Numbered from the stretch's first letter, positions 1-53,500 are shown. The stretch: 53,500 nt of DNA from Candidatus Rokuibacteriota bacterium (GCA_030647435.1 JAUSJX010000106.1:1-53500); one strand, 5' to 3'. Program-made: numbers and translations. The notes: generated by a model from the letters alone, not told the origin.

Positions 1-215
1 TGCGGTACCTGAGCCAGGCCTGAAAGTGCTCCCAGCCGATAGGTCACATAACCCATGACGCGAAGCACCCAGGAAAGCCCGGTGCCGGAAACCGGCACGC
101 CGGGTTTGAGGTGGCGGGGGCTGGAAACGGCTTACGGCGAAACCTACACGGGCACGAAGCTGGAAACGGCGGACACAGCCAAGGGGAGCCTACGGAGCTT
201 TGCGCCAGTCCTCGA
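1..215 (+). mobile_element. 3' end of a group II intron (domain V and start of domain VI)
   Basis: Positions 75-108 form a 34-nt hairpin with the hallmarks of group II intron domain V. A lower stem carries the AGC triad (76-78) pairing with GTT (104-106), including the G-U wobble. There is a two-base bulge (GC, 99-100) and an upper stem 82-87/93-98 capped by a GAAA-type loop (88-92). Further purine-rich GGAAAC/GCGAAAC blocks to about 175 resemble the region after domain V. The reverse transcriptase/maturase of such introns lies upstream of domain V, so it would be outside the window; a short frame ending at 23 cannot be assigned. The exact 3' splice boundary is not resolved; it must lie before about 218, where host coding sequence resumes. 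Domain V is seen directly; intron identity is strong inference. Confidence 0.75.
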
Positions 216-295
216 CCCTACTCAAGACGGCGAAGGCACTCGGCCTGACGATTCCCCAGTCCCTGCTGGGGCGGGCGGACGAGGTGATCCGGTGA
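203..295 (+). pseudogene. C-terminal fragment of an ABC substrate-binding protein (ABC_sub_bind family)
   Basis: The frame ending with TGA at 293-295 reads LLKTAKALGLTIPQSLLGRA followed by DEVIR, the usual C-terminal tail of the ABC transporter substrate-binding protein family pfam04392. Only about 25 recognisable residues remain, and they directly follow the group II intron tail, so the gene appears interrupted or truncated by the intron. No start codon or signal peptide belongs to this fragment. Seen: the tail motif. Inferred: that the intron caused the truncation. Confidence 0.6.
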
Positions 296-390
296 GCTGT
301 GGCCCCGGATCCTGTGCGACAACGCGAGAGAGCTCTACGGGCTGTAAGCGTGTGGCTTCGGGTCGCCCTTCGGTATAAGATGACCCCGCT

Positions 391-1059
391 ATGACCCGCG
401 CGCTCATTGCCCTCGCCGCCATGCTGGCGCTTCTCGTGGCGCGCGACGCTGTCGCCGGCGTCCCCACCGACCAGCTCCGCGGGTCGATCGACCTCGTCCT
501 GAAGATCGTCACGGATCCCGAGCTCAAGAAGGAGGCGAGGACGGCCGAGCGCCGGAGGAGGATCCGGGCGGTCGTCAACCAGATCTTCGACTTCACCGAG
601 ATCTCGCAGCGGGGCCTCGGGCGCCACTGGCAGGCGCGCACGCCCGCCGAGCGCGAGCAGTTCGTCGCGCTCTTCGGCGATCTCCTCGAGAACGCGTACA
701 TCACCAAGATCGAGAGCTACTCCGGGGAGAAGATCCAGTACCCCGGCGACCTCATCGACGGCGCCCTCGCGGTCGTCAAGACGCGGATCGTGACGAAGCA
801 GGAGACGGAGATCCCGATCGACTACCGCATGTTCCTGAACGGCGGGCGCTGGGCCGTCTACGACGTGAGCATCGAGGGCATCAGCCTCATCGGCAACTAC
901 CGCACCCAGTTCAACGCGGTCATCCAGCGCTCGGGCTACCCCGACCTCGTCGCCAAGCTCAAGGCGAAGCAGGACGAGCGCCCCGGGGCGCGGGAGGCGG
1001 GGCGTACGGAGCCGGTCGCGCCGACCGCCGCGGCGGTGAAGCCGCACGAGTCGCCCTAG
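391..1059 (+). CDS. MlaC/Ttg2D-family periplasmic phospholipid-binding protein
   Basis: A 222-residue protein with an N-terminal signal peptide (about residues 1-22, cleavage near AVAG). The MlaC fold follows, including the family block DFTEISQRGLGRHW at about residue 68 and the SLIGNYRTQFN block near residue 171. MlaC proteins ferry phospholipids between an outer-membrane complex and the inner-membrane MlaFEDB ABC transporter; no mlaFED genes are nearby. A possible -10 (TATAAG, 374-379) ends 11 nt before the ATG and no Shine-Dalgarno sequence is visible, so a leaderless transcript is possible. The last 30 residues are Ala/Pro/Glu-rich and probably disordered. It is one of three MlaC-type proteins in the window (see 1734-2366 and 26285-27472). 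Confidence 0.85.
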   Translation: MTRALIALAAMLALLVARDAVAGVPTDQLRGSIDLVLKIVTDPELKKEARTAERRRRIRAVVNQIFDFTEISQRGLGRHWQARTPAEREQFVALFGDLLENAYITKIESYSGEKIQYPGDLIDGALAVVKTRIVTKQETEIPIDYRMFLNGGRWAVYDVSIEGISLIGNYRTQFNAVIQRSGYPDLVAKLKAKQDERPGAREAGRTEPVAPTAAAVKPHESP

Positions 1060-1064
1060 CCTGC

Positions 1065-1703
1065 ATGTACGTCCCGTCGCATTTCGAAGAGACACGGCCC
1101 GAAGTCCTTCACCAGCTGATCCGCGACCACTCGTTGGCCGCGCTGGTAACGTTCGGCTCGGACGGGCTGAACGCGAACCACATCCCCCTCGAGCTCGACC
1201 CCGGGCCGGCTCCGTTCGGGACGCTGCGGGGCCATGTGGCGCGCGGCAATCCGGTGTGGCGCGACTTCTCACGAGACGTCGAGGCGCTCGCTGTCTTTCA
1301 GGGGCCCCAGGCGTACATCTCGCCCTCGTGGTACCAGACAAAGCGGGAGACGGGCAAGGTCGTGCCGACGTACAACTACATCGTCGTCCACGCGTACGGC
1401 CCCATGCGGATCATCGAAGACCGCGCGTGGCTGCGGGGGCTGGTGGAGCGGCTCACGAACCGCTACGAAGCGGGCAGGGCGGAGCCGTGGAAGGTCACGG
1501 ACGCGCCCGCCGACTTCGTCGAGCAGATGCTGGGCGCCATCGTCGGAATCGAGATCCCGCTCACCCGGCTGGTCGGCAAGTGGAAGGTGAGCCAGAACAG
1601 GCCGTCGGCGGACCTGGACGGGGTCGTGACGGGCCTGCGTGAGATGAACGACAGCGATGCCCAGGTGATGTCGGGCCTGGTGAAGAAGACCGCGGGCTCG
1701 TAG
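1065..1703 (+). CDS. PaiB-type FMN-binding protein
   Basis: 212 residues starting MYVPSHFEETRPEVLHQLIR, the typical start of the PaiB / FMN-binding negative transcriptional regulator family (split-barrel flavoprotein fold). Family blocks visible include ANHIPLELD, GHVARGNPVWRD, YISPSWYQTK and VPTYNYIVVHAYG; the length matches the family. In Bacillus, PaiB was described as a repressor of sporulation and protease genes, but most homologues are uncharacterised and may be flavin-dependent oxidoreductases. The ATG lies 5 nt after the mlaC-like stop with no separate Shine-Dalgarno sequence, suggesting translational coupling. Family assignment is firm; biological role unknown. Confidence 0.85.
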   Translation: MYVPSHFEETRPEVLHQLIRDHSLAALVTFGSDGLNANHIPLELDPGPAPFGTLRGHVARGNPVWRDFSRDVEALAVFQGPQAYISPSWYQTKRETGKVVPTYNYIVVHAYGPMRIIEDRAWLRGLVERLTNRYEAGRAEPWKVTDAPADFVEQMLGAIVGIEIPLTRLVGKWKVSQNRPSADLDGVVTGLREMNDSDAQVMSGLVKKTAGS

Positions 1704-1733
1704 CGCGAGGCCGCGGCGCCGTGAGACGGCCGG

Positions 1734-2366
1734 CTAGCGGTTGCCCTGACCGTCCCGTCGCGGGGTCTTGATCGCCTTGTCGCTGAGGAACTCGCCCCGG
1801 GTTTTCAGCCGCTTGACCAGCTCCTCGTACGAGGTCGTTCGGATCACCCGATCGAACTGCGAGCGGTAGTTGGAGATCAGGCTCAGGTTCTCGACGAGGA
1901 TGTCGTAGATCAGCCAGCGGGTTTCCTTTCGCAGGAGCCGCGATTCGACCGGCACCTCGGTGCCGTTTTTGGTCATGATGCGCGCCCGGACGATTGCCCG
2001 GTCGCCGTCGATCTGCTCGCTCACGTACCTGAGCTTCTCCCCGCCGAACTCGTCGATCCTGGCGATATACGTCTGCTCGAGCAGGTTCGCGAAGAGCTTC
2101 ACGAACTCCTCGCGCTCGGCTGGAGTCCGCTGCAGCCAGTGCGGGCCGAGCGCCCGCTTGGCCGTCTCTGACACTTCGAAGACGTCCTCGGCGAGGTGCT
2201 TGACCGCCTCGCGCCGCTCCGGCAGCGAGAGCGCGGGATTCTGCAGGACCTTCAGCACCTGGTCGGTGTAGGCGCGCAGCTGGTCCGTCGGCTGGCCCGC
2301 CCAAGCATCCGACGCGAGGCCCAGCACAAAAACCGCTAGCAGGGGGATCAATCGATGCCCGCTCAT
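1734..2366 (-). CDS. MlaC/Ttg2D-family periplasmic phospholipid-binding protein (second copy)
   Basis: 210 residues with a signal peptide (MSGHRLIPLLAVFVLGLASDA, cleavage near AWAG) and the MlaC core: FEVSETAKRALGPHWLQRTP, FANLLEQTYIARI and NLSLISNYRSQFD. It is clearly paralogous to the protein at 391-1059 and convergent with the PaiB gene. The likely role is lipid shuttling across the periplasm. No transporter partner gene is adjacent. The C terminus is basic and short compared with the first copy. Confidence 0.85.
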   Translation of the reverse strand: MSGHRLIPLLAVFVLGLASDAWAGQPTDQLRAYTDQVLKVLQNPALSLPERREAVKHLAEDVFEVSETAKRALGPHWLQRTPAEREEFVKLFANLLEQTYIARIDEFGGEKLRYVSEQIDGDRAIVRARIMTKNGTEVPVESRLLRKETRWLIYDILVENLSLISNYRSQFDRVIRTTSYEELVKRLKTRGEFLSDKAIKTPRRDGQGNR

Positions 2367-2492
2367 GCCGCCGTCTCAGTCATAGTGGTATTGTCGCACG
2401 ACCGCGACTGTCGCGCCTCCGTTGGCGCTGAGCGGGCGGGCGTTATGGTACTGTCCCAGCGCGGGTCCGACGCAGGCGAAAGGAGGGGAGCA

Positions 2493-3782
2493 ATGCGCTT
2501 CGGCATCTTCTACGAACACCAGCTCCCGCGCCCGTGGCCGGAAGGCGGCGAGCTCACGCTCTTCCAGGACGCCCTCAGCCAGGTCGAGCTGGCCGATCGG
2601 CTTGGCATCGACTACGCGTGGGAGGTCGAGCACCACTTCCTCGAGGAGTATTCCCATTCCTCGGCGCCCGAGGTTTTCCTGGCCGCCGCGTCTCAGCGCA
2701 CCAAGCGGATCCGTCTCGGGCACGGCATCACCCTTATGCCGCCCGCGTACAACCATCCCGCGAGGGTGGCGGAGCGGCTGGCCACGCTCGACCTGGTCTC
2801 CAACGGCCGCGTCGAGTGGGGAACCGGCGAGTCGGCATCGCGCGCGGAGCTTGAAGGCTTCGGCATCGACCCGGCCGAGCGGCGGGCGATGTGGCGCGAG
2901 ACCACCGAGCAGGTGGCGAACATGCTCGCGATGGACCCGTACCCGGGCTACCAGGGCAAGTACTTCGCGATGCCCGTGCGCAACGTGGTGCCCAAGCCCG
3001 TCCAGAAGCCGCACCCGCCGCTCTGGGTCGCGTGCTCGAACCGCGAGACCATCCACTTGGCAGCGCAGCTCGGGATGGGCGCGCTCACCTTCGCGTTCAT
3101 CGACCCCGCGGAGGCGGCGCACTGGATCGCGGACTATTACGACACGTTCAAGCGCGAGTGCGTGCCGATCGGCCACAGCGTCAACCCGAACGTCGCCATG
3201 GTGACGGGCTTCTCGTGCCACTCGGACGCCGAGGAGGCGGGGCGGCGCGGCACGGACGGCTTCCGCTTCTTCCAGTTCGCGCTCGGCCACCACTACAGCT
3301 TCGGCAAGCACACGCCTGGGCGGACGGACATCTGGAAGAAGTTCATTGCCGTGCGCGAGCAGCTCGGGCTCGAAGTGCTCGGCGGCGGGACGGGCTGCAT
3401 CGGCACGCCGGCGCAGCTCACGGCGAGCCTGCGGCAGTTCGAGGCGAACGGCGTCGACCAGACCATCTTCATCCAGCAGGGCGGCAACAACCGCCACGAG
3501 CACATCTGCGAGTCGCTCGAGCTGTTCGCGCGCGACGTGATGCCGGAGTTCAAGGAGCGCGACGCCGCGCGGCAGGCGCGGAAGATGGAGGGGCTGGCGC
3601 CGTACATCAAGGCGGCGTTCGAGCGCAAGAAGTCGATGCCGTCGCTCGCCGAGCGCGACATCCCGACCTACGAGGCCTACGGGCTGACGGTGGCCGAGGT
3701 GGACATATCCAAGATGCCGGAGGCGAACCGGCTCCGCTATCTGACCTTCCGCAAGATGCGCGAGATCGCCGAGCGAAGCTGA
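2493..3782 (+). CDS. LLM-class flavin-dependent oxidoreductase
   Basis: 429 residues beginning MRFGIFYEHQLPRPW, a bacterial-luciferase-like TIM barrel. Start chosen at 2493 because AGGAGGGG (2481-2488) precedes it and the family N terminus begins there; the frame is open further upstream without homologous sequence. Blocks seen: EVEHHFLEEYSHSSAPEVFL, RIRLGHGITLMPPAYNHPAR and GRVEWGTGESASRAELEGFG. Members use FMNH2 or F420 for monooxygenation of small organic substrates; the substrate cannot be told. A 15-bp inverted repeat overlaps its stop codon and probably terminates transcription. Confidence 0.85.
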   Translation: MRFGIFYEHQLPRPWPEGGELTLFQDALSQVELADRLGIDYAWEVEHHFLEEYSHSSAPEVFLAAASQRTKRIRLGHGITLMPPAYNHPARVAERLATLDLVSNGRVEWGTGESASRAELEGFGIDPAERRAMWRETTEQVANMLAMDPYPGYQGKYFAMPVRNVVPKPVQKPHPPLWVACSNRETIHLAAQLGMGALTFAFIDPAEAAHWIADYYDTFKRECVPIGHSVNPNVAMVTGFSCHSDAEEAGRRGTDGFRFFQFALGHHYSFGKHTPGRTDIWKKFIAVREQLGLEVLGGGTGCIGTPAQLTASLRQFEANGVDQTIFIQQGGNNRHEHICESLELFARDVMPEFKERDAARQARKMEGLAPYIKAAFERKKSMPSLAERDIPTYEAYGLTVAEVDISKMPEANRLRYLTFRKMREIAERS

Positions 3783-3798
3783 GCGCTCGGCGATCTCG
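3761..3798. terminator. Bidirectional hairpin terminator
   Basis: A perfect 15-bp inverted repeat (3761-3775 with 3784-3798, 8-nt loop) overlaps the end of the LLM gene and lies just before the convergent thioredoxin-fold gene. There is no T-run, so it may need Rho or act through structure only. Confidence 0.55.
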
Positions 3799-3806
3799 CC
3801 GGTCGG

Positions 3807-4409
3807 CTACTTCTTGGCAACGAGCCCGAGCCGCGTCTCCAGCACGCCGCGCACCTCTTTCGCCGTGTCCCGCCAGAGGCTCTTGTCGGGAGCGGTGTCG
3901 TAGGCGGCCTGGATCTGCTTCCGGAACTCCGCCATCGCCGCCTCCTGCTGGTCCTGCGGCGCGACCTCGAGCGTCTTGGCGCGGATGGCGAACGCCCGCT
4001 GGGTGGCGGCGCCCGGGCGCTCGATCCAGCGCCCGATCTCGTTCCAGTCCTTGTCGAAGAAGGCGACGATGGGGATGGACCGGTAGCCGTTGTTCAGGAA
4101 GCAGTCCGTCAGGTCCGGGTTCTGGTCGCGCAGGAACACGCGCAGCTCGCAGCCCGGCATCGCCTCGGCGATCCGCGCGATCATCGGCGAGTTGCGGTGG
4201 ACGTCGCCGCACCAGTTCTCGGCGAGCATGAGGATGGATTTGACCTGGCCCAAGGCGCTGAAGAACTGCTTCTCCTCGGCCGTCAGCGAGGCCTTGGTGT
4301 AGTTTTCCTCGGTGCGGGCTCGGGTGTCTCCCATCTGGGCCAGGTAGTCCTTCCAGGTCATGCCCTTGGCGAAGCGCTGCGCGTCCAGGGGAATTTTCAC
4401 TTGCGCCAT
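3807..4409 (-). CDS. Thioredoxin-fold protein with a single active-site-like cysteine
   Basis: 200 residues from ATG at 4409, chosen because AAGGAG lies 9 nt upstream; an upstream in-frame ATG at 4445 has no such site. The centre holds a thioredoxin-like beta-alpha-beta: VKSILMLAENWCGDVHRNSP, then RVFLRDQNPDLTD and the cis-Pro region RSIPIVAFFDKD. The redox site is W-C-G-D-V-H with only one Cys, so it is not a classical dithiol oxidoreductase. It resembles the thioredoxin-family proteins of unknown function found in Bacillus and relatives. Convergent with the LLM gene. Function unknown. Confidence 0.75.
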   Translation of the reverse strand: MAQVKIPLDAQRFAKGMTWKDYLAQMGDTRARTEENYTKASLTAEEKQFFSALGQVKSILMLAENWCGDVHRNSPMIARIAEAMPGCELRVFLRDQNPDLTDCFLNNGYRSIPIVAFFDKDWNEIGRWIERPGAATQRAFAIRAKTLEVAPQDQQEAAMAEFRKQIQAAYDTAPDKSLWRDTAKEVRGVLETRLGLVAKK

Positions 4410-4506
4410 GTCGTCGTCTCCTTGGTTCTGAGGGTTGGATTGCATCGTCCGAGGCCCTGATAGTACACCCCGGGGCGCGCGTCCTGCTCGATCTCGGGCG
4501 GGCGCC

Positions 4507-5505
4507 TCAGCTGACCATCGCGTAGGTGCGCTCGATGTTGCGCAGGAGGCCCGCGCGCCAGGGCCTGTAGTCGCCGTACGTGGAGAACGGTTTCTCGTAC
4601 GTGGGGGCGAGCCGGTCCGGAACGCGCCGCTGGACGTCTTCGAGCGTGGCGCCGCGGGCCGCCTCCTCGCTGACGGCCTCGACCATGTCGTGGACGTAGC
4701 CGCGGAAGGTGCGGAGCCAGTCGCGGCCCGCGGGCTCGCCGTGGCCCATGATGATCTGGGTGAAGTCGAGCTCGGCGAGACGGTCCAGCGTCGTCACCCA
4801 GTCCTCGGGGTAGCCGTCGCCCATGAAGGGCGTCCAGCCGATGACGGCGTCGCCCGTAACAACCACTTTTTCTTTCGGGAGATACACGAACACGTCCCCC
4901 TCGGTGTGGGCGCGCCCGAGGCAGAGGAGATGGATCTCGCGGTCGCGGCGGTAGAGCTTCATCGTCCGCTCGAAGGCCATGGTGGGGAGCGTGGGCTTGA
5001 GGGCCGTCACTTCCGCGAGGTACGACTCGGCGTGGCCCAGGTCGGCCTGGAGCTGCGCGCGCTCTCCGGGGGTGGCGGCCGCGGCGAGGTCGGCCTTGAG
5101 CTTTGCGATCTCGCCCGGCACCTGTCGGACGTGATCCTGGATGCGCTTGAGCCCCTTCCGCACCATCGCCTCTCGCGTGAGCTGGTTGGTGATGATCTCG
5201 GCGTTGGGGTAGGCGGCGGGGTAGACCTCGTTGCCGTGCCAGTGGTCCCAGTGGAAGTGCGTGTTGACGACGTAGCGGACGGGCTTCTTGGTGATGTCGC
5301 CCAGCCCCTCGACGATGACGCGCGCCGCCGAAGGCTTGGAGTGCGTGTCCACGATGACCACGCCGTCGTCGCTCTCGATGATCGCGGTGTTGCAGTTGAC
5401 CTTGTAGGCGGGCGCCGCGACCGCGACGTGCACGCCGTCGGCGATCTTCTTGAAGTCGAACTTTGCGTCGCCCTTCGCCGGCCCCTCGTGGCCGCAGCAG
5501 TCCAT
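4507..5505 (-). CDS. MBL-fold metallo-hydrolase
   Basis: 332 residues. The start at 5505 (MDCCGHEGPAKGD) is chosen because a GGAGAGGGAGAG stretch lies just upstream; an upstream in-frame start adds low-complexity sequence. The metallo-beta-lactamase signature is NTHFHWDHWHGN near residue 103, followed by GRAHTEGDVFVYLP and VVTGDAVIGW, and GHGEPAG late in the protein. This pattern is that of zinc-dependent hydrolases related to SoxH and class B-like enzymes. A charged helical insert (about residues 130-180) separates the metal sites. It is the last gene of the run from 9278 downwards and probably acts on a product of the same pathway. Substrate unknown. Confidence 0.8.
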   Translation of the reverse strand: MDCCGHEGPAKGDAKFDFKKIADGVHVAVAAPAYKVNCNTAIIESDDGVVIVDTHSKPSAARVIVEGLGDITKKPVRYVVNTHFHWDHWHGNEVYPAAYPNAEIITNQLTREAMVRKGLKRIQDHVRQVPGEIAKLKADLAAAATPGERAQLQADLGHAESYLAEVTALKPTLPTMAFERTMKLYRRDREIHLLCLGRAHTEGDVFVYLPKEKVVVTGDAVIGWTPFMGDGYPEDWVTTLDRLAELDFTQIIMGHGEPAGRDWLRTFRGYVHDMVEAVSEEAARGATLEDVQRRVPDRLAPTYEKPFSTYGDYRPWRAGLLRNIERTYAMVS

Positions 5506-5536
5506 TGATCGGGTCTCTCCCTCTCCGGGGGTTGGC

Positions 5537-6565
5537 TCAGGGCTTGAGGCCGTAGAGGCGGCGCGTATTGTCCGCGAGGATCTTCCGCTTCTGCGCATCC
5601 GTGATGTCGCCGCGGTCCTTGATCTCGTCGATCGAGCCCGGGTAGCTGTGGTCCCAGTGGGGGAAGTCGGACGCGTAGACGATCTGGTTCTCGCCGCAGA
5701 GCTTCACGGCCTGCGGCAGCAGCCACTCGTCCGCCTCGCAGGAGAAGTAGATGGATCCGCTCCGGATGTACTCGCTCGGACGCTTGCGCAGCGCCGGCGC
5801 TTCTTCCGCGCGCTTGGCGTACTCGTCGTCCATGCGCTCCATCCAGTACGGGGCCCAGCCGCAGCCGGCCTCGAGGAAGGCGAGGCGCAGGCGCGGGAAG
5901 CGCTCGGGGATGCCCTCGAAGACGACGGACGTGAGCTGGCGCATCTGACCGAAGGCGTGGGAGCAGGTGTGGGCCTGGATGAATTTCGGGAACAGGTCCA
6001 CGCCGGCGCCGCCGAGATGCGAGCCCGAGGCGTGTATGCCCAGCATGACGCCGAGCCGGTCGGCTTCCTCGTAGACGGGCAAGAAGCGCTCGTCGCCCAG
6101 GAGGTGGTTGCCGTCGGCGGCGAGCATCCCGCCGACGTGGCCCAGCTCGCTGACGGCGCGCCGCAGCTCGAGCGCGGCGGCCTTGGGATCCTGCACGGGC
6201 AGGAGCGCGACGGCCTGGAGCCGGGGGCTGACCTTGATGAACTCCTCGTGCATGAGCGTGTTGTAGGCGCGGCAGAGCCTGACGGCCCAGTCGCGATCCT
6301 TGACGAAGCTCATGAAGAGGCCGAGGGTCGGGTAGAGCACCGACAGCTCCATGCCGCCCTTGTCGAGCGCGCGGAGCCACTCGTCGGCCGTGCCCGCCCA
6401 GTCATGGAATTTGTCGACGAGCCGCCGGTCCCACCCGTCGGCAGTATAGAGAGGGAAGGTGAGCGGGCGCCGGCGCCAGGGTTCGTCGAGGTACTTCGCG
6501 ATCTGCTGGTACGACTCGGTGACGTGGCCGTCGGCGTCGAGAACGGGGATGGAAAGCTGGCTCAT
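5537..6565 (-). CDS. Amidohydrolase-2 family metal-dependent hydrolase
   Basis: 342 residues with the amidohydrolase-related TIM barrel typical of ACMSD-like decarboxylases/hydrolases. The N-terminal metal site reads VLDADGHVTES (D-x-D-x-H). Next come the VLYPTLGLF strand, a mid-protein histidine in LGIHASGSHL, the HAFGQMRQL region, and the C-terminal ASDFPHWDHSYPGS with the conserved Asp. Its ATG overlaps the stop of the dehydrogenase gene by 4 bp (ATGA, 6562-6565), so the two are translationally coupled. Family members open or decarboxylate aromatic or dicarboxylic compounds. Confidence 0.85.
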   Translation of the reverse strand: MSQLSIPVLDADGHVTESYQQIAKYLDEPWRRRPLTFPLYTADGWDRRLVDKFHDWAGTADEWLRALDKGGMELSVLYPTLGLFMSFVKDRDWAVRLCRAYNTLMHEEFIKVSPRLQAVALLPVQDPKAAALELRRAVSELGHVGGMLAADGNHLLGDERFLPVYEEADRLGVMLGIHASGSHLGGAGVDLFPKFIQAHTCSHAFGQMRQLTSVVFEGIPERFPRLRLAFLEAGCGWAPYWMERMDDEYAKRAEEAPALRKRPSEYIRSGSIYFSCEADEWLLPQAVKLCGENQIVYASDFPHWDHSYPGSIDEIKDRGDITDAQKRKILADNTRRLYGLKP

Positions 6566-7569
6566 CGCCTGATCCTCCAGCGAGGGATCGCCTCGGGGTT
6601 GACGCAGTGGGCGGGCGCCTCGCCGCGACCGGCGGCGAGGATCTGCTCGAATGCCAGGCGGAGATTGGCGCGCCGGCCCGCCTCGCTGTGGCTGACGTTG
6701 TGCGGGGTCAGGATGAGACGCTCGGGATCGACCCCGCGGAGCGGGTTCCCGGGGCCCAGCGGCTCCTTGACGAACGCGTCGATGGCCGCGCCGGCGATCC
6801 AGCCCTCGCCGAGCGCCCGCGCTACGGCTTCCTCATCGGCCATCTCGCCGCGGGCCGTGTTGACGAGGAGCGCTCCGGGTTTCATGCGCCGGAGCTCCTT
6901 CTCGCCGATGAGCCCCCGCGTTTCCTCGGTCAGGGAAGCGTGGAGCGAGACGATGTCCGACTCGCCCAGCAATGCGGCGAGGTCCACCAGCGTTGCGCCG
7001 AGGGCCTCAGCGTGGGCCGCCGGCACATAGGGATCGGCTGCCAGGAGGCGCACGTCCCAGTTGCGGAGCCGCCGCGCGACGTGGGAGCCCACGCGGCCGA
7101 GGCCGACGAGGCCGACCGTCTTGCCGAAGAGGAACTCGCCGCGGTCCTGGCGCTGGGCCCACTCCCCGCGGCGGAGCTTGGCCTCGTTGTGCTTGATGCG
7201 CTTGAGCAGCATCAGGATGAGACCGATCGTCGCCTCCGCGACGGCGATGAAGTTCTCCGGCGTCGGGCTGTTGGCGACGAGGACGCCGAGCTTCGAGGCC
7301 GCGGCGAGGTCGATCTTGTCCGTTCCGATAAAGGGCACGATGACGAGCCGGAGGTCCGGCGCGGCTTCGAGGACCCCCCGGCTGATGGTCTCGAGGTGTG
7401 AAGCGAGGATGACGTCAACGCCGCGGGCACCCTCGATCAGCTCCGGTTCCGTGTAGGCCTGCCGGCCGGGCTGGTCGAGCGGGCGGCCGATGATGACCTT
7501 GTGGCCGGTTTCGAGTAGCGGATCGAGCTCTTCGGTCGGGCCGCTCGGTCCCGTGGCGAGGATCTTCAT
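6562..7569 (-). CDS. D-2-hydroxyacid dehydrogenase family protein
   Basis: 335 residues from ATG at 7569, which overlaps the stop of the ThDP enzyme by one base (TGATG). It has the 2-hydroxyacid dehydrogenase layout: split catalytic domain, then a Rossmann NAD(P)-binding domain with GLVGLGRVGSHVARRL at about residue 145, NTARGEMADEEAV with the catalytic Arg, a late acid residue, and the catalytic His in LTPHNVSHSE. Members reduce 2-oxoacids to D-2-hydroxyacids or oxidise the reverse. With the ThDP enzyme upstream, a 2-oxoacid intermediate is likely (inference). Confidence 0.85.
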   Translation of the reverse strand: MKILATGPSGPTEELDPLLETGHKVIIGRPLDQPGRQAYTEPELIEGARGVDVILASHLETISRGVLEAAPDLRLVIVPFIGTDKIDLAAASKLGVLVANSPTPENFIAVAEATIGLILMLLKRIKHNEAKLRRGEWAQRQDRGEFLFGKTVGLVGLGRVGSHVARRLRNWDVRLLAADPYVPAAHAEALGATLVDLAALLGESDIVSLHASLTEETRGLIGEKELRRMKPGALLVNTARGEMADEEAVARALGEGWIAGAAIDAFVKEPLGPGNPLRGVDPERLILTPHNVSHSEAGRRANLRLAFEQILAAGRGEAPAHCVNPEAIPRWRIRR

Positions 7570-9278
7570 CACGGCTTCTTGCAGATCACGTTGAGGAGGG
7601 CCTGGCGCTTCTCTTCCTTGACGATGCGCAGCGCGCGCCTGAGGGCGTCGGGGAGCTGCGCGGGGTCCTCGACCCGCTCGCCGTGGCCGCCCGATGCCTG
7701 GCACACCAGCTCGTAGTCGGGCGCCGGCTCGAGCGCGGTCAGCGGCATGGAGCCGGTCCGGACGGCCCAGCCGTCGTGGGCAAAGGACTGGACGGCGCGC
7801 TTGACCGCGTTCCAGGTGCGGTTGTTGAAGACGACGAAGAGGACGGGCAGGTTGTAGGCGCGCGAGACGAAGTGAGCGGCGGTGGGCGCGCCGAAGATGT
7901 AAGCGCCGTCGCCGACGCAGCAGATCAGCGTTTTGTCCGGCGCCGCCAGCTTGGCCCCGAGCGCGGCGCCGAGTCCCCAGCCGAGCCCTCCGGACGGCGG
8001 CGCGGCGAAATAGGTTCCAGGTATCCGGAAGCACGCCTGTGTCGCGTCGAGGTCGTACTCGTTGACGACGATGGTCCGGTCATCCACGAGATCCCCCACG
8101 CAGCGCGAGAGCCACGTCATGTCGATGGGCGAGTCGGCCTCCACGGCGCGCGCCCGCGCCGCCGCGGCATCACGCTGGCGCGCGTGTAGGCCCTCCCAGC
8201 GCTTCCGGCGCTCCGCGACGGCACCGGCATCCACGCAGCGCGCGACGGCGTCGCGGAGCGCCAGGAGCGCCAGGCGCGGAGTGCCCGCGAGGGCCAGGTC
8301 GGTGGGGAAGCCTCGGAGCGGGTAGCGGGAGAAGAGCGGGTCCACGCCGAGGTGGACGATCCGCGCGTCTGGCCGCGGCCGCTTCAAAGCCGGGAGCCAG
8401 GGCACGTCGGACTCGACGACGAGGATCGCGTCGGCCTCCTCCAGATGGGGCATGACGTCGAATCCGCCGTGAAGCGGATGGTCCTGGGGAAAATTGACGT
8501 AGGTATGGAACTGGTCGAAGACCGGCGCGCCGAGCGCTTCGGCCAGCGCCACGAGGGCGGGAACGGCGCCCGGATCGCGGCCCACCGCCTTGACGATGAT
8601 GAGCGGGTTCCGCGCTGACGCTAGAAGCTGCGCCGCCTCCGCGACGGACTCGGGAGAGGGAAGGAGCGGCCCGGGAGTGGCCATGCGGGCGGGATCGGCG
8701 TACTCGATCGCCTCCCGGCGCTCCGCCAGCACTTCGCGGGGCAGGGTGAGGTAGACCGGCCCCTGAGGCTCGGCCTGCGTCAACGTCAGCGCCCGGTCCA
8801 CCACGGTCTCGAGGTCGGAAGCGCTCCTGAGCTCGTAGTCCCACTTGACGAACTCGCGGACCATCGCGGCCTGGTCGAAGGACTCCTGCGCCCAGTGGAT
8901 GGGCCGGTCGCGGCTGCCGGGGTGGTCCGCCTCGGTGATGGGGTTCCTTCCGGCGCTGAAGAGCATCGGCACGTTCGAGCGCGCGGCATTGATGATGCCG
9001 CCGATAGCGTTGCCCGCGCCCACGATCACGTGGACCATGACCGCCTGGGGCCGTCCCGAGACCATCGCGTAGCCGTGAGCCATCGCGACGGCGGGCACCT
9101 CGTGCGGGACGGTTATCGGCCGCGGCGCGGCCTGCCCCTGCGCGTCGCGCTTGGCGTACGCTTCGATGAGGGGCGCGAAGTCCGTCCCGGCGTTGGCGAA
9201 GAGGTACTCGACGCCGCGCGCGGCGAGGAGCTCCAGATAGGCTTCGGCGGTGCTCTCGACTGCCGCTCGCTTCTGCAT
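7569..9278 (-). CDS. Thiamine-diphosphate-dependent enzyme (acetolactate synthase / decarboxylase-like)
   Basis: 569 residues with the three-domain ThDP fold. The N-terminal PYR domain has the activating Glu in TVPHEVPAVAMAHGYA (about residue 80). A central Rossmann-like domain follows. The PP domain carries the cofactor motif GDGAYIFGAPTAAHF ending in VVFNN (about residues 455-490). Family members decarboxylate 2-oxoacids such as benzoylformate, oxalyl-CoA or sulfopyruvate, or make acetolactate. The order ThDP enzyme, hydroxyacid dehydrogenase, amidohydrolase, MBL hydrolase suggests catabolism of a 2-oxo/2-hydroxy acid derivative. It is the first gene of the operon, with AGGAGAGCC just upstream of the ATG. 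Confidence 0.85.
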   Translation of the reverse strand: MQKRAAVESTAEAYLELLAARGVEYLFANAGTDFAPLIEAYAKRDAQGQAAPRPITVPHEVPAVAMAHGYAMVSGRPQAVMVHVIVGAGNAIGGIINAARSNVPMLFSAGRNPITEADHPGSRDRPIHWAQESFDQAAMVREFVKWDYELRSASDLETVVDRALTLTQAEPQGPVYLTLPREVLAERREAIEYADPARMATPGPLLPSPESVAEAAQLLASARNPLIIVKAVGRDPGAVPALVALAEALGAPVFDQFHTYVNFPQDHPLHGGFDVMPHLEEADAILVVESDVPWLPALKRPRPDARIVHLGVDPLFSRYPLRGFPTDLALAGTPRLALLALRDAVARCVDAGAVAERRKRWEGLHARQRDAAAARARAVEADSPIDMTWLSRCVGDLVDDRTIVVNEYDLDATQACFRIPGTYFAAPPSGGLGWGLGAALGAKLAAPDKTLICCVGDGAYIFGAPTAAHFVSRAYNLPVLFVVFNNRTWNAVKRAVQSFAHDGWAVRTGSMPLTALEPAPDYELVCQASGGHGERVEDPAQLPDALRRALRIVKEEKRQALLNVICKKP

Positions 9279-9447
9279 CTCGGGCTCTCCTTTACGCGGA
9301 AACGGGTAAGGGGCGAAAGCCTGCCGAGCTTAGCGCCGGGCGCCCAAGCGGTCAAGGACCCCGGAGACCGGTCCGGCTTGCGTCCCATTGCCGTCCGGGA
9401 TAAGGTCGCGGTGGCCTCTACCCTTTCCCTCCGGAAGGAGCCCTATC

Positions 9448-10242
9448 GTGCCGCGTGACTACAAGGACATCCTGTACGTGACGAAGAACCACGTCGCCCG
9501 GATTACCATCAACCGGCCCAAGCAGTACAACGCGTTCACGGGCGACACGCTCAAGGAGCTGACGCTCGCGTTCGAGGAGGCCAACGCCGACGACGAGGTG
9601 GGCGTGGTCGTGCTCACGGGCGCCGGCGACAAGGCGTTCTGCGCGGGCGGCGACGTCAACTGGGAAAAGGAAGGCGGGCTCGAGCGGCAGGTGCTCGAGC
9701 CGTACATGCTCCACGTGACCGTGTCGCGCTGCTCCAAGCCCGTCATCGCGCGGGTGAACGGCTACTCGATCGGCGGCGGCAACCACCTCGCGTACTTCTG
9801 CGACTTCACCATCGCCGCCGACCACGCGGTCTTCGGCCAGAACGGCCCGCGCGTGGGCAGCCCGGCCGGAGGGCCGATCGTGAACTATCTGGCGCACGTG
9901 ATCGGGCAGAAGCGCGCTCGGGAGATGTGGATGCTCTGCCGGCGCTACACGGCGAAGCAGGCGCTGGACTGGGGCCTCGCCAACGCGGTCGTGCCGCTGG
10001 CCGAGCTCGACGCCGAGGTCGGGCGCTGGTGCGAGGAGCTGCTGGCCCTGTCGCCCACCTGCCTCAGGATCCTCAAGGCATCGTTCGTCGCCGAGTTCGA
10101 CCACATCCTCGGGCAGGGCGACGCGGTCCGGCGTCTGGTCGTCACACCGGAGTTCTGGAAGGAAGAGCAGCAGGAAGGCGCGCGGGCGTTTCTCGAGAAG
10201 CGAAAGCCCGACTTTTCCCGTTTCCGCAAAAGGAGGGTGTGA
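9448..10242 (+). CDS. Enoyl-CoA hydratase/isomerase family protein (BadI/MenB-like)
   Basis: 264 residues from GTG at 9448, set by GGAAGGAG ending 7 nt upstream. Crotonase signatures: ITINRPKQYNAF, VVVLTGAGDKAFCAGGD (first oxyanion segment) and RVNGYSIGGGNHLAYFCDFT (second oxyanion GG). Overall the protein resembles the BadI (2-ketocyclohexanecarboxyl-CoA hydrolase) / MenB group rather than ordinary enoyl-CoA hydratases, including QNGPRVGS and the C-terminal FLEKRKPDFSRF. Reaction is probably addition of water to, or ring chemistry on, a CoA thioester. Its TGA overlaps the ATG of the next gene by one base. Confidence 0.85.
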   Translation: MPRDYKDILYVTKNHVARITINRPKQYNAFTGDTLKELTLAFEEANADDEVGVVVLTGAGDKAFCAGGDVNWEKEGGLERQVLEPYMLHVTVSRCSKPVIARVNGYSIGGGNHLAYFCDFTIAADHAVFGQNGPRVGSPAGGPIVNYLAHVIGQKRAREMWMLCRRYTAKQALDWGLANAVVPLAELDAEVGRWCEELLALSPTCLRILKASFVAEFDHILGQGDAVRRLVVTPEFWKEEQQEGARAFLEKRKPDFSRFRKRRV

Positions 10243-11018
10243 TGGCACGCGGTTTCGCACTGTTCGCCGGCTCCACTCCCGAGATCATCCGCGCCTCGGC
10301 GCGGGAAGCCGAGGCGCTCGGGTACAGCTCCTTCTGGGTCAACCATCCCGGCTCCTTCGACGGGCTGGCCGCGCTCGCCTTCGGGGCGCGTGAGACGAAG
10401 AGTATCGAGCTCGGCATCGGCGTCATTCCGCTCCACACGCGGGGACCCGAGGCGATCGTCCAGGGAGTGCGGGTCACCGCGCTGCCGCTCGAGCGCCTTC
10501 TCCTGGGCGTGGGCAGCCCGAACCCGAATTCCCTCGGCCGCGTGCGCGACGGCGTGGCGGCGTTGAAGTCACAGCTCAAGACGCGCGTGATCGTGGCGGC
10601 GCTCGGCCCCAAGATGTGCCGCCTGGCGGGGGAGATCGCCGACGGCGTGCTCTTCAACTGGCTGACGCCCGAGCACGCGCGCGTCTCGGCCGGCTGGGTG
10701 CGCGAAGGTGCCCAGGCGGCGGGCAGGAAGCCGCCCACGCTCTTCGCCTACGTCCGTCTCGCCCTCGGCGGGAAGGCGTGCGAGAAGCTCGCGGAGGAAG
10801 GCGGTCGCTACGCGGCGATCCCGGCCTACGGCGCCCACTTCGAGCGCATGGGGGTGAAGCCCGTCGACACGTGTATCGCCGCGCAGAAGGTGGACGAGAT
10901 CCCGAAAGCGCTCGGGAAGTGGCATGGTGTGGTGGACGAGGTCGTGCTCCGGGCCATCACCGGCGACGACACCGTCGAGGACAATCTGGCGCTGCTCCGG
11001 GCCGCGAAGCCGGTGTAG
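10242..11018 (+). CDS. LLM-class (F420-dependent-type) oxidoreductase
   Basis: 258 residues, a compact luciferase-like TIM barrel. It starts MARGFALFAGSTPEIIRASA, then SSFWVNHPGS, ELGIGVIPLHTRGPEAI and LLLGVGSPNPNSLG. The AGGAGG Shine-Dalgarno sequence is inside the end of the crotonase gene (10231-10236) and the ATG shares one base with its stop, so the pair is coupled. The short length fits F420-binding members. Substrate unknown; coupling to a CoA-ester enzyme hints at a catabolic role. Confidence 0.8.
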   Translation: MARGFALFAGSTPEIIRASAREAEALGYSSFWVNHPGSFDGLAALAFGARETKSIELGIGVIPLHTRGPEAIVQGVRVTALPLERLLLGVGSPNPNSLGRVRDGVAALKSQLKTRVIVAALGPKMCRLAGEIADGVLFNWLTPEHARVSAGWVREGAQAAGRKPPTLFAYVRLALGGKACEKLAEEGGRYAAIPAYGAHFERMGVKPVDTCIAAQKVDEIPKALGKWHGVVDEVVLRAITGDDTVEDNLALLRAAKPV

Positions 11019-11046
11019 CGGTCAGAAAGGCGTCGGCTCCCCACGG

Positions 11047-11568
11047 CTATCTTGAGACCTCCACGAGCGCCGGACCTGGCTGGAATTTCCAGCCTTTGGG
11101 GCCCCGCGCGACCCGCAGTCGTACGGGCTTAGCGGGCCGGTCGTCAGCCGCCAGTTGCGCAAGCACGTCGACCTGATACCCGGTGACGGGTGTTTCCTTT
11201 GCCACGAGGAGTCATAGAAGCCGATCGGACGCGGACCCCATCGGCGCGCGTCCATGCTCCCAGCGTGACACCGTCTCTGCGGAGGTGCCCATGTGTTTGG
11301 CGAAATCGACGCCCGACCAGCCGAGGGACTTCCGAAGGAACTTGATCTCTTGCGGCGCGAGCCGTCCCTTCTTGTAAATGACCGCCGCCGCGATAGCGCG
11401 ATGCAACCCTTCGATAGCCGGGATCCCCGTGTATGTCTCTCCGCAGCGTCGACACTCAGTGATTTCGACGCCGCCCACGACAACGTTTGGTAGGCCGCAC
11501 TCCGGGTAGCGATAGTTCTTCTCCAGCCTCGTCTTTACAGGGCCACCGCAGTCGACACACGTCGTCAT
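11047..11568 (-). pseudogene. MqsA-like antitoxin (YgiT-type zinc finger plus HTH) with an in-frame TGA
   Basis: The frame from ATG 11568 reads MTTCVDCGGPVKT with a second C-R-R-C pair (YgiT-type zinc knuckle), then an XRE-like HTH: APQEIKFLRKSLGW followed by MGTSAETVSRWEHGRAP. A TGA at 11212-11214 interrupts it. The same frame continues for 54 more sensible residues (LLVAKETPVTGYQVDVL...) to TAG at 11047. A one-base change (CGA to TGA) would explain this. The TGA does not sit at a Cys position, so selenocysteine is unlikely. The shortened 118-residue form keeps both the zinc finger and the HTH and may still bind DNA. It is coupled to the toxin gene by ATGA (11565-11568). Confidence 0.6.
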
Positions 11569-11750
11569 CGTCCAATCCTCCAGGCCGTTATCACGATAGC
11601 CTCCGTTTTGGAGGGCAGGGTCACGACCACACAAATTCGGTTGGTCTTGACGCGGTGTCGCCAGGAGCCGCTCACGAGTTCCGAGGGCTCAACCACACCG
11701 GCTCGCAAAACATTCAGCGCGTCCTGGGTCGTCAGCTGATCCTTCGCCAT
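11565..11750 (-). CDS. DUF4258-type toxin, N-terminally truncated
   Basis: 61 residues from ATG 11750: LTTQDALNVLRAGVVEPSEL, then GSWRHRVKTNRICVVVTL and ending IVITAWR, typical of DUF4258 proteins that pair with YgiT-type antitoxins. The reading frame extends upstream with the family's N-terminal motif FSGHAKAEM but reaches the stop codon of the enolase gene (TGA, 11811-11813) without any ATG, GTG or TTG. The original start therefore seems to have been lost at the junction. With the antitoxin frame also interrupted, the module looks decayed. Confidence 0.55.
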   Translation of the reverse strand: MAKDQLTTQDALNVLRAGVVEPSELVSGSWRHRVKTNRICVVVTLPSKTEAIVITAWRIGR

Positions 11751-11810
11751 CTCTGCCTTGGCGTGGCCCGAGAAGCGAAAGACTCCTGACGTCTTCTGGA
11801 TGCGGCGGCT

Positions 11811-12899
11811 TCAGCTCACCTGGTAGCGCTTGATCGCCGCCTGGTCGAAGGCGAGGCCGAGGCCCGGCTTCTTGGGCACGATCAGATGTCCGCCTTCCAT
11901 CGCCGGCGTCTCCTCGTAGAGCCGGAGCGTCCACGGCATGTACTCGACGGTGAGGCCGTTGGGGATAGCGGCCACAAGGTGGACGTGGATCTCCGGGATG
12001 AGGTGGCTCACCACGGGCAGGTTGAATGCCTCGGCCATGCCGGCGACCTTCATCCACTGCGTGATGCCGCCCACCCGCAGGAGATCGATCATCACGATGT
12101 CGACGGAGCGCGCCTCCAGTAGGTGACGGAAGGGCACGATGCCGTAGTGGTACTCGCCCGCAGCGATGGGCGTGACCAGGGCGTCGGCCACGCGCGCGAG
12201 GCCGGCATAGTCGTCGTGGGCGGTCGGATCCTCTAACCAAAAGAGGTGGTATGGGGCGATCCGGTGCCCCACGTCGATGGCGTGGTGCACGCTCCACAGC
12301 TGGTTGATGTCGCACATGAGGTCGATGTCGGGGCCTACGGCTTCGCGCATGACGCGCACGCGCTCGACGGATGCCGCCATCGTCGCCTCGCTCCCGCACT
12401 GCATCTTCATCTGCCTGAAGCCCATGTCCACCAGCCGCGGTCCCGCCTTGGCGAGGTAGTCGACCGGGTGCTGGCGCATGAGAGCGCCGCTCGCATAGGT
12501 CGGCACGCGATCGCGCAGGTCACCGAGCAGCGCGCAGACCGACTTGCCCGCGGCCTTTCCCTTGAGGTCCCAGCACGCGATGTCCACGGCCGAGAGCGCC
12601 AGCGAGAAGATGCCGCCGGAACCCGAGCTGCCCGCGGCGCGTCTGAGCTTTGCGGCGATGGCCTCGACCTGCGTCGGGTCGTCGCCGATGATGAGCCGCG
12701 CGAGCGCATCCACGGCGGCCTTGAGCGCCGGCGTCAGCGCGCCGCCGAAGAAGGTCAGCCCGAGCCCGACCAGGCCCTGATCGGTGCCCAGCTCGAGCGT
12801 GACGAACTCGCGCGTGTCGGTGGGCTCGGGCAGGCCGACGACGAGCGGGTTATCGGCCGGCGTGCGCAGCACGCGCGTGGTGACGTGGGTGATCTTCAT
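11811..12899 (-). CDS. Mandelate racemase / muconate lactonizing enzyme family protein
   Basis: 362 residues of the enolase superfamily. The N-terminal capping domain runs to about residue 120. The barrel has the K-x-K motif in MGFRQMKMQCGS, metal ligands in DLMCDINQLW and FWLEDPTAHDD, and a later VTPIAAGEYHYG. These enzymes abstract the proton alpha to a carboxylate to dehydrate, racemise or cycloisomerise acids. It follows an alpha/beta hydrolase by 28 nt on the same strand and probably shares its transcript. Confidence 0.85.
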   Translation of the reverse strand: MKITHVTTRVLRTPADNPLVVGLPEPTDTREFVTLELGTDQGLVGLGLTFFGGALTPALKAAVDALARLIIGDDPTQVEAIAAKLRRAAGSSGSGGIFSLALSAVDIACWDLKGKAAGKSVCALLGDLRDRVPTYASGALMRQHPVDYLAKAGPRLVDMGFRQMKMQCGSEATMAASVERVRVMREAVGPDIDLMCDINQLWSVHHAIDVGHRIAPYHLFWLEDPTAHDDYAGLARVADALVTPIAAGEYHYGIVPFRHLLEARSVDIVMIDLLRVGGITQWMKVAGMAEAFNLPVVSHLIPEIHVHLVAAIPNGLTVEYMPWTLRLYEETPAMEGGHLIVPKKPGLGLAFDQAAIKRYQVS

Positions 12900-12927
12900 C
12901 GGCGGAGCCTCTCTTGTCGATCCAGGG

Positions 12928-13743
12928 TCAGAAGGCCAGGAAGTCCTTCAACGCTGCCAGGACCGCCTCGGGATTGTCCTCGTGAAGCGTGTGGACCGCC
13001 CGCGGGATCTCGACGAAGCGGCCGTGCGGCAGCTCTCGAGCCATGCGTAGGGCGACCTCGCGGTCGAGGATGGGGCTCGATTCGCCGCGGAGCACCAGGG
13101 TCGGCGGCGTGATCGAGCGCACGACGCCCCACCAGTCGAGATCCGGCTGGGAGCGCCGCTCCTTCACGCTCGGGTGCCAGGCCCACACGATCGCGCCGTC
13201 GGGGCGCTGCCGGAGGCTGTGCGACGCGACCCAGCGATAGTAGTGGATCCCGGGATACGGGTTGCCGCGGTAGAGATGCTGGGCCGCCTGCTCGATGCTC
13301 TCCCACGTGTCGGGCTCGGGAGGCCCCGCCGGAGCTTGAGCCGCCCGCTTGCTGATCTCGGGACCTATGTCGACGATGACCAGCTTCTGGACCCTGTCGG
13401 GCCGCTTTGACGTGAAGTACATCCCGTTCCGGCCGCCCATCGAGAGCCCGATGAGGACGAACGAGGTGAGGCCCAGCTGATCCACGACGCCGGAGATATC
13501 GTCGAAGGCCACGATGGCGTTGTAGACCTCGGCCGGATCGCTGTCGCCATGGCCGCGCTGGTCGACCGCGTACACGTGGAAATGCGGCTGCAGCGCGATG
13601 CTGAGGGTGTCCCAGGCGTGCGCGTTCCCCGTGAAGCCGTGCAGGAGCACCAGCGGCGTGCGGTCGCCACCGCCCCAGTCCAGGACGTGGAGCCGCAGGC
13701 CATTGACGACCAGGTGACGATCCAGCGGTCGAAGGAGATTCAT
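12928..13743 (-). CDS. Alpha/beta hydrolase
   Basis: 271 residues from ATG 13743 (AAGGAG close upstream); the frame is open far upstream but only this start gives the normal N terminus MNLLRPLDRHLVVNGLRLHV. Oxyanion motif LVLLHGFTGNAHAW, nucleophile elbow GLSMGG (Ser), acid residue in LRGESSPILDREVA, and His in RAVHTLHEDNP complete the triad. Lid region between about residues 130 and 200. Likely an esterase or C-C bond/lactone hydrolase; co-transcribed with the enolase downstream. Confidence 0.85.
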   Translation of the reverse strand: MNLLRPLDRHLVVNGLRLHVLDWGGGDRTPLVLLHGFTGNAHAWDTLSIALQPHFHVYAVDQRGHGDSDPAEVYNAIVAFDDISGVVDQLGLTSFVLIGLSMGGRNGMYFTSKRPDRVQKLVIVDIGPEISKRAAQAPAGPPEPDTWESIEQAAQHLYRGNPYPGIHYYRWVASHSLRQRPDGAIVWAWHPSVKERRSQPDLDWWGVVRSITPPTLVLRGESSPILDREVALRMARELPHGRFVEIPRAVHTLHEDNPEAVLAALKDFLAF

Positions 13744-13790
13744 CGGGTCCGCCCGGCATGATAGCAGGCTTGGCGGCCCCTCTCCATCGC

Positions 13791-13819
13791 TTGACGCGGG
13801 CCCGCCGCCGGCGCAATAT
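13791..13819 (+). promoter_or_regulatory. Leaderless-type promoter for the LLM gene at 13828
   Basis: -35 TTGACG (13791-13796), 17-bp spacer, -10 CAATAT (13814-13819). The ATG at 13828 begins 8 nt after the -10 and no Shine-Dalgarno sequence is present. Confidence 0.6.
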
Positions 13820-13827
13820 CTGGCCCC

Positions 13828-14721
13828 ATGGATATCGGCTGCCACCTTCCGACGCAGGGGCCCGTGGCCACGCGGGACGCGCTGATGACCTTCGCGCGCG
13901 AGGCCGAGAAGCGCGACATCGCGTCGCTGTGGGTCAGCGACCACGTCATCTTCCCAAGGAAGGCGACGGGCAGCTACCCCGGCGGGCGCTTCCCGCATCC
14001 GCCCGACAAGGCCTACCTCGAGCCCGTCGTCGCCCTCGCCGCCGCCGCCGTCTGCACGTCGCGCGCGCGGCTCGGCGCGTCGGTCTTCATCCTGGGACAC
14101 CGGCATCCCGTCGTCATGGCCAAGATGCTCACCAGCATCGACGCGCTGTCGAACGGGCGGCTCATCTGCGGCGTGGGTGTCGGCTGGTGGAAGGAAGAGC
14201 TCGAGATCCTGGGCGCGCCTTTCCACGAGCGGGGCCGGCAGGCCGACGAGATGCTGCGCGTCTTCAAGGCGCTGTGGACTGAGGACAACCCGTCCTTCGC
14301 CGGCGAGTACTTCCGCTTCAGCGACATCGGCTTCGCCCCCAAGCCCGTGCAGAAGCCGCACCCGCCGATCTGGGTCGGCGGCGACAGCCCGGGTGCCTTC
14401 CGGCGCGTCGTCACGCTGGGAGACGGCTGGCACGCAACGTCGAAGACTCCGGCTGAGCTCAAGGAGGCGCTGGGCCGACTGCGCACTGTCGCCGACTCGG
14501 CGCGCCGCCCCTTCGAGAGCATCGCGCTCTCGATCCGCCTCTCTCTGAAGGCCGAGCTCCTCGCCCAGGGGAATCAGGCAGTGGTGGACCAGCTCTGCGA
14601 GTACAAGCGCCTCGGCTTGGGCCACGTCATGATCGACTTCCGCCGCGACGACCTGACGCAGATGCTCGAGCTCCTCGACCTCGTCACCGGCACCATCCGC
14701 CCCGCCGTGGACAGGGCCTGA
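13828..14721 (+). CDS. LLM-class F420-dependent oxidoreductase (TIGR03619-like)
   Basis: 297 residues starting MDIGCHLPTQGPVATRDALM. Typical blocks: IASLWVSDHVIFP, ARLGASVFILGHRHPVVMAK, GRLICGVGVGWWKEEL and KPVQKPHPPIWVGGDSPGA. This is the layout of the Rv2161c-type F420-dependent LLM subfamily. The substrate is not predictable. Divergent from the alpha/beta hydrolase at 13743 across an 84-bp intergenic region holding its promoter. Confidence 0.85.
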   Translation: MDIGCHLPTQGPVATRDALMTFAREAEKRDIASLWVSDHVIFPRKATGSYPGGRFPHPPDKAYLEPVVALAAAAVCTSRARLGASVFILGHRHPVVMAKMLTSIDALSNGRLICGVGVGWWKEELEILGAPFHERGRQADEMLRVFKALWTEDNPSFAGEYFRFSDIGFAPKPVQKPHPPIWVGGDSPGAFRRVVTLGDGWHATSKTPAELKEALGRLRTVADSARRPFESIALSIRLSLKAELLAQGNQAVVDQLCEYKRLGLGHVMIDFRRDDLTQMLELLDLVTGTIRPAVDRA

Positions 14722-14737
14722 GCGGGGCCGCGCTCCT

Positions 14738-15520
14738 TCAGCGAGGCTCGACGTGGTGGCGCAGAAATGCGCCGATCATCGCGTTGACCTGATCGGGTAC
14801 CTCCATCATGTTGAAGTGCCCGGCGCCCACGGTCCAGCCGTTGACGACGTTTGGCAGCCATCCCGACATGAGATGCGGCGGGTTGAGCGGCGGCGTGGCG
14901 CACAGGTGGAGCGCGGGGACCTTGCAGCGCGCCGCGGTCGCCGGCCCGTCGAAGGCGAGGATGCCCTTCATCGCGTTCGCGGCGACGTAGCTCGGCGACG
15001 CCATCATCACCTTGAGCACGCGCTTGACGAGCCGCTTGTCCGAGGTCTTCATGAAGAGGTTGTTGGCGATGAACTGCCGGCGCGGCTCCTGGTTGCCCGC
15101 CTCGATGGCCGCCACCATGGCTCCGACCCCGGCCTTGAGCTCGGGAGGAAAGACGAATGGCGCCGGGTCGACCATGACGATGGCGGCCACCTTGTCCGGA
15201 TGGGAGGCGCCCAGGTCGAGGACCGTGATGCCGCCCATGCTGTGACCGACGGCGACGACCTTGCCGAGGCCGAGCTTGCCGATCAGGAAGGCGATGTCGT
15301 CCGTGTAGGCGGAGATGGGGTACGGCCCCTGGGGCTTGTCACTTGCGCCGTGGCCGCGCAGGTCGAGAGAGACCACGCGGTGGCGCCGCGCGAAGTGCTT
15401 CGCCTGAGGGGCGAAGAACGACCGGTCGCAGGTCCAGCCGTGCACGAAGACGAAGGCTGGCTTGCCCCTGCCCCGGCTCTCGTAGGCCAGCTTGACGCCC
15501 TTGTGGGTGATCGTAGGCAT
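14738..15520 (-). CDS. Alpha/beta hydrolase
   Basis: 260 residues: MPTITHKGVKLAYESRGRGK, HG-W oxyanion loop (FVHGWTCDRSFF), nucleophile elbow GHSMGG, and a C-terminal His in VGAGHFNMMEVP. Full catalytic Ser-Asp-His arrangement is present. It begins 12 nt after the stop of the solute-binding protein gene with GGAGGAGG upstream, so the two are co-transcribed; the binding protein may import an ester or peptide-like substrate for it (inference). Confidence 0.85.
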   Translation of the reverse strand: MPTITHKGVKLAYESRGRGKPAFVFVHGWTCDRSFFAPQAKHFARRHRVVSLDLRGHGASDKPQGPYPISAYTDDIAFLIGKLGLGKVVAVGHSMGGITVLDLGASHPDKVAAIVMVDPAPFVFPPELKAGVGAMVAAIEAGNQEPRRQFIANNLFMKTSDKRLVKRVLKVMMASPSYVAANAMKGILAFDGPATAARCKVPALHLCATPPLNPPHLMSGWLPNVVNGWTVGAGHFNMMEVPDQVNAMIGAFLRHHVEPR

Positions 15521-15532
15521 GATGGCCTCCTC

Positions 15533-17143
15533 CTACTTGTCGAGCCAGACGTCCTGCATCCGCCCGTAGTTGTACAGCGAGTTGTGGGGGACGAGGTTCT
15601 TGACGTAGGGCCACTGGGTGAAGTACTCGTTGCGCCAGCCCAGCATGGGCCGTGCGACGTCGGCCTCGAGCTTCCGCTGGATGTCCCAGACGCGCGTGAG
15701 CCGCTTGGCGCGGTCCAGCTCCTGAGACTGGAGGTCGATCAACTTGTCCATCTCCTCGCTGCAGTAGTCGGTGTAGTTCCGCGAGGAGCCGCACCGGTAG
15801 TTCTCGTAGAGGAACCCGTCGGGGTCGTCGATGCCCGACGCCGTGAGGTTGGCGCCGATCTGGTAGTCGCGCCGGGCGAGGGCAGGGAAGAACTGGGCCG
15901 TCTCGATTTGCTTGAGCGTCGCCTCCACCCCCACCTGCCGAAGCTGGTCCACCACGAACGAGGCCAGGTCTATGTAGATCGCGAACGCCCGCGTGACCAG
16001 CTCGACGCGGAGCGGCTTGCCGGGGCCGTAGCCTGCGGAGGCCAGGAGCCGCTTCGCCTCCGCCTTGTCCTGCTCCGGCCCGCGATAGCCCGGGAGCGTC
16101 CGAAGGTCCTTGTCGAGGAGGCCCCACGCGTCGAAGGGCTTGGGCATCAGCGCGGCGCCGACCACGGCGCCGTTCTGGCGGACGCCCTGCACGTAGGCGT
16201 GCCGGTCCATCGCATAGCTGATCGCGCGCCGAATCGTCAGGTTGTCGAATGGGGCGCGCTTGTGGTTCACGACCACGTTGTCGCTGCCGTTCTGGCCGAT
16301 CACACTCACCACGAGCGACGGCACGTTCTTCTTCGCCGTCTCCGCCATGAGCTTTGTCATCTCGAGCGGCACGGAGGTGTCCAGCCGTCCGGCCTGGAGC
16401 GCTGCGAGCCGGGTGCCCCGCTCTGTGATGACCGGGTAGCGGATCCCGTCGAGGTAGGGCCGGTTCGGGACGAAGTAGTCGGGGTTCCGCTCCATCTCGA
16501 TCATCTGGCCCCGGACGTACTCCTTGAGCTTGAAAGGCCCCGTGCCGACGCAGCGCTGACGCAGGTCGGCGACAGGGACGTGGGCCGGGTACACCGGCGA
16601 GTAGCCGGAGGCGAGCATGAGCAGGAGCGAAGGCTGGGGCCGCTTGAGCCTGAAGATCACCGTGTAGGGCTCAGGCGCCTCGATGGCCTCGATGTTGGCG
16701 TACCAGTCTTTTCGTGGACTGAGGCGGAGTTTGGTCGGCGCGTCCGGCGCTTCGCGGACGACGTCGAACGTGTACTTGACGTCCCTCGACGTGAAGGGCT
16801 TGCCGTCGTGCCACCGCACGTTCTTTCTCAGGAAGAAGACGAGGTTCCGGTAGTTGTCCTGCCACGACCACCGCTCCGCCAGCTCGGGAATGACCGTCTC
16901 CGCGGTCTCCAGGGGCTTGAAGGGATCAAAGAGGACGAGGTTCGAGTAGCAGGGCGCCACCGGCCACACGCCGGAGATCGTGGCCGACTCGTGGATCGAG
17001 AGCCCCGGCGGGTCTTCGGCGAGCATCGCGTTGAGGATGCCGCCGCGTTTCGGTGTCTGGGCGCCGGCTGGTGCCCCCACGCAGAGCGTTCCAAAGAGCA
17101 TGACGAGGCCGAGGCCGAGCGGGAGCATCGTGTGTTTTTTCAT
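15533..17143 (-). CDS. ABC transporter substrate-binding protein, family 5 (peptide/nickel type)
   Basis: 536 residues from ATG 17143 (GGAGGACACC just upstream). Signal peptide MKKHTMLPLGLGLVMLFGTL with cleavage near AGA-QTP, then the SBP_bac_5 fold: KRGGILNAMLAEDPPGLSIH, LAERWSWQDNYRNLVFFLRK, VRWHDGKPFTSRDVKYTFD, and VGTGPFKLKEYVRG. It captures oligopeptides or other small organic compounds in the periplasm. No permease or ATPase gene is adjacent. A second member of the same family starts at 52789. Confidence 0.85.
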   Translation of the reverse strand: MKKHTMLPLGLGLVMLFGTLCVGAPAGAQTPKRGGILNAMLAEDPPGLSIHESATISGVWPVAPCYSNLVLFDPFKPLETAETVIPELAERWSWQDNYRNLVFFLRKNVRWHDGKPFTSRDVKYTFDVVREAPDAPTKLRLSPRKDWYANIEAIEAPEPYTVIFRLKRPQPSLLLMLASGYSPVYPAHVPVADLRQRCVGTGPFKLKEYVRGQMIEMERNPDYFVPNRPYLDGIRYPVITERGTRLAALQAGRLDTSVPLEMTKLMAETAKKNVPSLVVSVIGQNGSDNVVVNHKRAPFDNLTIRRAISYAMDRHAYVQGVRQNGAVVGAALMPKPFDAWGLLDKDLRTLPGYRGPEQDKAEAKRLLASAGYGPGKPLRVELVTRAFAIYIDLASFVVDQLRQVGVEATLKQIETAQFFPALARRDYQIGANLTASGIDDPDGFLYENYRCGSSRNYTDYCSEEMDKLIDLQSQELDRAKRLTRVWDIQRKLEADVARPMLGWRNEYFTQWPYVKNLVPHNSLYNYGRMQDVWLDK

Positions 17144-17357
17144 GGTGTCCTCCACATACAGGGGCGACGACGGTGCTGTCAAGGGCGAGGTGCTTCGGTC
17201 ACCGCCGCCCGCTCGCCGCGCCGGGGCCCGGCGCTGGCCTGAGACGCCGCTCCGGTGCTACTCTCTTGAGGCTATCCACGGGCGGCCCGACGTGGAGAGG
17301 TTTCGCGTGCGCGACTGGACATTGACTTGACAATGGGACCTGGCAAGGGAGCCGACC

Positions 17358-19436
17358 CTGACCCCACAGAGCCTCGACGAGCGAGCCATCAACACCATCC
17401 GCTTCCTGTCGGTCGACGCCGTGCAGAAGGCGAACTCCGGCCACCCCGGCCTGCCCATGGGCGCGGCCGCGCCGGCCTACGTCCTGTGGACGCGGTTCCT
17501 GCGCCACAACCCGTCCGACCCGGCCTGGCCTGACCGCGACCGCTTCGTCCTCTCGGCGGGCCACGGCTCCATGCTGCTGTACTCGCTGCTGCACCTCACG
17601 GGCTACGACCTGCCGCTCGAGCAGATCAAGCAGTTCCGCCAGTGGGGGAGTCTCACCCCGGGGCACCCGGAGAGTCACCTGACGAAGGGAGTCGAGGCGA
17701 CGACCGGGCCGCTCGGGCAGGGCATCGGCAACGCGGTCGGCATGGCGCTCGCCGAGGCGCACCTGGCCGCGCGCTTCAACCGGCCGGAACACGACATCAT
17801 CAACCACTACACGTACGTCCTGGCGGGCGACGGCGACATGATGGAAGGCGTGCAGGCCGAGGCCGTCTCCCTCGCGGGCCACCTCAAGCTCGGCAAGCTC
17901 ATCGTCCTCTACGACGACAACGGCATCTCGCTCGCGGGCACGACCTCGGTCTCGTTCAACGAAGACGTCCAAGCCCGCTTTGCCGCCTACGGCTGGCACG
18001 TCCAGGCGGTGGAGAACGGCAACGACCTGGGCGCGGTGGACAAGGCCCTCCGGGCCGCCCAGCAGGTCGGCGACCGCCCCTCGCTCATTGCGGTGCGCAC
18101 GGTCATCGGGTACGGCGCGCCCCACAAGCAGGGCACCTTCCATGTCCATGGCAGCCCGCTGGGACCCGATGAGGTCAAGGCGGCCAAGGAGAACCTGGGC
18201 TGGCCTCTCGATCCGCCGTTCCTCGTTCCCGGCGACGTGAGCGCGCACTTCAGCAAAGCGGTGGAGCGCGGCTCGAAGGAGCAGGATGACTGGCGCCGAC
18301 GCCTGGCTGCCTACCAGGCCGCCTTCCCCGATCTCGCCGCCGAGCTCACCCGGCGGATGGCCGGCGCGCTGCCCGCGGCCTGGGACACAGACCTGCCGGC
18401 CTTCGCCGCCGATCCGAAGGGGCTCGCCACGCGGAAGGCCTCGGAGGGCGTCATGCAGGCGTTAGCAAAGAAGCTGCCCGAGCTCGTGGGCGGCTCGGCG
18501 GACCTCGACCCCTCCACGTTCACCTGGCTCAAGGGGCAGGGCGATTTCGCGCCCGCGTCGCAGCCGCAGGAGGGCGTGCAGGGGGCGGTGGGAGGAGCGT
18601 GGGACTACAGCGGGCGAAATGTCCACTTCGGCGTCCGCGAGCACGCGATGGGCGCGGTCGTGAACGGCATGGCGTATCACGGCGGCTTCATTCCGTACGG
18701 CTCGACCTTCCTGGTCTTCTCCGACTACATGCGCGGGGCGGTCCGCCTCTCGGCGCTCGCGCGCCTCGGCTCCATCTGGGTCTACACCCACGACAGCATC
18801 GGCGTGGGCGAGGACGGCCCGACGCACCAGCCGGTGGAGCACTTCCTGGCGCTCCGGGCCATCCCCGACCTGCTGTTCATCCGTCCCGGCGACGCGAACG
18901 AGACGGCGTGGGCGTGGAAGATCGCCATCCGGAACCGCCACCGGCCGACCGCCATGGCGCTGACCCGCCAGAACGTGCCGACGCTCGATCGCTCCGTCTA
19001 CGCCTCCGCCGAAGGGCTGACGCGCGGCGCGTACGTGCTGAACCCCCGCGCCGGGGCGGCGCGCCCCGACATCATCCTGATCGCCACCGGGTCGGAAGTG
19101 CAGCTCATCGTCGCGGCGGAGTCCATCCTCGCCGCGAAGGGCATCACCGCGCGGCTCGTGTCCATGCCCTGCTGGGAGCTGTTCGAGGAGCAGAGCGCCG
19201 AGTACCGGGAGAGCGTGCTGCCCAGCTCGGTGACGGCGCGCCTCGCCGTGGAGATGGGCTCTACGCTGGGCTGGGAGCGGTGGACCGGAACGGACGGCGC
19301 CACCGTCACGCTGGACCGCTTCGGCGCCTCGGCGCCCGGCGATGTCCTGATGAAAGAGCTCGGCTTCACCACGGAGCGCGTCGTCGGCGCGGCCGAGGCG
19401 CTGCTCGCGCGGACGGGCCGCCGCAGCCGGAGCTGA
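17358..19436 (+). CDS. tkt: Transketolase, probable CTG start
   Basis: 692 residues as annotated. The conserved N terminus ([20 protein letters not shown]) lies upstream of the first ATG/GTG/TTG. After the in-frame TGA at 17328 only CTG codons (17340, 17358) precede it. CTG 17358 has AAGGGA at 17345-17350, so I chose it. A GTG at 17421 would remove conserved residues. ThDP motif [18 protein letters not shown] ends in YDDN; other signatures are [35 protein letters not shown] and [12 protein letters not shown]. It transfers two-carbon units in the pentose phosphate or Calvin pathways. The dehydrogenase gene follows after 39 nt. Confidence 0.85.
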
Positions 19437-19475
19437 CGGAACTCGCGGCACTACACCCATAGGGAGGACGCACGC

Positions 19476-20546
19476 ATGCCAGCCGAAAAGGGAAAGTTCA
19501 AGGTCGTCGTCCAGCAGCCATCCGGTGGGATCACCTATGATCTCGCCGACGGCGCCTACGCGATCGAGCGGGAGGCGCTGGACCCGATCGGCGCCGAGAT
19601 CGTCGAGGTGCCCGCGAAGACGGAGGAGGAGTTCATCGCAGCGGCGAAGGACGCCGACGCCGTGATCGCGCGGAACCGCCGCATCACGGCCGCCGTCATC
19701 AAGGGCTTGAAGAACTGCAAGGTCATCGGTCTCGGCAGCGTCGGCGCCGACACGGTGGACGTGGACGCGGCCACGGAGGCCGGCATCGTCGTCACCAACG
19801 TCCCCGACGTCTTCATCGACGAGGTCGCCGACCATACGATGGCGATGTTCCTGGCCGCCCATCGGCGCCTGCGCCTCATGCACCAGCTGACGGTGGACGC
19901 CAAGTGGACGGAGGGACGGCCGTACTTCAAGGATATCCCGCGCCTCTACGGCCAGACGATCGGCCTCATCTCCTTCGGCAACGTCGCCAAGGCCGTCGCC
20001 CGCCGCTGCCACGCCTTCGGCCTGCGGGTCATCGCGTATGACCCGTTCCTGGGTGAGCTCGAGATGACCGCCGTGGGCGTGGAGCCGGTCACGAGCCTCA
20101 TCGACCTGTGCCAGCGCTCGGACTTTCTGTCCATGCACGCGCCCTTGAACTCGGAGACGCACCACATGATGAGCGAGAAGCAGTTCAAGGCCATGAAGAA
20201 GAGCGCCATCTTCATCAATAACGGCCGCGGGCCGACGGTGGACGAGAAGGCGCTGATCGAGGCGCTCAAGCAGAGGGAGATCGCGGGGGCGGCGCTGGAC
20301 GTCTTCGAGCAGGAGCCCGTGGATCCAATGAACCCGCTGCTGCACATGGACAACGTCATCGTCACGCCTCACATCGCGTCCGCCACCGCCCGCATGGCGC
20401 CCGAGACCCGCCGTCGTCTCGGCCGCGAGATCGCTACCGTGCTCCAAGGCAAGTGGCCCCGCTCGGCCGTTAATCCCGGCGTCCTCGCAAGAACCACCCT
20501 CATCCGCTGGCAACCCTATCCAATGGGCAGAGGCCCCAACCGCTAA
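19476..20546 (+). CDS. C-terminal-binding-protein-like D-2-hydroxyacid dehydrogenase
   Basis: 356 residues. Two-domain NAD-dependent D-2-hydroxyacid dehydrogenase of the CtBP-like group. Seen: LKNCKVIGLGSVGADTVDVD, the nucleotide loop GQTIGLISFGNVAKAVARR (about residue 155), NNGRGPTVDEKALIEAL with the catalytic Arg region, and VTPHIASATA with the catalytic His. GGAGGA upstream of the ATG. The C terminus has a 20-residue basic/aromatic tail ending GRGPNR. The stop codon abuts directly the left arm of a 125-bp palindromic element (20547). Confidence 0.85.
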   Translation: MPAEKGKFKVVVQQPSGGITYDLADGAYAIEREALDPIGAEIVEVPAKTEEEFIAAAKDADAVIARNRRITAAVIKGLKNCKVIGLGSVGADTVDVDAATEAGIVVTNVPDVFIDEVADHTMAMFLAAHRRLRLMHQLTVDAKWTEGRPYFKDIPRLYGQTIGLISFGNVAKAVARRCHAFGLRVIAYDPFLGELEMTAVGVEPVTSLIDLCQRSDFLSMHAPLNSETHHMMSEKQFKAMKKSAIFINNGRGPTVDEKALIEALKQREIAGAALDVFEQEPVDPMNPLLHMDNVIVTPHIASATARMAPETRRRLGREIATVLQGKWPRSAVNPGVLARTTLIRWQPYPMGRGPNR

Positions 20547-20671
20547 CAGGCGGCTGAAAAAGGCCCATCTGCTTCGTTGGCGCCCTCGGCCGCACGCTCA
20601 ACGTAGAAAGACTACGCCTCGCGTGCGGCCGTCGGGCGCCGCCTCGCATCTGGACCTTTTTGAGCCGCCTG
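20547..20671. repeat. 125-bp palindromic element
   Basis: Starting on the base after the dehydrogenase stop, the outer arm CAGGCGGCTGAAAAAGG (20547) pairs with CCTTTTTGAGCCGCCTG (to 20671). Inner arms GGCGCC-GGCCGCACGC and GCGTGCGGCC-GGCGCC and a core CGTAG/CTACG continue the fold, so almost the whole element is one long imperfect hairpin. Such elements are typical of dispersed REP/MITE-like repeats. It may also terminate transcription of the dehydrogenase gene and of the convergent aldo/keto reductase gene. Confidence 0.7.
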
Positions 20672-20709
20672 CTTGTCACTTGTCGCGACACCGAACCCGG
20701 GCGGGTGGC

Positions 20710-20830
20710 GTTGGGGGCGGCGGGGCCGCGGCCTGCGGAGTGGGCCCTTCGCAAGTGCGCGCAGCCCGCAGGGCTGCGAATCACGCCAGCGTAGGGTGAC
20801 GTAGCCGGCCGCGGCCCCGCCGCCCCCGAC
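20710..20830. repeat. Second palindromic element with perfect 21-bp arms
   Basis: A perfect 21-bp GC-only inverted repeat (20713-20733 with 20807-20827) encloses 73 bp containing a further small hairpin (GCAGCCCGCAGGGCTGC). It lies between convergent genes beside the 125-bp element. No coding potential is seen in 20547-20854. Confidence 0.6.
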
Positions 20831-20854
20831 GACAGGCCCCGCCCGCCTCGAGCG

Positions 20855-21844
20855 CTAGGTAGTGGCGAGCTTCGCCCAGACGGAGCGGAGTCGCTCCATC
20901 GCAGGGGCGGGCAGGGGTCCCTTAGCCACGGCGGCGGCGGCGAACTCGAGCTGAGAGAGGTCCGAAGTGCCGATGAGCACCGTGGACAGGGCGTCCGTGG
21001 TCAGCGCGAAGCGGAAGGCGGCCTCGATCACGCTAGAGGCATATCCCTCGGCGACAAGCGGCTCGAAGGCCCGGGCGCGCGAAACATCGGTCGCGTAGTC
21101 CGGGCCCGAGGCGATCGGGTCGACCGCGGGGATGGCGATCGGATGCCGGGCGCTTTGCCCGCTGAGCGCGCCGCCCGCGAGCACGCGGATGCCGATCGTG
21201 CCCACGCCCTGCTCGCCCGCCAAGAGCGCGAGCCCGTCGAAGTCCTGCGCCGGGAAGCCTGCCGGCACCTCGTGCGCCGCGGTCGGGCTCAGCAGGTTGA
21301 AGCACACCTGCGCCGTGTCGATGGCGCCGCTCGCCAGCGCGCGGTGGAGCGCCCCGGTCTCGCCGAGCGCCGTCACGCCGAAGAAGCGGATCTTGCCCTG
21401 CTCCTGGAGGCGTCGGACCGCAGGCACGACCGCGTCCAGCACGTCGGCGACCCCGAGGCGCCGCTCGCTCCTGACGCGCGCGATCGGGTTGTGGAGGTGG
21501 AAGAGGTCGAGGCGTCCCCGTCCGAGCAGCCCGAGGCTCGTCTCGACTGAGCGCGCGATCGCGCCCGGCACGTCCTCCATGTCGGCCTGGCTCAGCCGGC
21601 ACTTGCTGCCCACGATCACCGGCGGGCGCAGCGCGCGCAAGACGGCTCCCAGGTTCTTCTCCGACTGGCCGCTGCCGTAGGATGGCGCGGTGTCGAGGTA
21701 GTTGATGCCGAGCTCGACTGCGCGCGCTACGGCGCGCTCGCGGTCGGCCGGCTCGCCCCGCACCATCAAGCCGCCGACGTCGCCGCACCCGAAGGCGAGC
21801 GCGGAAACTTTGAGCCCCGTCCGGCCGAGTGTCCGGTATTCCAT
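20855..21844 (-). CDS. Aldo/keto reductase
   Basis: 329 residues from ATG 21844: MEYRTLGRTGLKVSALAFGC, the standard AKR N terminus. Catalytic tetrad regions: DTAPSYGSGQSEKNLG (Asp, Tyr), IVGSKCRLSQ (Lys) and FHLHNP (His). NADPH site residues lie in the C-terminal third (LIGTSDLSQLE). The frame is open upstream to 21976 but shows no homology there. A 45-residue Tat-signal-like ORF (21849-21986) ends 4 nt before this ATG in another frame. Probably reduces aldehydes or ketones; substrate unknown. Confidence 0.85.
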   Translation of the reverse strand: MEYRTLGRTGLKVSALAFGCGDVGGLMVRGEPADRERAVARAVELGINYLDTAPSYGSGQSEKNLGAVLRALRPPVIVGSKCRLSQADMEDVPGAIARSVETSLGLLGRGRLDLFHLHNPIARVRSERRLGVADVLDAVVPAVRRLQEQGKIRFFGVTALGETGALHRALASGAIDTAQVCFNLLSPTAAHEVPAGFPAQDFDGLALLAGEQGVGTIGIRVLAGGALSGQSARHPIAIPAVDPIASGPDYATDVSRARAFEPLVAEGYASSVIEAAFRFALTTDALSTVLIGTSDLSQLEFAAAAVAKGPLPAPAMERLRSVWAKLATT

Positions 21845-21848
21845 CACG

Positions 21849-21986
21849 TCAGGAACCGAGGCCGAGCCCGCGGCGCAGATCCTTCGCCGCGAGCGGGATC
21901 GTGCCGAGGGCCGCGCCCGCGACGGCCGCCCCTGCGGACTGAAGGAGCCGGCGGCGACCTTCGTTGAGTGCGCCATTCGCTCTCAT
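21849..21986 (-). CDS. Small ORF encoding only a Tat-type signal peptide
   Basis: 45 codons with a good start context (GAGGAGATTTACG then ATG 21986). The peptide has the twin-arginine pattern GRRRLLQ followed by the hydrophobic stretch SAGAAVAGAALGTIPLAA and then DLRRGLGLGS before TGA at 21849. It ends 4 nt upstream of the aldo/keto reductase ATG in a different frame. Another reductase in this window (24530-25450) carries such a signal in frame. This may be a Tat leader separated from its enzyme by a frameshift, or a short translated leader. Seen: sequence pattern; role inferred. Confidence 0.4.
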   Translation of the reverse strand: MRANGALNEGRRRLLQSAGAAVAGAALGTIPLAAKDLRRGLGLGS

Positions 21987-22080
21987 CGTAAATCTCCTCA
22001 CCCGGTGGGATGCGATACTGCTACTCTTTTTGATCGGTCATGTCCGGCGGTCCGTGCGAACACCCAACAAGGAATACTCC

Positions 22081-23397
22081 GTGCCCACCGAAAAGTCCAG
22101 CGACGCCGGCGGCGGTTTGACGCTCCGAGTGCTCCGCACCGTGATCGACGTGAGGCCTGCCGAAGCGACGGCGGTGGCATGGTCGTGGCTCTATTTCTTT
22201 TCGATCCTGTCCGCGTACTACGTCATCCGGCCGATTCGCGACGAGATCGGCGCGGCGGGCGGCATCGAGAACCTGCCGTGGCTTTTCACCGGAACGCTGA
22301 TCGGCATGTTGATCGCCAACCCGCCGTTCTCGGCGCTTGTGGTCCGGCTCGCGCCCGTTCGTTTTATCTCGTGGACGTACCGATTCTTCATGGCCGACCT
22401 CGTGCTCTTTCTGGTCCTGCTGGAGACGACCTCGGGGCCCGCCAATGTGTGGGCGGGCAGGGTGTTCTACATCTGGGTGGCGATCTTCAATCTCTTCGTC
22501 GTGTCGGTGTTCTGGGGTTTTCTCGCCGACGTGTTCAGCAGCGAGCAGAGCCGGCGGCTGTTCGGCTTCATTGCCGCGGGCGGCACCATCGGCGGGATCG
22601 TCGGATCGTCGTTGACCTCCGCGCTGGTCGAACATCTCGGCCGGAGCCGGCTCCTGCTCGTCTCGGCCGTGCTGCTCGAGGTGGCCGTGTTCAGCGTCCG
22701 GCGCCTGGCGAGGATCGCGCGGGGCCTGCGCGAGCGGGCCGGAGCGGGCGGAGACGACGCGGCCGTCGGCGGCGGCGTGCTGTCCGGATTCGCCCACGCC
22801 GTCCGATCGCCCTATCTCTTAAACCTGACGGTGTACATGCTGCTCTTCACGATCCTGTCGACGTTTCTCTACTTCCAACAGGCCGATATCGCGAAACACA
22901 GCTTCACGGACCGCTCGGCGCGAACGGCGTTCTTCGCCAATATCGACTTGGCGGTCAACGTCCTCACGCTTCTCATTCAGCTCTTCCTGACGGGGCGGAT
23001 CATCAAGAGGCTCGGCGTCGCTGTCACGCTCACCCTGCTTCCGGCGCTGAGCGTCGGGGGGTTCGCCGTCCTCGGGCTCGCGCCGACCGTGTCGGCAATC
23101 ATCACGTTCCAGGTCCTGCGGCGGGCCGGCAACTTCGCCGTGGCGCGGCCCACCCGCGAGATGTGCTTCACCGTCGTACCCCGCGAAGACAAGTACAAGG
23201 CCAAGAGCTTCATCGATACCTTCGTCTACCGCGCGGGCGACCAGATCGGCGCCTGGGTGTATGCGGGCATGGGGCTCCTTGGGCTCGGGCTGGCGGGCAT
23301 CAGCGTTGCGGCCGTGCCGATCGCGGTTCTCTGGCTGGTCAACGGGCTCTGGCTGGGCCGGCGAAACGAGTCGCTCGCCCGCGAAGCCGCGCATTGA
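22081..23397 (+). CDS. Npt/NTT-like membrane transporter (MFS-related)
   Basis: 438 residues with about 11-12 predicted transmembrane helices. The start GTG 22081 has AAGGA at 22069-22073; the frame is open upstream but without a better site. It opens with SWLYFFSILSAYYVIRPIRD, a pattern shared with ATP/ADP translocase-like (Npt1/Npt2, TlcC) proteins of free-living bacteria. VFWGFLADVFSSEQSRRLFG and REMCFTVVPREDKYKAKSF are also characteristic. Substrate in free-living species is not established. Divergent from the Tat-like ORF. Confidence 0.75.
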   Translation: MPTEKSSDAGGGLTLRVLRTVIDVRPAEATAVAWSWLYFFSILSAYYVIRPIRDEIGAAGGIENLPWLFTGTLIGMLIANPPFSALVVRLAPVRFISWTYRFFMADLVLFLVLLETTSGPANVWAGRVFYIWVAIFNLFVVSVFWGFLADVFSSEQSRRLFGFIAAGGTIGGIVGSSLTSALVEHLGRSRLLLVSAVLLEVAVFSVRRLARIARGLRERAGAGGDDAAVGGGVLSGFAHAVRSPYLLNLTVYMLLFTILSTFLYFQQADIAKHSFTDRSARTAFFANIDLAVNVLTLLIQLFLTGRIIKRLGVAVTLTLLPALSVGGFAVLGLAPTVSAIITFQVLRRAGNFAVARPTREMCFTVVPREDKYKAKSFIDTFVYRAGDQIGAWVYAGMGLLGLGLAGISVAAVPIAVLWLVNGLWLGRRNESLAREAAH

Positions 23398-23415
23398 GCG
23401 GACGCCGCGCCGTGC

Positions 23416-24101
23416 TCAGCGGCAGAGAGCCGAGACGAGCGCGAATGCGACACCCGTCAGCGGGAAGGCGAGAATCGCCCCCCAGGATGAGCCACGCCCG
23501 CACGTGGGCGAAGTTGAGCGTCGCGCCGAAGCCGGAAGCTTCGGCACCCACAGGCGCGGATCCTTCGCGTTGCTGTAGATGAACCCGTTCCAGCCCTCGA
23601 GGCCCCCGAGCTGTCCCGTGCGTTCGAGTCGGCGATGCACCGACTTGAGAGACCACACCGACCAGACGATGGCGCCCAGGAGGATCGCCGTCCCGAGGCC
23701 GAGCGCCCGTCCCTGGCCGAAGTCGGGGAGCCAGGTCTGCGGGACAACCAGCAGGGACATGAACACGGAGATCGCGAGGCTCACGACTCGAGTCAGCCCG
23801 GCGCTGGCGTCGAGGATGGCCCGCGCGGCCTCGGGCGACGCGTCGAATCCCGTCGCGAGACGCTGACGGGCCACGCACGTCCGCGCCACCACCTCGAGAA
23901 ACACGGCGAGCGCCAGTCCCATCATGAGCGTCAGCGCCCACACCGTTCTCAGCGGGCCCGTCGCCGGCCCCTGACGCCCGCCGCCCAGGAAAACGACGCG
24001 CCGCCGGCCGCGAGAATGACGAACGACCACCAGCGGAGACCGGGCAGCGACCCTTCGGAGGGGCCGGGCACAGCGAGGTCGGGCTGGCGGGTCGGTGTCA
24101 T
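23416..24101 (-). pseudogene. Broken DUF1648/DUF5808-type membrane protein
   Basis: An ATG at 24101 starts MTPTRQPDLAVPGPSEGSLP followed by a membrane segment RWWSFVILAAGG, then stops in its own frame after 50 codons. Another frame continues as RTVWALTLMMGLALAVFLEV, more helices, and FIYSNAKDPRLWVPK, the start of a DUF5808-like tail. There the frame shifts (one base missing near 23542) to read SGFGATLNFAHVRAWLILG. It shifts back at a run of six G (about 23480) to end AILAFPLTGVAFALVSALCR. At least three frame changes are needed, and the DUF1648 core appears missing. The paired -1/+1 shifts could be sequence errors. Confidence 0.55.
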
Positions 24102-24140
24102 CGCGACGGATGCCTGCGCGGCATGCCTCAGGCTGGCACG

Positions 24141-24527
24141 CTAGCAGGGCGGGCCGGAGGTCGCGAGCCGCCGGCACACGGCCTGAAGCTCGGCCGTGCG
24201 GCCGGTCTGCTTGTAGTAGAAGGCAAGTATCACCAGGGCCCGCCGGGCCAGGTCGCGATCACCCGACGCTTCGGCCTCGCGGACTGCTCCCTGGAGGATC
24301 CGGTCCGCCTCCGCGGTGCGACCCGCCCGCTGCGCCGTCCCGGCCGCGTCCCAGGCTTCCTCGACCGCCTTGCGAGCGGCGGCCGCCCGGTGCTGGGGCA
24401 GCATCCGCGCTTCCAGCGCCGCCGCGTCAGCCGGGCGCCCGGCGGCACGCAGCAGTTGCACGCACCGGACGAGCGCCTCGTCACGCGCCTCCGTGGCCCG
24501 CGGGCCGGCCTTGTCGAAGAGGGGGCG
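24141..24527 (-). pseudogene. TPR-like protein fragment
   Basis: The frame ending at 24141 reads a continuous Ala/Arg/Glu-rich helical sequence with tetratricopeptide-like pairs, e.g. KAVEEAWDAAGTAQRAGRTA, then AEASGDRDLARRALVILA and YYKQTGRTAELQAV. It begins directly after the stop of the reductase at 24530 without a proper start; the first GTG in frame is at 24461 (106 residues) and has no clear ribosome-binding site. Probably the C-terminal remnant of a TPR protein, or a small gene expressed by coupling. Coding nature is inferred from composition only. Confidence 0.35.
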
Positions 24528-24529
24528 GG

Positions 24530-25450
24530 CTACAGCGAGTGGAAGTAGCCCGACATCCTCTTGCGCATTGCCTCGTCCGGCGGGGGGCCGGCGGCGGCGT
24601 TGACGTTGTCGACGACATGCGCCGGATTGCGCGTGGCCGGAATGACGCAGGTGACGGCCGGCTGCGCGAGGATCCACTTGAGGAAGAACTGCGCCCAGCT
24701 CGCGCAGCCGATCTCCCTCGCCCACTCGGGCACGGGCTTCCCCTTCACCCGCCGGAACATCGCGCCTTCGGCGAACGGGCGGTTGACGATCACGGCGGTG
24801 CCGCTGTCGGCGGCGGCCCGGAGCAGCCGCCGCTCCGCCTCCGGCTCGGCGAGCGAGTAGTTGACCTGGATGCAATCGATGTCTCCCCGCTTGAGGAATC
24901 TCTCCAGCTCCGCGTGGGCTGAGGCGTGGTAGTGGGTGACGCCGGCGTAGCGGACCCGGCCGGATGCCTTCCAGTCGGAGAGCGTCGCCCAGTGCGTGTC
25001 CGCGTCGACGAGGTTGTGCACCTGCATCAGGTCGAGGCGCTCGACGCGCAGCTTCCGCATCGAGTCCTCCATCTGGCGGATGCCCGCCTGCCTCCCGCTG
25101 GTCCACACCTTGGTCGCGACGAACAGCTTCGCCCGGACGCCCAGCTCGGACGCGAGCTGCCCGGTCACCGATTCGGACGATCCGTACATCGGGGAGCTGT
25201 CGACCACACGGGCGCCCAGGCCGACGAAGGCTTTGAGCGTGTCCCTCGCCTGGGCCATCGCGGCGGGATCGCCGGCGACGTCGAACACCTGCCAGGTGCC
25301 CAGGCCGATCGCGGGAATCGATTCGCCCGTCTTTGGAATGCGCCGCTCGAGGACACCATCACCGCTCGATTCAGCGGGCATCAGCATGGCTCCCAGGGCA
25401 ACGGCACCGGTCTTGAGAAAGGCGCGCCGGGTGGCGTCTGGGCCGGTCAC
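24530..25450 (-). CDS. Tat-exported aldo/keto reductase
   Basis: About 306 residues. The N terminus carries a twin-arginine signal (ATRRAFLKTGAVALGAMLMP), so the enzyme is probably exported folded. AKR features: GTWQVFDV, DSSPMYGSSESVTGQL (Asp, Tyr), VATKVWTSG (Lys), MQVHNLVD (His). Start chosen at GTG 25450 because a promoter -10 (25458-25463) overlaps the in-frame ATG 25459 and puts the transcript start at about the GTG; ATG 25459 is the alternative. Exported reductases of this kind are unusual, since NADPH is cytoplasmic. The substrate is unknown. Confidence 0.8.
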   Translation of the reverse strand: MTGPDATRRAFLKTGAVALGAMLMPAESSGDGVLERRIPKTGESIPAIGLGTWQVFDVAGDPAAMAQARDTLKAFVGLGARVVDSSPMYGSSESVTGQLASELGVRAKLFVATKVWTSGRQAGIRQMEDSMRKLRVERLDLMQVHNLVDADTHWATLSDWKASGRVRYAGVTHYHASAHAELERFLKRGDIDCIQVNYSLAEPEAERRLLRAAADSGTAVIVNRPFAEGAMFRRVKGKPVPEWAREIGCASWAQFFLKWILAQPAVTCVIPATRNPAHVVDNVNAAAGPPPDEAMRKRMSGYFHSL

Positions 25451-25457
25451 GAAGGCC

Positions 25458-25486
25458 ATCGTAGGTGATCGGCAGAGCCCGCGCAA
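25458..25486 (-). promoter_or_regulatory. Leaderless-type promoter for the Tat aldo/keto reductase
   Basis: On the minus strand, -35 TTGCGC (25486-25481), 17-bp spacer, -10 TACGAT (25463-25458), then 7 nt to GTG 25450. No Shine-Dalgarno sequence. Confidence 0.5.
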
Positions 25487-25526
25487 CGCGCCGCTTCACT
25501 TGCGACCTTCTCCCGCCTCGCGCAGG

Positions 25527-26162
25527 TCACGCCAGCATGACTGCCCGGGCCTCCGCCCAGTTCTCAAGCCGGTCCTCCTTGCCGTTCCATCCGCCGTTCA
25601 TCTTGAAGCTGATCTGGTTGAAGCCGGCCTGGTCGCCCGCATCGGCGATCGAGTTGAGGCCGTGGCTTTGCCAGAACCAGCACGCCGACAGGGCGGCGTG
25701 GCGCGGTTGGGCGACAGGCGAAGGCGCACTGATGACGGACGGCTCGGTGATTGCCCGGGAATAGGCGACGTAGTTGTCATGAAACGTGAGCTGGATCAGG
25801 CCGCGCCCGCGATACTTCCAGCCGTCGCCGCTGGCTTCGGCGCCGTTGCCGTAGCGGCCGGCATAGACGACGTTGGCGATCCGCTCGGGCTGGCGGTGAT
25901 ACTGCTGCGCGATTGCGTCGGTCGTGAACTTCCCGGGCCAGGTTTTCCGCAGTCCCGCCCATGAGTAGTTCAGGTTCTCTTCGGTGTGACGGAAATCGCC
26001 TGACTCGTGAGCGAGCTGCGCGATGAACGCGGCGATCCGGTTGGGCGTGTTGATCTCGAACCGGGTCATGCCCTCGTTCAGGAAGTCGACGTACATGACG
26101 AGGTCCTCGTAGCGGGCCATCGGCACCGTCATATCCAGCTGATCGATCGTGATGAGGCTCAT
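25527..26162 (-). CDS. Glycoside hydrolase family 19 (chitinase/lysozyme-like)
   Basis: 211 residues. The GH19 core shows AAFIAQLAHESGDFRHTEEN with the catalytic Glu in HES, the chain YSWAGLRKTWPGKF, the YGNG region, and GDGWKYRGRGLIQLTFHDNY, a highly conserved block of GH19 and phage/prophage endolysins. The end (WAEARAVML) is also typical. It cleaves beta-1,4 bonds in peptidoglycan or chitin. There is no signal peptide, as in phage endolysins that rely on holins. No holin or other phage gene is nearby, so it is perhaps a domesticated lysin or interbacterial weapon. Confidence 0.85.
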   Translation of the reverse strand: MSLITIDQLDMTVPMARYEDLVMYVDFLNEGMTRFEINTPNRIAAFIAQLAHESGDFRHTEENLNYSWAGLRKTWPGKFTTDAIAQQYHRQPERIANVVYAGRYGNGAEASGDGWKYRGRGLIQLTFHDNYVAYSRAITEPSVISAPSPVAQPRHAALSACWFWQSHGLNSIADAGDQAGFNQISFKMNGGWNGKEDRLENWAEARAVMLA

Positions 26163-26284
26163 TGCACATTCCTCCTTGGAGAAGCCAGGCCGGGAGAGAA
26201 GAGGGTCAGCCTGCCCCTCGGCGCGGCGGTGAAATCAGGAGAGAGGAAGAGGGCGAAGGCGCCGATCGAGTCGCGGGCTCGACG

Positions 26285-27472
26285 TCAGTGGCGCGCTGCG
26301 GCGATGAACGGCGCGTAGCCGCGCGCTATGAGCTCGCGAAGCTTCGACTGGGCGTCCGAGTGAGTCGCGAAGGGCCCCACGCGCACCCGCGCCAGCGCCC
26401 CCGCCGGATGCCCCGGCGCGCTCGTGAGCGGATCATTCGAGGCCGCCATGCCTTGGCGGCGAAGCCCTTCAGCCAGCTGCACCGCGGCCCCCACCGTCCT
26501 GAACGCTCCCACCTGGATCCAGTAGTGGCTCGCGACCACCCGGCTCGCGCCCTTGGGCGCTGCCTGGACGGGGATCGCGGGCTCGGGCGCGCTCACGCGG
26601 ATGACTTCGACCCTCGGGGCCGCGATCTCGACGGGGCGCGCCGCCAGTTGAACCTCCTGGCGGACGACCGGCGGCGCGATCACCGCCGGTACAACCACTG
26701 CCGGGGGTGACGCGGGCTTGGTGGGCTGGGGGGCCGGTGCCACTGCCGGCGCCACCGTCGGAGCTGGCGCGACCTTCGGTACTTGAGCCACTGGCGCCAC
26801 TTGAGCCACTGGCGCCACTTGCGCCACAGGCGCCGCTAGCGCCGCCGCGGCGACAGCCGGCCGCGGGACCTCGGGCGTATCGCCCTGCATTCTAGCAACC
26901 AGTTCCGAATACGACGAGCTGCTGAGTATCCGGTTGAACTGCGCCCGGTAGTTCGCGATGAGGCTCATCCCGTCGACGACCACGTCCCGGACCATCCAGC
27001 GCCCGCCCCGTCGGACCATGAAGTAGTCGACGTCGAGATCGCTTCCGTTGCGGGTGAGCAGGCTGGTTGCCACGGCGGCCGAGTCGCCGGTGATGGATTC
27101 TTCGAGGTAGCGGATCTGCATGCCGCCGCTCACGTTCGCCTTCGTGCCGACGAAGGCGATGTAGCCGCGCTCGAGGAAATCGGCAAAGAGCCGGACGAAC
27201 TCCGCCTGCTGGGACGGGGTCCTCGACTGCCACGCGGGGCCGAGGGCCCGCGCGGCGGCGTCCCGGTAGTCGAAGATCTCGTTGACGAGCGCGCGGATGG
27301 CCTGTCGCGGCGCCTCTGTCCCTCGCTCCGCGTCGGCGGATCGCAGGATCGCGTTCGCGCCCCCGAAGAAGGTCTCCAGCACTTCTTTCGGCGACGCCCC
27401 CCAGGCAGACTGGGCGATTGCGATCTCCAGCGCCACAGCGAGAGCCAGCACCATGGACTTGCGGTGGGTCAT
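26285..27472 (-). CDS. MlaC-SPOR fusion protein
   Basis: 395 residues in three parts. Residues 1-25 are a signal peptide (cleavage near AWG-ASP). Residues 26 to about 198 are a MlaC domain (FDYRDAAARALGPAWQSRTP, FADFLERGYIAFVG, MSLIANYRAQFNRIL). Residues about 205-310 are a Pro/Ala/Val-rich linker with APVAQV repeats. Residues about 313-395 are a SPOR domain (SHYWIQVGAFRTVGAAVQLA, LARVRVGPFATHSDAQSKL). SPOR domains bind glycan strands lacking stem peptides, mostly at division sites. The fusion implies a lipid-binding protein tethered to septal peptidoglycan. A TATGCT box ends 8 nt before the ATG and there is no Shine-Dalgarno sequence. Confidence 0.85.
   Translation of the reverse strand: MTHRKSMVLALAVALEIAIAQSAWGASPKEVLETFFGGANAILRSADAERGTEAPRQAIRALVNEIFDYRDAAARALGPAWQSRTPSQQAEFVRLFADFLERGYIAFVGTKANVSGGMQIRYLEESITGDSAAVATSLLTRNGSDLDVDYFMVRRGGRWMVRDVVVDGMSLIANYRAQFNRILSSSSYSELVARMQGDTPEVPRPAVAAAALAAPVAQVAPVAQVAPVAQVPKVAPAPTVAPAVAPAPQPTKPASPPAVVVPAVIAPPVVRQEVQLAARPVEIAAPRVEVIRVSAPEPAIPVQAAPKGASRVVASHYWIQVGAFRTVGAAVQLAEGLRRQGMAASNDPLTSAPGHPAGALARVRVGPFATHSDAQSKLRELIARGYAPFIAAARH
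26783..26836. repeat. 18-bp tandem repeats in the MlaC-SPOR linker
   Basis: Two identical 18-bp units (26783-26800, 26801-26818) and a third diverged unit (26819-26836) encode the APVAQV repeats of the linker. Copy number may vary between strains. Confidence 0.75.
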
Positions 27473-27548
27473 ACCGTGTAAGCATAGGCTCCCGCCGCGA
27501 GTTTTCTGTCATCTTTTCTGGCTCAGGATGACGGCCGGCGGCGCCCAC

Positions 27549-27577
27549 TTGCCGATCGCGGGCATCCCCGCTACTCT
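27549..27577 (+). promoter_or_regulatory. Leaderless-type promoter for the aldo/keto reductase at 27587
   Basis: -35 TTGCCG (27549-27554), 17-bp spacer, -10 TACTCT (27572-27577); the ATG at 27587 lies 9 nt downstream. Nearly identical to the promoter at 30330-30358. Confidence 0.6.
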
Positions 27578-27586
27578 CGGGGTCCC

Positions 27587-28579
27587 ATGCGCCATGTCCG
27601 CCTCGGCCGCACCGGTCTCCGGGTCTCCCGCCTCTGTCTCGGCACGATGACGTTCGGGCTGCAGTGCGACGAGGCGGCCTCGGCTGCCATCCTCGACCGC
27701 GCGGCCGCGGGCGGGATCACCTTCCTCGACGCGGCGGACGTCTATCCGCTGGGCGGCACCTTCGATACTGTGGGCCGCACCGAGGAGATCCTGGGGCGGT
27801 GGCTCGCGAGCCGGCGCCACGACTTCGTGGTCGCCACCAAGTGCGCCGGCGCTTTGAGCGCGAAGCCCTGGGACCGCGGCGCCTCCCGCAAGCACATCCT
27901 CGACGCCATCGAGGGCTCGCTGCGCCGCCTCCGCACCGACTACGTCGACCTCTACCAGATCCATCACCCCGACCCCGAGACGCCGATGGACGAGACCTTG
28001 CGCGCGCTCGACGACGTGGTGCGGGCGGGCAAGGCGCGCCATGTCGGCTGCTCGAACTACCCCGCGTGGCAGGTGGCGAGGGCGCTCGGCAGGAGCGAGG
28101 CGCAGGGGCTGGCGCGCTTCGACTCGGTCCAGCCGCGCTACAACCTGCTCTTCCGCCAGATCGAGCGCGAGCTGCTGCCGCTCTGCGGGGTCGAGGGCAT
28201 CGGCGTCATCCCGTACAACCCGCTGGCGGGAGGCTTCCTCTCGGGCAAGCACCGCAGGGAGACGGGCCCGACGGCGGGCACCCGCTTCACGCTCGGTACC
28301 GCGGCCGGGCGCTACCAGGAGCGCTACTGGCACGAGCGGGAGTTCGCCACTGTGGAAGAGCTGCGCCCGCTGGCGGCCGCGGCCGGGATGTCCATGGCGC
28401 AGATGGCGGTCGCGTGGGTCCTGGCGCATCCGGCCGTCACGGCCCCCATCATCGGGGCAAGCCGGCCCGAGCAGCTCGACGACGTGCTGGCCGCCGCAGA
28501 CAAGGGGCTGGCCGCCGACCTCAAGGCGCGGCTCGACGAGATGACGCGCGAATACCGCTACGGCGACGACCCCCGGTGA
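27587..28579 (+). CDS. Aldo/keto reductase
   Basis: 330 residues: MRHVRLGRTGLRVSRLCLGT. Catalytic tetrad: FLDAADVYPLGG (Asp, Tyr), FVVATKCAGAL (Lys), YQIHHPDPETP (His). NADP site near ITAPIIGASRPEQL-type block (TAPIIGASRPEQLDDVLAA). It belongs to the YajO/YghZ-like branch of soluble reductases. Its stop overlaps the GTG of the following dehydrogenase (GTGA, 28576-28579), so both enzymes are made together, perhaps acting on the same carbonyl compound. Confidence 0.9.
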   Translation: MRHVRLGRTGLRVSRLCLGTMTFGLQCDEAASAAILDRAAAGGITFLDAADVYPLGGTFDTVGRTEEILGRWLASRRHDFVVATKCAGALSAKPWDRGASRKHILDAIEGSLRRLRTDYVDLYQIHHPDPETPMDETLRALDDVVRAGKARHVGCSNYPAWQVARALGRSEAQGLARFDSVQPRYNLLFRQIERELLPLCGVEGIGVIPYNPLAGGFLSGKHRRETGPTAGTRFTLGTAAGRYQERYWHEREFATVEELRPLAAAAGMSMAQMAVAWVLAHPAVTAPIIGASRPEQLDDVLAAADKGLAADLKARLDEMTREYRYGDDPR

Positions 28580-29535
28580 TTGTGGCGCGCGTGGCGCTTC
28601 TCGACGACTACCAGGGCGTGGCGCTCAGCATGGCCGACTGGAAGAGCTTGCCGACAGGCACGGAGGTCGTGGTCTTCAAGGACCATCTCGCCGACGAGGA
28701 CGCGCTCGCGGCGCGGCTGGCCGATTTCGACATCATCATGGCCCTGCGCGAGCGGACGCCGTTCCCGCGATCGCTGCTCGAGCGCCTGCCGAAGCTCAAG
28801 CTCCTCATCACCGCGGGCATGCGGAACGCCTCCATCGACATGAAGGCGGCGGCCGACCGCGGCGTCCTCGTCTGCGGCACGGCCGGGCTGCCGTACCCGA
28901 CGGCGGAGCTGGCGTGGGGCTTGATCCTCTCGCTCGCCCGGCGCATCCCCGCCGAGGACCGCGCGACGCGCGAGGGGCGCTGGCAGACGAGCGTCGGGCT
29001 CGGCTTGAACGGCAAGACGCTCGGGGTCCTCGGGCTCGGGACGCTGGGCTCGCGCGCGGCGCGGGTAGGGCGCGCGTTCGAGATGGAAGTGCTCGCGTGG
29101 AGCCAGAACCTCACGGCCGAGCGCGCCGCCGAGGTGGGGGCGAGCCTCACGACAAAAGACGAGCTGCTCGCGCGCTCGGACTTCGTCTCGATCCACCTGG
29201 TCCTGGGCGAGCGCACCCGCGGGCTCATCGGCGCGCGCGAGCTGGGTCTCATGAAGCGGAGCGCGTACCTCGTCAACACCTCGCGGGGCCCCATCGTGGA
29301 GGAGGCCGCGGTGATCCGCGCGCTCCAGGACGGCACGATCGCCGGCGCCGGGCTCGATGTCTTCGACGAGGAGCCGCTGCCGCCCGACCATCCGTTCCGG
29401 CGGCTCCCCAACACCGCGATCACGCCTCATCTCGGCTATGTCACCGAGGAGACCTACCGGGTCTTCTACGGCCAGGCCCTCGAAGATATCAAGGCATACC
29501 TCGGCGGCACGCCGCTCCGGGTGCTGCGCCCCTAG
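28576..29535 (+). CDS. D-2-hydroxyacid dehydrogenase family protein
   Basis: 319 residues from GTG 28576 (MIVARVALLDDYQGVALSMA). NAD-binding loop LGVLGLGTLGSRAARVGRAF near residue 150; YLVNTSRGPIVEEAAVIRAL with the catalytic Arg region; DVFDEEPLP with the Glu; and ITPHLGYVTEE with the catalytic His. Close to the D-3-phosphoglycerate-dehydrogenase-like group often annotated D-2-hydroxyacid dehydrogenase. Translationally coupled to the preceding reductase. Confidence 0.88.
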   Translation: MIVARVALLDDYQGVALSMADWKSLPTGTEVVVFKDHLADEDALAARLADFDIIMALRERTPFPRSLLERLPKLKLLITAGMRNASIDMKAAADRGVLVCGTAGLPYPTAELAWGLILSLARRIPAEDRATREGRWQTSVGLGLNGKTLGVLGLGTLGSRAARVGRAFEMEVLAWSQNLTAERAAEVGASLTTKDELLARSDFVSIHLVLGERTRGLIGARELGLMKRSAYLVNTSRGPIVEEAAVIRALQDGTIAGAGLDVFDEEPLPPDHPFRRLPNTAITPHLGYVTEETYRVFYGQALEDIKAYLGGTPLRVLRP

Positions 29536-29576
29536 TACCGGCCCGGCGCGTCACCGAATTCGGATGGTGGACCCGG

Positions 29577-29600
29577 GGCGCTCCACAGTGACAGAGCGCC
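29577..29600. terminator. Hairpin between convergent genes
   Basis: GGCGCTC (29577-29583) pairs with GAGCGCC (29594-29600) across a 10-nt loop, in the 81-bp gap between the dehydrogenase and dedA-like genes. No T-run. Confidence 0.35.
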
Positions 29601-29616
29601 TCTCGACCGAGTCGCT

Positions 29617-30240
29617 CTAGCGGCGCTGTCGACCGCGGCGCTTCCGGTGCCGGCGGCGGAGCCACCATGCGGCCACCGCGACGACGACGACTCCGAGCAC
29701 GAGGCCGGCACGGCCGACCCACTTCTCCGCGATCGGCCAGGCCGCGCCGAGGAAGTAGCCAAGGAAGACGCACGCGACGGTCCAGAGGATCGCGCCGGCC
29801 ACGTTGTAGGCCAGGAAACGGCCGTACGGCATCCGCGCCGAGCCCGCCACGAATGGCGCCAGCGCCCGCAGGAAGCCGATGAAGCGGCCGATGAGCACCG
29901 CCTTGCCGCCGTGGCGCTTGAAGAACGCGTCCACGGCTTCGATGCGGTCCCGGTGGAACCCCAGCCGCGCCCCCCGCCGCAGGAGCCACGGGCGCCCAAG
30001 GCGCCGACCCAGCTCGTAGCCGATGGAGTCGCCGACCACGGCGCCGGCGGACACGACTGCGATCAGCGTGGGTAGCTCGAAGAGACCCGCCGAAGCGAGA
30101 ACCCCGGAGACGATCACAAGGCTCTCCCCGGGCACGAGCAGGCCGAGGAAGGCGGACGACTCCAGCGCGGCGCCGAGGAAGACGACCACGTAGCCCCACG
30201 AGCCGATGCTCCAGACGAAATCGATGAGCCAGTCGAGCAT
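29617..30240 (-). CDS. DedA family membrane protein
   Basis: 207 residues from ATG 30240 (MLDWLIDFVWSIGSWGYVVV). DedA/SNARE-associated signatures: LESSAFLGLLVPGESLVIVS, GDSIGYELGRRLG and the conserved GRFIGFLRALAPFVAGSARM. Four to five membrane segments. DedA proteins (relatives of DedA/UptA flippases) recycle undecaprenyl phosphate or move phospholipids across the inner membrane. A very basic C-terminal tail (RRRHRKRRGRQRR) faces the cytoplasm. Upstream DNA is AT-rich, likely holding the promoter. Confidence 0.88.
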   Translation of the reverse strand: MLDWLIDFVWSIGSWGYVVVFLGAALESSAFLGLLVPGESLVIVSGVLASAGLFELPTLIAVVSAGAVVGDSIGYELGRRLGRPWLLRRGARLGFHRDRIEAVDAFFKRHGGKAVLIGRFIGFLRALAPFVAGSARMPYGRFLAYNVAGAILWTVACVFLGYFLGAAWPIAEKWVGRAGLVLGVVVVAVAAWWLRRRHRKRRGRQRR

Positions 30241-30329
30241 TGTGATATGAATATCTTTATCAGGAAGGCCGTCCTCATCGCCACCACAAACGCCGCCCAA
30301 TTTCGGGAGCCCGGGCCGCCCGCGCCGAC

Positions 30330-30358
30330 TTGCCGACCGTCGGCATCCCCGCTACTCT
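30330..30358 (+). promoter_or_regulatory. Promoter for the enolase at 30381
   Basis: -35 TTGCCG (30330-30335), 17-bp spacer, -10 TACTCT (30353-30358). Almost the same sequence as 27549-27577, but here a GGAGG (30366-30370) and a 22-nt leader precede the ATG. Confidence 0.55.
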
Positions 30359-30380
30359 CATGGTCGGAGGTCACGCCCTG

Positions 30381-31559
30381 ATGAAAATCGCCAAGCTCGA
30401 ATCGCTCCACGCCGACGCGGGAACGCGCAACTTCGACTTCCTCAAGCTCACGACCGACACGGGGCTCGTGGGCTGGAGCGAGTACAACGAGACCTTCGGC
30501 GGCCCCGGCCTCTCGGCGGTGATCGAGCGCCTGGCGCCCGCCGTCATCGGCAAGGACCCTCGCGCCTGGGAGGCGCACGTCACCCACATGTACGCCGTCC
30601 GGCGCCAGTCGTCCGGCGGCGTGGTCCAGCAGGCTATCGCCGCCATTGAGAACGCGATGCTCGACGTCAAGGCGCGCGCCCTCGGCATCCCCGTGTACGA
30701 GATGCTGGGCGGGCCCGTGCGCGACCGCATCCGCCTCTACTGGTCTCACTGCGGGACGTACCGGGTCAGGGCCCACAAGGAAATGCAGATCCCGCCGGTG
30801 CGGTCGCTCGACGACATCGTGAAGCTGGGCAAGGAAGTGGTCGCCAAGGGCTATACGGCGCTCAAGACCAACGTGCTGCTCTTCGGTGACAACCCGCGCA
30901 ACTACGCCCCGGGCTTCGCCCGCGCGGCCGAGGGGTTCCCCGAGCTGAACCCCGACCGCTACGTGATCAAGGGCATCCAGGACCAGTTGGCCGCCTTCCG
31001 CGAGGGCGCGGGGCCGAACATGGACATCATGGTGGACCTCAACTTCAACTACAAGACGGAAGGCTTCGTGAAGATGGCGCGCGCGATGGAGCCCTTCGAT
31101 CTCCTGTGGATGGAGCTCGACACGCGGGACCCGAAGGCGCTCCAGTACATCCGCAGCCGCGCGCCCATGCCCGTCGCCTCGTGCGAGAGCCTGTTCGGGC
31201 GGCGGGACTACCGGCCGTACTTCGAGAACTACTCCGTGGACGTGGCGATCATCGACACGCCCTGGAACGGGGTGGGGGAGTCGGTCAAGATCGCCAACAT
31301 GGCGGACACGTACGAGATCAACATCGCCCCGCACAACTTCTACGGGCCGCTCGCGACGATGATGAGCGCGCACTTCTGCGCGGTCGTCCCCAACCTGCGC
31401 ATCATGGAGACCGATCCCGACACGGTGCCCTGGCACGACGACCTCGTGACCGTGAAACCCGCCATCAAGGACGGCCACATGAGTCTGCCGACTGGTCCTG
31501 GCTGGGGCACCGAGATCAACGAGGCGACCGTGCGGGCCCATCCGCCCCGCCAGCGGTGA
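30381..31559 (+). CDS. Mandelate racemase / muconate lactonizing enzyme family protein
   Basis: 392 residues, enolase superfamily. N-terminal cap MKIAKLESLHADAGTRNF; barrel Lys region GYTALKTNVLLFG; metal ligands in DIMVDLNFNYKTEGF, LLWMELDTRD, and PMPVASCESLFGRRDY; C-terminal MMETDPDTVPWHDDLV-type block (RIMETDPDTVPWHDD). The layout resembles galactonate/gluconate dehydratase-like members, but the specificity residues cannot be assigned with certainty. Start at 30381 is chosen by its GGAGG. The stop overlaps the GTG of the next gene (GTGA). Confidence 0.85.
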   Translation: MKIAKLESLHADAGTRNFDFLKLTTDTGLVGWSEYNETFGGPGLSAVIERLAPAVIGKDPRAWEAHVTHMYAVRRQSSGGVVQQAIAAIENAMLDVKARALGIPVYEMLGGPVRDRIRLYWSHCGTYRVRAHKEMQIPPVRSLDDIVKLGKEVVAKGYTALKTNVLLFGDNPRNYAPGFARAAEGFPELNPDRYVIKGIQDQLAAFREGAGPNMDIMVDLNFNYKTEGFVKMARAMEPFDLLWMELDTRDPKALQYIRSRAPMPVASCESLFGRRDYRPYFENYSVDVAIIDTPWNGVGESVKIANMADTYEINIAPHNFYGPLATMMSAHFCAVVPNLRIMETDPDTVPWHDDLVTVKPAIKDGHMSLPTGPGWGTEINEATVRAHPPRQR

Positions 31560-32302
31560 TCGTTCCCCGGGCGCTGATCCTCTCCGCCGTCCTCGCCTCG
31601 GCCCTCCTGCCCGCGCGGGCGCCCTGGGCAGCCGGCCCCACGCCGGCCCCCGTTTCAGCCAGAGAGCGCCCGGCCGAGATCGTCGCCGCGCTCAAGGAAT
31701 ACCGGGCGAGCCTCGAGACCCTCCTGCCGCTGCGGGAGCGGGAGCTCGCGGGGGCGAACAAGCTGCGCGCCCAGCGGCGGGAGTTCCTCGAGCGCGGCAT
31801 CGTCTCGCGCAAGGAGTTCGAGGAGACCGAGGCGGCTGTCGCACGAGCGGAGGAGAGGCTCGAAGAGACCCGGCGCGCCATCGCCGCCGCCGACCAGGCG
31901 ATGGCCGAGGCGACGACGGCGCGCGCACTGGCGGGTCTCCCGCCGCTGGGCCCGGGAGGCTACGAGCAGAGCGCGGACCTGATCCGCTACAACGGCCCGG
32001 CCGCCTGGTCATTGACTGCGGACACCCCCAGGCTTCGGCGGTTCTTCGCGGCCCGCTTCGGCCGGCCGCTCCCCGTGAGCTCCTACGGCCAGACGCCGCT
32101 GCACGACCGCATGGGCCTTGACCACAGGGATGCGCTCGACGTCGCCGTGCACCCGGACAGCCCGGAGGGGCGGACACTTAGGGACTACCTGCGCGCGGCC
32201 GGTATCCCCTTCATCGCCTCCTGGGGCGCCGTGCCGGGCTCCGCGTCTGGCGCGCACATCCACGTCGGGCAGCCGTCGCCGCGGATCTCGGTCACGCGAT
32301 GA
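31556..32302 (+). CDS. Secreted coiled-coil protein with M15-like (D-Ala-D-Ala peptidase-type) domain
   Basis: 248 residues from GTG 31556, overlapping the enolase stop. Signal peptide (RALILSAVLASALLPARAPW). A charged coiled coil at about residues 40-120 (ELAGANKLRAQRREFLERG, then ETEAAVARAEERLEETRRAI). The C-terminal domain has MGLDHRDALDVAVHPDSPEG and SGAHIHVG, i.e. H-x(6)-D/H and H-x-H patterns of zinc peptidases of family M15 (VanY-like). Likely trims peptidoglycan stem peptides or a related structure. Domain assignment rests on the metal motifs only. Confidence 0.6.
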   Translation: MIVPRALILSAVLASALLPARAPWAAGPTPAPVSARERPAEIVAALKEYRASLETLLPLRERELAGANKLRAQRREFLERGIVSRKEFEETEAAVARAEERLEETRRAIAAADQAMAEATTARALAGLPPLGPGGYEQSADLIRYNGPAAWSLTADTPRLRRFFAARFGRPLPVSSYGQTPLHDRMGLDHRDALDVAVHPDSPEGRTLRDYLRAAGIPFIASWGAVPGSASGAHIHVGQPSPRISVTR

Positions 32303-32320
32303 CGGCGGGGGCCGGCGCGG

Positions 32321-32350
32321 TTGCGCCTCGTCCCGCAAAGGTGCTACGGT
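32321..32350 (+). promoter_or_regulatory. Promoter for the amino-acid binding protein gene
   Basis: -35 TTGCGC (32321-32326), 18-bp spacer, extended -10 TGC-TACGGT (32345-32350), 40 nt before the ATG at 32391. Confidence 0.45.
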
Positions 32351-32390
32351 GCCTCCGTCTTCCACTTGGCTGTCGTGAAGGGAGTACCGG

Positions 32391-33293
32391 ATGGTCCGCT
32401 GTGAACGGCCTGCCCGAGTAAGCGGCATCTCCATGCGACGGCTGCTGACCTCGACCGCCCTCGCGTTGCTGCTGGCGGTCCCCTCATTGGCGGCCGCGCA
32501 GGAGGACACGCTCGCGAAGATCAAGCGGACGAGCGCCATCACCATTGGCTACACCGAGACGTCGGCGCCGTTTTCCTCCGTGGGCCCCAGCGGCACGCCG
32601 CAGGGGTACTCGATCGATCTCTGCCTGCGCATCGCCGACAGCATCAAAAAGGACCTCTCGCTGTCGCAACTCGACGTCAAGTGGGCCAAGGTGACCGCGG
32701 AGAATCGCATCGCTTCCGTCGCCAACGGCGCTGTGGACATCGAGTGCGGCACGACGACGAAGACGCTCTCCCGCATGGCGCAGGTGGACTTCACGCTGCT
32801 GACCTTCCTCGACGGCGGCAGCCTGCTCGTGACGACCGCCTCCGGCATCGGCAAGCTCACGGACCTGCCCGGCAAGCGCGTGGCGGTCATCCCGACCACG
32901 ACGACCGAGCGGGCCATCCGCGATGTCGTCAGGAAGCTCTCGCTCCAGAACGTGACGCTTCTGTCCGTGAAGGACCATGCGGAGGGGCTCGCCGCCCTCG
33001 ACGCGGGCAAGATCGACGCCTACGCCTCGGACCGGGCGCTCCTGGTCGGGCTGGTCGCCGGCTCGAAGGACCGGGCCAAGCTGAGGGTCATCGAGGACTT
33101 TATCTCGTACGAGCCCTACGCGTTCATGGTCCGCCGGGGCGACGCGAACTTCCAGCTGGCGGTCAACCGCACGCTGACCCGGCTCTACCGCAGCGCCGAG
33201 GTCGTGCCGATCTACGAGAAGTGGTTCGGGCCGTTCCCCGAGGGCGGCAGCCTGATCGCGGCGCTGTACGTGCTGAACAGCGTGCCCGAGTAA
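32391..33293 (+). CDS. Amino-acid ABC transporter substrate-binding protein (family 3)
   Basis: 300 residues. ATG 32391 has GGGAG upstream; a second in-frame ATG at 32433 would give the shorter leader MRRLLTSTALALLLAVPSLA. SBP_bac_3 fold: LAKIKRTSAITIGYTETSAP, GYSIDLCLRIADSIKK, ENRIASVANGAVDIECGTTT and the C-terminal VPIYEKWFGPFPEGGS. The pattern matches glutamate/aspartate-type (GltI-like) binding proteins. No permease or ATPase genes follow. Confidence 0.88.
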   Translation: MVRCERPARVSGISMRRLLTSTALALLLAVPSLAAAQEDTLAKIKRTSAITIGYTETSAPFSSVGPSGTPQGYSIDLCLRIADSIKKDLSLSQLDVKWAKVTAENRIASVANGAVDIECGTTTKTLSRMAQVDFTLLTFLDGGSLLVTTASGIGKLTDLPGKRVAVIPTTTTERAIRDVVRKLSLQNVTLLSVKDHAEGLAALDAGKIDAYASDRALLVGLVAGSKDRAKLRVIEDFISYEPYAFMVRRGDANFQLAVNRTLTRLYRSAEVVPIYEKWFGPFPEGGSLIAALYVLNSVPE

Positions 33294-33306
33294 GCGCGGG
33301 GCCGCC

Positions 33307-34206
33307 GTGCGCGTCGTCTGGGCCGCGTGGGTGCAGGGGCTGCTGGGCCTGGCGAAGGCGGCACTGTTTATCACGCTGGCCGTCGTCATCGTCCAGCAGG
33401 TCTACTTCGGGCCCAACCGCCTCGCCGCGGCGCGCACCGACGTCATCAACCGCTTCGAACAGGAGCGCAAATCGCGCGTCATCGCGCTGATCCACCGGCA
33501 GGAGACGGTCAGCGTCTTTGGCGTCCCGGTCTCGAGCAACATCACCATCGAAGACTCCGAGGCCGTGCTGCGCGCCATCAGGCTCACGCCGGACGCCCAG
33601 CCCATCGACGTCATCCTGCACACTCCCGGCGGCCAGGTCCTGGCCGCCGAGCAGATCGCCAAGGCGCTCTCGGAGCGCAAGGCGAAGGTGACGGTCTTCG
33701 TGCCCCACTACGCCATGAGCGGCGGCACCATCATCGCGCTCGCGGCGGACCTGATCGTCATGGACGCCAACGCGGTGCTCGGGCCCGTGGACCCGCAGAT
33801 CGGCGACATGCCGGCCGCCTCGATCGTGCGCATGGTCGAGATCAAAGGCCCGGCCAACGTCAGCGACCAGATGCTGGTGCTGGCCGACGTGGCGCAGAAG
33901 GCGCGCATCCAGGTCGCGTACTTCGTGTCGCAGATCCTCCTGCGCAAGCGCTACCCGCAGAAGAAGGCGATCGAGATCGCGACGATCCTCTCCGAGGGAC
34001 GATGGACGCACGACTTCCCGATCCTGGTGGTCAACGCGAAGCAGCTCGGGCTGCCCGTCTCCACGGACATGCCGCGCACGGTCTACGACCTGATGGATCT
34101 CTACCCCCAGGGCGCCAAGGGCCGGCCGTCGGTGCTCTACGTCCCGGTCAGGCGCGGCTTCGGCGGGTCGGACCTGTTCCCGTCGCTGCCGGGCCTCATG
34201 CCGTAG
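33307..34206 (+). CDS. Membrane-anchored ClpP-class serine protease (SDH_sah / DUF114 family)
   Basis: 299 residues from GTG 33307. N-terminal membrane helix (LLGLAKAALFITLAVVIVQQ) then a ClpP/SppA-like protease fold: DVILHTPGGQVLAAEQIAKAL, VTVFVPHYAMSGGTIIALAA with the nucleophile Ser in MSGG, and DANAVLGPVDPQIGDMPA. The pattern is that of the SDH_sah serine dehydrogenase proteinase family. Possibly degrades membrane or misfolded proteins. It is followed after 4 nt by the next gene, in a run of tightly spaced genes with non-ATG starts. Confidence 0.8.
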   Translation: MRVVWAAWVQGLLGLAKAALFITLAVVIVQQVYFGPNRLAAARTDVINRFEQERKSRVIALIHRQETVSVFGVPVSSNITIEDSEAVLRAIRLTPDAQPIDVILHTPGGQVLAAEQIAKALSERKAKVTVFVPHYAMSGGTIIALAADLIVMDANAVLGPVDPQIGDMPAASIVRMVEIKGPANVSDQMLVLADVAQKARIQVAYFVSQILLRKRYPQKKAIEIATILSEGRWTHDFPILVVNAKQLGLPVSTDMPRTVYDLMDLYPQGAKGRPSVLYVPVRRGFGGSDLFPSLPGLMP

Positions 34207-34210
34207 CCCG

Positions 34211-34792
34211 GTGAGGCCGCTCATAACGTCAGCGCAGGCCAACATCGACGGCACGCGCACCGAGTACTTCGACGTCGAGTGCTCGGAGCCCGCGTTGCTG
34301 ACGCTCCTCCGGGAGATGTTCGAGGCGCACTGGCGGGACGTGATCTTCGGCCCCTGCATCGAGGGCGCCGTGTTCGAGGGGCGCTTCGGCGAGAAGCCCA
34401 TGATCTCGCTCCTCGACGGCTACGCGACGGTGCAGGTGGGCGGCAGCGAGTCCTGGCACTTCCACCTGTGCATCGGCCCTCACCGCGGAAGCTCGAGCCT
34501 GCCAACACCTCCCGAGCTTGCCGAGTGGCGCCGGTGCGCGCGGGCGGCCTTCTTCCGCAACCTCGACCGCGGCGGCCGCGCGAGCTCCTGGGGCTTCCGG
34601 ATGTGGAACGGGCGGGGCGAGCAGATGCTGACGGTCTTCTTCCCCAACCCGTGGATCGATCCCGCCCGCCAGCGCTACGTCGCCGAGCCGGCCTGGTCGC
34701 GGCTCGAGCTCTGGATGACGCTGCGGGAGCGGTTCACTGGGATACCCGGCGAGCCGCCCCCGGCCCACGCCGAGCCTCCGGTGACCCATTGA
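34211..34792 (+). CDS. Conserved protein of unknown function (DUF7676-like)
   Basis: 193 residues from GTG 34211. I do not recognise a characterised family with certainty. Striking conserved-looking blocks are ESWHFHLCIGPHRGSSS, FFRNLDRGGRASSWGFRMW and QMLTVFFPNPWIDPA. The HFHLC sequence and nearby Cys/His residues could bind a metal or cofactor. No membrane segment or signal peptide. Its TGA overlaps the TTG of the next gene (TTGA). Confidence 0.55.
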   Translation: MRPLITSAQANIDGTRTEYFDVECSEPALLTLLREMFEAHWRDVIFGPCIEGAVFEGRFGEKPMISLLDGYATVQVGGSESWHFHLCIGPHRGSSSLPTPPELAEWRRCARAAFFRNLDRGGRASSWGFRMWNGRGEQMLTVFFPNPWIDPARQRYVAEPAWSRLELWMTLRERFTGIPGEPPPAHAEPPVTH

Positions 34793-35427
34793 ACGCGGCG
34801 CGCGGCGTCGCGAAGAAGTCACTGGGGCTTACATCACGTGAGCTTTGGATCCTCCGCGGGCTCAAGACCCCGGGCGGCGTGCAGGACCTGCTCGACTCCA
34901 TGCCGTACCACCTCGCGGACACGGCGTGGTCCCCGCGCCGCGTGCTGCGCGAGCGCACGGCGCACTGCCTCGAGGGCGCCATCTTCGCGGCCGCGGCGCT
35001 CCGGGTGCTGGGCTACCCGCCGCTGCTCCTTGATTTCGAATCCGTCCCGGACGACACCGACCACGTCATCGCCGTCTTCAGCCAGCACGGCCGCTGGGGC
35101 GCCGTCGCCAAGTCGAACTACTCGGGGCTGCGCTACCGCGAGCCCGTGTACCGGAGTCTCCGGGAGCTGGCGATGAGCTACTTCGAGGGCTACGTCGACC
35201 TGCGGGGGAGGCGGACGCTCCGCACGTTCTCGCGCCCGGTCAACCTCGCGCGATTCGACAGGGCGCACGCGGGCTGGATGACGTCGGAGGCCGCGCTGTG
35301 GTGGATCCCCGAGCACCTGGTCGACATCCCGCACACGCGGTTGCTGACGCCGGCCATGGCGCGCGGTCTCACGCGCGCGGACCGCCGCTCGCTGGTGGCC
35401 GCGCTCGTCGGCCGCCGCACTCGCTGA
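34789..35427 (+). CDS. Transglutaminase-like cysteine protein, function unknown
   Basis: 212 residues from TTG 34789 (TTGA overlap with the preceding stop). It contains TAHCLEGAIFAAAALRVLGY (Cys at a helix N terminus) followed about 30 residues later by DDTDHVIAVF (Asp-His) and GAVAKSN. This Cys...His/Asp order is that of transglutaminase-like folds, so it may be a cysteine peptidase/amidase. Assignment is by pattern only. Confidence 0.5.
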   Translation: MNAARGVAKKSLGLTSRELWILRGLKTPGGVQDLLDSMPYHLADTAWSPRRVLRERTAHCLEGAIFAAAALRVLGYPPLLLDFESVPDDTDHVIAVFSQHGRWGAVAKSNYSGLRYREPVYRSLRELAMSYFEGYVDLRGRRTLRTFSRPVNLARFDRAHAGWMTSEAALWWIPEHLVDIPHTRLLTPAMARGLTRADRRSLVAALVGRRTR

Positions 35428-35448
35428 GGCCGCCTCGCCGCGACGCTC

Positions 35449-35625
35449 TCACGCCTCGTACTCCTGGACCACGTCGAGGCGGACGTCGTCCCCATCGAAG
35501 ACGAGCGTGATCAGGTTCGGCCGGCAGCACACGGTACAGTCCTCGGTGAAGGTCTGGCGTCTGGCGCCGCTCGGGTCCGCGAGGACCTCGTTGTCCTCGC
35601 CGCAGAACGCGCAACTGTATGTCAC
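35449..35625 (-). CDS. CPXCG-type cysteine-rich small protein
   Basis: 58 residues from GTG 35625: MTYSCAFCGEDNEVLADPSG, then QTFTEDCTVCCRPNLITLVF and a C-terminal DVVQEYEA. This matches the small CPXCG-motif cysteine-rich family (pfam14255), with two C-x-x-C pairs likely binding zinc. Function unknown. Convergent with the preceding gene and divergent from the FKBP gene. Confidence 0.8.
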   Translation of the reverse strand: MTYSCAFCGEDNEVLADPSGARRQTFTEDCTVCCRPNLITLVFDGDDVRLDVVQEYEA

Positions 35626-35672
35626 GTTCCCATTCTACGCGTTATGATGCCGGCCAGGAGGGACTCCCGATC

Positions 35673-36029
35673 ATGGACGAGCAGGTTATCCAGACGGCTA
35701 GCGGGCTCGAGTACGTCGAGATCGCCGAAGGCACGGGGGCACGGCCCAAGCAGGGCGACACGGTCAGCGTGCACTACACGGGGTGGCTCAAGAGTGGCCA
35801 GAAGTTCGACAGCTCGGTGGACCGCGGCGAGCCGTTCGCCTTCCCGGTCGGCAAGGGTCGCGTGATCAAGGGCTGGGACGAGGGCGTGGGCACGATGAAG
35901 GCGGGCGGCAAGCGCAAGCTCATCATCCCCGCGCACCTGGGCTACGGCGAGCGCGGCGCGGGCGGCGTCATCCCGCCCGGCGCCACGCTCATCTTCGAAG
36001 TCGAGCTGCTAGGAGTCCAGCCCGCCTAA
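35673..36029 (+). CDS. FKBP-type peptidyl-prolyl cis-trans isomerase
   Basis: 118 residues from ATG 35673 (AGGAGGGA upstream). Complete single FKBP domain: GDTVSVHYTGWLKSGQKFDS, VIKGWDEGVGTMKAGGKRKL, and IPAHLGYGERGAGGVIPPGA then LIFEVELL. No signal peptide, so a cytoplasmic foldase. Its stop overlaps the stop of the convergent Tat protein gene (36026-36029). Confidence 0.92.
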   Translation: MDEQVIQTASGLEYVEIAEGTGARPKQGDTVSVHYTGWLKSGQKFDSSVDRGEPFAFPVGKGRVIKGWDEGVGTMKAGGKRKLIIPAHLGYGERGAGGVIPPGATLIFEVELLGVQPA

Positions 36030-37075
36030 AGGATAGCGGTGTGGATGGTGCCACCCTCGAAGAGGAGGGCCGCGCCGCGGCCTGCCGGCACGCGGAACTC
36101 GAAGAGTTGGCCCACGCCCGCATTGCCCCGGAGCGTGCCCTCGACCTTGGCCGCTTGGGCGACGATTCCTTCCACCTGCGCGCGGAGCTTCGGCTCGAGC
36201 GTGTCGGGCGTCGGCGGACGCCGGTAGGCCTCGACGGCGTGCGCGCGCAGGAGCTTGGGCCACTCGCGCCCGAAGAGCGACGGGGCGTGGAAGAGGTCGA
36301 GGCCCAGGAGCGAGGTCCCCGCGAACACGGCGGCGCCGTGGGCGGGGGCCGGGGCGCGAGAGGTCAGCCCGCGCTCGATCTCGCTCAGGTGCGCCCGGAC
36401 CTTGCCGTCCTCGTAGATGGCCTGGTAGCTGCCGGTGGGCGAGGCGGGCACCTCCGCCGCGCGGGCCGACTTGGCCACGCTGTCCCAGACGCGGGCCTGG
36501 TCCGGGCGCTCCAGAAGCTTCGAGCGCAGCCCGGGCTGGGCGAAGCTGCCCTTGCTCTCGAAGTCCTTACGGCCTTCGTTCCAGCGCCCCTGCTCGACGC
36601 AGAAGACGCCGATCGCGCGCGGGCCACTCCACGGCGGCAGCAGGATGTCCTCGCGCAGCACGCGGTTTTGCTTGCCGCCGATCAGGATCTCGCCGGCCAG
36701 GAGCAGGACGTGTGTCTTGCCGCGGTTCTCGACGACGAGCTCGGGCACCGTCGCCTGGTCGCGCTCGGTGATCAGGAGCGCGCCTGATTTGCGCGCCTCG
36801 TCCAGCGTGGCGACCTCGAGCGCGGGCGCCTGTTCCTTGGCGTTGAGCCAGAAGACCAGGAGGCCGCCGTGGGCCGCGGCCTGGCCCACGCGCACCGCGC
36901 CGATCCAGCGCTGGAAGTCCGGGCTGACCTGGCCGCCGAGCGCGGGCCGCTCGACGTCGACCGGCTCGCCGAGCACCCTCAGCCGGCCCTCCGCCCAGGC
37001 CAGCGCCGGGGCCGTCATGGCTCCGAGCGCGCCCGCACCACATCCAAGCAGGAACTGCCGACGGTTCTTGTCCAT
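36026..37075 (-). CDS. Tat-exported ARPP-1-domain protein
   Basis: 349 residues from ATG 37075 (GAGGAGGGAAC upstream). Twin-arginine signal NRRQFLLGCGAGALGAMTAP, then a domain with LLITERDQATVPELVVENRG, HVLLLAGEILIGGKQNRVLR and VFCVEQGRWN, the pattern of the ARG/ARPP-1 domain family of unknown function. It ends with a tail PAGRGAALLFEGGTIHTAIL. Probably periplasmic. Function unknown. Confidence 0.65.
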   Translation of the reverse strand: MDKNRRQFLLGCGAGALGAMTAPALAWAEGRLRVLGEPVDVERPALGGQVSPDFQRWIGAVRVGQAAAHGGLLVFWLNAKEQAPALEVATLDEARKSGALLITERDQATVPELVVENRGKTHVLLLAGEILIGGKQNRVLREDILLPPWSGPRAIGVFCVEQGRWNEGRKDFESKGSFAQPGLRSKLLERPDQARVWDSVAKSARAAEVPASPTGSYQAIYEDGKVRAHLSEIERGLTSRAPAPAHGAAVFAGTSLLGLDLFHAPSLFGREWPKLLRAHAVEAYRRPPTPDTLEPKLRAQVEGIVAQAAKVEGTLRGNAGVGQLFEFRVPAGRGAALLFEGGTIHTAIL

Positions 37076-37170
37076 GTTCCCTCCTCGCCCGGTCAAGCCG
37101 GGCATTTACCCGCTTAGACCGGGCGGGGAGGGGAAAGTTCCGGTGGCGCGCCCTACTTCTTCGCGGCGGC

Positions 37171-37199
37171 TTGCCTCCAGGGCCTCTCTCCGGTAGGGT
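37171..37199 (+). promoter_or_regulatory. Leaderless-type promoter for the Sua5-like gene
   Basis: -35 TTGCCT (37171-37176), 17-bp spacer, -10 TAGGGT (37194-37199), then 8 nt to ATG 37208, with no Shine-Dalgarno sequence. Confidence 0.5.
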
Positions 37200-37207
37200 C
37201 GGCCTCC

Positions 37208-38197
37208 ATGTCCATGCGCACTCTCTTCCTCAAGGCCGATGAGCTGGGAGTCCGGCGTGGGGCGGAGGTGATCCGCGCGGGTGGGCTCGTCGCCTTCCCG
37301 ACCGAGACGGTCTACGGGCTCGGCGCCGACGCGCTTTCCGACTCCGCGGTCGCGCGCATCTTCGAAGCCAAGGAGCGGCCGCGGGGCAACCCGCTGATCG
37401 TCCACCTGGCGGACGCGGCCGCGCTCGAGAGCGTGGCCGCGCGCGTCCCGCCGCGCGCGCGGGATGCCGCCGCGCGCTTCTGGCCCGGGCCCCTGACCCT
37501 CGTCCTGCCGCGCGCCAGCGCGGTGCCGCTCATCACCACCGGCGGCCTCGACACCGTGGCCGCGCGCGTGCCGTCCCACCCCGTGGCGCTTGCGCTGATC
37601 GAGGCGAGCGGGCGCCCCATCGCCGCGCCCTCGGCCAACCGCTCGGGGCGGCCGAGTCCGACTCGCGCCGAGCATGTGCGGGCAGACCTCGACGGCCGCA
37701 TCGAGCTGATCCTGGACGGCGGGCCGACTCCGGTCGGCGTGGAATCCACCGTCCTCGACATGACCACTGAGCCGCCCATGCTGCTGAGACCCGGCGGCGT
37801 GACGCTGGAGCAGCTGCGGGACTGCCTCGGCGAGGTGGCCGTGCTCACGGGCGACGACGAGGAGGCCGCGGGGCGCTCACCCGGGCTCCGCTACCGCCAC
37901 TATGCCCCCCGCGCCCAGGTCATCATCGTCGAGCGCGGAGCGGGGGAGGTGGCAGTTGCGCCGTGGCTGGTGGCCGGCAGGCCCGTGGCCCTGATGGCCC
38001 AGCGCCCCGTCTCCCTCGATCGCCCGGGGCTCCTCGTGAGGACCATGCCGGGCGACCTCGGGGCCTATGCCCGTGATCTCTTCGCGGTCCTCCGGGAGCT
38101 CGACGCCGCCGGGGTGGAGGGCATCTTCGTCGAGGCCGTCTCCGAGGACGGCATGGGGCGGACCATCATGGACAGGCTGCGCCGGGCGGCCTCTTGA
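37208..38197 (+). CDS. tsaC: L-threonylcarbamoyladenylate synthase (Sua5 type)
   Basis: 329 residues. YrdC domain: GGLVAFPTETVYGLGADALS, KERPRGNPLIVHL, and PIAAPSANRSGRPSPT, followed by GVESTVLDM and a C-terminal Sua5 domain (GLRYRHYAPRAQVIIVERGA). Makes threonylcarbamoyl-AMP from Thr, bicarbonate and ATP for t6A37 in ANN-decoding tRNAs; essential in most bacteria. Full length for the Sua5 version. Two ATGs stand close (37208, 37214); the promoter position favours the first. Confidence 0.93.
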   Translation: MSMRTLFLKADELGVRRGAEVIRAGGLVAFPTETVYGLGADALSDSAVARIFEAKERPRGNPLIVHLADAAALESVAARVPPRARDAAARFWPGPLTLVLPRASAVPLITTGGLDTVAARVPSHPVALALIEASGRPIAAPSANRSGRPSPTRAEHVRADLDGRIELILDGGPTPVGVESTVLDMTTEPPMLLRPGGVTLEQLRDCLGEVAVLTGDDEEAAGRSPGLRYRHYAPRAQVIIVERGAGEVAVAPWLVAGRPVALMAQRPVSLDRPGLLVRTMPGDLGAYARDLFAVLRELDAAGVEGIFVEAVSEDGMGRTIMDRLRRAAS

Positions 38198-38224
38198 CGC
38201 ACGACGCCCGCTCATCGTTTATAC
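38194..38224 (+). promoter_or_regulatory. Promoter of the Tim44-like protein gene
   Basis: -35 TTGACG (38194-38199) overlapping the Sua5 stop and an AT-rich -10 (TTTATAC, 38218-38224), spacer 18-19 bp. An AAGGAGGGGG Shine-Dalgarno sequence follows before ATG 38280. Confidence 0.5.
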
Positions 38225-38279
38225 TGCGACCGAGGCGCCGGGGCCGTACGCATCCGGAGCCCAAGGAGGGGGAAACCCC

Positions 38280-39221
38280 ATGAAGCGATTCCTCGTACTC
38301 ACGTGCCTTGTGGTCGTCGCGCTCGCTCCGGTATTGCTCGTCACCGACGCGTGGGCCCGGGCCGGCAGCGGCAGCTCGGGCGGCAGCCGGGGATCGCGCA
38401 GCTATTCGTCTCCCGCGCGTCCTTCGCAGAGCCCCGCGACTCCAAGTCAGCCCTCCTCTCCGCCCTCGTCGGTCCAGCAGCCCCAGCGTTCGGGGTGGGG
38501 CGCGGGCCTCATGGGCGGCCTCGCGGGCTTCGCGCTCGGCGGGCTTCTCGGCAGCATGCTCTTCGGCGGCGGCATGGGCGGCGGCATCGGCCTCATGGAG
38601 ATCCTGCTGATCGGCGGTGGTATCTTCCTCCTCTTCAGGATGATGCGGAGCCGCCAGGCCGCGCCCGCCTCCGGCCAGGGCTATGGCGGAGGTCAACCGC
38701 AGGCCCAGCCACAACCCCAGCCCCAGCCATACCAGACGTCGTACCAGGCGCAGGCCGTGGACACTGGCCCGAGGGACCTCGATCGCGGCGTGAGCTACAT
38801 CCGCCAGATGGACGCGGGTTTCGACCCCGCGCGCTTCGGCGACACCGCCTCGGATGTCTTCTTCCGCGTGCAGGCGGCGTGGATGGCGCGTGACATCAGC
38901 CAGGCGTCGGCCTCGATCACCCCCGAGATGGCCGACATACTCCAGAAGGACTGCGACCGTCTCCGCGGCCAGGGACGGATCAACCGGCTCGACAACATCG
39001 CGGTGCGCTCCGTCACCGTCACCGAGGCCTGGCAGGAGAGCGGCCAGGACTACGTCACGGCCCACTTCCTGGCGAGCCTTCTCGACTACACGGTCGACGA
39101 GCACTCCGGGCAGGTTGTGGAGGGCAGCCGCACCGAGCCCGTGAAGTTCGAGGAGTTCTGGACGTTCGTGCGGCCCGTCGGGCCCAATGCCTGGAGGCTT
39201 TCCGCCATCCAGCAGGCCTAG
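38280..39221 (+). CDS. Tim44-domain secreted/membrane protein
   Basis: 313 residues. Signal-like N terminus (MKRFLVLTCLVVVALAPVLL), a Ser/Gly/Pro-rich stretch, then a Gly-rich membrane segment (LAGFALGGLLGSMLFGGG, IGLMEILLIGGGIFLLF), a Gln/Pro linker and a C-terminal Tim44-like domain (FFRVQAAWMARDISQASASI then FWTFVRPVGPNAWRLSAIQQ). Bacterial Tim44-like proteins share this Gly-rich layout; function is not well defined. Strong Shine-Dalgarno sequence. Confidence 0.88.
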   Translation: MKRFLVLTCLVVVALAPVLLVTDAWARAGSGSSGGSRGSRSYSSPARPSQSPATPSQPSSPPSSVQQPQRSGWGAGLMGGLAGFALGGLLGSMLFGGGMGGGIGLMEILLIGGGIFLLFRMMRSRQAAPASGQGYGGGQPQAQPQPQPQPYQTSYQAQAVDTGPRDLDRGVSYIRQMDAGFDPARFGDTASDVFFRVQAAWMARDISQASASITPEMADILQKDCDRLRGQGRINRLDNIAVRSVTVTEAWQESGQDYVTAHFLASLLDYTVDEHSGQVVEGSRTEPVKFEEFWTFVRPVGPNAWRLSAIQQA

Positions 39222-39244
39222 CTCGCGCCTATTGCAGAGATCGT

Positions 39245-39276
39245 GAAGCCCCGGCCGAATCATCGGCCGGGGCTTC
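39245..39276. terminator. Strong hairpin terminator after the Tim44-like gene
   Basis: A perfect 14-bp stem (39245-39258 with 39263-39276) with a 4-nt ATCA loop, 24 nt after the stop. No T-run follows. Confidence 0.6.
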
Positions 39277-39304
39277 GCTGTCCGCCTTCGAGGAGAGTGT
39301 CGCG

Positions 39305-39883
39305 ATGACCGATGACGCGTCGCCTATCAGCCGCTTCCCCGTGCCCGCGCCCGAGACGCTTCCGGAAGACATCCGAAAGGTGGTCGAGGCCAACGCCGCC
39401 AAGGCGGGCTTCACGCCCAACGTGTTTCTGGCCTACGGCTACAAGCCGGAGCACTTCCGCGCCTTCTTCCACTACTACGACGTGCTGATGAAGGGCCCTT
39501 CGGGGCTCTCGCGCGCCGAGCGCGAGATGATCGTGCTGGCGGTGAGTCGCGTCAACAACTGCACCTACTGCACCGTGGCCCACGGCGCGGCGCTCCGCAT
39601 CCTCAGCAAGAACCCCGTCCTCGCCGACCAGATCAGCGCCAATTACCGCGCGGCCGATGTCACGCCGCGCCAGCGCGCCATGCTCGACTTCGCGGTCAAG
39701 GTGACGGAGCGGTCGGGGGAGATCGAGCAGGCGGACTTCGAGCGCCTGCGCGAGCACGGCTTCACCGACTCGGACATCTGGGACATCGGCGCCGTCGCGG
39801 CCTTCTTCAACCTGTCCAACCGCATGGCCAATCTGGCCGACATGAAGCCCAACCGCGAGTTCTACACCATGGGGCGCGGCTAG
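39305..39883 (+). CDS. Peroxidase-related / carboxymuconolactone decarboxylase family protein
   Basis: 192 residues of the AhpD-like alkylhydroperoxidase superfamily. The redox motif is intact: EREMIVLAVSRVNNCTYCTV followed by AHG (C-x-x-C and His about residue 82). The N terminus FPVPAPETLPEDIRKVVEAN and late FFNLSNRMANL match the 'peroxidase-related enzyme' subgroup. AGGAGAG precedes ATG 39305. It makes a direct contrast to the Sec-containing relative at 43509-44027. Confidence 0.88.
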   Translation: MTDDASPISRFPVPAPETLPEDIRKVVEANAAKAGFTPNVFLAYGYKPEHFRAFFHYYDVLMKGPSGLSRAEREMIVLAVSRVNNCTYCTVAHGAALRILSKNPVLADQISANYRAADVTPRQRAMLDFAVKVTERSGEIEQADFERLREHGFTDSDIWDIGAVAAFFNLSNRMANLADMKPNREFYTMGRG

Positions 39884-40045
39884 CGCATGCGCCTCGCCGT
39901 GCCGCCGTCCCTCAGCGGCCGCGCCGACCAGGTGATCCGATGACCATCCGTTTCCCTCTCCCCTCTGGGGAGCGGGCCGCAGTTCGAGCAGAGACGCTCG
40001 CTTCGAGCGGTGAGGCGAGGGCTGAGAAGGTGAGGGGCTGATCCG

Positions 40046-41806
40046 ATGGCCGACATTCTCCGCATCGCCAACTGCAGCGGGTTCTACGGCGACCGGCTGT
40101 CGGCCGCGCGGGAGATGGTCGAGGGCGGGCCCATCGACGTGCTGACGGGCGACTACCTGGCCGAGCTGACCATGGCGATCCTCTACAAGAGCCGCGCGAA
40201 GAAGCCGGAGACGGGCTACGCGACGACCTTCGTGACCCAGATGGAGCAGGTGCTGGGCGCCTGCCTCGCCAAGGGGATCAAGGTCGTGGCGAACGCGGGC
40301 GGGCTCAACCCCGCGGGCTGCGCCGCGGCGGTGCAGGCCGTCGCGGACAAGCAGGGGCTCAAGCCGAAGATCGCCTACGTCACCGGCGACGACGTGCTGG
40401 ACAAGCTCGACGAGTGGCAGCGGGCGGGCCACGCGCTGGCGCACCTCGACCGAGGCCGTCCGTTAAATGATCTGCGCGCGCCCGTCGTCACCGCCAACGC
40501 CTACCTCGGCGGCTGGGGCATCGCCCTAGCGCTGGCCCAGGGCGCCGACGTCGTCATCACCGGCCGCGTTACGGATGCCGCGCTGGCGCTCGGCCCCGCG
40601 GCGTGGAGGTTCGGCTGGAAGCGCGACGACTGGGACCGCCTCGCGGCGGGCGTCGTCTGCGGGCACATCCTGGAATGCGGCGCCCAGTGCTGCGGCGGCA
40701 ACTACTCCTTCTTCCAGGAAGTGCCGACGTACACGAAGATCGGCTTCCCCGTGGCGGAGATGGAGGCCTCCGGCGAGTTCGTCGTCACCAAGCACCCAGG
40801 CACGGGCGGCCTCGTCTCCGTCGGCACCATCACGGCCCAGCTCCTCTACGAGATCGGCGGGCCGCGCTATCTCAACCCCGACGTGACCGCGCGCTTCGAC
40901 TCGATTCGTCTCGCCCAGGACGGACCCGATCGCGTGCGCGTGAGGAGCGTGAAGGGCGAGCCGCCGCCGCCCGACACGAAGCTCTGTCTCAACTACTTCG
41001 GCGGCTACCGGAACACCATGACCTTCGTGCTGACGGGGCTCGATATCCCCGAGAAGGCCAAGCTCATCGAGGACACCTTCTGGGGCATGGTGGGCGGGCG
41101 CGAGCGCTTCGCGGAAGTCGCGGTCTCCCTGCGGCGCTCGGACCAGGAGGACCCCGAGTCGAACGAGTCGGCGCAGGCCCTGCTCAAGATCACCGTGAAG
41201 GATCCCGACGGCGCCAAGGTGGGGCGCGCCTGGTCGAACCGCGCGATCGAGATGGCGCTCGCGCACTACCCCGGCTTCCACATGACCTCGCCGCCGACCG
41301 AAGAGACGGCCTACGCCGTGTACTGGCCGGCGCTGGTGCCGTCGCGGATGATCGAGCAGGTGGTGCACGTGGGTGGGCGCGCGATCGCCATTCCGCCAAC
41401 GATGAGCGAGGGCCGAGACATGGCCTCCGCACTTCCCCAATCCGCGGCTGTTCCGCCGCCGCCGGGCGCCAAGACGGTCCGGGCGCCGCTCGGGCGGGTT
41501 GTGGGAGCGCGCTCGGGAGACAAGGGCGGCAACGCCAATGTCGGCGTCTGGGCGCGCACTCCCGAGGCGTATGCGTGGCTCTGCTGGTTCCTGACCGCCG
41601 AGCGGCTCAGCCAGCTCCTGCCCGAGGCGCGCGGCCTCGAGGTCGAGCGCTACCTCCTGCCCAATCTCCATGCGGTCAACTTCGTGATCCAGCGTCTGCT
41701 CGGTGAGGGGGTGTCGGCCTCGACGCGGAGCGATCCCCAGGCCAAGAGCCTGGGCGAGTACCTGCGCGCCAAGGTCGTGGACGTCCCGGAAACGCTCCTC
41801 GGTTGA
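40046..41806 (+). CDS. AtuA/DUF1446 family protein
   Basis: 586 residues beginning MADILRIANCSGFYGDRLSA. Blocks DVLTGDYLAELTMAIL, GIKVVANAGGLNPAGCAAAV, GADVVITGRVTDAALALGPA and ILECGAQCCGGNYSFF match DUF1446, the family of AtuA from acyclic terpene utilisation in Pseudomonas. The C-terminal 110 residues (VVGARSGDKGGNANVGVWAR onward) form the second conserved AtuA-like domain, here fused. It probably takes part in breakdown of branched or hydroxy-acyl-CoA compounds; the biochemical activity is not established. TTGA overlap with xthA downstream. Confidence 0.85.
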   Translation: MADILRIANCSGFYGDRLSAAREMVEGGPIDVLTGDYLAELTMAILYKSRAKKPETGYATTFVTQMEQVLGACLAKGIKVVANAGGLNPAGCAAAVQAVADKQGLKPKIAYVTGDDVLDKLDEWQRAGHALAHLDRGRPLNDLRAPVVTANAYLGGWGIALALAQGADVVITGRVTDAALALGPAAWRFGWKRDDWDRLAAGVVCGHILECGAQCCGGNYSFFQEVPTYTKIGFPVAEMEASGEFVVTKHPGTGGLVSVGTITAQLLYEIGGPRYLNPDVTARFDSIRLAQDGPDRVRVRSVKGEPPPPDTKLCLNYFGGYRNTMTFVLTGLDIPEKAKLIEDTFWGMVGGRERFAEVAVSLRRSDQEDPESNESAQALLKITVKDPDGAKVGRAWSNRAIEMALAHYPGFHMTSPPTEETAYAVYWPALVPSRMIEQVVHVGGRAIAIPPTMSEGRDMASALPQSAAVPPPPGAKTVRAPLGRVVGARSGDKGGNANVGVWARTPEAYAWLCWFLTAERLSQLLPEARGLEVERYLLPNLHAVNFVIQRLLGEGVSASTRSDPQAKSLGEYLRAKVVDVPETLLG

Positions 41807-42567
41807 AGCTCATCTCCTGGAACGTCAACGGTATCCGCGCGGCCTGGAAGAAGGGGCTGCCCGAGTTCGTCGCCGCTTCGAGCCCCGACGTGCTCTGCGT
41901 CCAGGAGACCAAGATCCAGGAGGACCAGATCACGCCGGAGATGAAGGACCTAAGCGGCTATCGATCCTACTGGAGCGTGGCGGAGAAGAAGGGCTATAGC
42001 GGCGTGGCGACCTACAGCAAGCCCGAGCCGCTCGCGGTCGCCACGGCCTTCGGCTCGCCGGTCCTCGACGCCGAGGGGCGAATCGTCCACGCCGAGTATC
42101 CCGACTTCCACCTCTTCAATGTCTATTTCCCCAACAGCGGCATGGGCCCGGAGCGCCTCGCCCACAAGCTCGCCTTCTACGACGAGTTCCTGGCCCTCAC
42201 CGAGCGCCTCCGTTCCGCGGGCAAGGGCATCATCGTGTGCGGCGACGTCAACACCGCGCACACCGAGATCGACCTTGCGCGCCCCAAGGAGAACGAGAAG
42301 AGCCCGGGCTTCATGCTGATCGAGCGGGAGTGGGTGTCGAAGCTCGTCGTCCACGGTTACCACGACACCTTCCGGATCTTCGTGAGCGAGCCGGGCCACT
42401 ACACCTGGTGGGACATGCGACGGGTAGGCGCGCGAGCCCGCAACGTCGGCTGGCGCATCGACTACTTCTTCGTCTCCGAAGAGCTGCGCGGCAGGGTCAA
42501 GGCCGCCGGGATCCTGCCCCACGTCCAGGGCTCGGACCACTGCCCGATCACGCTGGAGCTCGCGTGA
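41803..42567 (+). CDS. xthA: Exodeoxyribonuclease III
   Basis: 254 residues from TTG 41803 (MKLISWNVNGIRAAWKKGLP). EEP-fold motifs: CVQETKIQEDQ (Glu), VYFPNSGMG, VCGDVNTAHTEIDLARP (Asp, Asn), and GSDHCPITLEL (Asp-His). It is an AP endonuclease / 3'-5' exonuclease of base-excision repair. The start codon overlaps the AtuA stop. Confidence 0.93.
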   Translation: MKLISWNVNGIRAAWKKGLPEFVAASSPDVLCVQETKIQEDQITPEMKDLSGYRSYWSVAEKKGYSGVATYSKPEPLAVATAFGSPVLDAEGRIVHAEYPDFHLFNVYFPNSGMGPERLAHKLAFYDEFLALTERLRSAGKGIIVCGDVNTAHTEIDLARPKENEKSPGFMLIEREWVSKLVVHGYHDTFRIFVSEPGHYTWWDMRRVGARARNVGWRIDYFFVSEELRGRVKAAGILPHVQGSDHCPITLELA

Positions 42568-42573
42568 CCCCGC

Positions 42574-42966
42574 TTACGGCTTGACGATCAGGTCGATCTC
42601 GACGAGGGCGCTCAGCGCCAGGCCTGTGACGCCGACGCAGGTGCGAGCGGGCAGGCGCCCGGGCGTGAAGTACGTCACGTAGACCCCGTTCATCGCCGCG
42701 TAGTCCTGGAAGTCGACAAGGTAGACCCGCGCGAAGACGGCGCGGTCGAGGCTCGTGCCCGCGCCCGTGAGCACGGCTTGGAGATTTTTCATCACCTGAT
42801 GCGTCTGCTCGACGATGCCGCCCGGCACGAGCCTGTCGCCGGTCTTGGGATCCGACGGCATCTGGCCCGTGACGAAGAGGTAGTCGCCCGCGCGGACGGC
42901 GTGGCTGTAGGGCGCCGTAGGCGGCGGCGGCGGCGCGCCCGGCACCATCAGGAACTCGAGGTCCAT
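42574..42966 (-). CDS. RidA family protein
   Basis: 130 residues from ATG 42966. YjgF/YER057c/UK114 fold: TAPYSHAVRAGDYLFVTGQM, VEQTHQVMKNLQAVL, and GRLPARTCVGVTGLALSALV with the conserved Arg. RidA enzymes deaminate reactive enamine/imine intermediates. Convergent with xthA. Confidence 0.88.
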   Translation of the reverse strand: MDLEFLMVPGAPPPPPTAPYSHAVRAGDYLFVTGQMPSDPKTGDRLVPGGIVEQTHQVMKNLQAVLTGAGTSLDRAVFARVYLVDFQDYAAMNGVYVTYFTPGRLPARTCVGVTGLALSALVEIDLIVKP

Positions 42967-43142
42967 GGCCCGGGAGTCTAGCACCGTCCGGTCATGTACG
43001 ACTCGGGCGGGCCGGACGGGACGCGTTTCGTGGCCCTGGTGCGTCCGCACTAGAAAAAGGGGCGGAATGACGGATGGTCAAAACTCCACCTTCCCGGCGA
43101 GAATGAGGAGACGCTGGGACTCCAGACCAAGGAGGTGTCGCT

Positions 43143-43496
43143 ATGAGCCTGCACCACGATCTCTTGGCCGAGCTCGAGCTGACGATGGTTCCCTCGCTGA
43201 GGATCCGCCCGGCGCGGGGCATGTATGTGCCCGCGAGCGAGCTGGCGAAGGCGGCCACCCGAAGCGGGTCATGCCGCCGGCGCTTCTGGTGCGGGATCAA
43301 GAAGCAGGAGGTGGAGGTCGAGTTCGAGACGAAGCGATTTCTCGGGTTCCCGCGCCTCGTCGGCGTGAAGCGCTGCAGCGTGTTCGACGAGCCGGAGAAA
43401 GCGGCCTGTGGTCGCCACTGCCTGGACTCGAAGTTCCGCCGGCAGTGGCCGTTCGCCCTGCCCACGGCTGACCATCGGCGCCCGCTCGGGGGCTAG
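43143..43496 (+). CDS. Small Cys-rich conserved protein of unknown function
   Basis: 117 residues with an ideal ribosome-binding site (AAGGAGGT, 43129-43136; 6-nt spacing). Cysteines occur in SCRRRFWCG, VKRCSVFD and ACGRHCLD, spaced as two potential metal-binding pairs around a beta-rich centre (KQEVEVEFETKRFLG). I do not recognise a named family. No signal peptide. Confidence 0.6.
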   Translation: MSLHHDLLAELELTMVPSLRIRPARGMYVPASELAKAATRSGSCRRRFWCGIKKQEVEVEFETKRFLGFPRLVGVKRCSVFDEPEKAACGRHCLDSKFRRQWPFALPTADHRRPLGG

Positions 43497-43508
43497 CCGG
43501 CGCGGCGG

Positions 43509-44027
43509 CTACGCCGGATCCAGCCCCACGATCTCGTTGAACCGTCCGAAGCCGATGTAGAGCGTCGTGTGGGCGACCAGCTCGATGATCTCGGCCTCCG
43601 AGAAGTGCTGGCGCATCTCCGACCAGAGCGTGTCGTCGACTTTCTGGTGGTCGACGGCGAGCTTCTCGGCGAATCGGATGGCGGCCCGCTCCCGCGGGCT
43701 CAGGAGATCCGAGCTCTCGTCGTTGATCGCGGCGATCTTCGCTTCTGTCGCCCCCGCATGCCGTGCCCCGGCATAGCGCAGGGTGAGTCAGTATCGGCAG
43801 GCGTTGAGGCCGGCGATCTTGATCCGCACCAGCTCGCGGAGCACCGGATCGATCGCGCCCTCGCGCCCGAGCGCGGCGCGGAATGCGCCGAGCGCCTTGA
43901 AGACGGCCGGATTCTTCGCGTAGGTTCGCGTGCTCGCCGAGGTGCCGGTCTGGCGCTCGGCCTCCTCGCAGGCGTGCCGGATCTCGTCGTCGACCTCATG
44001 GATGTTCAGCGGCTCGATCCTCGCCAT
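43509..44027 (-). CDS. Selenocysteine-containing carboxymuconolactone decarboxylase / AhpD-like protein
   Basis: 172 residues when TGA 43790-43788 is read as Sec (Sec80). Start ATG 44027 with GGAGG upstream; real stop TAG at 43509. Upstream of the TGA the frame reads LRELVRIKIAGLNACRY; downstream it continues in the same frame as LTLRYAGARHAGATEAKIAA, the normal CMD/AhpD core, through to ETAEIIELVAH-type sequence (SEAEIIELVAHTTLYIGFGR). The family motif at this place is N-x-C-x-Y-C, so UGA replaces the second Cys: C77-x-x-U80. A hairpin follows the UGA (43757-43775). Likely a thiol/selenol-dependent peroxidase or reductase of the AhpD type. A plain nonsense mutation is the alternative, but its exact placement at Cys argues against it. 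Confidence 0.8.
43757..43790 (-). promoter_or_regulatory. UGA codon and candidate bacterial SECIS hairpin of the CMD selenoprotein
   Basis: On the minus strand, UGA (43790-43788) is followed 19 nt later by the loop GGGCA (43768-43764), held by a 7-bp stem (TATGCCG 43775-43769 with CGGCATG 43763-43757, last pair U-G). Distance and GG-starting loop fit bacterial SECIS rules. Confidence 0.65.
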
Positions 44028-44193
44028 CGTCGCCTCCTCATGGACTGCACGTAGATGATCGCCCAGCGCGGGCGGCCGAATGGCCGACCACCTGGCGCGC
44101 ACCATGATGCCCCAGCATGACCGGCAACGCCAGGTGTGCTACGCTTCCCGCGCTTGCCGGGCGACCGGATATCCCACAACGCGAGGTGCGACA

Positions 44194-44958
44194 GTGCGAC
44201 CGAACAAGATCAAGCAGATGTGGCGCGACGGGCGATGGGTCACCATGGGCTGGCTCTCGGTGTCCCATGGGTTCACCGCCGAGGTGATGGCCCGCCAGGG
44301 TTTCGACGCCCTGGTCGTGGACATGCAGCACGGGACCACCGACATGAGCGATCTCTGGCCGATGCTGCAGGCGATCTCGCAGACCGACACGGTGCCGGTG
44401 GTGCGGGTGGCGTGGAACGACCCGGCGACCATCATGAAATCGCTGGACCTCGGCGCGTACGGCATCCTCGTGCCGCTGATCAATACCGCCGAGGACGCGG
44501 CGAAGGCGGTGGCCGCGTGCCGCTATCCGCCGGTGGGCATGCGCTCGTCCGGGCCGGTGCGCGCCGTGCACTACGGCGGCGCCGACTACGTGGCCAAGGC
44601 GAACGACGAGATCGTCGTGATGGCGATGGTGGAGACGAAGGAAGGGCTCGCCAACCTGGACGCCATCTGCGCCACGCCCGGGCTCGACGCCGTCTACATC
44701 GGTCCCGCCGACCTATCGTTCGCGCTGGGCTTGCCGCCCGGCCCCGACAAGACCGACCCGGTGCACATGGCCGCGTGTGACAAGATCCGCGATACGGCGC
44801 ACAAGCACGGCATCAAGGCGTGCATGCACTGCGCGAGCGCGGCCTTCGCGGCCGGCGCGGTGAAGCGCGGCTTCGACCTCGTCATGCTCACGTCGGATCT
44901 GGCGTCGATGATCGCCGGGGTCCGCCGCCAGCTCGATGAGCTCAAGGCTCTGGTGTGA
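44194..44958 (+). CDS. HpcH/HpaI aldolase/citrate lyase family protein
   Basis: 254 residues from GTG 44194 (GAGGTG upstream). Family signatures: TMGWLSVSHGFTAEVMARQG, ALVVDMQHGTTD, ANLDAICATPGLDAVYIGPA then DLSFALG, and MVETKEGLANL with the metal-binding Glu. Class II pyruvate aldolases of this family cleave 4-hydroxy-2-oxo acids to pyruvate and an aldehyde. The metal ligands (Glu, Asp) and catalytic His region are present. Divergent from the CMD selenoprotein gene. Confidence 0.88.
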   Translation: MRPNKIKQMWRDGRWVTMGWLSVSHGFTAEVMARQGFDALVVDMQHGTTDMSDLWPMLQAISQTDTVPVVRVAWNDPATIMKSLDLGAYGILVPLINTAEDAAKAVAACRYPPVGMRSSGPVRAVHYGGADYVAKANDEIVVMAMVETKEGLANLDAICATPGLDAVYIGPADLSFALGLPPGPDKTDPVHMAACDKIRDTAHKHGIKACMHCASAAFAAGAVKRGFDLVMLTSDLASMIAGVRRQLDELKALV

Positions 44959-44969
44959 GCGGAGGCAAC

Positions 44970-45029
44970 ACCCGTTCTCAGTCATGACCCGCCGAGCCTG
45001 AAGGGCTTCCCCAGGGGTCTGCGGTGTCA
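44970..45029 (+). repeat. 60-bp direct repeat, left copy
   Basis: Aligns without gaps to 52515-52574 with 51 of 60 identical bases by my count (first 17 identical). Same orientation. Together the copies bound a 7.6-kb segment containing two PEP-CTERM genes, a hydrolase remnant and the grd cluster. The remaining intergenic DNA to 45512 has hairpins but no convincing gene. Confidence 0.65.
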
Positions 45030-45159
45030 GCGCGCGGCTCAGCTCGATCCCAAGCTGGGCGACAGCGAGCGAATCGACAGCGTGATCAGGGAGCTGGGCG
45101 GATAGGCTCGCCGCCGTCGCCCGCCCCGGGTGTCGAACCGGGCCGTTTCGGGGGTAGGG

Positions 45160-45234
45160 GCGGTTCGGAATCGTAAAGCTTTCCGTCAATCGCACAGTCA
45201 TCCGAGTGTTCGACTCCAGCCGAACTCCCCACCG
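45160..45234. other. Structured non-coding region of unknown role
   Basis: GGTTCGG near 45167 can pair with CCGAAC near 45220, enclosing an AAAGCTTT palindrome and a GTTCGACTCC segment that looks like a tRNA T-arm. No complete cloverleaf can be drawn. Seen: potential pairing only; function unknown. Confidence 0.2.
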
Positions 45235-45270
45235 GCCCCCCTGCCGCTGTCCTGATGCCGGCAGGGGGGC
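45235..45270. terminator. GC-rich hairpin
   Basis: GCCCCCCTGCCG (45235-45246) pairs perfectly with CGGCAGGGGGGC (45259-45270) across a 12-nt loop. It lies between the aldolase gene and the PEP-CTERM genes. A T7 run follows further on at 45318-45324. Confidence 0.45.
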
Positions 45271-45512
45271 GGAACGTCTCGCGTAATCAACCAGTTGGCT
45301 GATGCCCCCCCCTGGGCTTTTTTTGCCGTCGCAAACGGCCCTGGGTCAGTTGGGGATCTTTACATGTCGGCCGGGAGCGGTTTGCGCAGGTAGACGTATC
45401 GTACGGTCTCTAAAGTGTTTTCTTAATCTGGCACCCCTTGTGCTCCCCAAAACCTTGGACGCGTTGTCTCGTCACGCCACAACGAACTGGACTCCTTGCG
45501 GGGGGAATAGTC

Positions 45513-46193
45513 ATGAGGAGACTGCTGGCGCTTGGGCTTCTCGTATGCGCGATGACGGCTGTTCAGGCCGAAGGCGCTGTGATCGTCACGAGCGATAAGG
45601 TGACCTTCCTCACCTCCACCGGCGCAACCAGTGCCACCGGTCCGCTGCCCGACCTCGGCACAGCCACACCACAGCCTGTTACCGTCGGATCCATCACGTT
45701 CAGCTCGCCGCCGCCCAGCACTGTCGTCATCGGTGTGGCCGGGCATGGGATTCTCGATTGGACGACGCTTCTGCCCGGAAACGATATCGCCATCAACGCC
45801 GTCGAGAACCTCAACATGGTGTCGGCCGCGCCCGTTTTCGCAATGGGTTTCGATTTCGTCGAGCCGGCCCTTGGTGGCAGCACCACCGACACCTGCTTCG
45901 TGGCGATCTGCACGGATTCGACCTTCGCGGTCACCGTGAAGAACGGATCGACGATTATCCACGCCTTCACGTTCAACGCCGCGGACGATGTCGCGGCGTT
46001 CGTCGGCGTGTGGTCGTCGGACGCCTTCGATCGCCTCGAAATCCGCGAGCTCAACAATACTATCGACGACGAATTCTGGGGCCAAGTCTATACGGGTGAC
46101 CGCCCCCTGCCCGCCGTCCCAGCGCCCATGACGCTCGCCCTGTTGGGCGCCGGTCTTGCCGGTCTCGGCCTGATGCGCCGGTGCGCGCGCTGA
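45513..46193 (+). CDS. PEP-CTERM-like secreted protein
   Basis: 226 residues from ATG 45513. Signal peptide MRRLLALGLLVCAMTAVQAE, a beta-rich body with one C-F-V-A-I-C pair, and a C-terminal sorting tail PAPMTLALLGAGLAGLGLMR followed by RCAR: a Pro-containing variant of the PEP-CTERM tripartite signal (motif, membrane helix, basic end). Expected to be processed by an exosortase and placed at the cell surface; no exosortase gene is in the window. Codon use is slightly less GC-biased than its neighbours. Confidence 0.75.
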   Translation: MRRLLALGLLVCAMTAVQAEGAVIVTSDKVTFLTSTGATSATGPLPDLGTATPQPVTVGSITFSSPPPSTVVIGVAGHGILDWTTLLPGNDIAINAVENLNMVSAAPVFAMGFDFVEPALGGSTTDTCFVAICTDSTFAVTVKNGSTIIHAFTFNAADDVAAFVGVWSSDAFDRLEIRELNNTIDDEFWGQVYTGDRPLPAVPAPMTLALLGAGLAGLGLMRRCAR

Positions 46194-46346
46194 GACCGCT
46201 GGTGCCGGACATCGACTAGGCTCGGCCCATAGCAGTTCGTATCGGCAGTGTTTTTCAATGATTGTCCGCTGGCACTAGACTTGCCGGCCAGTCGCCGGGC
46301 GCATCATGAACTCGACGACCTGCCGCTTCATCGAGGAGGATGAGAT

Positions 46347-47072
46347 ATGGCTCTCAGATCATTGACCCTGGGGTTTGCTGTCGTGGTGGGGGTCGGGGCG
46401 GTTCTACTTTCGACCGAGGCGGGCGCCGTACCGGTCACGAACCCGAGCTTCGAGGCCGTCCAGATCGGCTCACCGTTCTTCTCGACGAACGTCGCCGATG
46501 TTCCGGGCTGGACGCGCTCCGGTGCGGCGGGTGACGCGGCAGTGTGGCATGTCGGCTATGTAGACGGGGGTGGAAGCATTACGGTCGCCGGCGAGGGCAA
46601 TCAGTTCGTCACCCTCGGCGGCGGAGCCAGCGGATCGGTGGGCGAGACGCACTGGTCGCAGACGATCGGTGGCTTCGTGCCGGGGCTGGACTACGCGCTG
46701 AGCTTCATGATGGCGACCGAGCACGGCACGGACCTGCCGGAATTCGCCATTTCACAAACCATCACGGTCTCACTCCTTTCGGGCTCCGATACAGCCGCGC
46801 AGTCATTCACGGAGGATGCGCCTGACGGCGCGAACTATTGGCGAGTCTGGGTGACGAAGCTCATGGTGTTCCACGCGACGGATTCAACCGTTACGCTGGA
46901 TTTCGGTTCCATCACGCCATTTGACGTCGGCCTGGACAACGTGCGCATCGACGCGGCGGCGGTCCCTGAACCCGGCTCCCTGCTTTTGCTCGGCATCGGA
47001 CTGGCGGCCCTCGTGCTGTCGAGCGCAGGCGCTCGTCTCACCCGCGCGGCGTGGAGGTGCGGTCGCCCGTAA
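46347..47072 (+). CDS. PEP-CTERM sorting domain protein
   Basis: 241 residues, GAGGAGG upstream of ATG 46347. Signal peptide MALRSLTLGFAVVVGVGAVL, then a carbohydrate-binding-like beta sandwich (VPVTNPSFEAVQIG, PGWTRSG, FDVGLDNVRIDA), ending with the classic VPEPGSLLLLGIGLAALVLS tail and a basic end. The body resembles the PEP-CTERM 'DUF642/choice-of-anchor' type proteins. Exported and anchored via exosortase. Likely co-regulated with the similar gene upstream. Confidence 0.85.
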   Translation: MALRSLTLGFAVVVGVGAVLLSTEAGAVPVTNPSFEAVQIGSPFFSTNVADVPGWTRSGAAGDAAVWHVGYVDGGGSITVAGEGNQFVTLGGGASGSVGETHWSQTIGGFVPGLDYALSFMMATEHGTDLPEFAISQTITVSLLSGSDTAAQSFTEDAPDGANYWRVWVTKLMVFHATDSTVTLDFGSITPFDVGLDNVRIDAAAVPEPGSLLLLGIGLAALVLSSAGARLTRAAWRCGRP

Positions 47073-47532
47073 GGGCTGCTCCCGCCCCTGAGTCCTGAGT
47101 GCCGATCAGGCGCGCGCGTGCCGCGCGGCGAATCGCTCGATCCGCGCTCACACCGCCGTCGTGCTCGCCGTAGAGCACCAGGACCGGCGCTTTCACGCCC
47201 TTCGCCTCGGCGGAGAAGTCCGTCTTGTGAAAGGCGGTGAAGTAGTGTGAGAACGCGTCCGGCGTCGCCGTCCGCCGCGCATGCTGGAGGATGTGGGCGG
47301 TCACGGTCGGCGCGAGGCGCTGGCCGGGCGAGCCCTCGATCACCGTTCTCGCGGCCGCATCGTCGCGGACGACGCTCTCGAACATCCGTGCGACCTCCGG
47401 CGGGAACGGCACGCCGCTCGCGGGCACCGGGGTCACGCCGACGATCGTCCGCACTCGCCCGCCGGCGTCCACCGCCACGCGCTGCGCGGCCATGCCGCCC
47501 ATTAGGGCTACGATCGCCGCTTGGCCATGGGT
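47038..47532 (-). pseudogene. Alpha/beta hydrolase remnant
   Basis: A frame opening after TAA near 47535 reads AAIVALMGGMAAQRVAVDAG, then PFPPEVARMFESVV and APVLVLYGEHDGGVSADRAI. This is the middle of an alpha/beta hydrolase. The nucleophile elbow (normally G-H-S-M-G-G) is reduced to A-L-M-G-G without Ser, the N-terminal half is missing, and the C terminus lacks the His region. It overlaps the 3' end of the PEP-CTERM gene on the other strand. Clearly decayed. Confidence 0.6.
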
Positions 47533-47705
47533 GCCGTGTTACAGCGCTGTCGCTCATGAGCTGGGAAGATCCCCCGAAACCTCGGCTGGCGTACAATGCT
47601 TGGCGAGCCGCCGCCGAAGGCGAGACGGGCGACTCTGGCAATGCAGTGGCAACGTCCGCAAAGCGTGAGAGCGAACCGCGGCCGAGCAATCACGGGAGAC
47701 ACGCC

Positions 47706-49052
47706 ATGACCACTCCGATACGCATCGCCCACTACCTCAACCAGTTCTTCGCCGGCATCGGCGGGGAGGAGCGCGCAGACGTCGGCGTGTCCGTGCGGGA
47801 GGGGCCGGTGGGCCCGGGCCGCGCGCTCCAGGCCGCTCTGGGCGACGCGGCGCGGGTGGTGGGCACCGTGATCTGCGGCGACAACTTCATCAACGAGAGC
47901 CCGGAAGCGGCGCTGGCGGCCATCGTCGCGCATCTGCGCGAGCTGGCGCCCGACGTGGTGGTGGCGGGGCCGGCTTTCGGCTCCGGGCGCTACGGCCTGG
48001 CCTGCGGCATGGTCTGCCGCGCGGCGCGGGAAGCGGAGCTCCCGGCTGTGACCGCCATGCATCCCGAGAACCCCGGCGCCCTCGCCTACCGGCGGGAAAT
48101 CATCATCGTCCCCGCCGGCGAAAGCTCCACGTCCATGCAGCCGGCGCTGGCGGGGTTGGCACGGCTCGCCCTCAAGCTCGGCCGCGGCGAGCCGCTCGGG
48201 CCCGCGGAGATCGAGGGCTACATTTCCCAGGGTACCCGCCTGGTCTGGGACCGCGGCCGCCCCGGCTACCAGCGCGCGCTCGACATGCTGCTGGCCAAGC
48301 TCCACGGCCGGCCCTTCGTCAGCGAGGTGCCGTTCCGCGCCCCCGAGCGCGTGACGCCGGCCCTTCCCATCGCCGATCTCTCGCGGGCGCGCATCGCCAT
48401 GGTCACGACGGGCGGGCTCGTGCGCAAGGGCAACCCGGACAAGCAGGTGGCGGCCAATGCCACGCGCTACCACCGCCATTCGGTGAAGGACCTCGAGGCC
48501 CTGACCCCGGAAGGCTGGGAGGCCTACCACGCCGGCTACTTCAACCACATCGTCAACCGGAATCCGAACTATATCCTGCCCCTGTCCTTCCTGCGCGACC
48601 TCGAGGGCAAGGGGCAGATCGGGCGGGTGCACGAGTCGATGTACGCGCTGCCCGGCGTCTCGACGCCGGTGGCCATGGCGCGCCAGCTCGGGCGCGCGAT
48701 CGCGGAAGATCTCAAGGCGGGTGGGGTGGAGGGGGTGCTCCTCGTCGCCACCTGAGGCACCTGTAATCGTTGCGGCGCAACGATAGCCAAGGAGATCGAG
48801 CGGGCCGGGATCCCGGTGGGGATGATCTCGGCCATCTACACCTTCGCGATGACCACGGGCGCCAACCGGGTGATTCGCGGCGCCCGCATCGAGCATGTCT
48901 GCGGCGATCCGAGCCTGGGGCCGGAGAAGGACTACGCCTACGGGATGCGCATCGTCCGGAAGGCTCTCGAAGCGCTCACCGTCCCGGTGATGGGACCCAC
49001 CCTCTTCGACCCCCAGGCGGGGGACATCCAGGAGCCGAGCCATGCGTCTTGA
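47706..49052 (+). CDS. grdB: Glycine/sarcosine/betaine reductase component B, selenoprotein subunit (GrdB-like)
   Basis: 448 residues with Sec350 at TGA 48753-48755. The N terminus IRIAHYLNQFFAGIGGEERA, VREGPVGPGRAL, GTVICGDNFINE and VAGPAFGSGRYGLACG are classic GrdB. After the UGA the frame continues GTCNRCGATIAKEIERAGIP and TTGANRVIRGARIEHVCGDP, the conserved GrdB C terminus, so A-T-U-G-T-C matches the family Sec motif. TGA at 48755 alone would give a non-functional 349-residue product. In Clostridia this subunit with GrdE activates the substrate amine and passes a carboxymethyl group to the Sec of GrdA. Start ATG 47706 (GGGAGA upstream). A strong SECIS-like hairpin follows the UGA. Confidence 0.92.
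48753..48784 (+). promoter_or_regulatory. UGA codon and SECIS-like hairpin of grdB
   Basis: UGA at 48753-48755; 18 nt later a GGC triloop (48774-48776) closed by a perfect 8-bp stem, ATCGTTGC (48766-48773) with GCAACGAT (48777-48784). This position and loop suit SelB-dependent selenocysteine insertion. Confidence 0.8.
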
Positions 49053-50352
49053 GCTGGGGAGCTTCCCGGTCCGCACCATCAGCTTCGGTCCGGCCACGCG
49101 GTGGGATGCCGGGCACCTCACGGTGGACCGGGCGGCGGCGCTCCGCGAGGTGCGGCGCGACCCGCGTATCGTCACCGCCGACCTCGAGCTCGCCGCGCCG
49201 GGCGACTCCGTGCGCATCTGGCCCGTGCGCGACGTGATCGAGCCGCGGATCAAGGTGGAGGGGCCCGGGCAGTGCTATCCGGGCATCTGCGGGCGCGACG
49301 TCACGACGGTGGGCGAGGGGCGCACGCATCGGCTGTCGGGGATGGGCGTGGTCGAGGTTTCGAGCGTCAACTGGCACGACGCCGGCGGCGACTTCGTCGA
49401 GACCTACCTCGACATGGCCGGTCCCTTCGCCGAGATGTATCCCTACCAGCGCCTGCAGCTCCTCTGCGCGGTGGTCGAGCCCGACCCCGCGCTGTCCGAC
49501 GAGAGCCGCAACGACGCCGTCCACAAGGCAGCGCTGACCGTGAGCGATCACGTGGCGCGCGCCACCGCGGGCCTCACGCCGCCCGAGCGCGAGACGTTCG
49601 AGCTGACGCCATGCGACCCGGCGCTACCGCGCGTGGCCTATATCTGGGGCGTGCACTCGCCGCAGGCCATGTCGGGCTCGCTCACCGCCTTCTGCACGGC
49701 GACCTACGGGCTCACCCAGCTCACGCCGCCGTGGATGCTCCACCCCAACGAGATCATCGACGGAGCGCTCACCGGCCCCTACCGCACGGCCTTCGCCATG
49801 TCGTGGACGGTGGCCAATAATCCGCTCTTCCTCGACCTCTTCCGGCGCCACGGCAAGGACTGGAACTTCCTCGGGGTGATCGTGCTCCGCACCGAGTGGA
49901 CGACCCAGCACGAGAAGCAGATGATCGCCAACCAGACCGCCAAGACCGCCAGGATGCTGGGGGCCCAGGGGGCGGTGGTGACGTGGGACGCCGGCGGCAA
50001 CGAGTTCATCGAGGTGGTGCGCACCATCCAGGCCTGCGAGCGCCTCGGCATCAAGACGGTGTTCCTCACCAGCGAGGACGACGCCACCGACGGCGCGCCC
50101 ACCATGCTCGAGCCGCTGCCCGAGGCCGACGCCATCGTGAGCACGAGCTTCTTCAAGAACGTGACGCTCAAGGTCGCCGACCCCGGGCCGGTGAGCCGCG
50201 TGATCGGCCTGGAGCGGAAAGTCATCCACCGCGGCTCGGGGGTGGGCCTACACGGCGGCTCGGACTCCGCGCTGCCGACGGCCGGGACGCTGCCGCCCCC
50301 GTGGCGTTACGACGACCACTACGGCTTCGGCAGCCTCTCGTGTATCGAATGA
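49042..50352 (+). CDS. grdE: Glycine/sarcosine/betaine reductase component B alpha/beta proprotein (GrdE-like)
   Basis: 436 residues. ATG 49042 overlaps the grdB stop by 11 nt with AGGAG at 49030-49034. Family features: LRLELGSFPV-type start, VIEPRIKVEGPGQCYPGICG, LDMAGPFAEMYPYQRL, RVAYIWGVHSP, and FRRHGKDWNFLGVIVLRTEW. In clostridial GrdE a Cys (near residue 242, in a G-N-C context as I recall) is cleaved and becomes the pyruvoyl group. Here the aligned stretch reads DGALTGPYRTAF (Tyr247), with no Cys. If confirmed, this subunit is not processed and uses different chemistry. The rest of the family pattern is good. Confidence 0.88.
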   Translation: MRLELGSFPVRTISFGPATRWDAGHLTVDRAAALREVRRDPRIVTADLELAAPGDSVRIWPVRDVIEPRIKVEGPGQCYPGICGRDVTTVGEGRTHRLSGMGVVEVSSVNWHDAGGDFVETYLDMAGPFAEMYPYQRLQLLCAVVEPDPALSDESRNDAVHKAALTVSDHVARATAGLTPPERETFELTPCDPALPRVAYIWGVHSPQAMSGSLTAFCTATYGLTQLTPPWMLHPNEIIDGALTGPYRTAFAMSWTVANNPLFLDLFRRHGKDWNFLGVIVLRTEWTTQHEKQMIANQTAKTARMLGAQGAVVTWDAGGNEFIEVVRTIQACERLGIKTVFLTSEDDATDGAPTMLEPLPEADAIVSTSFFKNVTLKVADPGPVSRVIGLERKVIHRGSGVGLHGGSDSALPTAGTLPPPWRYDDHYGFGSLSCIE

Positions 50353-50368
50353 CGGGCGAGCGGTGCGT

Positions 50369-51823
50369 ATGACGGAAACGACGCTCGCTAGGCCGGTGAT
50401 CCGCGGCGTGCGCTTCTTCCTGGCCCATGCCCCGGGGCTGGTATGCCACGGCTCCAAGCCCAGCCGCGACATTAAGCGCGAGCCGGCCGTGAAAGCGCGG
50501 ATCCAGGCTGCGCTGCGTCCCTTCGAGGCCGCCCGTGACTACCCGCCCACGCAGGTCCTCCTCGGCGCCCTCCACCCTGACGCGCTCCACGACCTGCCGC
50601 GGCCGTGGTTCGGCGTGGGCAAACCCGGTGAGCGCCGTGGTCCTCACGGCGAGATCGCCCCCGAGGAGGAGCTCTACGGCCTCCTCAAGATCGCCGACGC
50701 CTTCGATCTGGTGAGCATCGAGCGCGGCTTCGTCGCCCAGGCGCGCGCCGCTCTTTCCGCGCATCCCCTCGTGACGCCGGCGGATCTGGCGCGGCTCGGC
50801 GACGGCGTGGCCGACGGCGAGATCGCCGCGCGACTGGCCGGGACGCTGCCCGCTCTGCCGCTCACGCTGCGCTCCGGCCGGCGGGTGGGGGCCATCGTCG
50901 CGGGCCACGAGGTGGACGCCACGCTCTCGGCCGACGTGCTCCTCGAGAACCTCGCGACCAAGGTCACCGCCGCGATGGCGCTGCGCGGGCTTCTCGCTGC
51001 CGAGGGCGTCGAGGCGGCATCGATCGACTACGTGCTCAATAGCGGCGAGGAGGCGGTGGGCGACCGCTACCAGCGCGGCGGCGGTAATCTTGCCAAGGCG
51101 GTGGCCGCCGAGGCGGGCTGCGCCCGCGCCACCGGGGTCGACGTCAAGGGCTTCTGCTGCGGTCCCCTGCATGCCCTCGCGCTAGCCGGCGGCCTCGTGG
51201 CCTCCCGCGTGTTCGAGCGTGTGGCCGTGGTGGCCGGCTGCTCGCTGGCCAAGCTCGGCATGAAGTACCAGGGGCACCTGCTCCATCAGCAGCCCGTGCT
51301 CGAGGACGTGCTGGTGGGCGCGGCGATAATTGTCGCTGCCGACGACGGGCGCTCGCCTCGCCTCCGGCTCGACGTCCTCGGCCGCCATACGGTCTCGGCC
51401 GGCTCGTCGCAGAAGGCCATCCTCGAGGCGCTGGTGGTCGAGCCTCTCGAGCGGCTCGGGCTCAAGTTCACCGACGTGGACAAGTACGCCACCGAGCTCC
51501 AGAATCCCGAGCTGACCGAGCCCAGCGGCAGCGGCAATGTGCCGCTCCTGAACTACCGGGTCATCGCGAGCCTCGCCGCCCTCCGGAAGGAGATCGCGCC
51601 CGCCGACGTGGACGGCTTCGTGCGGCGGCACGGGCTGCCGGGCTTCTCGCCCACCCAGGGCCATATCGCCTCGGCCATCCCGTTTCTCGGCCATGCCCTC
51701 GACGGCCTGCGCGAGGGCCCGCTGCGCCGCGTCCTGCTCCTCGCCAAGGGCAGCCTCTTCCTTGGCCGCATGACCCAGATGGCCGACGGTCTCTCGGTGC
51801 TGCTCGAGCGCAACGACTCATGA
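50369..51823 (+). CDS. grdC: Glycine/sarcosine/betaine reductase component C beta subunit (GrdC-like)
   Basis: 484 residues from ATG 50369 (GTG 50363 is possible). GrdC signatures: RFFLAHAPGLVCHGSKPSR, GRRVGAIVAGHEVDATLSAD, SIDYVLNSGEEAVGDRYQRG, CGPLHALALAGGLVASRVFE and the C-terminal GFSPTQGHIASAIPFLGHAL then GSLFLGRMTQMADGLSVLLE. It is related to FabH/thiolase folds. In the clostridial complex GrdC with GrdD receives the acetyl group from Se-carboxymethyl-GrdA and releases acetyl phosphate. No grdD lies next to it here, so the acyl acceptor step is unclear. Confidence 0.9.
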   Translation: MTETTLARPVIRGVRFFLAHAPGLVCHGSKPSRDIKREPAVKARIQAALRPFEAARDYPPTQVLLGALHPDALHDLPRPWFGVGKPGERRGPHGEIAPEEELYGLLKIADAFDLVSIERGFVAQARAALSAHPLVTPADLARLGDGVADGEIAARLAGTLPALPLTLRSGRRVGAIVAGHEVDATLSADVLLENLATKVTAAMALRGLLAAEGVEAASIDYVLNSGEEAVGDRYQRGGGNLAKAVAAEAGCARATGVDVKGFCCGPLHALALAGGLVASRVFERVAVVAGCSLAKLGMKYQGHLLHQQPVLEDVLVGAAIIVAADDGRSPRLRLDVLGRHTVSAGSSQKAILEALVVEPLERLGLKFTDVDKYATELQNPELTEPSGSGNVPLLNYRVIASLAALRKEIAPADVDGFVRRHGLPGFSPTQGHIASAIPFLGHALDGLREGPLRRVLLLAKGSLFLGRMTQMADGLSVLLERNDS

Positions 51824-51839
51824 TGATCGGGGAGGACAC

Positions 51840-52301
51840 ATGAACCTCAAGGGCAAGAAGGTGATAGCGCTGGGCGAGCGTGACGGCGTGCAGGGCGGCG
51901 CGCTGGCCGCCTGCGCCCGGAGTGCCGGCGCCGAGGTGGTGCTGGAGAAGACCTACTGCTTCGTCTGAACGGCGGCCGGCGCCCTTGACCTGGAAGGTCA
52001 AGACGAGATCAAGCGCGTGGCGGAGCGATTCCACAAGGAGGACCTCGTGGTGCTGCTCGGCACGCCCACCGAGGACAGTAGCCGTCTCTACGCCCTGACC
52101 GTGACCAGCGGCGACCCATCCTGGGCCGGCGCGCTGGCCGGCGTGGCGCTCGACCTGCCCGTCTATCACGTCGCCGAAGAGGCGCTCAAGACCCAGATCT
52201 CCCCGGCCGACTACGAGGAGCACGTGGCGCTCATGGCCATGGCCATGGATGTGGACGCCATCGCCTTGGCCGTGCGCGGCGTGCGCGAGGGCCAGGGCTG
52301 A
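51840..52301 (+). CDS. grdA: Glycine/sarcosine/betaine reductase selenoprotein A (GrdA)
   Basis: 153 residues with Sec43 at TGA 51966-51968; start ATG 51840 with GGGGAGG upstream. The redox motif reads Y-C-F-V-U-T-A-A-G, identical in form to GrdA's C-F-V-U. Upstream MNLKGKKVIALGERDGVQGG and downstream LVVLLGTPTEDSSRLYALTV, GDPSWAGALAGVALDLPVYH and EEHVALMAMAMDVDAIAL all fit GrdA at its usual length. It is the selenol carrier of the complex, which is reduced by thioredoxin. An SECIS-like hairpin follows the UGA by 23 nt. A C-to-TGA mutation is implausible given the family. Confidence 0.95.
51966..52002 (+). promoter_or_regulatory. UGA codon and SECIS-like hairpin of grdA
   Basis: UGA at 51966-51968; 23 nt later a GGA triloop (51992-51994) on a perfect 8-bp stem, CTTGACCT (51984-51991) with AGGTCAAG (51995-52002). 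Confidence 0.8.
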
Positions 52302-52316
52302 TTTCCGGCGCGGTGC

Positions 52317-52434
52317 CCGCGGCCTCCCCCGCGTGCCCGAGGCCAATGGGAAGGTCGAACGGAGCCACCGCACCGACGCCGATGAGTTCTACCGACGGAC
52401 CGCCTTCCGCACAGCGGCCCAGCGGGTGACGTGA
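52317..52434 (+). pseudogene. Transposase remnant (IS481-type integrase core)
   Basis: In the frame ending at 52434 the sequence VPEANGKVERSHRTDADEFY followed by RRTAFRT matches the N-G-K-V-E-R-S-H-R-T-D block of IS481-family transposases. Only about 35 residues remain, with no start or C-terminal part. It lies 16 nt after grdA, beside the right copy of the 60-bp repeat. Confidence 0.6.
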
Positions 52435-52514
52435 TCTTGCCCCGGTTTCATGGGCACCCCAGATCGCACGAAAGTGCGGTAGGGCGGTCCTCCGCGGAGC
52501 GTAGATAACATAAG

Positions 52515-52574
52515 ACCCGTTCTCAGTCATGGCCCGCCGCGCCCGAGGGTCTTCCCCCCGGGTCTGCCTTGTCA
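52515..52574 (+). repeat. 60-bp direct repeat, right copy
   Basis: Ungapped partner of 44970-45029 (51/60 identical by my count). On the minus strand both copies read an A-R-R-x-M-T-E-N-G peptide, so they may be pieces of the same unknown gene or element end. Confidence 0.65.
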
Positions 52575-52621
52575 CAGAGGAGAGCATCGTCTATCCGGTT
52601 CTACCTGATGCAGGTCAGCCC

Positions 52622-52726
52622 CTTCCTCCAGTGGACGCGCGCTTCGCCGTGCTGTTCGGCGGCGCGATGGTGGCCGCGAACGCGCTCCTCCTGCTTACGT
52701 CCAGGCGGCTGCGGGCGATCGGCTAG
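52622..52726 (+). pseudogene. Possible membrane-protein C-terminal fragment
   Basis: The frame ending at 52726 contains one clear hydrophobic helix (FAVLFGGAMVAANALLLLTS) with a basic end RRLRAIG and then stops. It looks like the end of a transporter or other membrane protein whose remainder is missing. Otherwise the interval 52302-52788 holds only the transposase remnant and the repeat. Confidence 0.25.
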
Positions 52727-52788
52727 ATTCTCCCTCTCCGCGTTGTGCTATCATCCGCGGCACCCTTTCACATCATCGGAGGTCAACC

Positions 52789-53500
52789 ATGAGGCAGCGC
52801 GTCACACGATCACTGTGGATTCTGACCTGCTTCGCCATCATCGCGACGCTCGGGCCGGCAGTCCGGGCCTCCGCCCAGGACAAGCCGCGCTACGGGGGCG
52901 AGCTGGTCTTCGTGGTGGCCGCCGAGCCGCCGGGCTTCGACGGGCACCGGGAAGAGACGTTCGCGATGCTCCACCCGGTCGGGCCCCATTACAACACCCT
53001 CCTGCGGGTGGATCCCGTCGACAAGACAGGCACGAAGTTCATCGGCGACCTGGCCGAGTCCTGGACCGTCTCCGCCGACAAGCGCACCTACACCTTCAGG
53101 CTGCGGCAGGGCGTGAAGTTCCACGACGGCAGCGTGATGTCGTCCAAGGACGTGAAGGCCTCCTACGACAAGATCATCTTCCCCCCGGCGGGCGTCGTCT
53201 CGAGCCGCCAGGCCGCCTACAGGGCGGTGGAAGCGGTGGAAGCCCCGACCGCCGACACTATCGTCTTCCGGCTGAAGTGGCCCGAGGCGTCCTTCATCGC
53301 CAACCTGTCCTCGCCGTGGAACTGGATCTACAAGGCCGACATCCTCGCCAAGGACCCGCACTGGTACGAGAAGAACGTGATGGGGACGGGGCCCTTCAAG
53401 TACGTGGAGTACGTGCGGGGCTCGCACTGGATCGGCAAGAAGAACCCGGACTACTGGGACAAAGGCAAGCCCTACCTCGACGGCTACCGCGCGATCTTCA
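52789..53500 (+). CDS. ABC transporter substrate-binding protein, family 5 (partial at window end)
   Basis: 237 codons visible, running off the end. GGAGG precedes ATG 52789; an extended -10 (TGC-TATCAT, to 52754) lies upstream. Signal peptide MRQRVTRSLWILTCFAIIAT with cleavage near ASA-QDK, then the SBP_bac_5 fold: KPRYGGELVFVVAAEPPGFD, LAESWTVSADKRTYTFRLRQ, GVKFHDGSVMSSKDVKASYD and VMGTGPFKYVEY. It probably imports a peptide or other organic solute. Its position directly after the grd cluster might point to import of that pathway's substrate, but it has its own promoter. Confidence 0.88.
   Translation, partial: MRQRVTRSLWILTCFAIIATLGPAVRASAQDKPRYGGELVFVVAAEPPGFDGHREETFAMLHPVGPHYNTLLRVDPVDKTGTKFIGDLAESWTVSADKRTYTFRLRQGVKFHDGSVMSSKDVKASYDKIIFPPAGVVSSRQAAYRAVEAVEAPTADTIVFRLKWPEASFIANLSSPWNWIYKADILAKDPHWYEKNVMGTGPFKYVEYVRGSHWIGKKNPDYWDKGKPYLDGYRAIF

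Follow-up and report, generated by a model that had tools for sequence, protein, structure and literature searches.

The window, a stretch of 53,500 nucleotides analysed here over its full length, carries near one end four genes that a first-pass annotation had read as a glycine-reductase-type selenoprotein cluster, cleaving amines reductively to acetyl phosphate, though perhaps on another substrate. Which compound does such a complex act on in a GC-rich, non-clostridial bacterium, and what becomes of the two-carbon unit? Automatic annotation would label these genes as glycine or betaine reductase and thereby credit uncultured lineages with Stickland-type acetyl-phosphate formation, but two missing parts say otherwise. 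The window is the entire contig C106 of a 5.79 Mb genome that is 98% complete, and the contig stops at 53500; statements on the source genome as a whole rest on profile searches.

A four-gene cluster with two selenocysteine codons

The genes grdB, grdE, grdC and grdA are intact at 47706-52301 on the plus strand, and both coordinates and curated models agree with the order and orientation first proposed. The grdB-like gene (47706-49052, plus strand), encoding selenoprotein B, scores far above cut-off with TIGR01918 (434 bits, cut-off 65) and PF07355 (397 bits); read through its UGA, it yields 448 amino acids with selenocysteine (Sec) as residue 350 in the motif ATUGTCNRCGAT. It overlaps by 11 nt with the grdE-like gene (49042-50352, plus strand), whose product matches PF09338 with 261 bits. 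The grdC-like gene for component C subunit beta (50363-51823, plus strand) starts with GTG at 50363, an ATG at 50369 being also possible, and reaches 574 bits with NF040746 (cut-off 450), while the grdA-like gene for selenoprotein A (51840-52301, plus strand) specifies 153 amino acids upon reading through its UGA, with Sec as residue 43 in the motif CFVU, and matches NF040748 (192 bits, cut-off 130) and PF04723 (187 bits). By these profile matches, the cluster can be assigned to the glycine/sarcosine/betaine reductase superfamily, the Grd complex. With clostridial glycine reductase (Thermobrachium, L034; Caloramator, L035) it has in common the GrdA and GrdC equivalogs, the GrdB/GrdE superfamily, Sec in CxxU of GrdA and UxxCxxC of GrdB, and a SECIS element 3' of the grdB UGA; identities are only about 32-53%, and the order B-E-C-A, rightly called unusual at the outset, differs from the clostridial grdE-A-B-C-D.

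Both in-frame UGA codons, at 48753-48755 in grdB and 51966-51968 in grdA, had been taken for Sec codons at the family positions (ATUGTC in GrdB, CFVU in GrdA), an assignment that conservation, dN/dS, a SECIS element and the Sec machinery all support. TGA stands at the same residue in every relative that was read across the codon (21 GrdB and 29 GrdA rows, the window included), and the GrdA matches of the window's phylum contain exactly one TGA in 16 of 16 cases. Moreover, dN/dS 3' of the UGA is 0.05-0.39, similar to the 5' part; because it is equally low on both sides, protein-level selection evidently persists past the UGAs. Conservation in all relatives and dN/dS past the codon together rule out a chance UGA or a sequencing error.

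A SECIS_4 element (Rfam RF01990; 48756-48793, plus strand; 45.4 bits, gathering threshold 38, E 2e-7) begins at the base directly after the grdB UGA and nothing else in the 53.5 kb matches Rfam; the element is also present in Entotheonella (L025, L026), Chloroflexi (L029) and a locus of the same family (L068). In 6 of 17 grdB sequences, both bases of a U-A pair in its stem have changed to give C-G, and the covariation score is above that of all 500 shuffles, which we regard as support rather than proof because the 17 sequences are related to each other. For grdA, folding and comparison with relatives point to a hairpin, CUUGACC-UGGAA-GGUCAAG (51984-52002, plus strand), that, flanks included, reaches -17.4 kcal/mol (z -2.05) and resembles one in the nearest relatives; as Rfam gave no hit up to E 10 and covariation is low, it is only a candidate SECIS. 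The genes selA, selB, selC and selD, whose absence had been named as speaking decisively against Sec decoding, are all present in the source genome: selA (584 bits), selB (380 bits) and tRNA-Sec (71 bits) are neighbours on contig C56 and selD (343 bits) lies on contig C98, each exceeding its curated cut-off. All four grd genes terminate in UGA, so that this codon serves for both Sec and stop within one operon.

Further candidate selenoproteins are found in the same genome. The selD gene (G000:C98:94090-95046, L156) contains one in-frame TGA, and SelD is itself probably a selenoprotein. Two short genes related to GrdB/PrdB (G000:C126:42568-42990, L022, and G000:C66:663-1079, L023) are each interrupted by a TGA that precedes CHQ-type sequence (in L022, VPVUPICHQ) and likely encode selenoproteins, too. 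A fragment at G000:C156:138-380 (L021) matches the N-terminal 85 residues of GrdB with 55% identity, whereupon the similarity stops; it may represent a remnant or an assembly break of a second grdB.

Phylogeny, pyruvoyl site and substrate motifs

GrdA occurs in 16 of the 95 genomes searched from the window's phylum. Judging by GC content, genome size and kinship numbers, this phylum is probably Methylomirabilota, and the window's order Rokubacteriales. The closest named relatives by sequence belong to Candidatus Entotheonella (69-73% for all four proteins), with Chloroflexi next, and the order grdB-E-C-A is common to the window, two Entotheonella genomes, the Chloroflexi locus L029 and the same-family genome G073 (L068). 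The GC-rich, non-clostridial setting remarked on before is not confined to the source genome, for the cluster recurs in Entotheonella, Chloroflexota and further genomes of the window's own phylum. In GrdB and GrdE trees whose reference sets were glycine and betaine reductases, the sequences of the window's phylum, Entotheonella and Chloroflexota form one clade, with a support of 100/99 in both. This clade stands apart from the glycine and betaine reductase sets, the betaine clade itself being supported at 100/100, and the window falls into a five-member subclade with the grdBECA genomes.

The clade lacks the pyruvoyl site of glycine-type GrdE. At this position the grdE-like gene of the window (within 49042-50352) encodes TGPYRTAFAMSWTV in place of Asn-Cys, with TGP-Y-RTAFAMS in the alignment where clostridial glycine types show SGN-C-VSACDKN. 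The clostridial cysteine is residue 243-245, matching position 242, published as the pyruvoyl residue and start of the pyruvoyl peptide in C. difficile GrdE (PMC9908766). Asn-Cys is found in 5 of 5 glycine-type GrdE sequences, in 0 of 29 members of the window clade and in 0 of 5 betaine types; FarE and betaine GrdI are stated not to be pro-proteins, because these cysteines are missing (PMC10838667). What the pyruvoyl group does is under debate (PMC9908766, PMC10298544), so glycine is not strictly excluded by the missing site. A structure prediction for GrdE came out with low confidence (pLDDT 67) and had no PDB match at E 0.001. Two more distant loci of the same class (L055 and L056, in genomes G014 and G028), with GrdD-less C-A-E-B or E-B-C-A sets, show SGNY in GrdE where glycine types show SGNC.

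The motifs of GrdB point in the same direction. Of those described for glycine and sarcosine (PMC9751293), the glycine motif is present in 5 of 5 clostridial references and in 0 of 27 clade members, and the sarcosine motif in none; at the last motif position, the window clade has LPGVSTPV, compared to TVGNGTAV in glycine types and TVGTGTTQ in betaine types. Nor did the window proteins reach any of the substrate-specific curated models in our scan, be it the glycine equivalog TIGR01917 (389 bits, cut-off 602), the sarcosine GrdF and GrdG models (431/800 and 207/780 bits), betaine GrdH (NF040795; 390 bits, cut-off 775), fluoroacetate FarE (NF053623; 133 bits, cut-off 675) or D-proline PrdB (TIGR04483; 78 bits, cut-off 300). 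With the pyruvoyl site and both the glycine and sarcosine motifs missing, the earlier suspicion of a different substrate has become probable, and judging by these sequences we are confident that the cluster specifies a functional, non-glycine Grd-type reductase.

Among known substrates, glycine betaine is a common osmolyte, and several features would be compatible with a new lineage of betaine reductases, or of enzymes close to them, in which the B/E pair binds betaine or another quaternary ammonium acetate and sets the amine free. The GrdE-like protein lacks the pyruvoyl cysteine, as does betaine GrdI by alignment (PMC10838667), the B-type subunits of both carry Sec, and window GrdB has HAG in common with betaine GrdH at the substrate loop. 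However, both window proteins fall outside the fully supported betaine clade, the NF040795 score is about half of what the model demands, other residues stand in place of the betaine signatures SGSFMPxSSKWSTYD and TVGTGTTQAE, and the betaine-bearing genomes examined (L081-L083 for component B, GrdH/GrdI) mostly possess GrdD, so that we consider this reading unlikely.

The failed glycine motif, the missing Asn-Cys, the shortfall against TIGR01917 and the lack of grdD weigh more heavily still against an ordinary glycine reductase that dispenses with the pyruvoyl group and GrdD and leaves acetyl phosphate to another enzyme, or its thioester to hydrolysis. This would account for the same four core subunits and for both Sec residues in UxxCxxC and CxxU, and a suggestion by Andreesen (2004), as cited in PMC9908766, that the GrdE pyruvoyl group possibly serves only the upkeep of GrdB would accommodate its loss, but overall we find it improbable. 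Least probable is a haloacetate reductase resembling the fluoroacetate enzyme FarB/FarE of Cloacibacillus: FarE is the second-best model for the GrdE-like protein and is equally devoid of pyruvoyl cysteines (PMC10838667), yet the score is a fraction of the cut-off, FarB is described as lacking CxxC (PMC10838667) while window GrdB keeps UGTCNRC, and neither a radical SAM gene nor an antiporter gene was observed adjoining the cluster.

GrdD, GrdC and the fate of the acetyl group

In the clostridial complex, the last step toward acetyl phosphate is, according to the older literature, carried by a cysteine of GrdD. GrdC and GrdD together constitute the acetyl-phosphate-making protein C (PMC9908766). 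A grdD gene had been reported as absent from the locus, and the profile search extends this to the source genome, where the component C alpha model NF040747 gave only 23.5 bits against a cut-off of 350. The reported lack of grdX and thioredoxin genes applies, downstream of the cluster, only as far as the contig end at 53500. The same holds for 23 of 23 grd-bearing genomes of three lineages, the source genome included, in which the model stays below cut-off with a maximum of 29 bits, compared to 6 of 7 clostridial and Desulfovibrio references that exceed it (Thermobrachium, Peptoniphilus, Desulfovibrio and three of four betaine-type clostridial genomes). A second, weak match at this level of up to 29 bits is also seen where a true grdD exists; because the source genome's match on contig C73 scores like those in control genomes and like the second matches in grdD-bearing clostridia, we rejected it as grdD and take it for a PlsX-type relative. 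Several of the 23 genomes are incomplete metagenome-assembled genomes, but with near-complete ones among them, incompleteness can hardly explain an absence in 23 of 23. An unrelated enzyme could take the place of GrdD.

GrdC, too, differs: in these lineages it is about 30 residues shorter at its C-terminal end than in GrdD-bearing references, with 14-23 residues after the FLGRMT motif versus 45-51. With both GrdD and the GrdC tail missing, acetyl-phosphate formation as in clostridia is not supported, and given the state of the pyruvoyl site and the GrdB motifs as well, neither is the function originally assigned, reductive amine cleavage to acetyl phosphate.

Where, then, might the acetyl group go? 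The predicted GrdC model (pLDDT 83, pTM 0.90) adopts a thiolase/KAS III fold (best Foldseek E 8e-10); it superimposes on MvaS with a VIA Z of 23.1 (rmsd 3.8 over 287 residues) and, with Z 23.0, on a structure with an acetylated cysteine and CoA, and in the GrdC profile alignment the invariant Cys265 coincides with the KAS III nucleophile. The likeness to the KAS III/HMG-CoA synthase/thiolase superfamily lies in this predicted fold and aligned cysteine; identity in the structural alignments is 12-19%, and GrdC has an extra DUF5940 C-terminal part and belongs to the Grd component C family. Although a shared fold demonstrates neither function nor CoA use, transfer of acetyl to CoA by GrdC in genomes without GrdD is, on the strength of this model, a reasonable proposal.

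As the window and its relatives in three lineages are devoid of the two parts associated with using glycine and with forming acetyl phosphate, their complexes probably act on another carboxymethyl compound and hand over the acetyl group differently. Clostridial enzymes proceed by nucleophilic displacement at the GrdB selenolate, a carboxymethyl-seleno intermediate on GrdA and re-reduction by thioredoxin. By analogy, the GrdB-GrdE pair would bind a small X-CH2-COO- compound whose leaving group X is already activated, such as the onium group of betaine or the halide of fluoroacetate. The GrdB selenolate (U350) would displace X, the carboxymethyl group would end on the GrdA selenolate (U43), and GrdA would be re-reduced by a thioredoxin-like protein. 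GrdC would accept the two carbons on Cys265, as an acetyl thioester, and hand them to coenzyme A, there being no GrdD to form acetyl phosphate. We favour, with some reserve, this reading of a Grd branch with neither GrdD nor pyruvoyl group, in which a pre-activated X-CH2-COO- substrate is cleaved and GrdC probably passes acetyl to CoA; acetyl-CoA as the product, taken singly, we put forward tentatively. The superfamily is well known, and Grd beyond clostridia has already been reported for Chloroflexi in serpentinite systems (PMC9751293) and for a Methylomirabilota genome in which 63 selenoproteins are predicted (PMC13188914). The new part is this branch: within the literature searched, we found no report of it, and no description of these genes in Rokubacteria/Methylomirabilota or Entotheonella.

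Multiple B/E pairs and neighbouring genes

Some relatives have several B/E pairs around one A/C core. One Chloroflexota locus (L142; G364, contig C216, 356-11123) places three dissimilar grdB/grdE pairs around only one grdC-grdA pair within 11.6 kb. Such a layout agrees with interchangeable substrate modules that share a core, a design known from clostridia. New selenium-dependent cleavages of C-N, C-S or C-halogen bonds may exist in such relatives. Conceivably, although we would not yet count on it, the three lineages have a separate kind of Grd system, in which GrdB/GrdE pairs act as modules for various carboxymethyl compounds other than glycine and deliver to a shared GrdA-GrdC core, itself the direct source of acetyl-CoA; if so, selenium-dependent C-X reduction would serve carbon assimilation instead of Stickland-type ATP formation.

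Other genomes of the phylum arrange the genes differently, as E-B ... C-A; here the B/E pair is more distant and GrdB reads UxxSxxC (L059, L061, L062, L065, L066). A D-2-hydroxyacid dehydrogenase gene adjoins this cluster in L062 and L066, and in L066 a taurine-type ABC transporter separates B from C. Thioredoxin adjoins grdA/grdC in L143, L145 and, within the window's phylum, L067, as does an AhpC/TSA protein in L142. Chloroflexota (L144, L147, L148) have binding proteins of the SBP_bac_5 family or whole Dpp/Opp transporters inside or beside their grd clusters. In the window, the start of a gene for a peptide-type ABC transporter binding protein of this family (52789-53499, plus strand; PF00496, 137 bits) follows grdA and is cut by the contig end. 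Its linkage to the cluster is uncertain, and since the family also occurs elsewhere in the contig (15533-17182), it is no evidence on its own.

The neighbourhood did not disclose the substrate either, as downstream the contig ends and the PEP-CTERM-like and catabolic genes upstream have no clear link to the cluster. The 'many flavin oxidoreductases' of the first-pass annotation hold only loosely, two luciferase-like monooxygenases being found among the scanned window genes. Farther upstream, within a run of catabolic genes, lies a gene for an AtuA-family protein with a ferredoxin-like domain (40046-41806; 567 bits), and two adjacent genes closer to grdB (45438-46193 and 46347-47072) encode products with PEP-CTERM-like sorting tails (VPAPMTLALLGAGLAGLGLMRR; VPEPGSLLLLGIGLAALVLSS).
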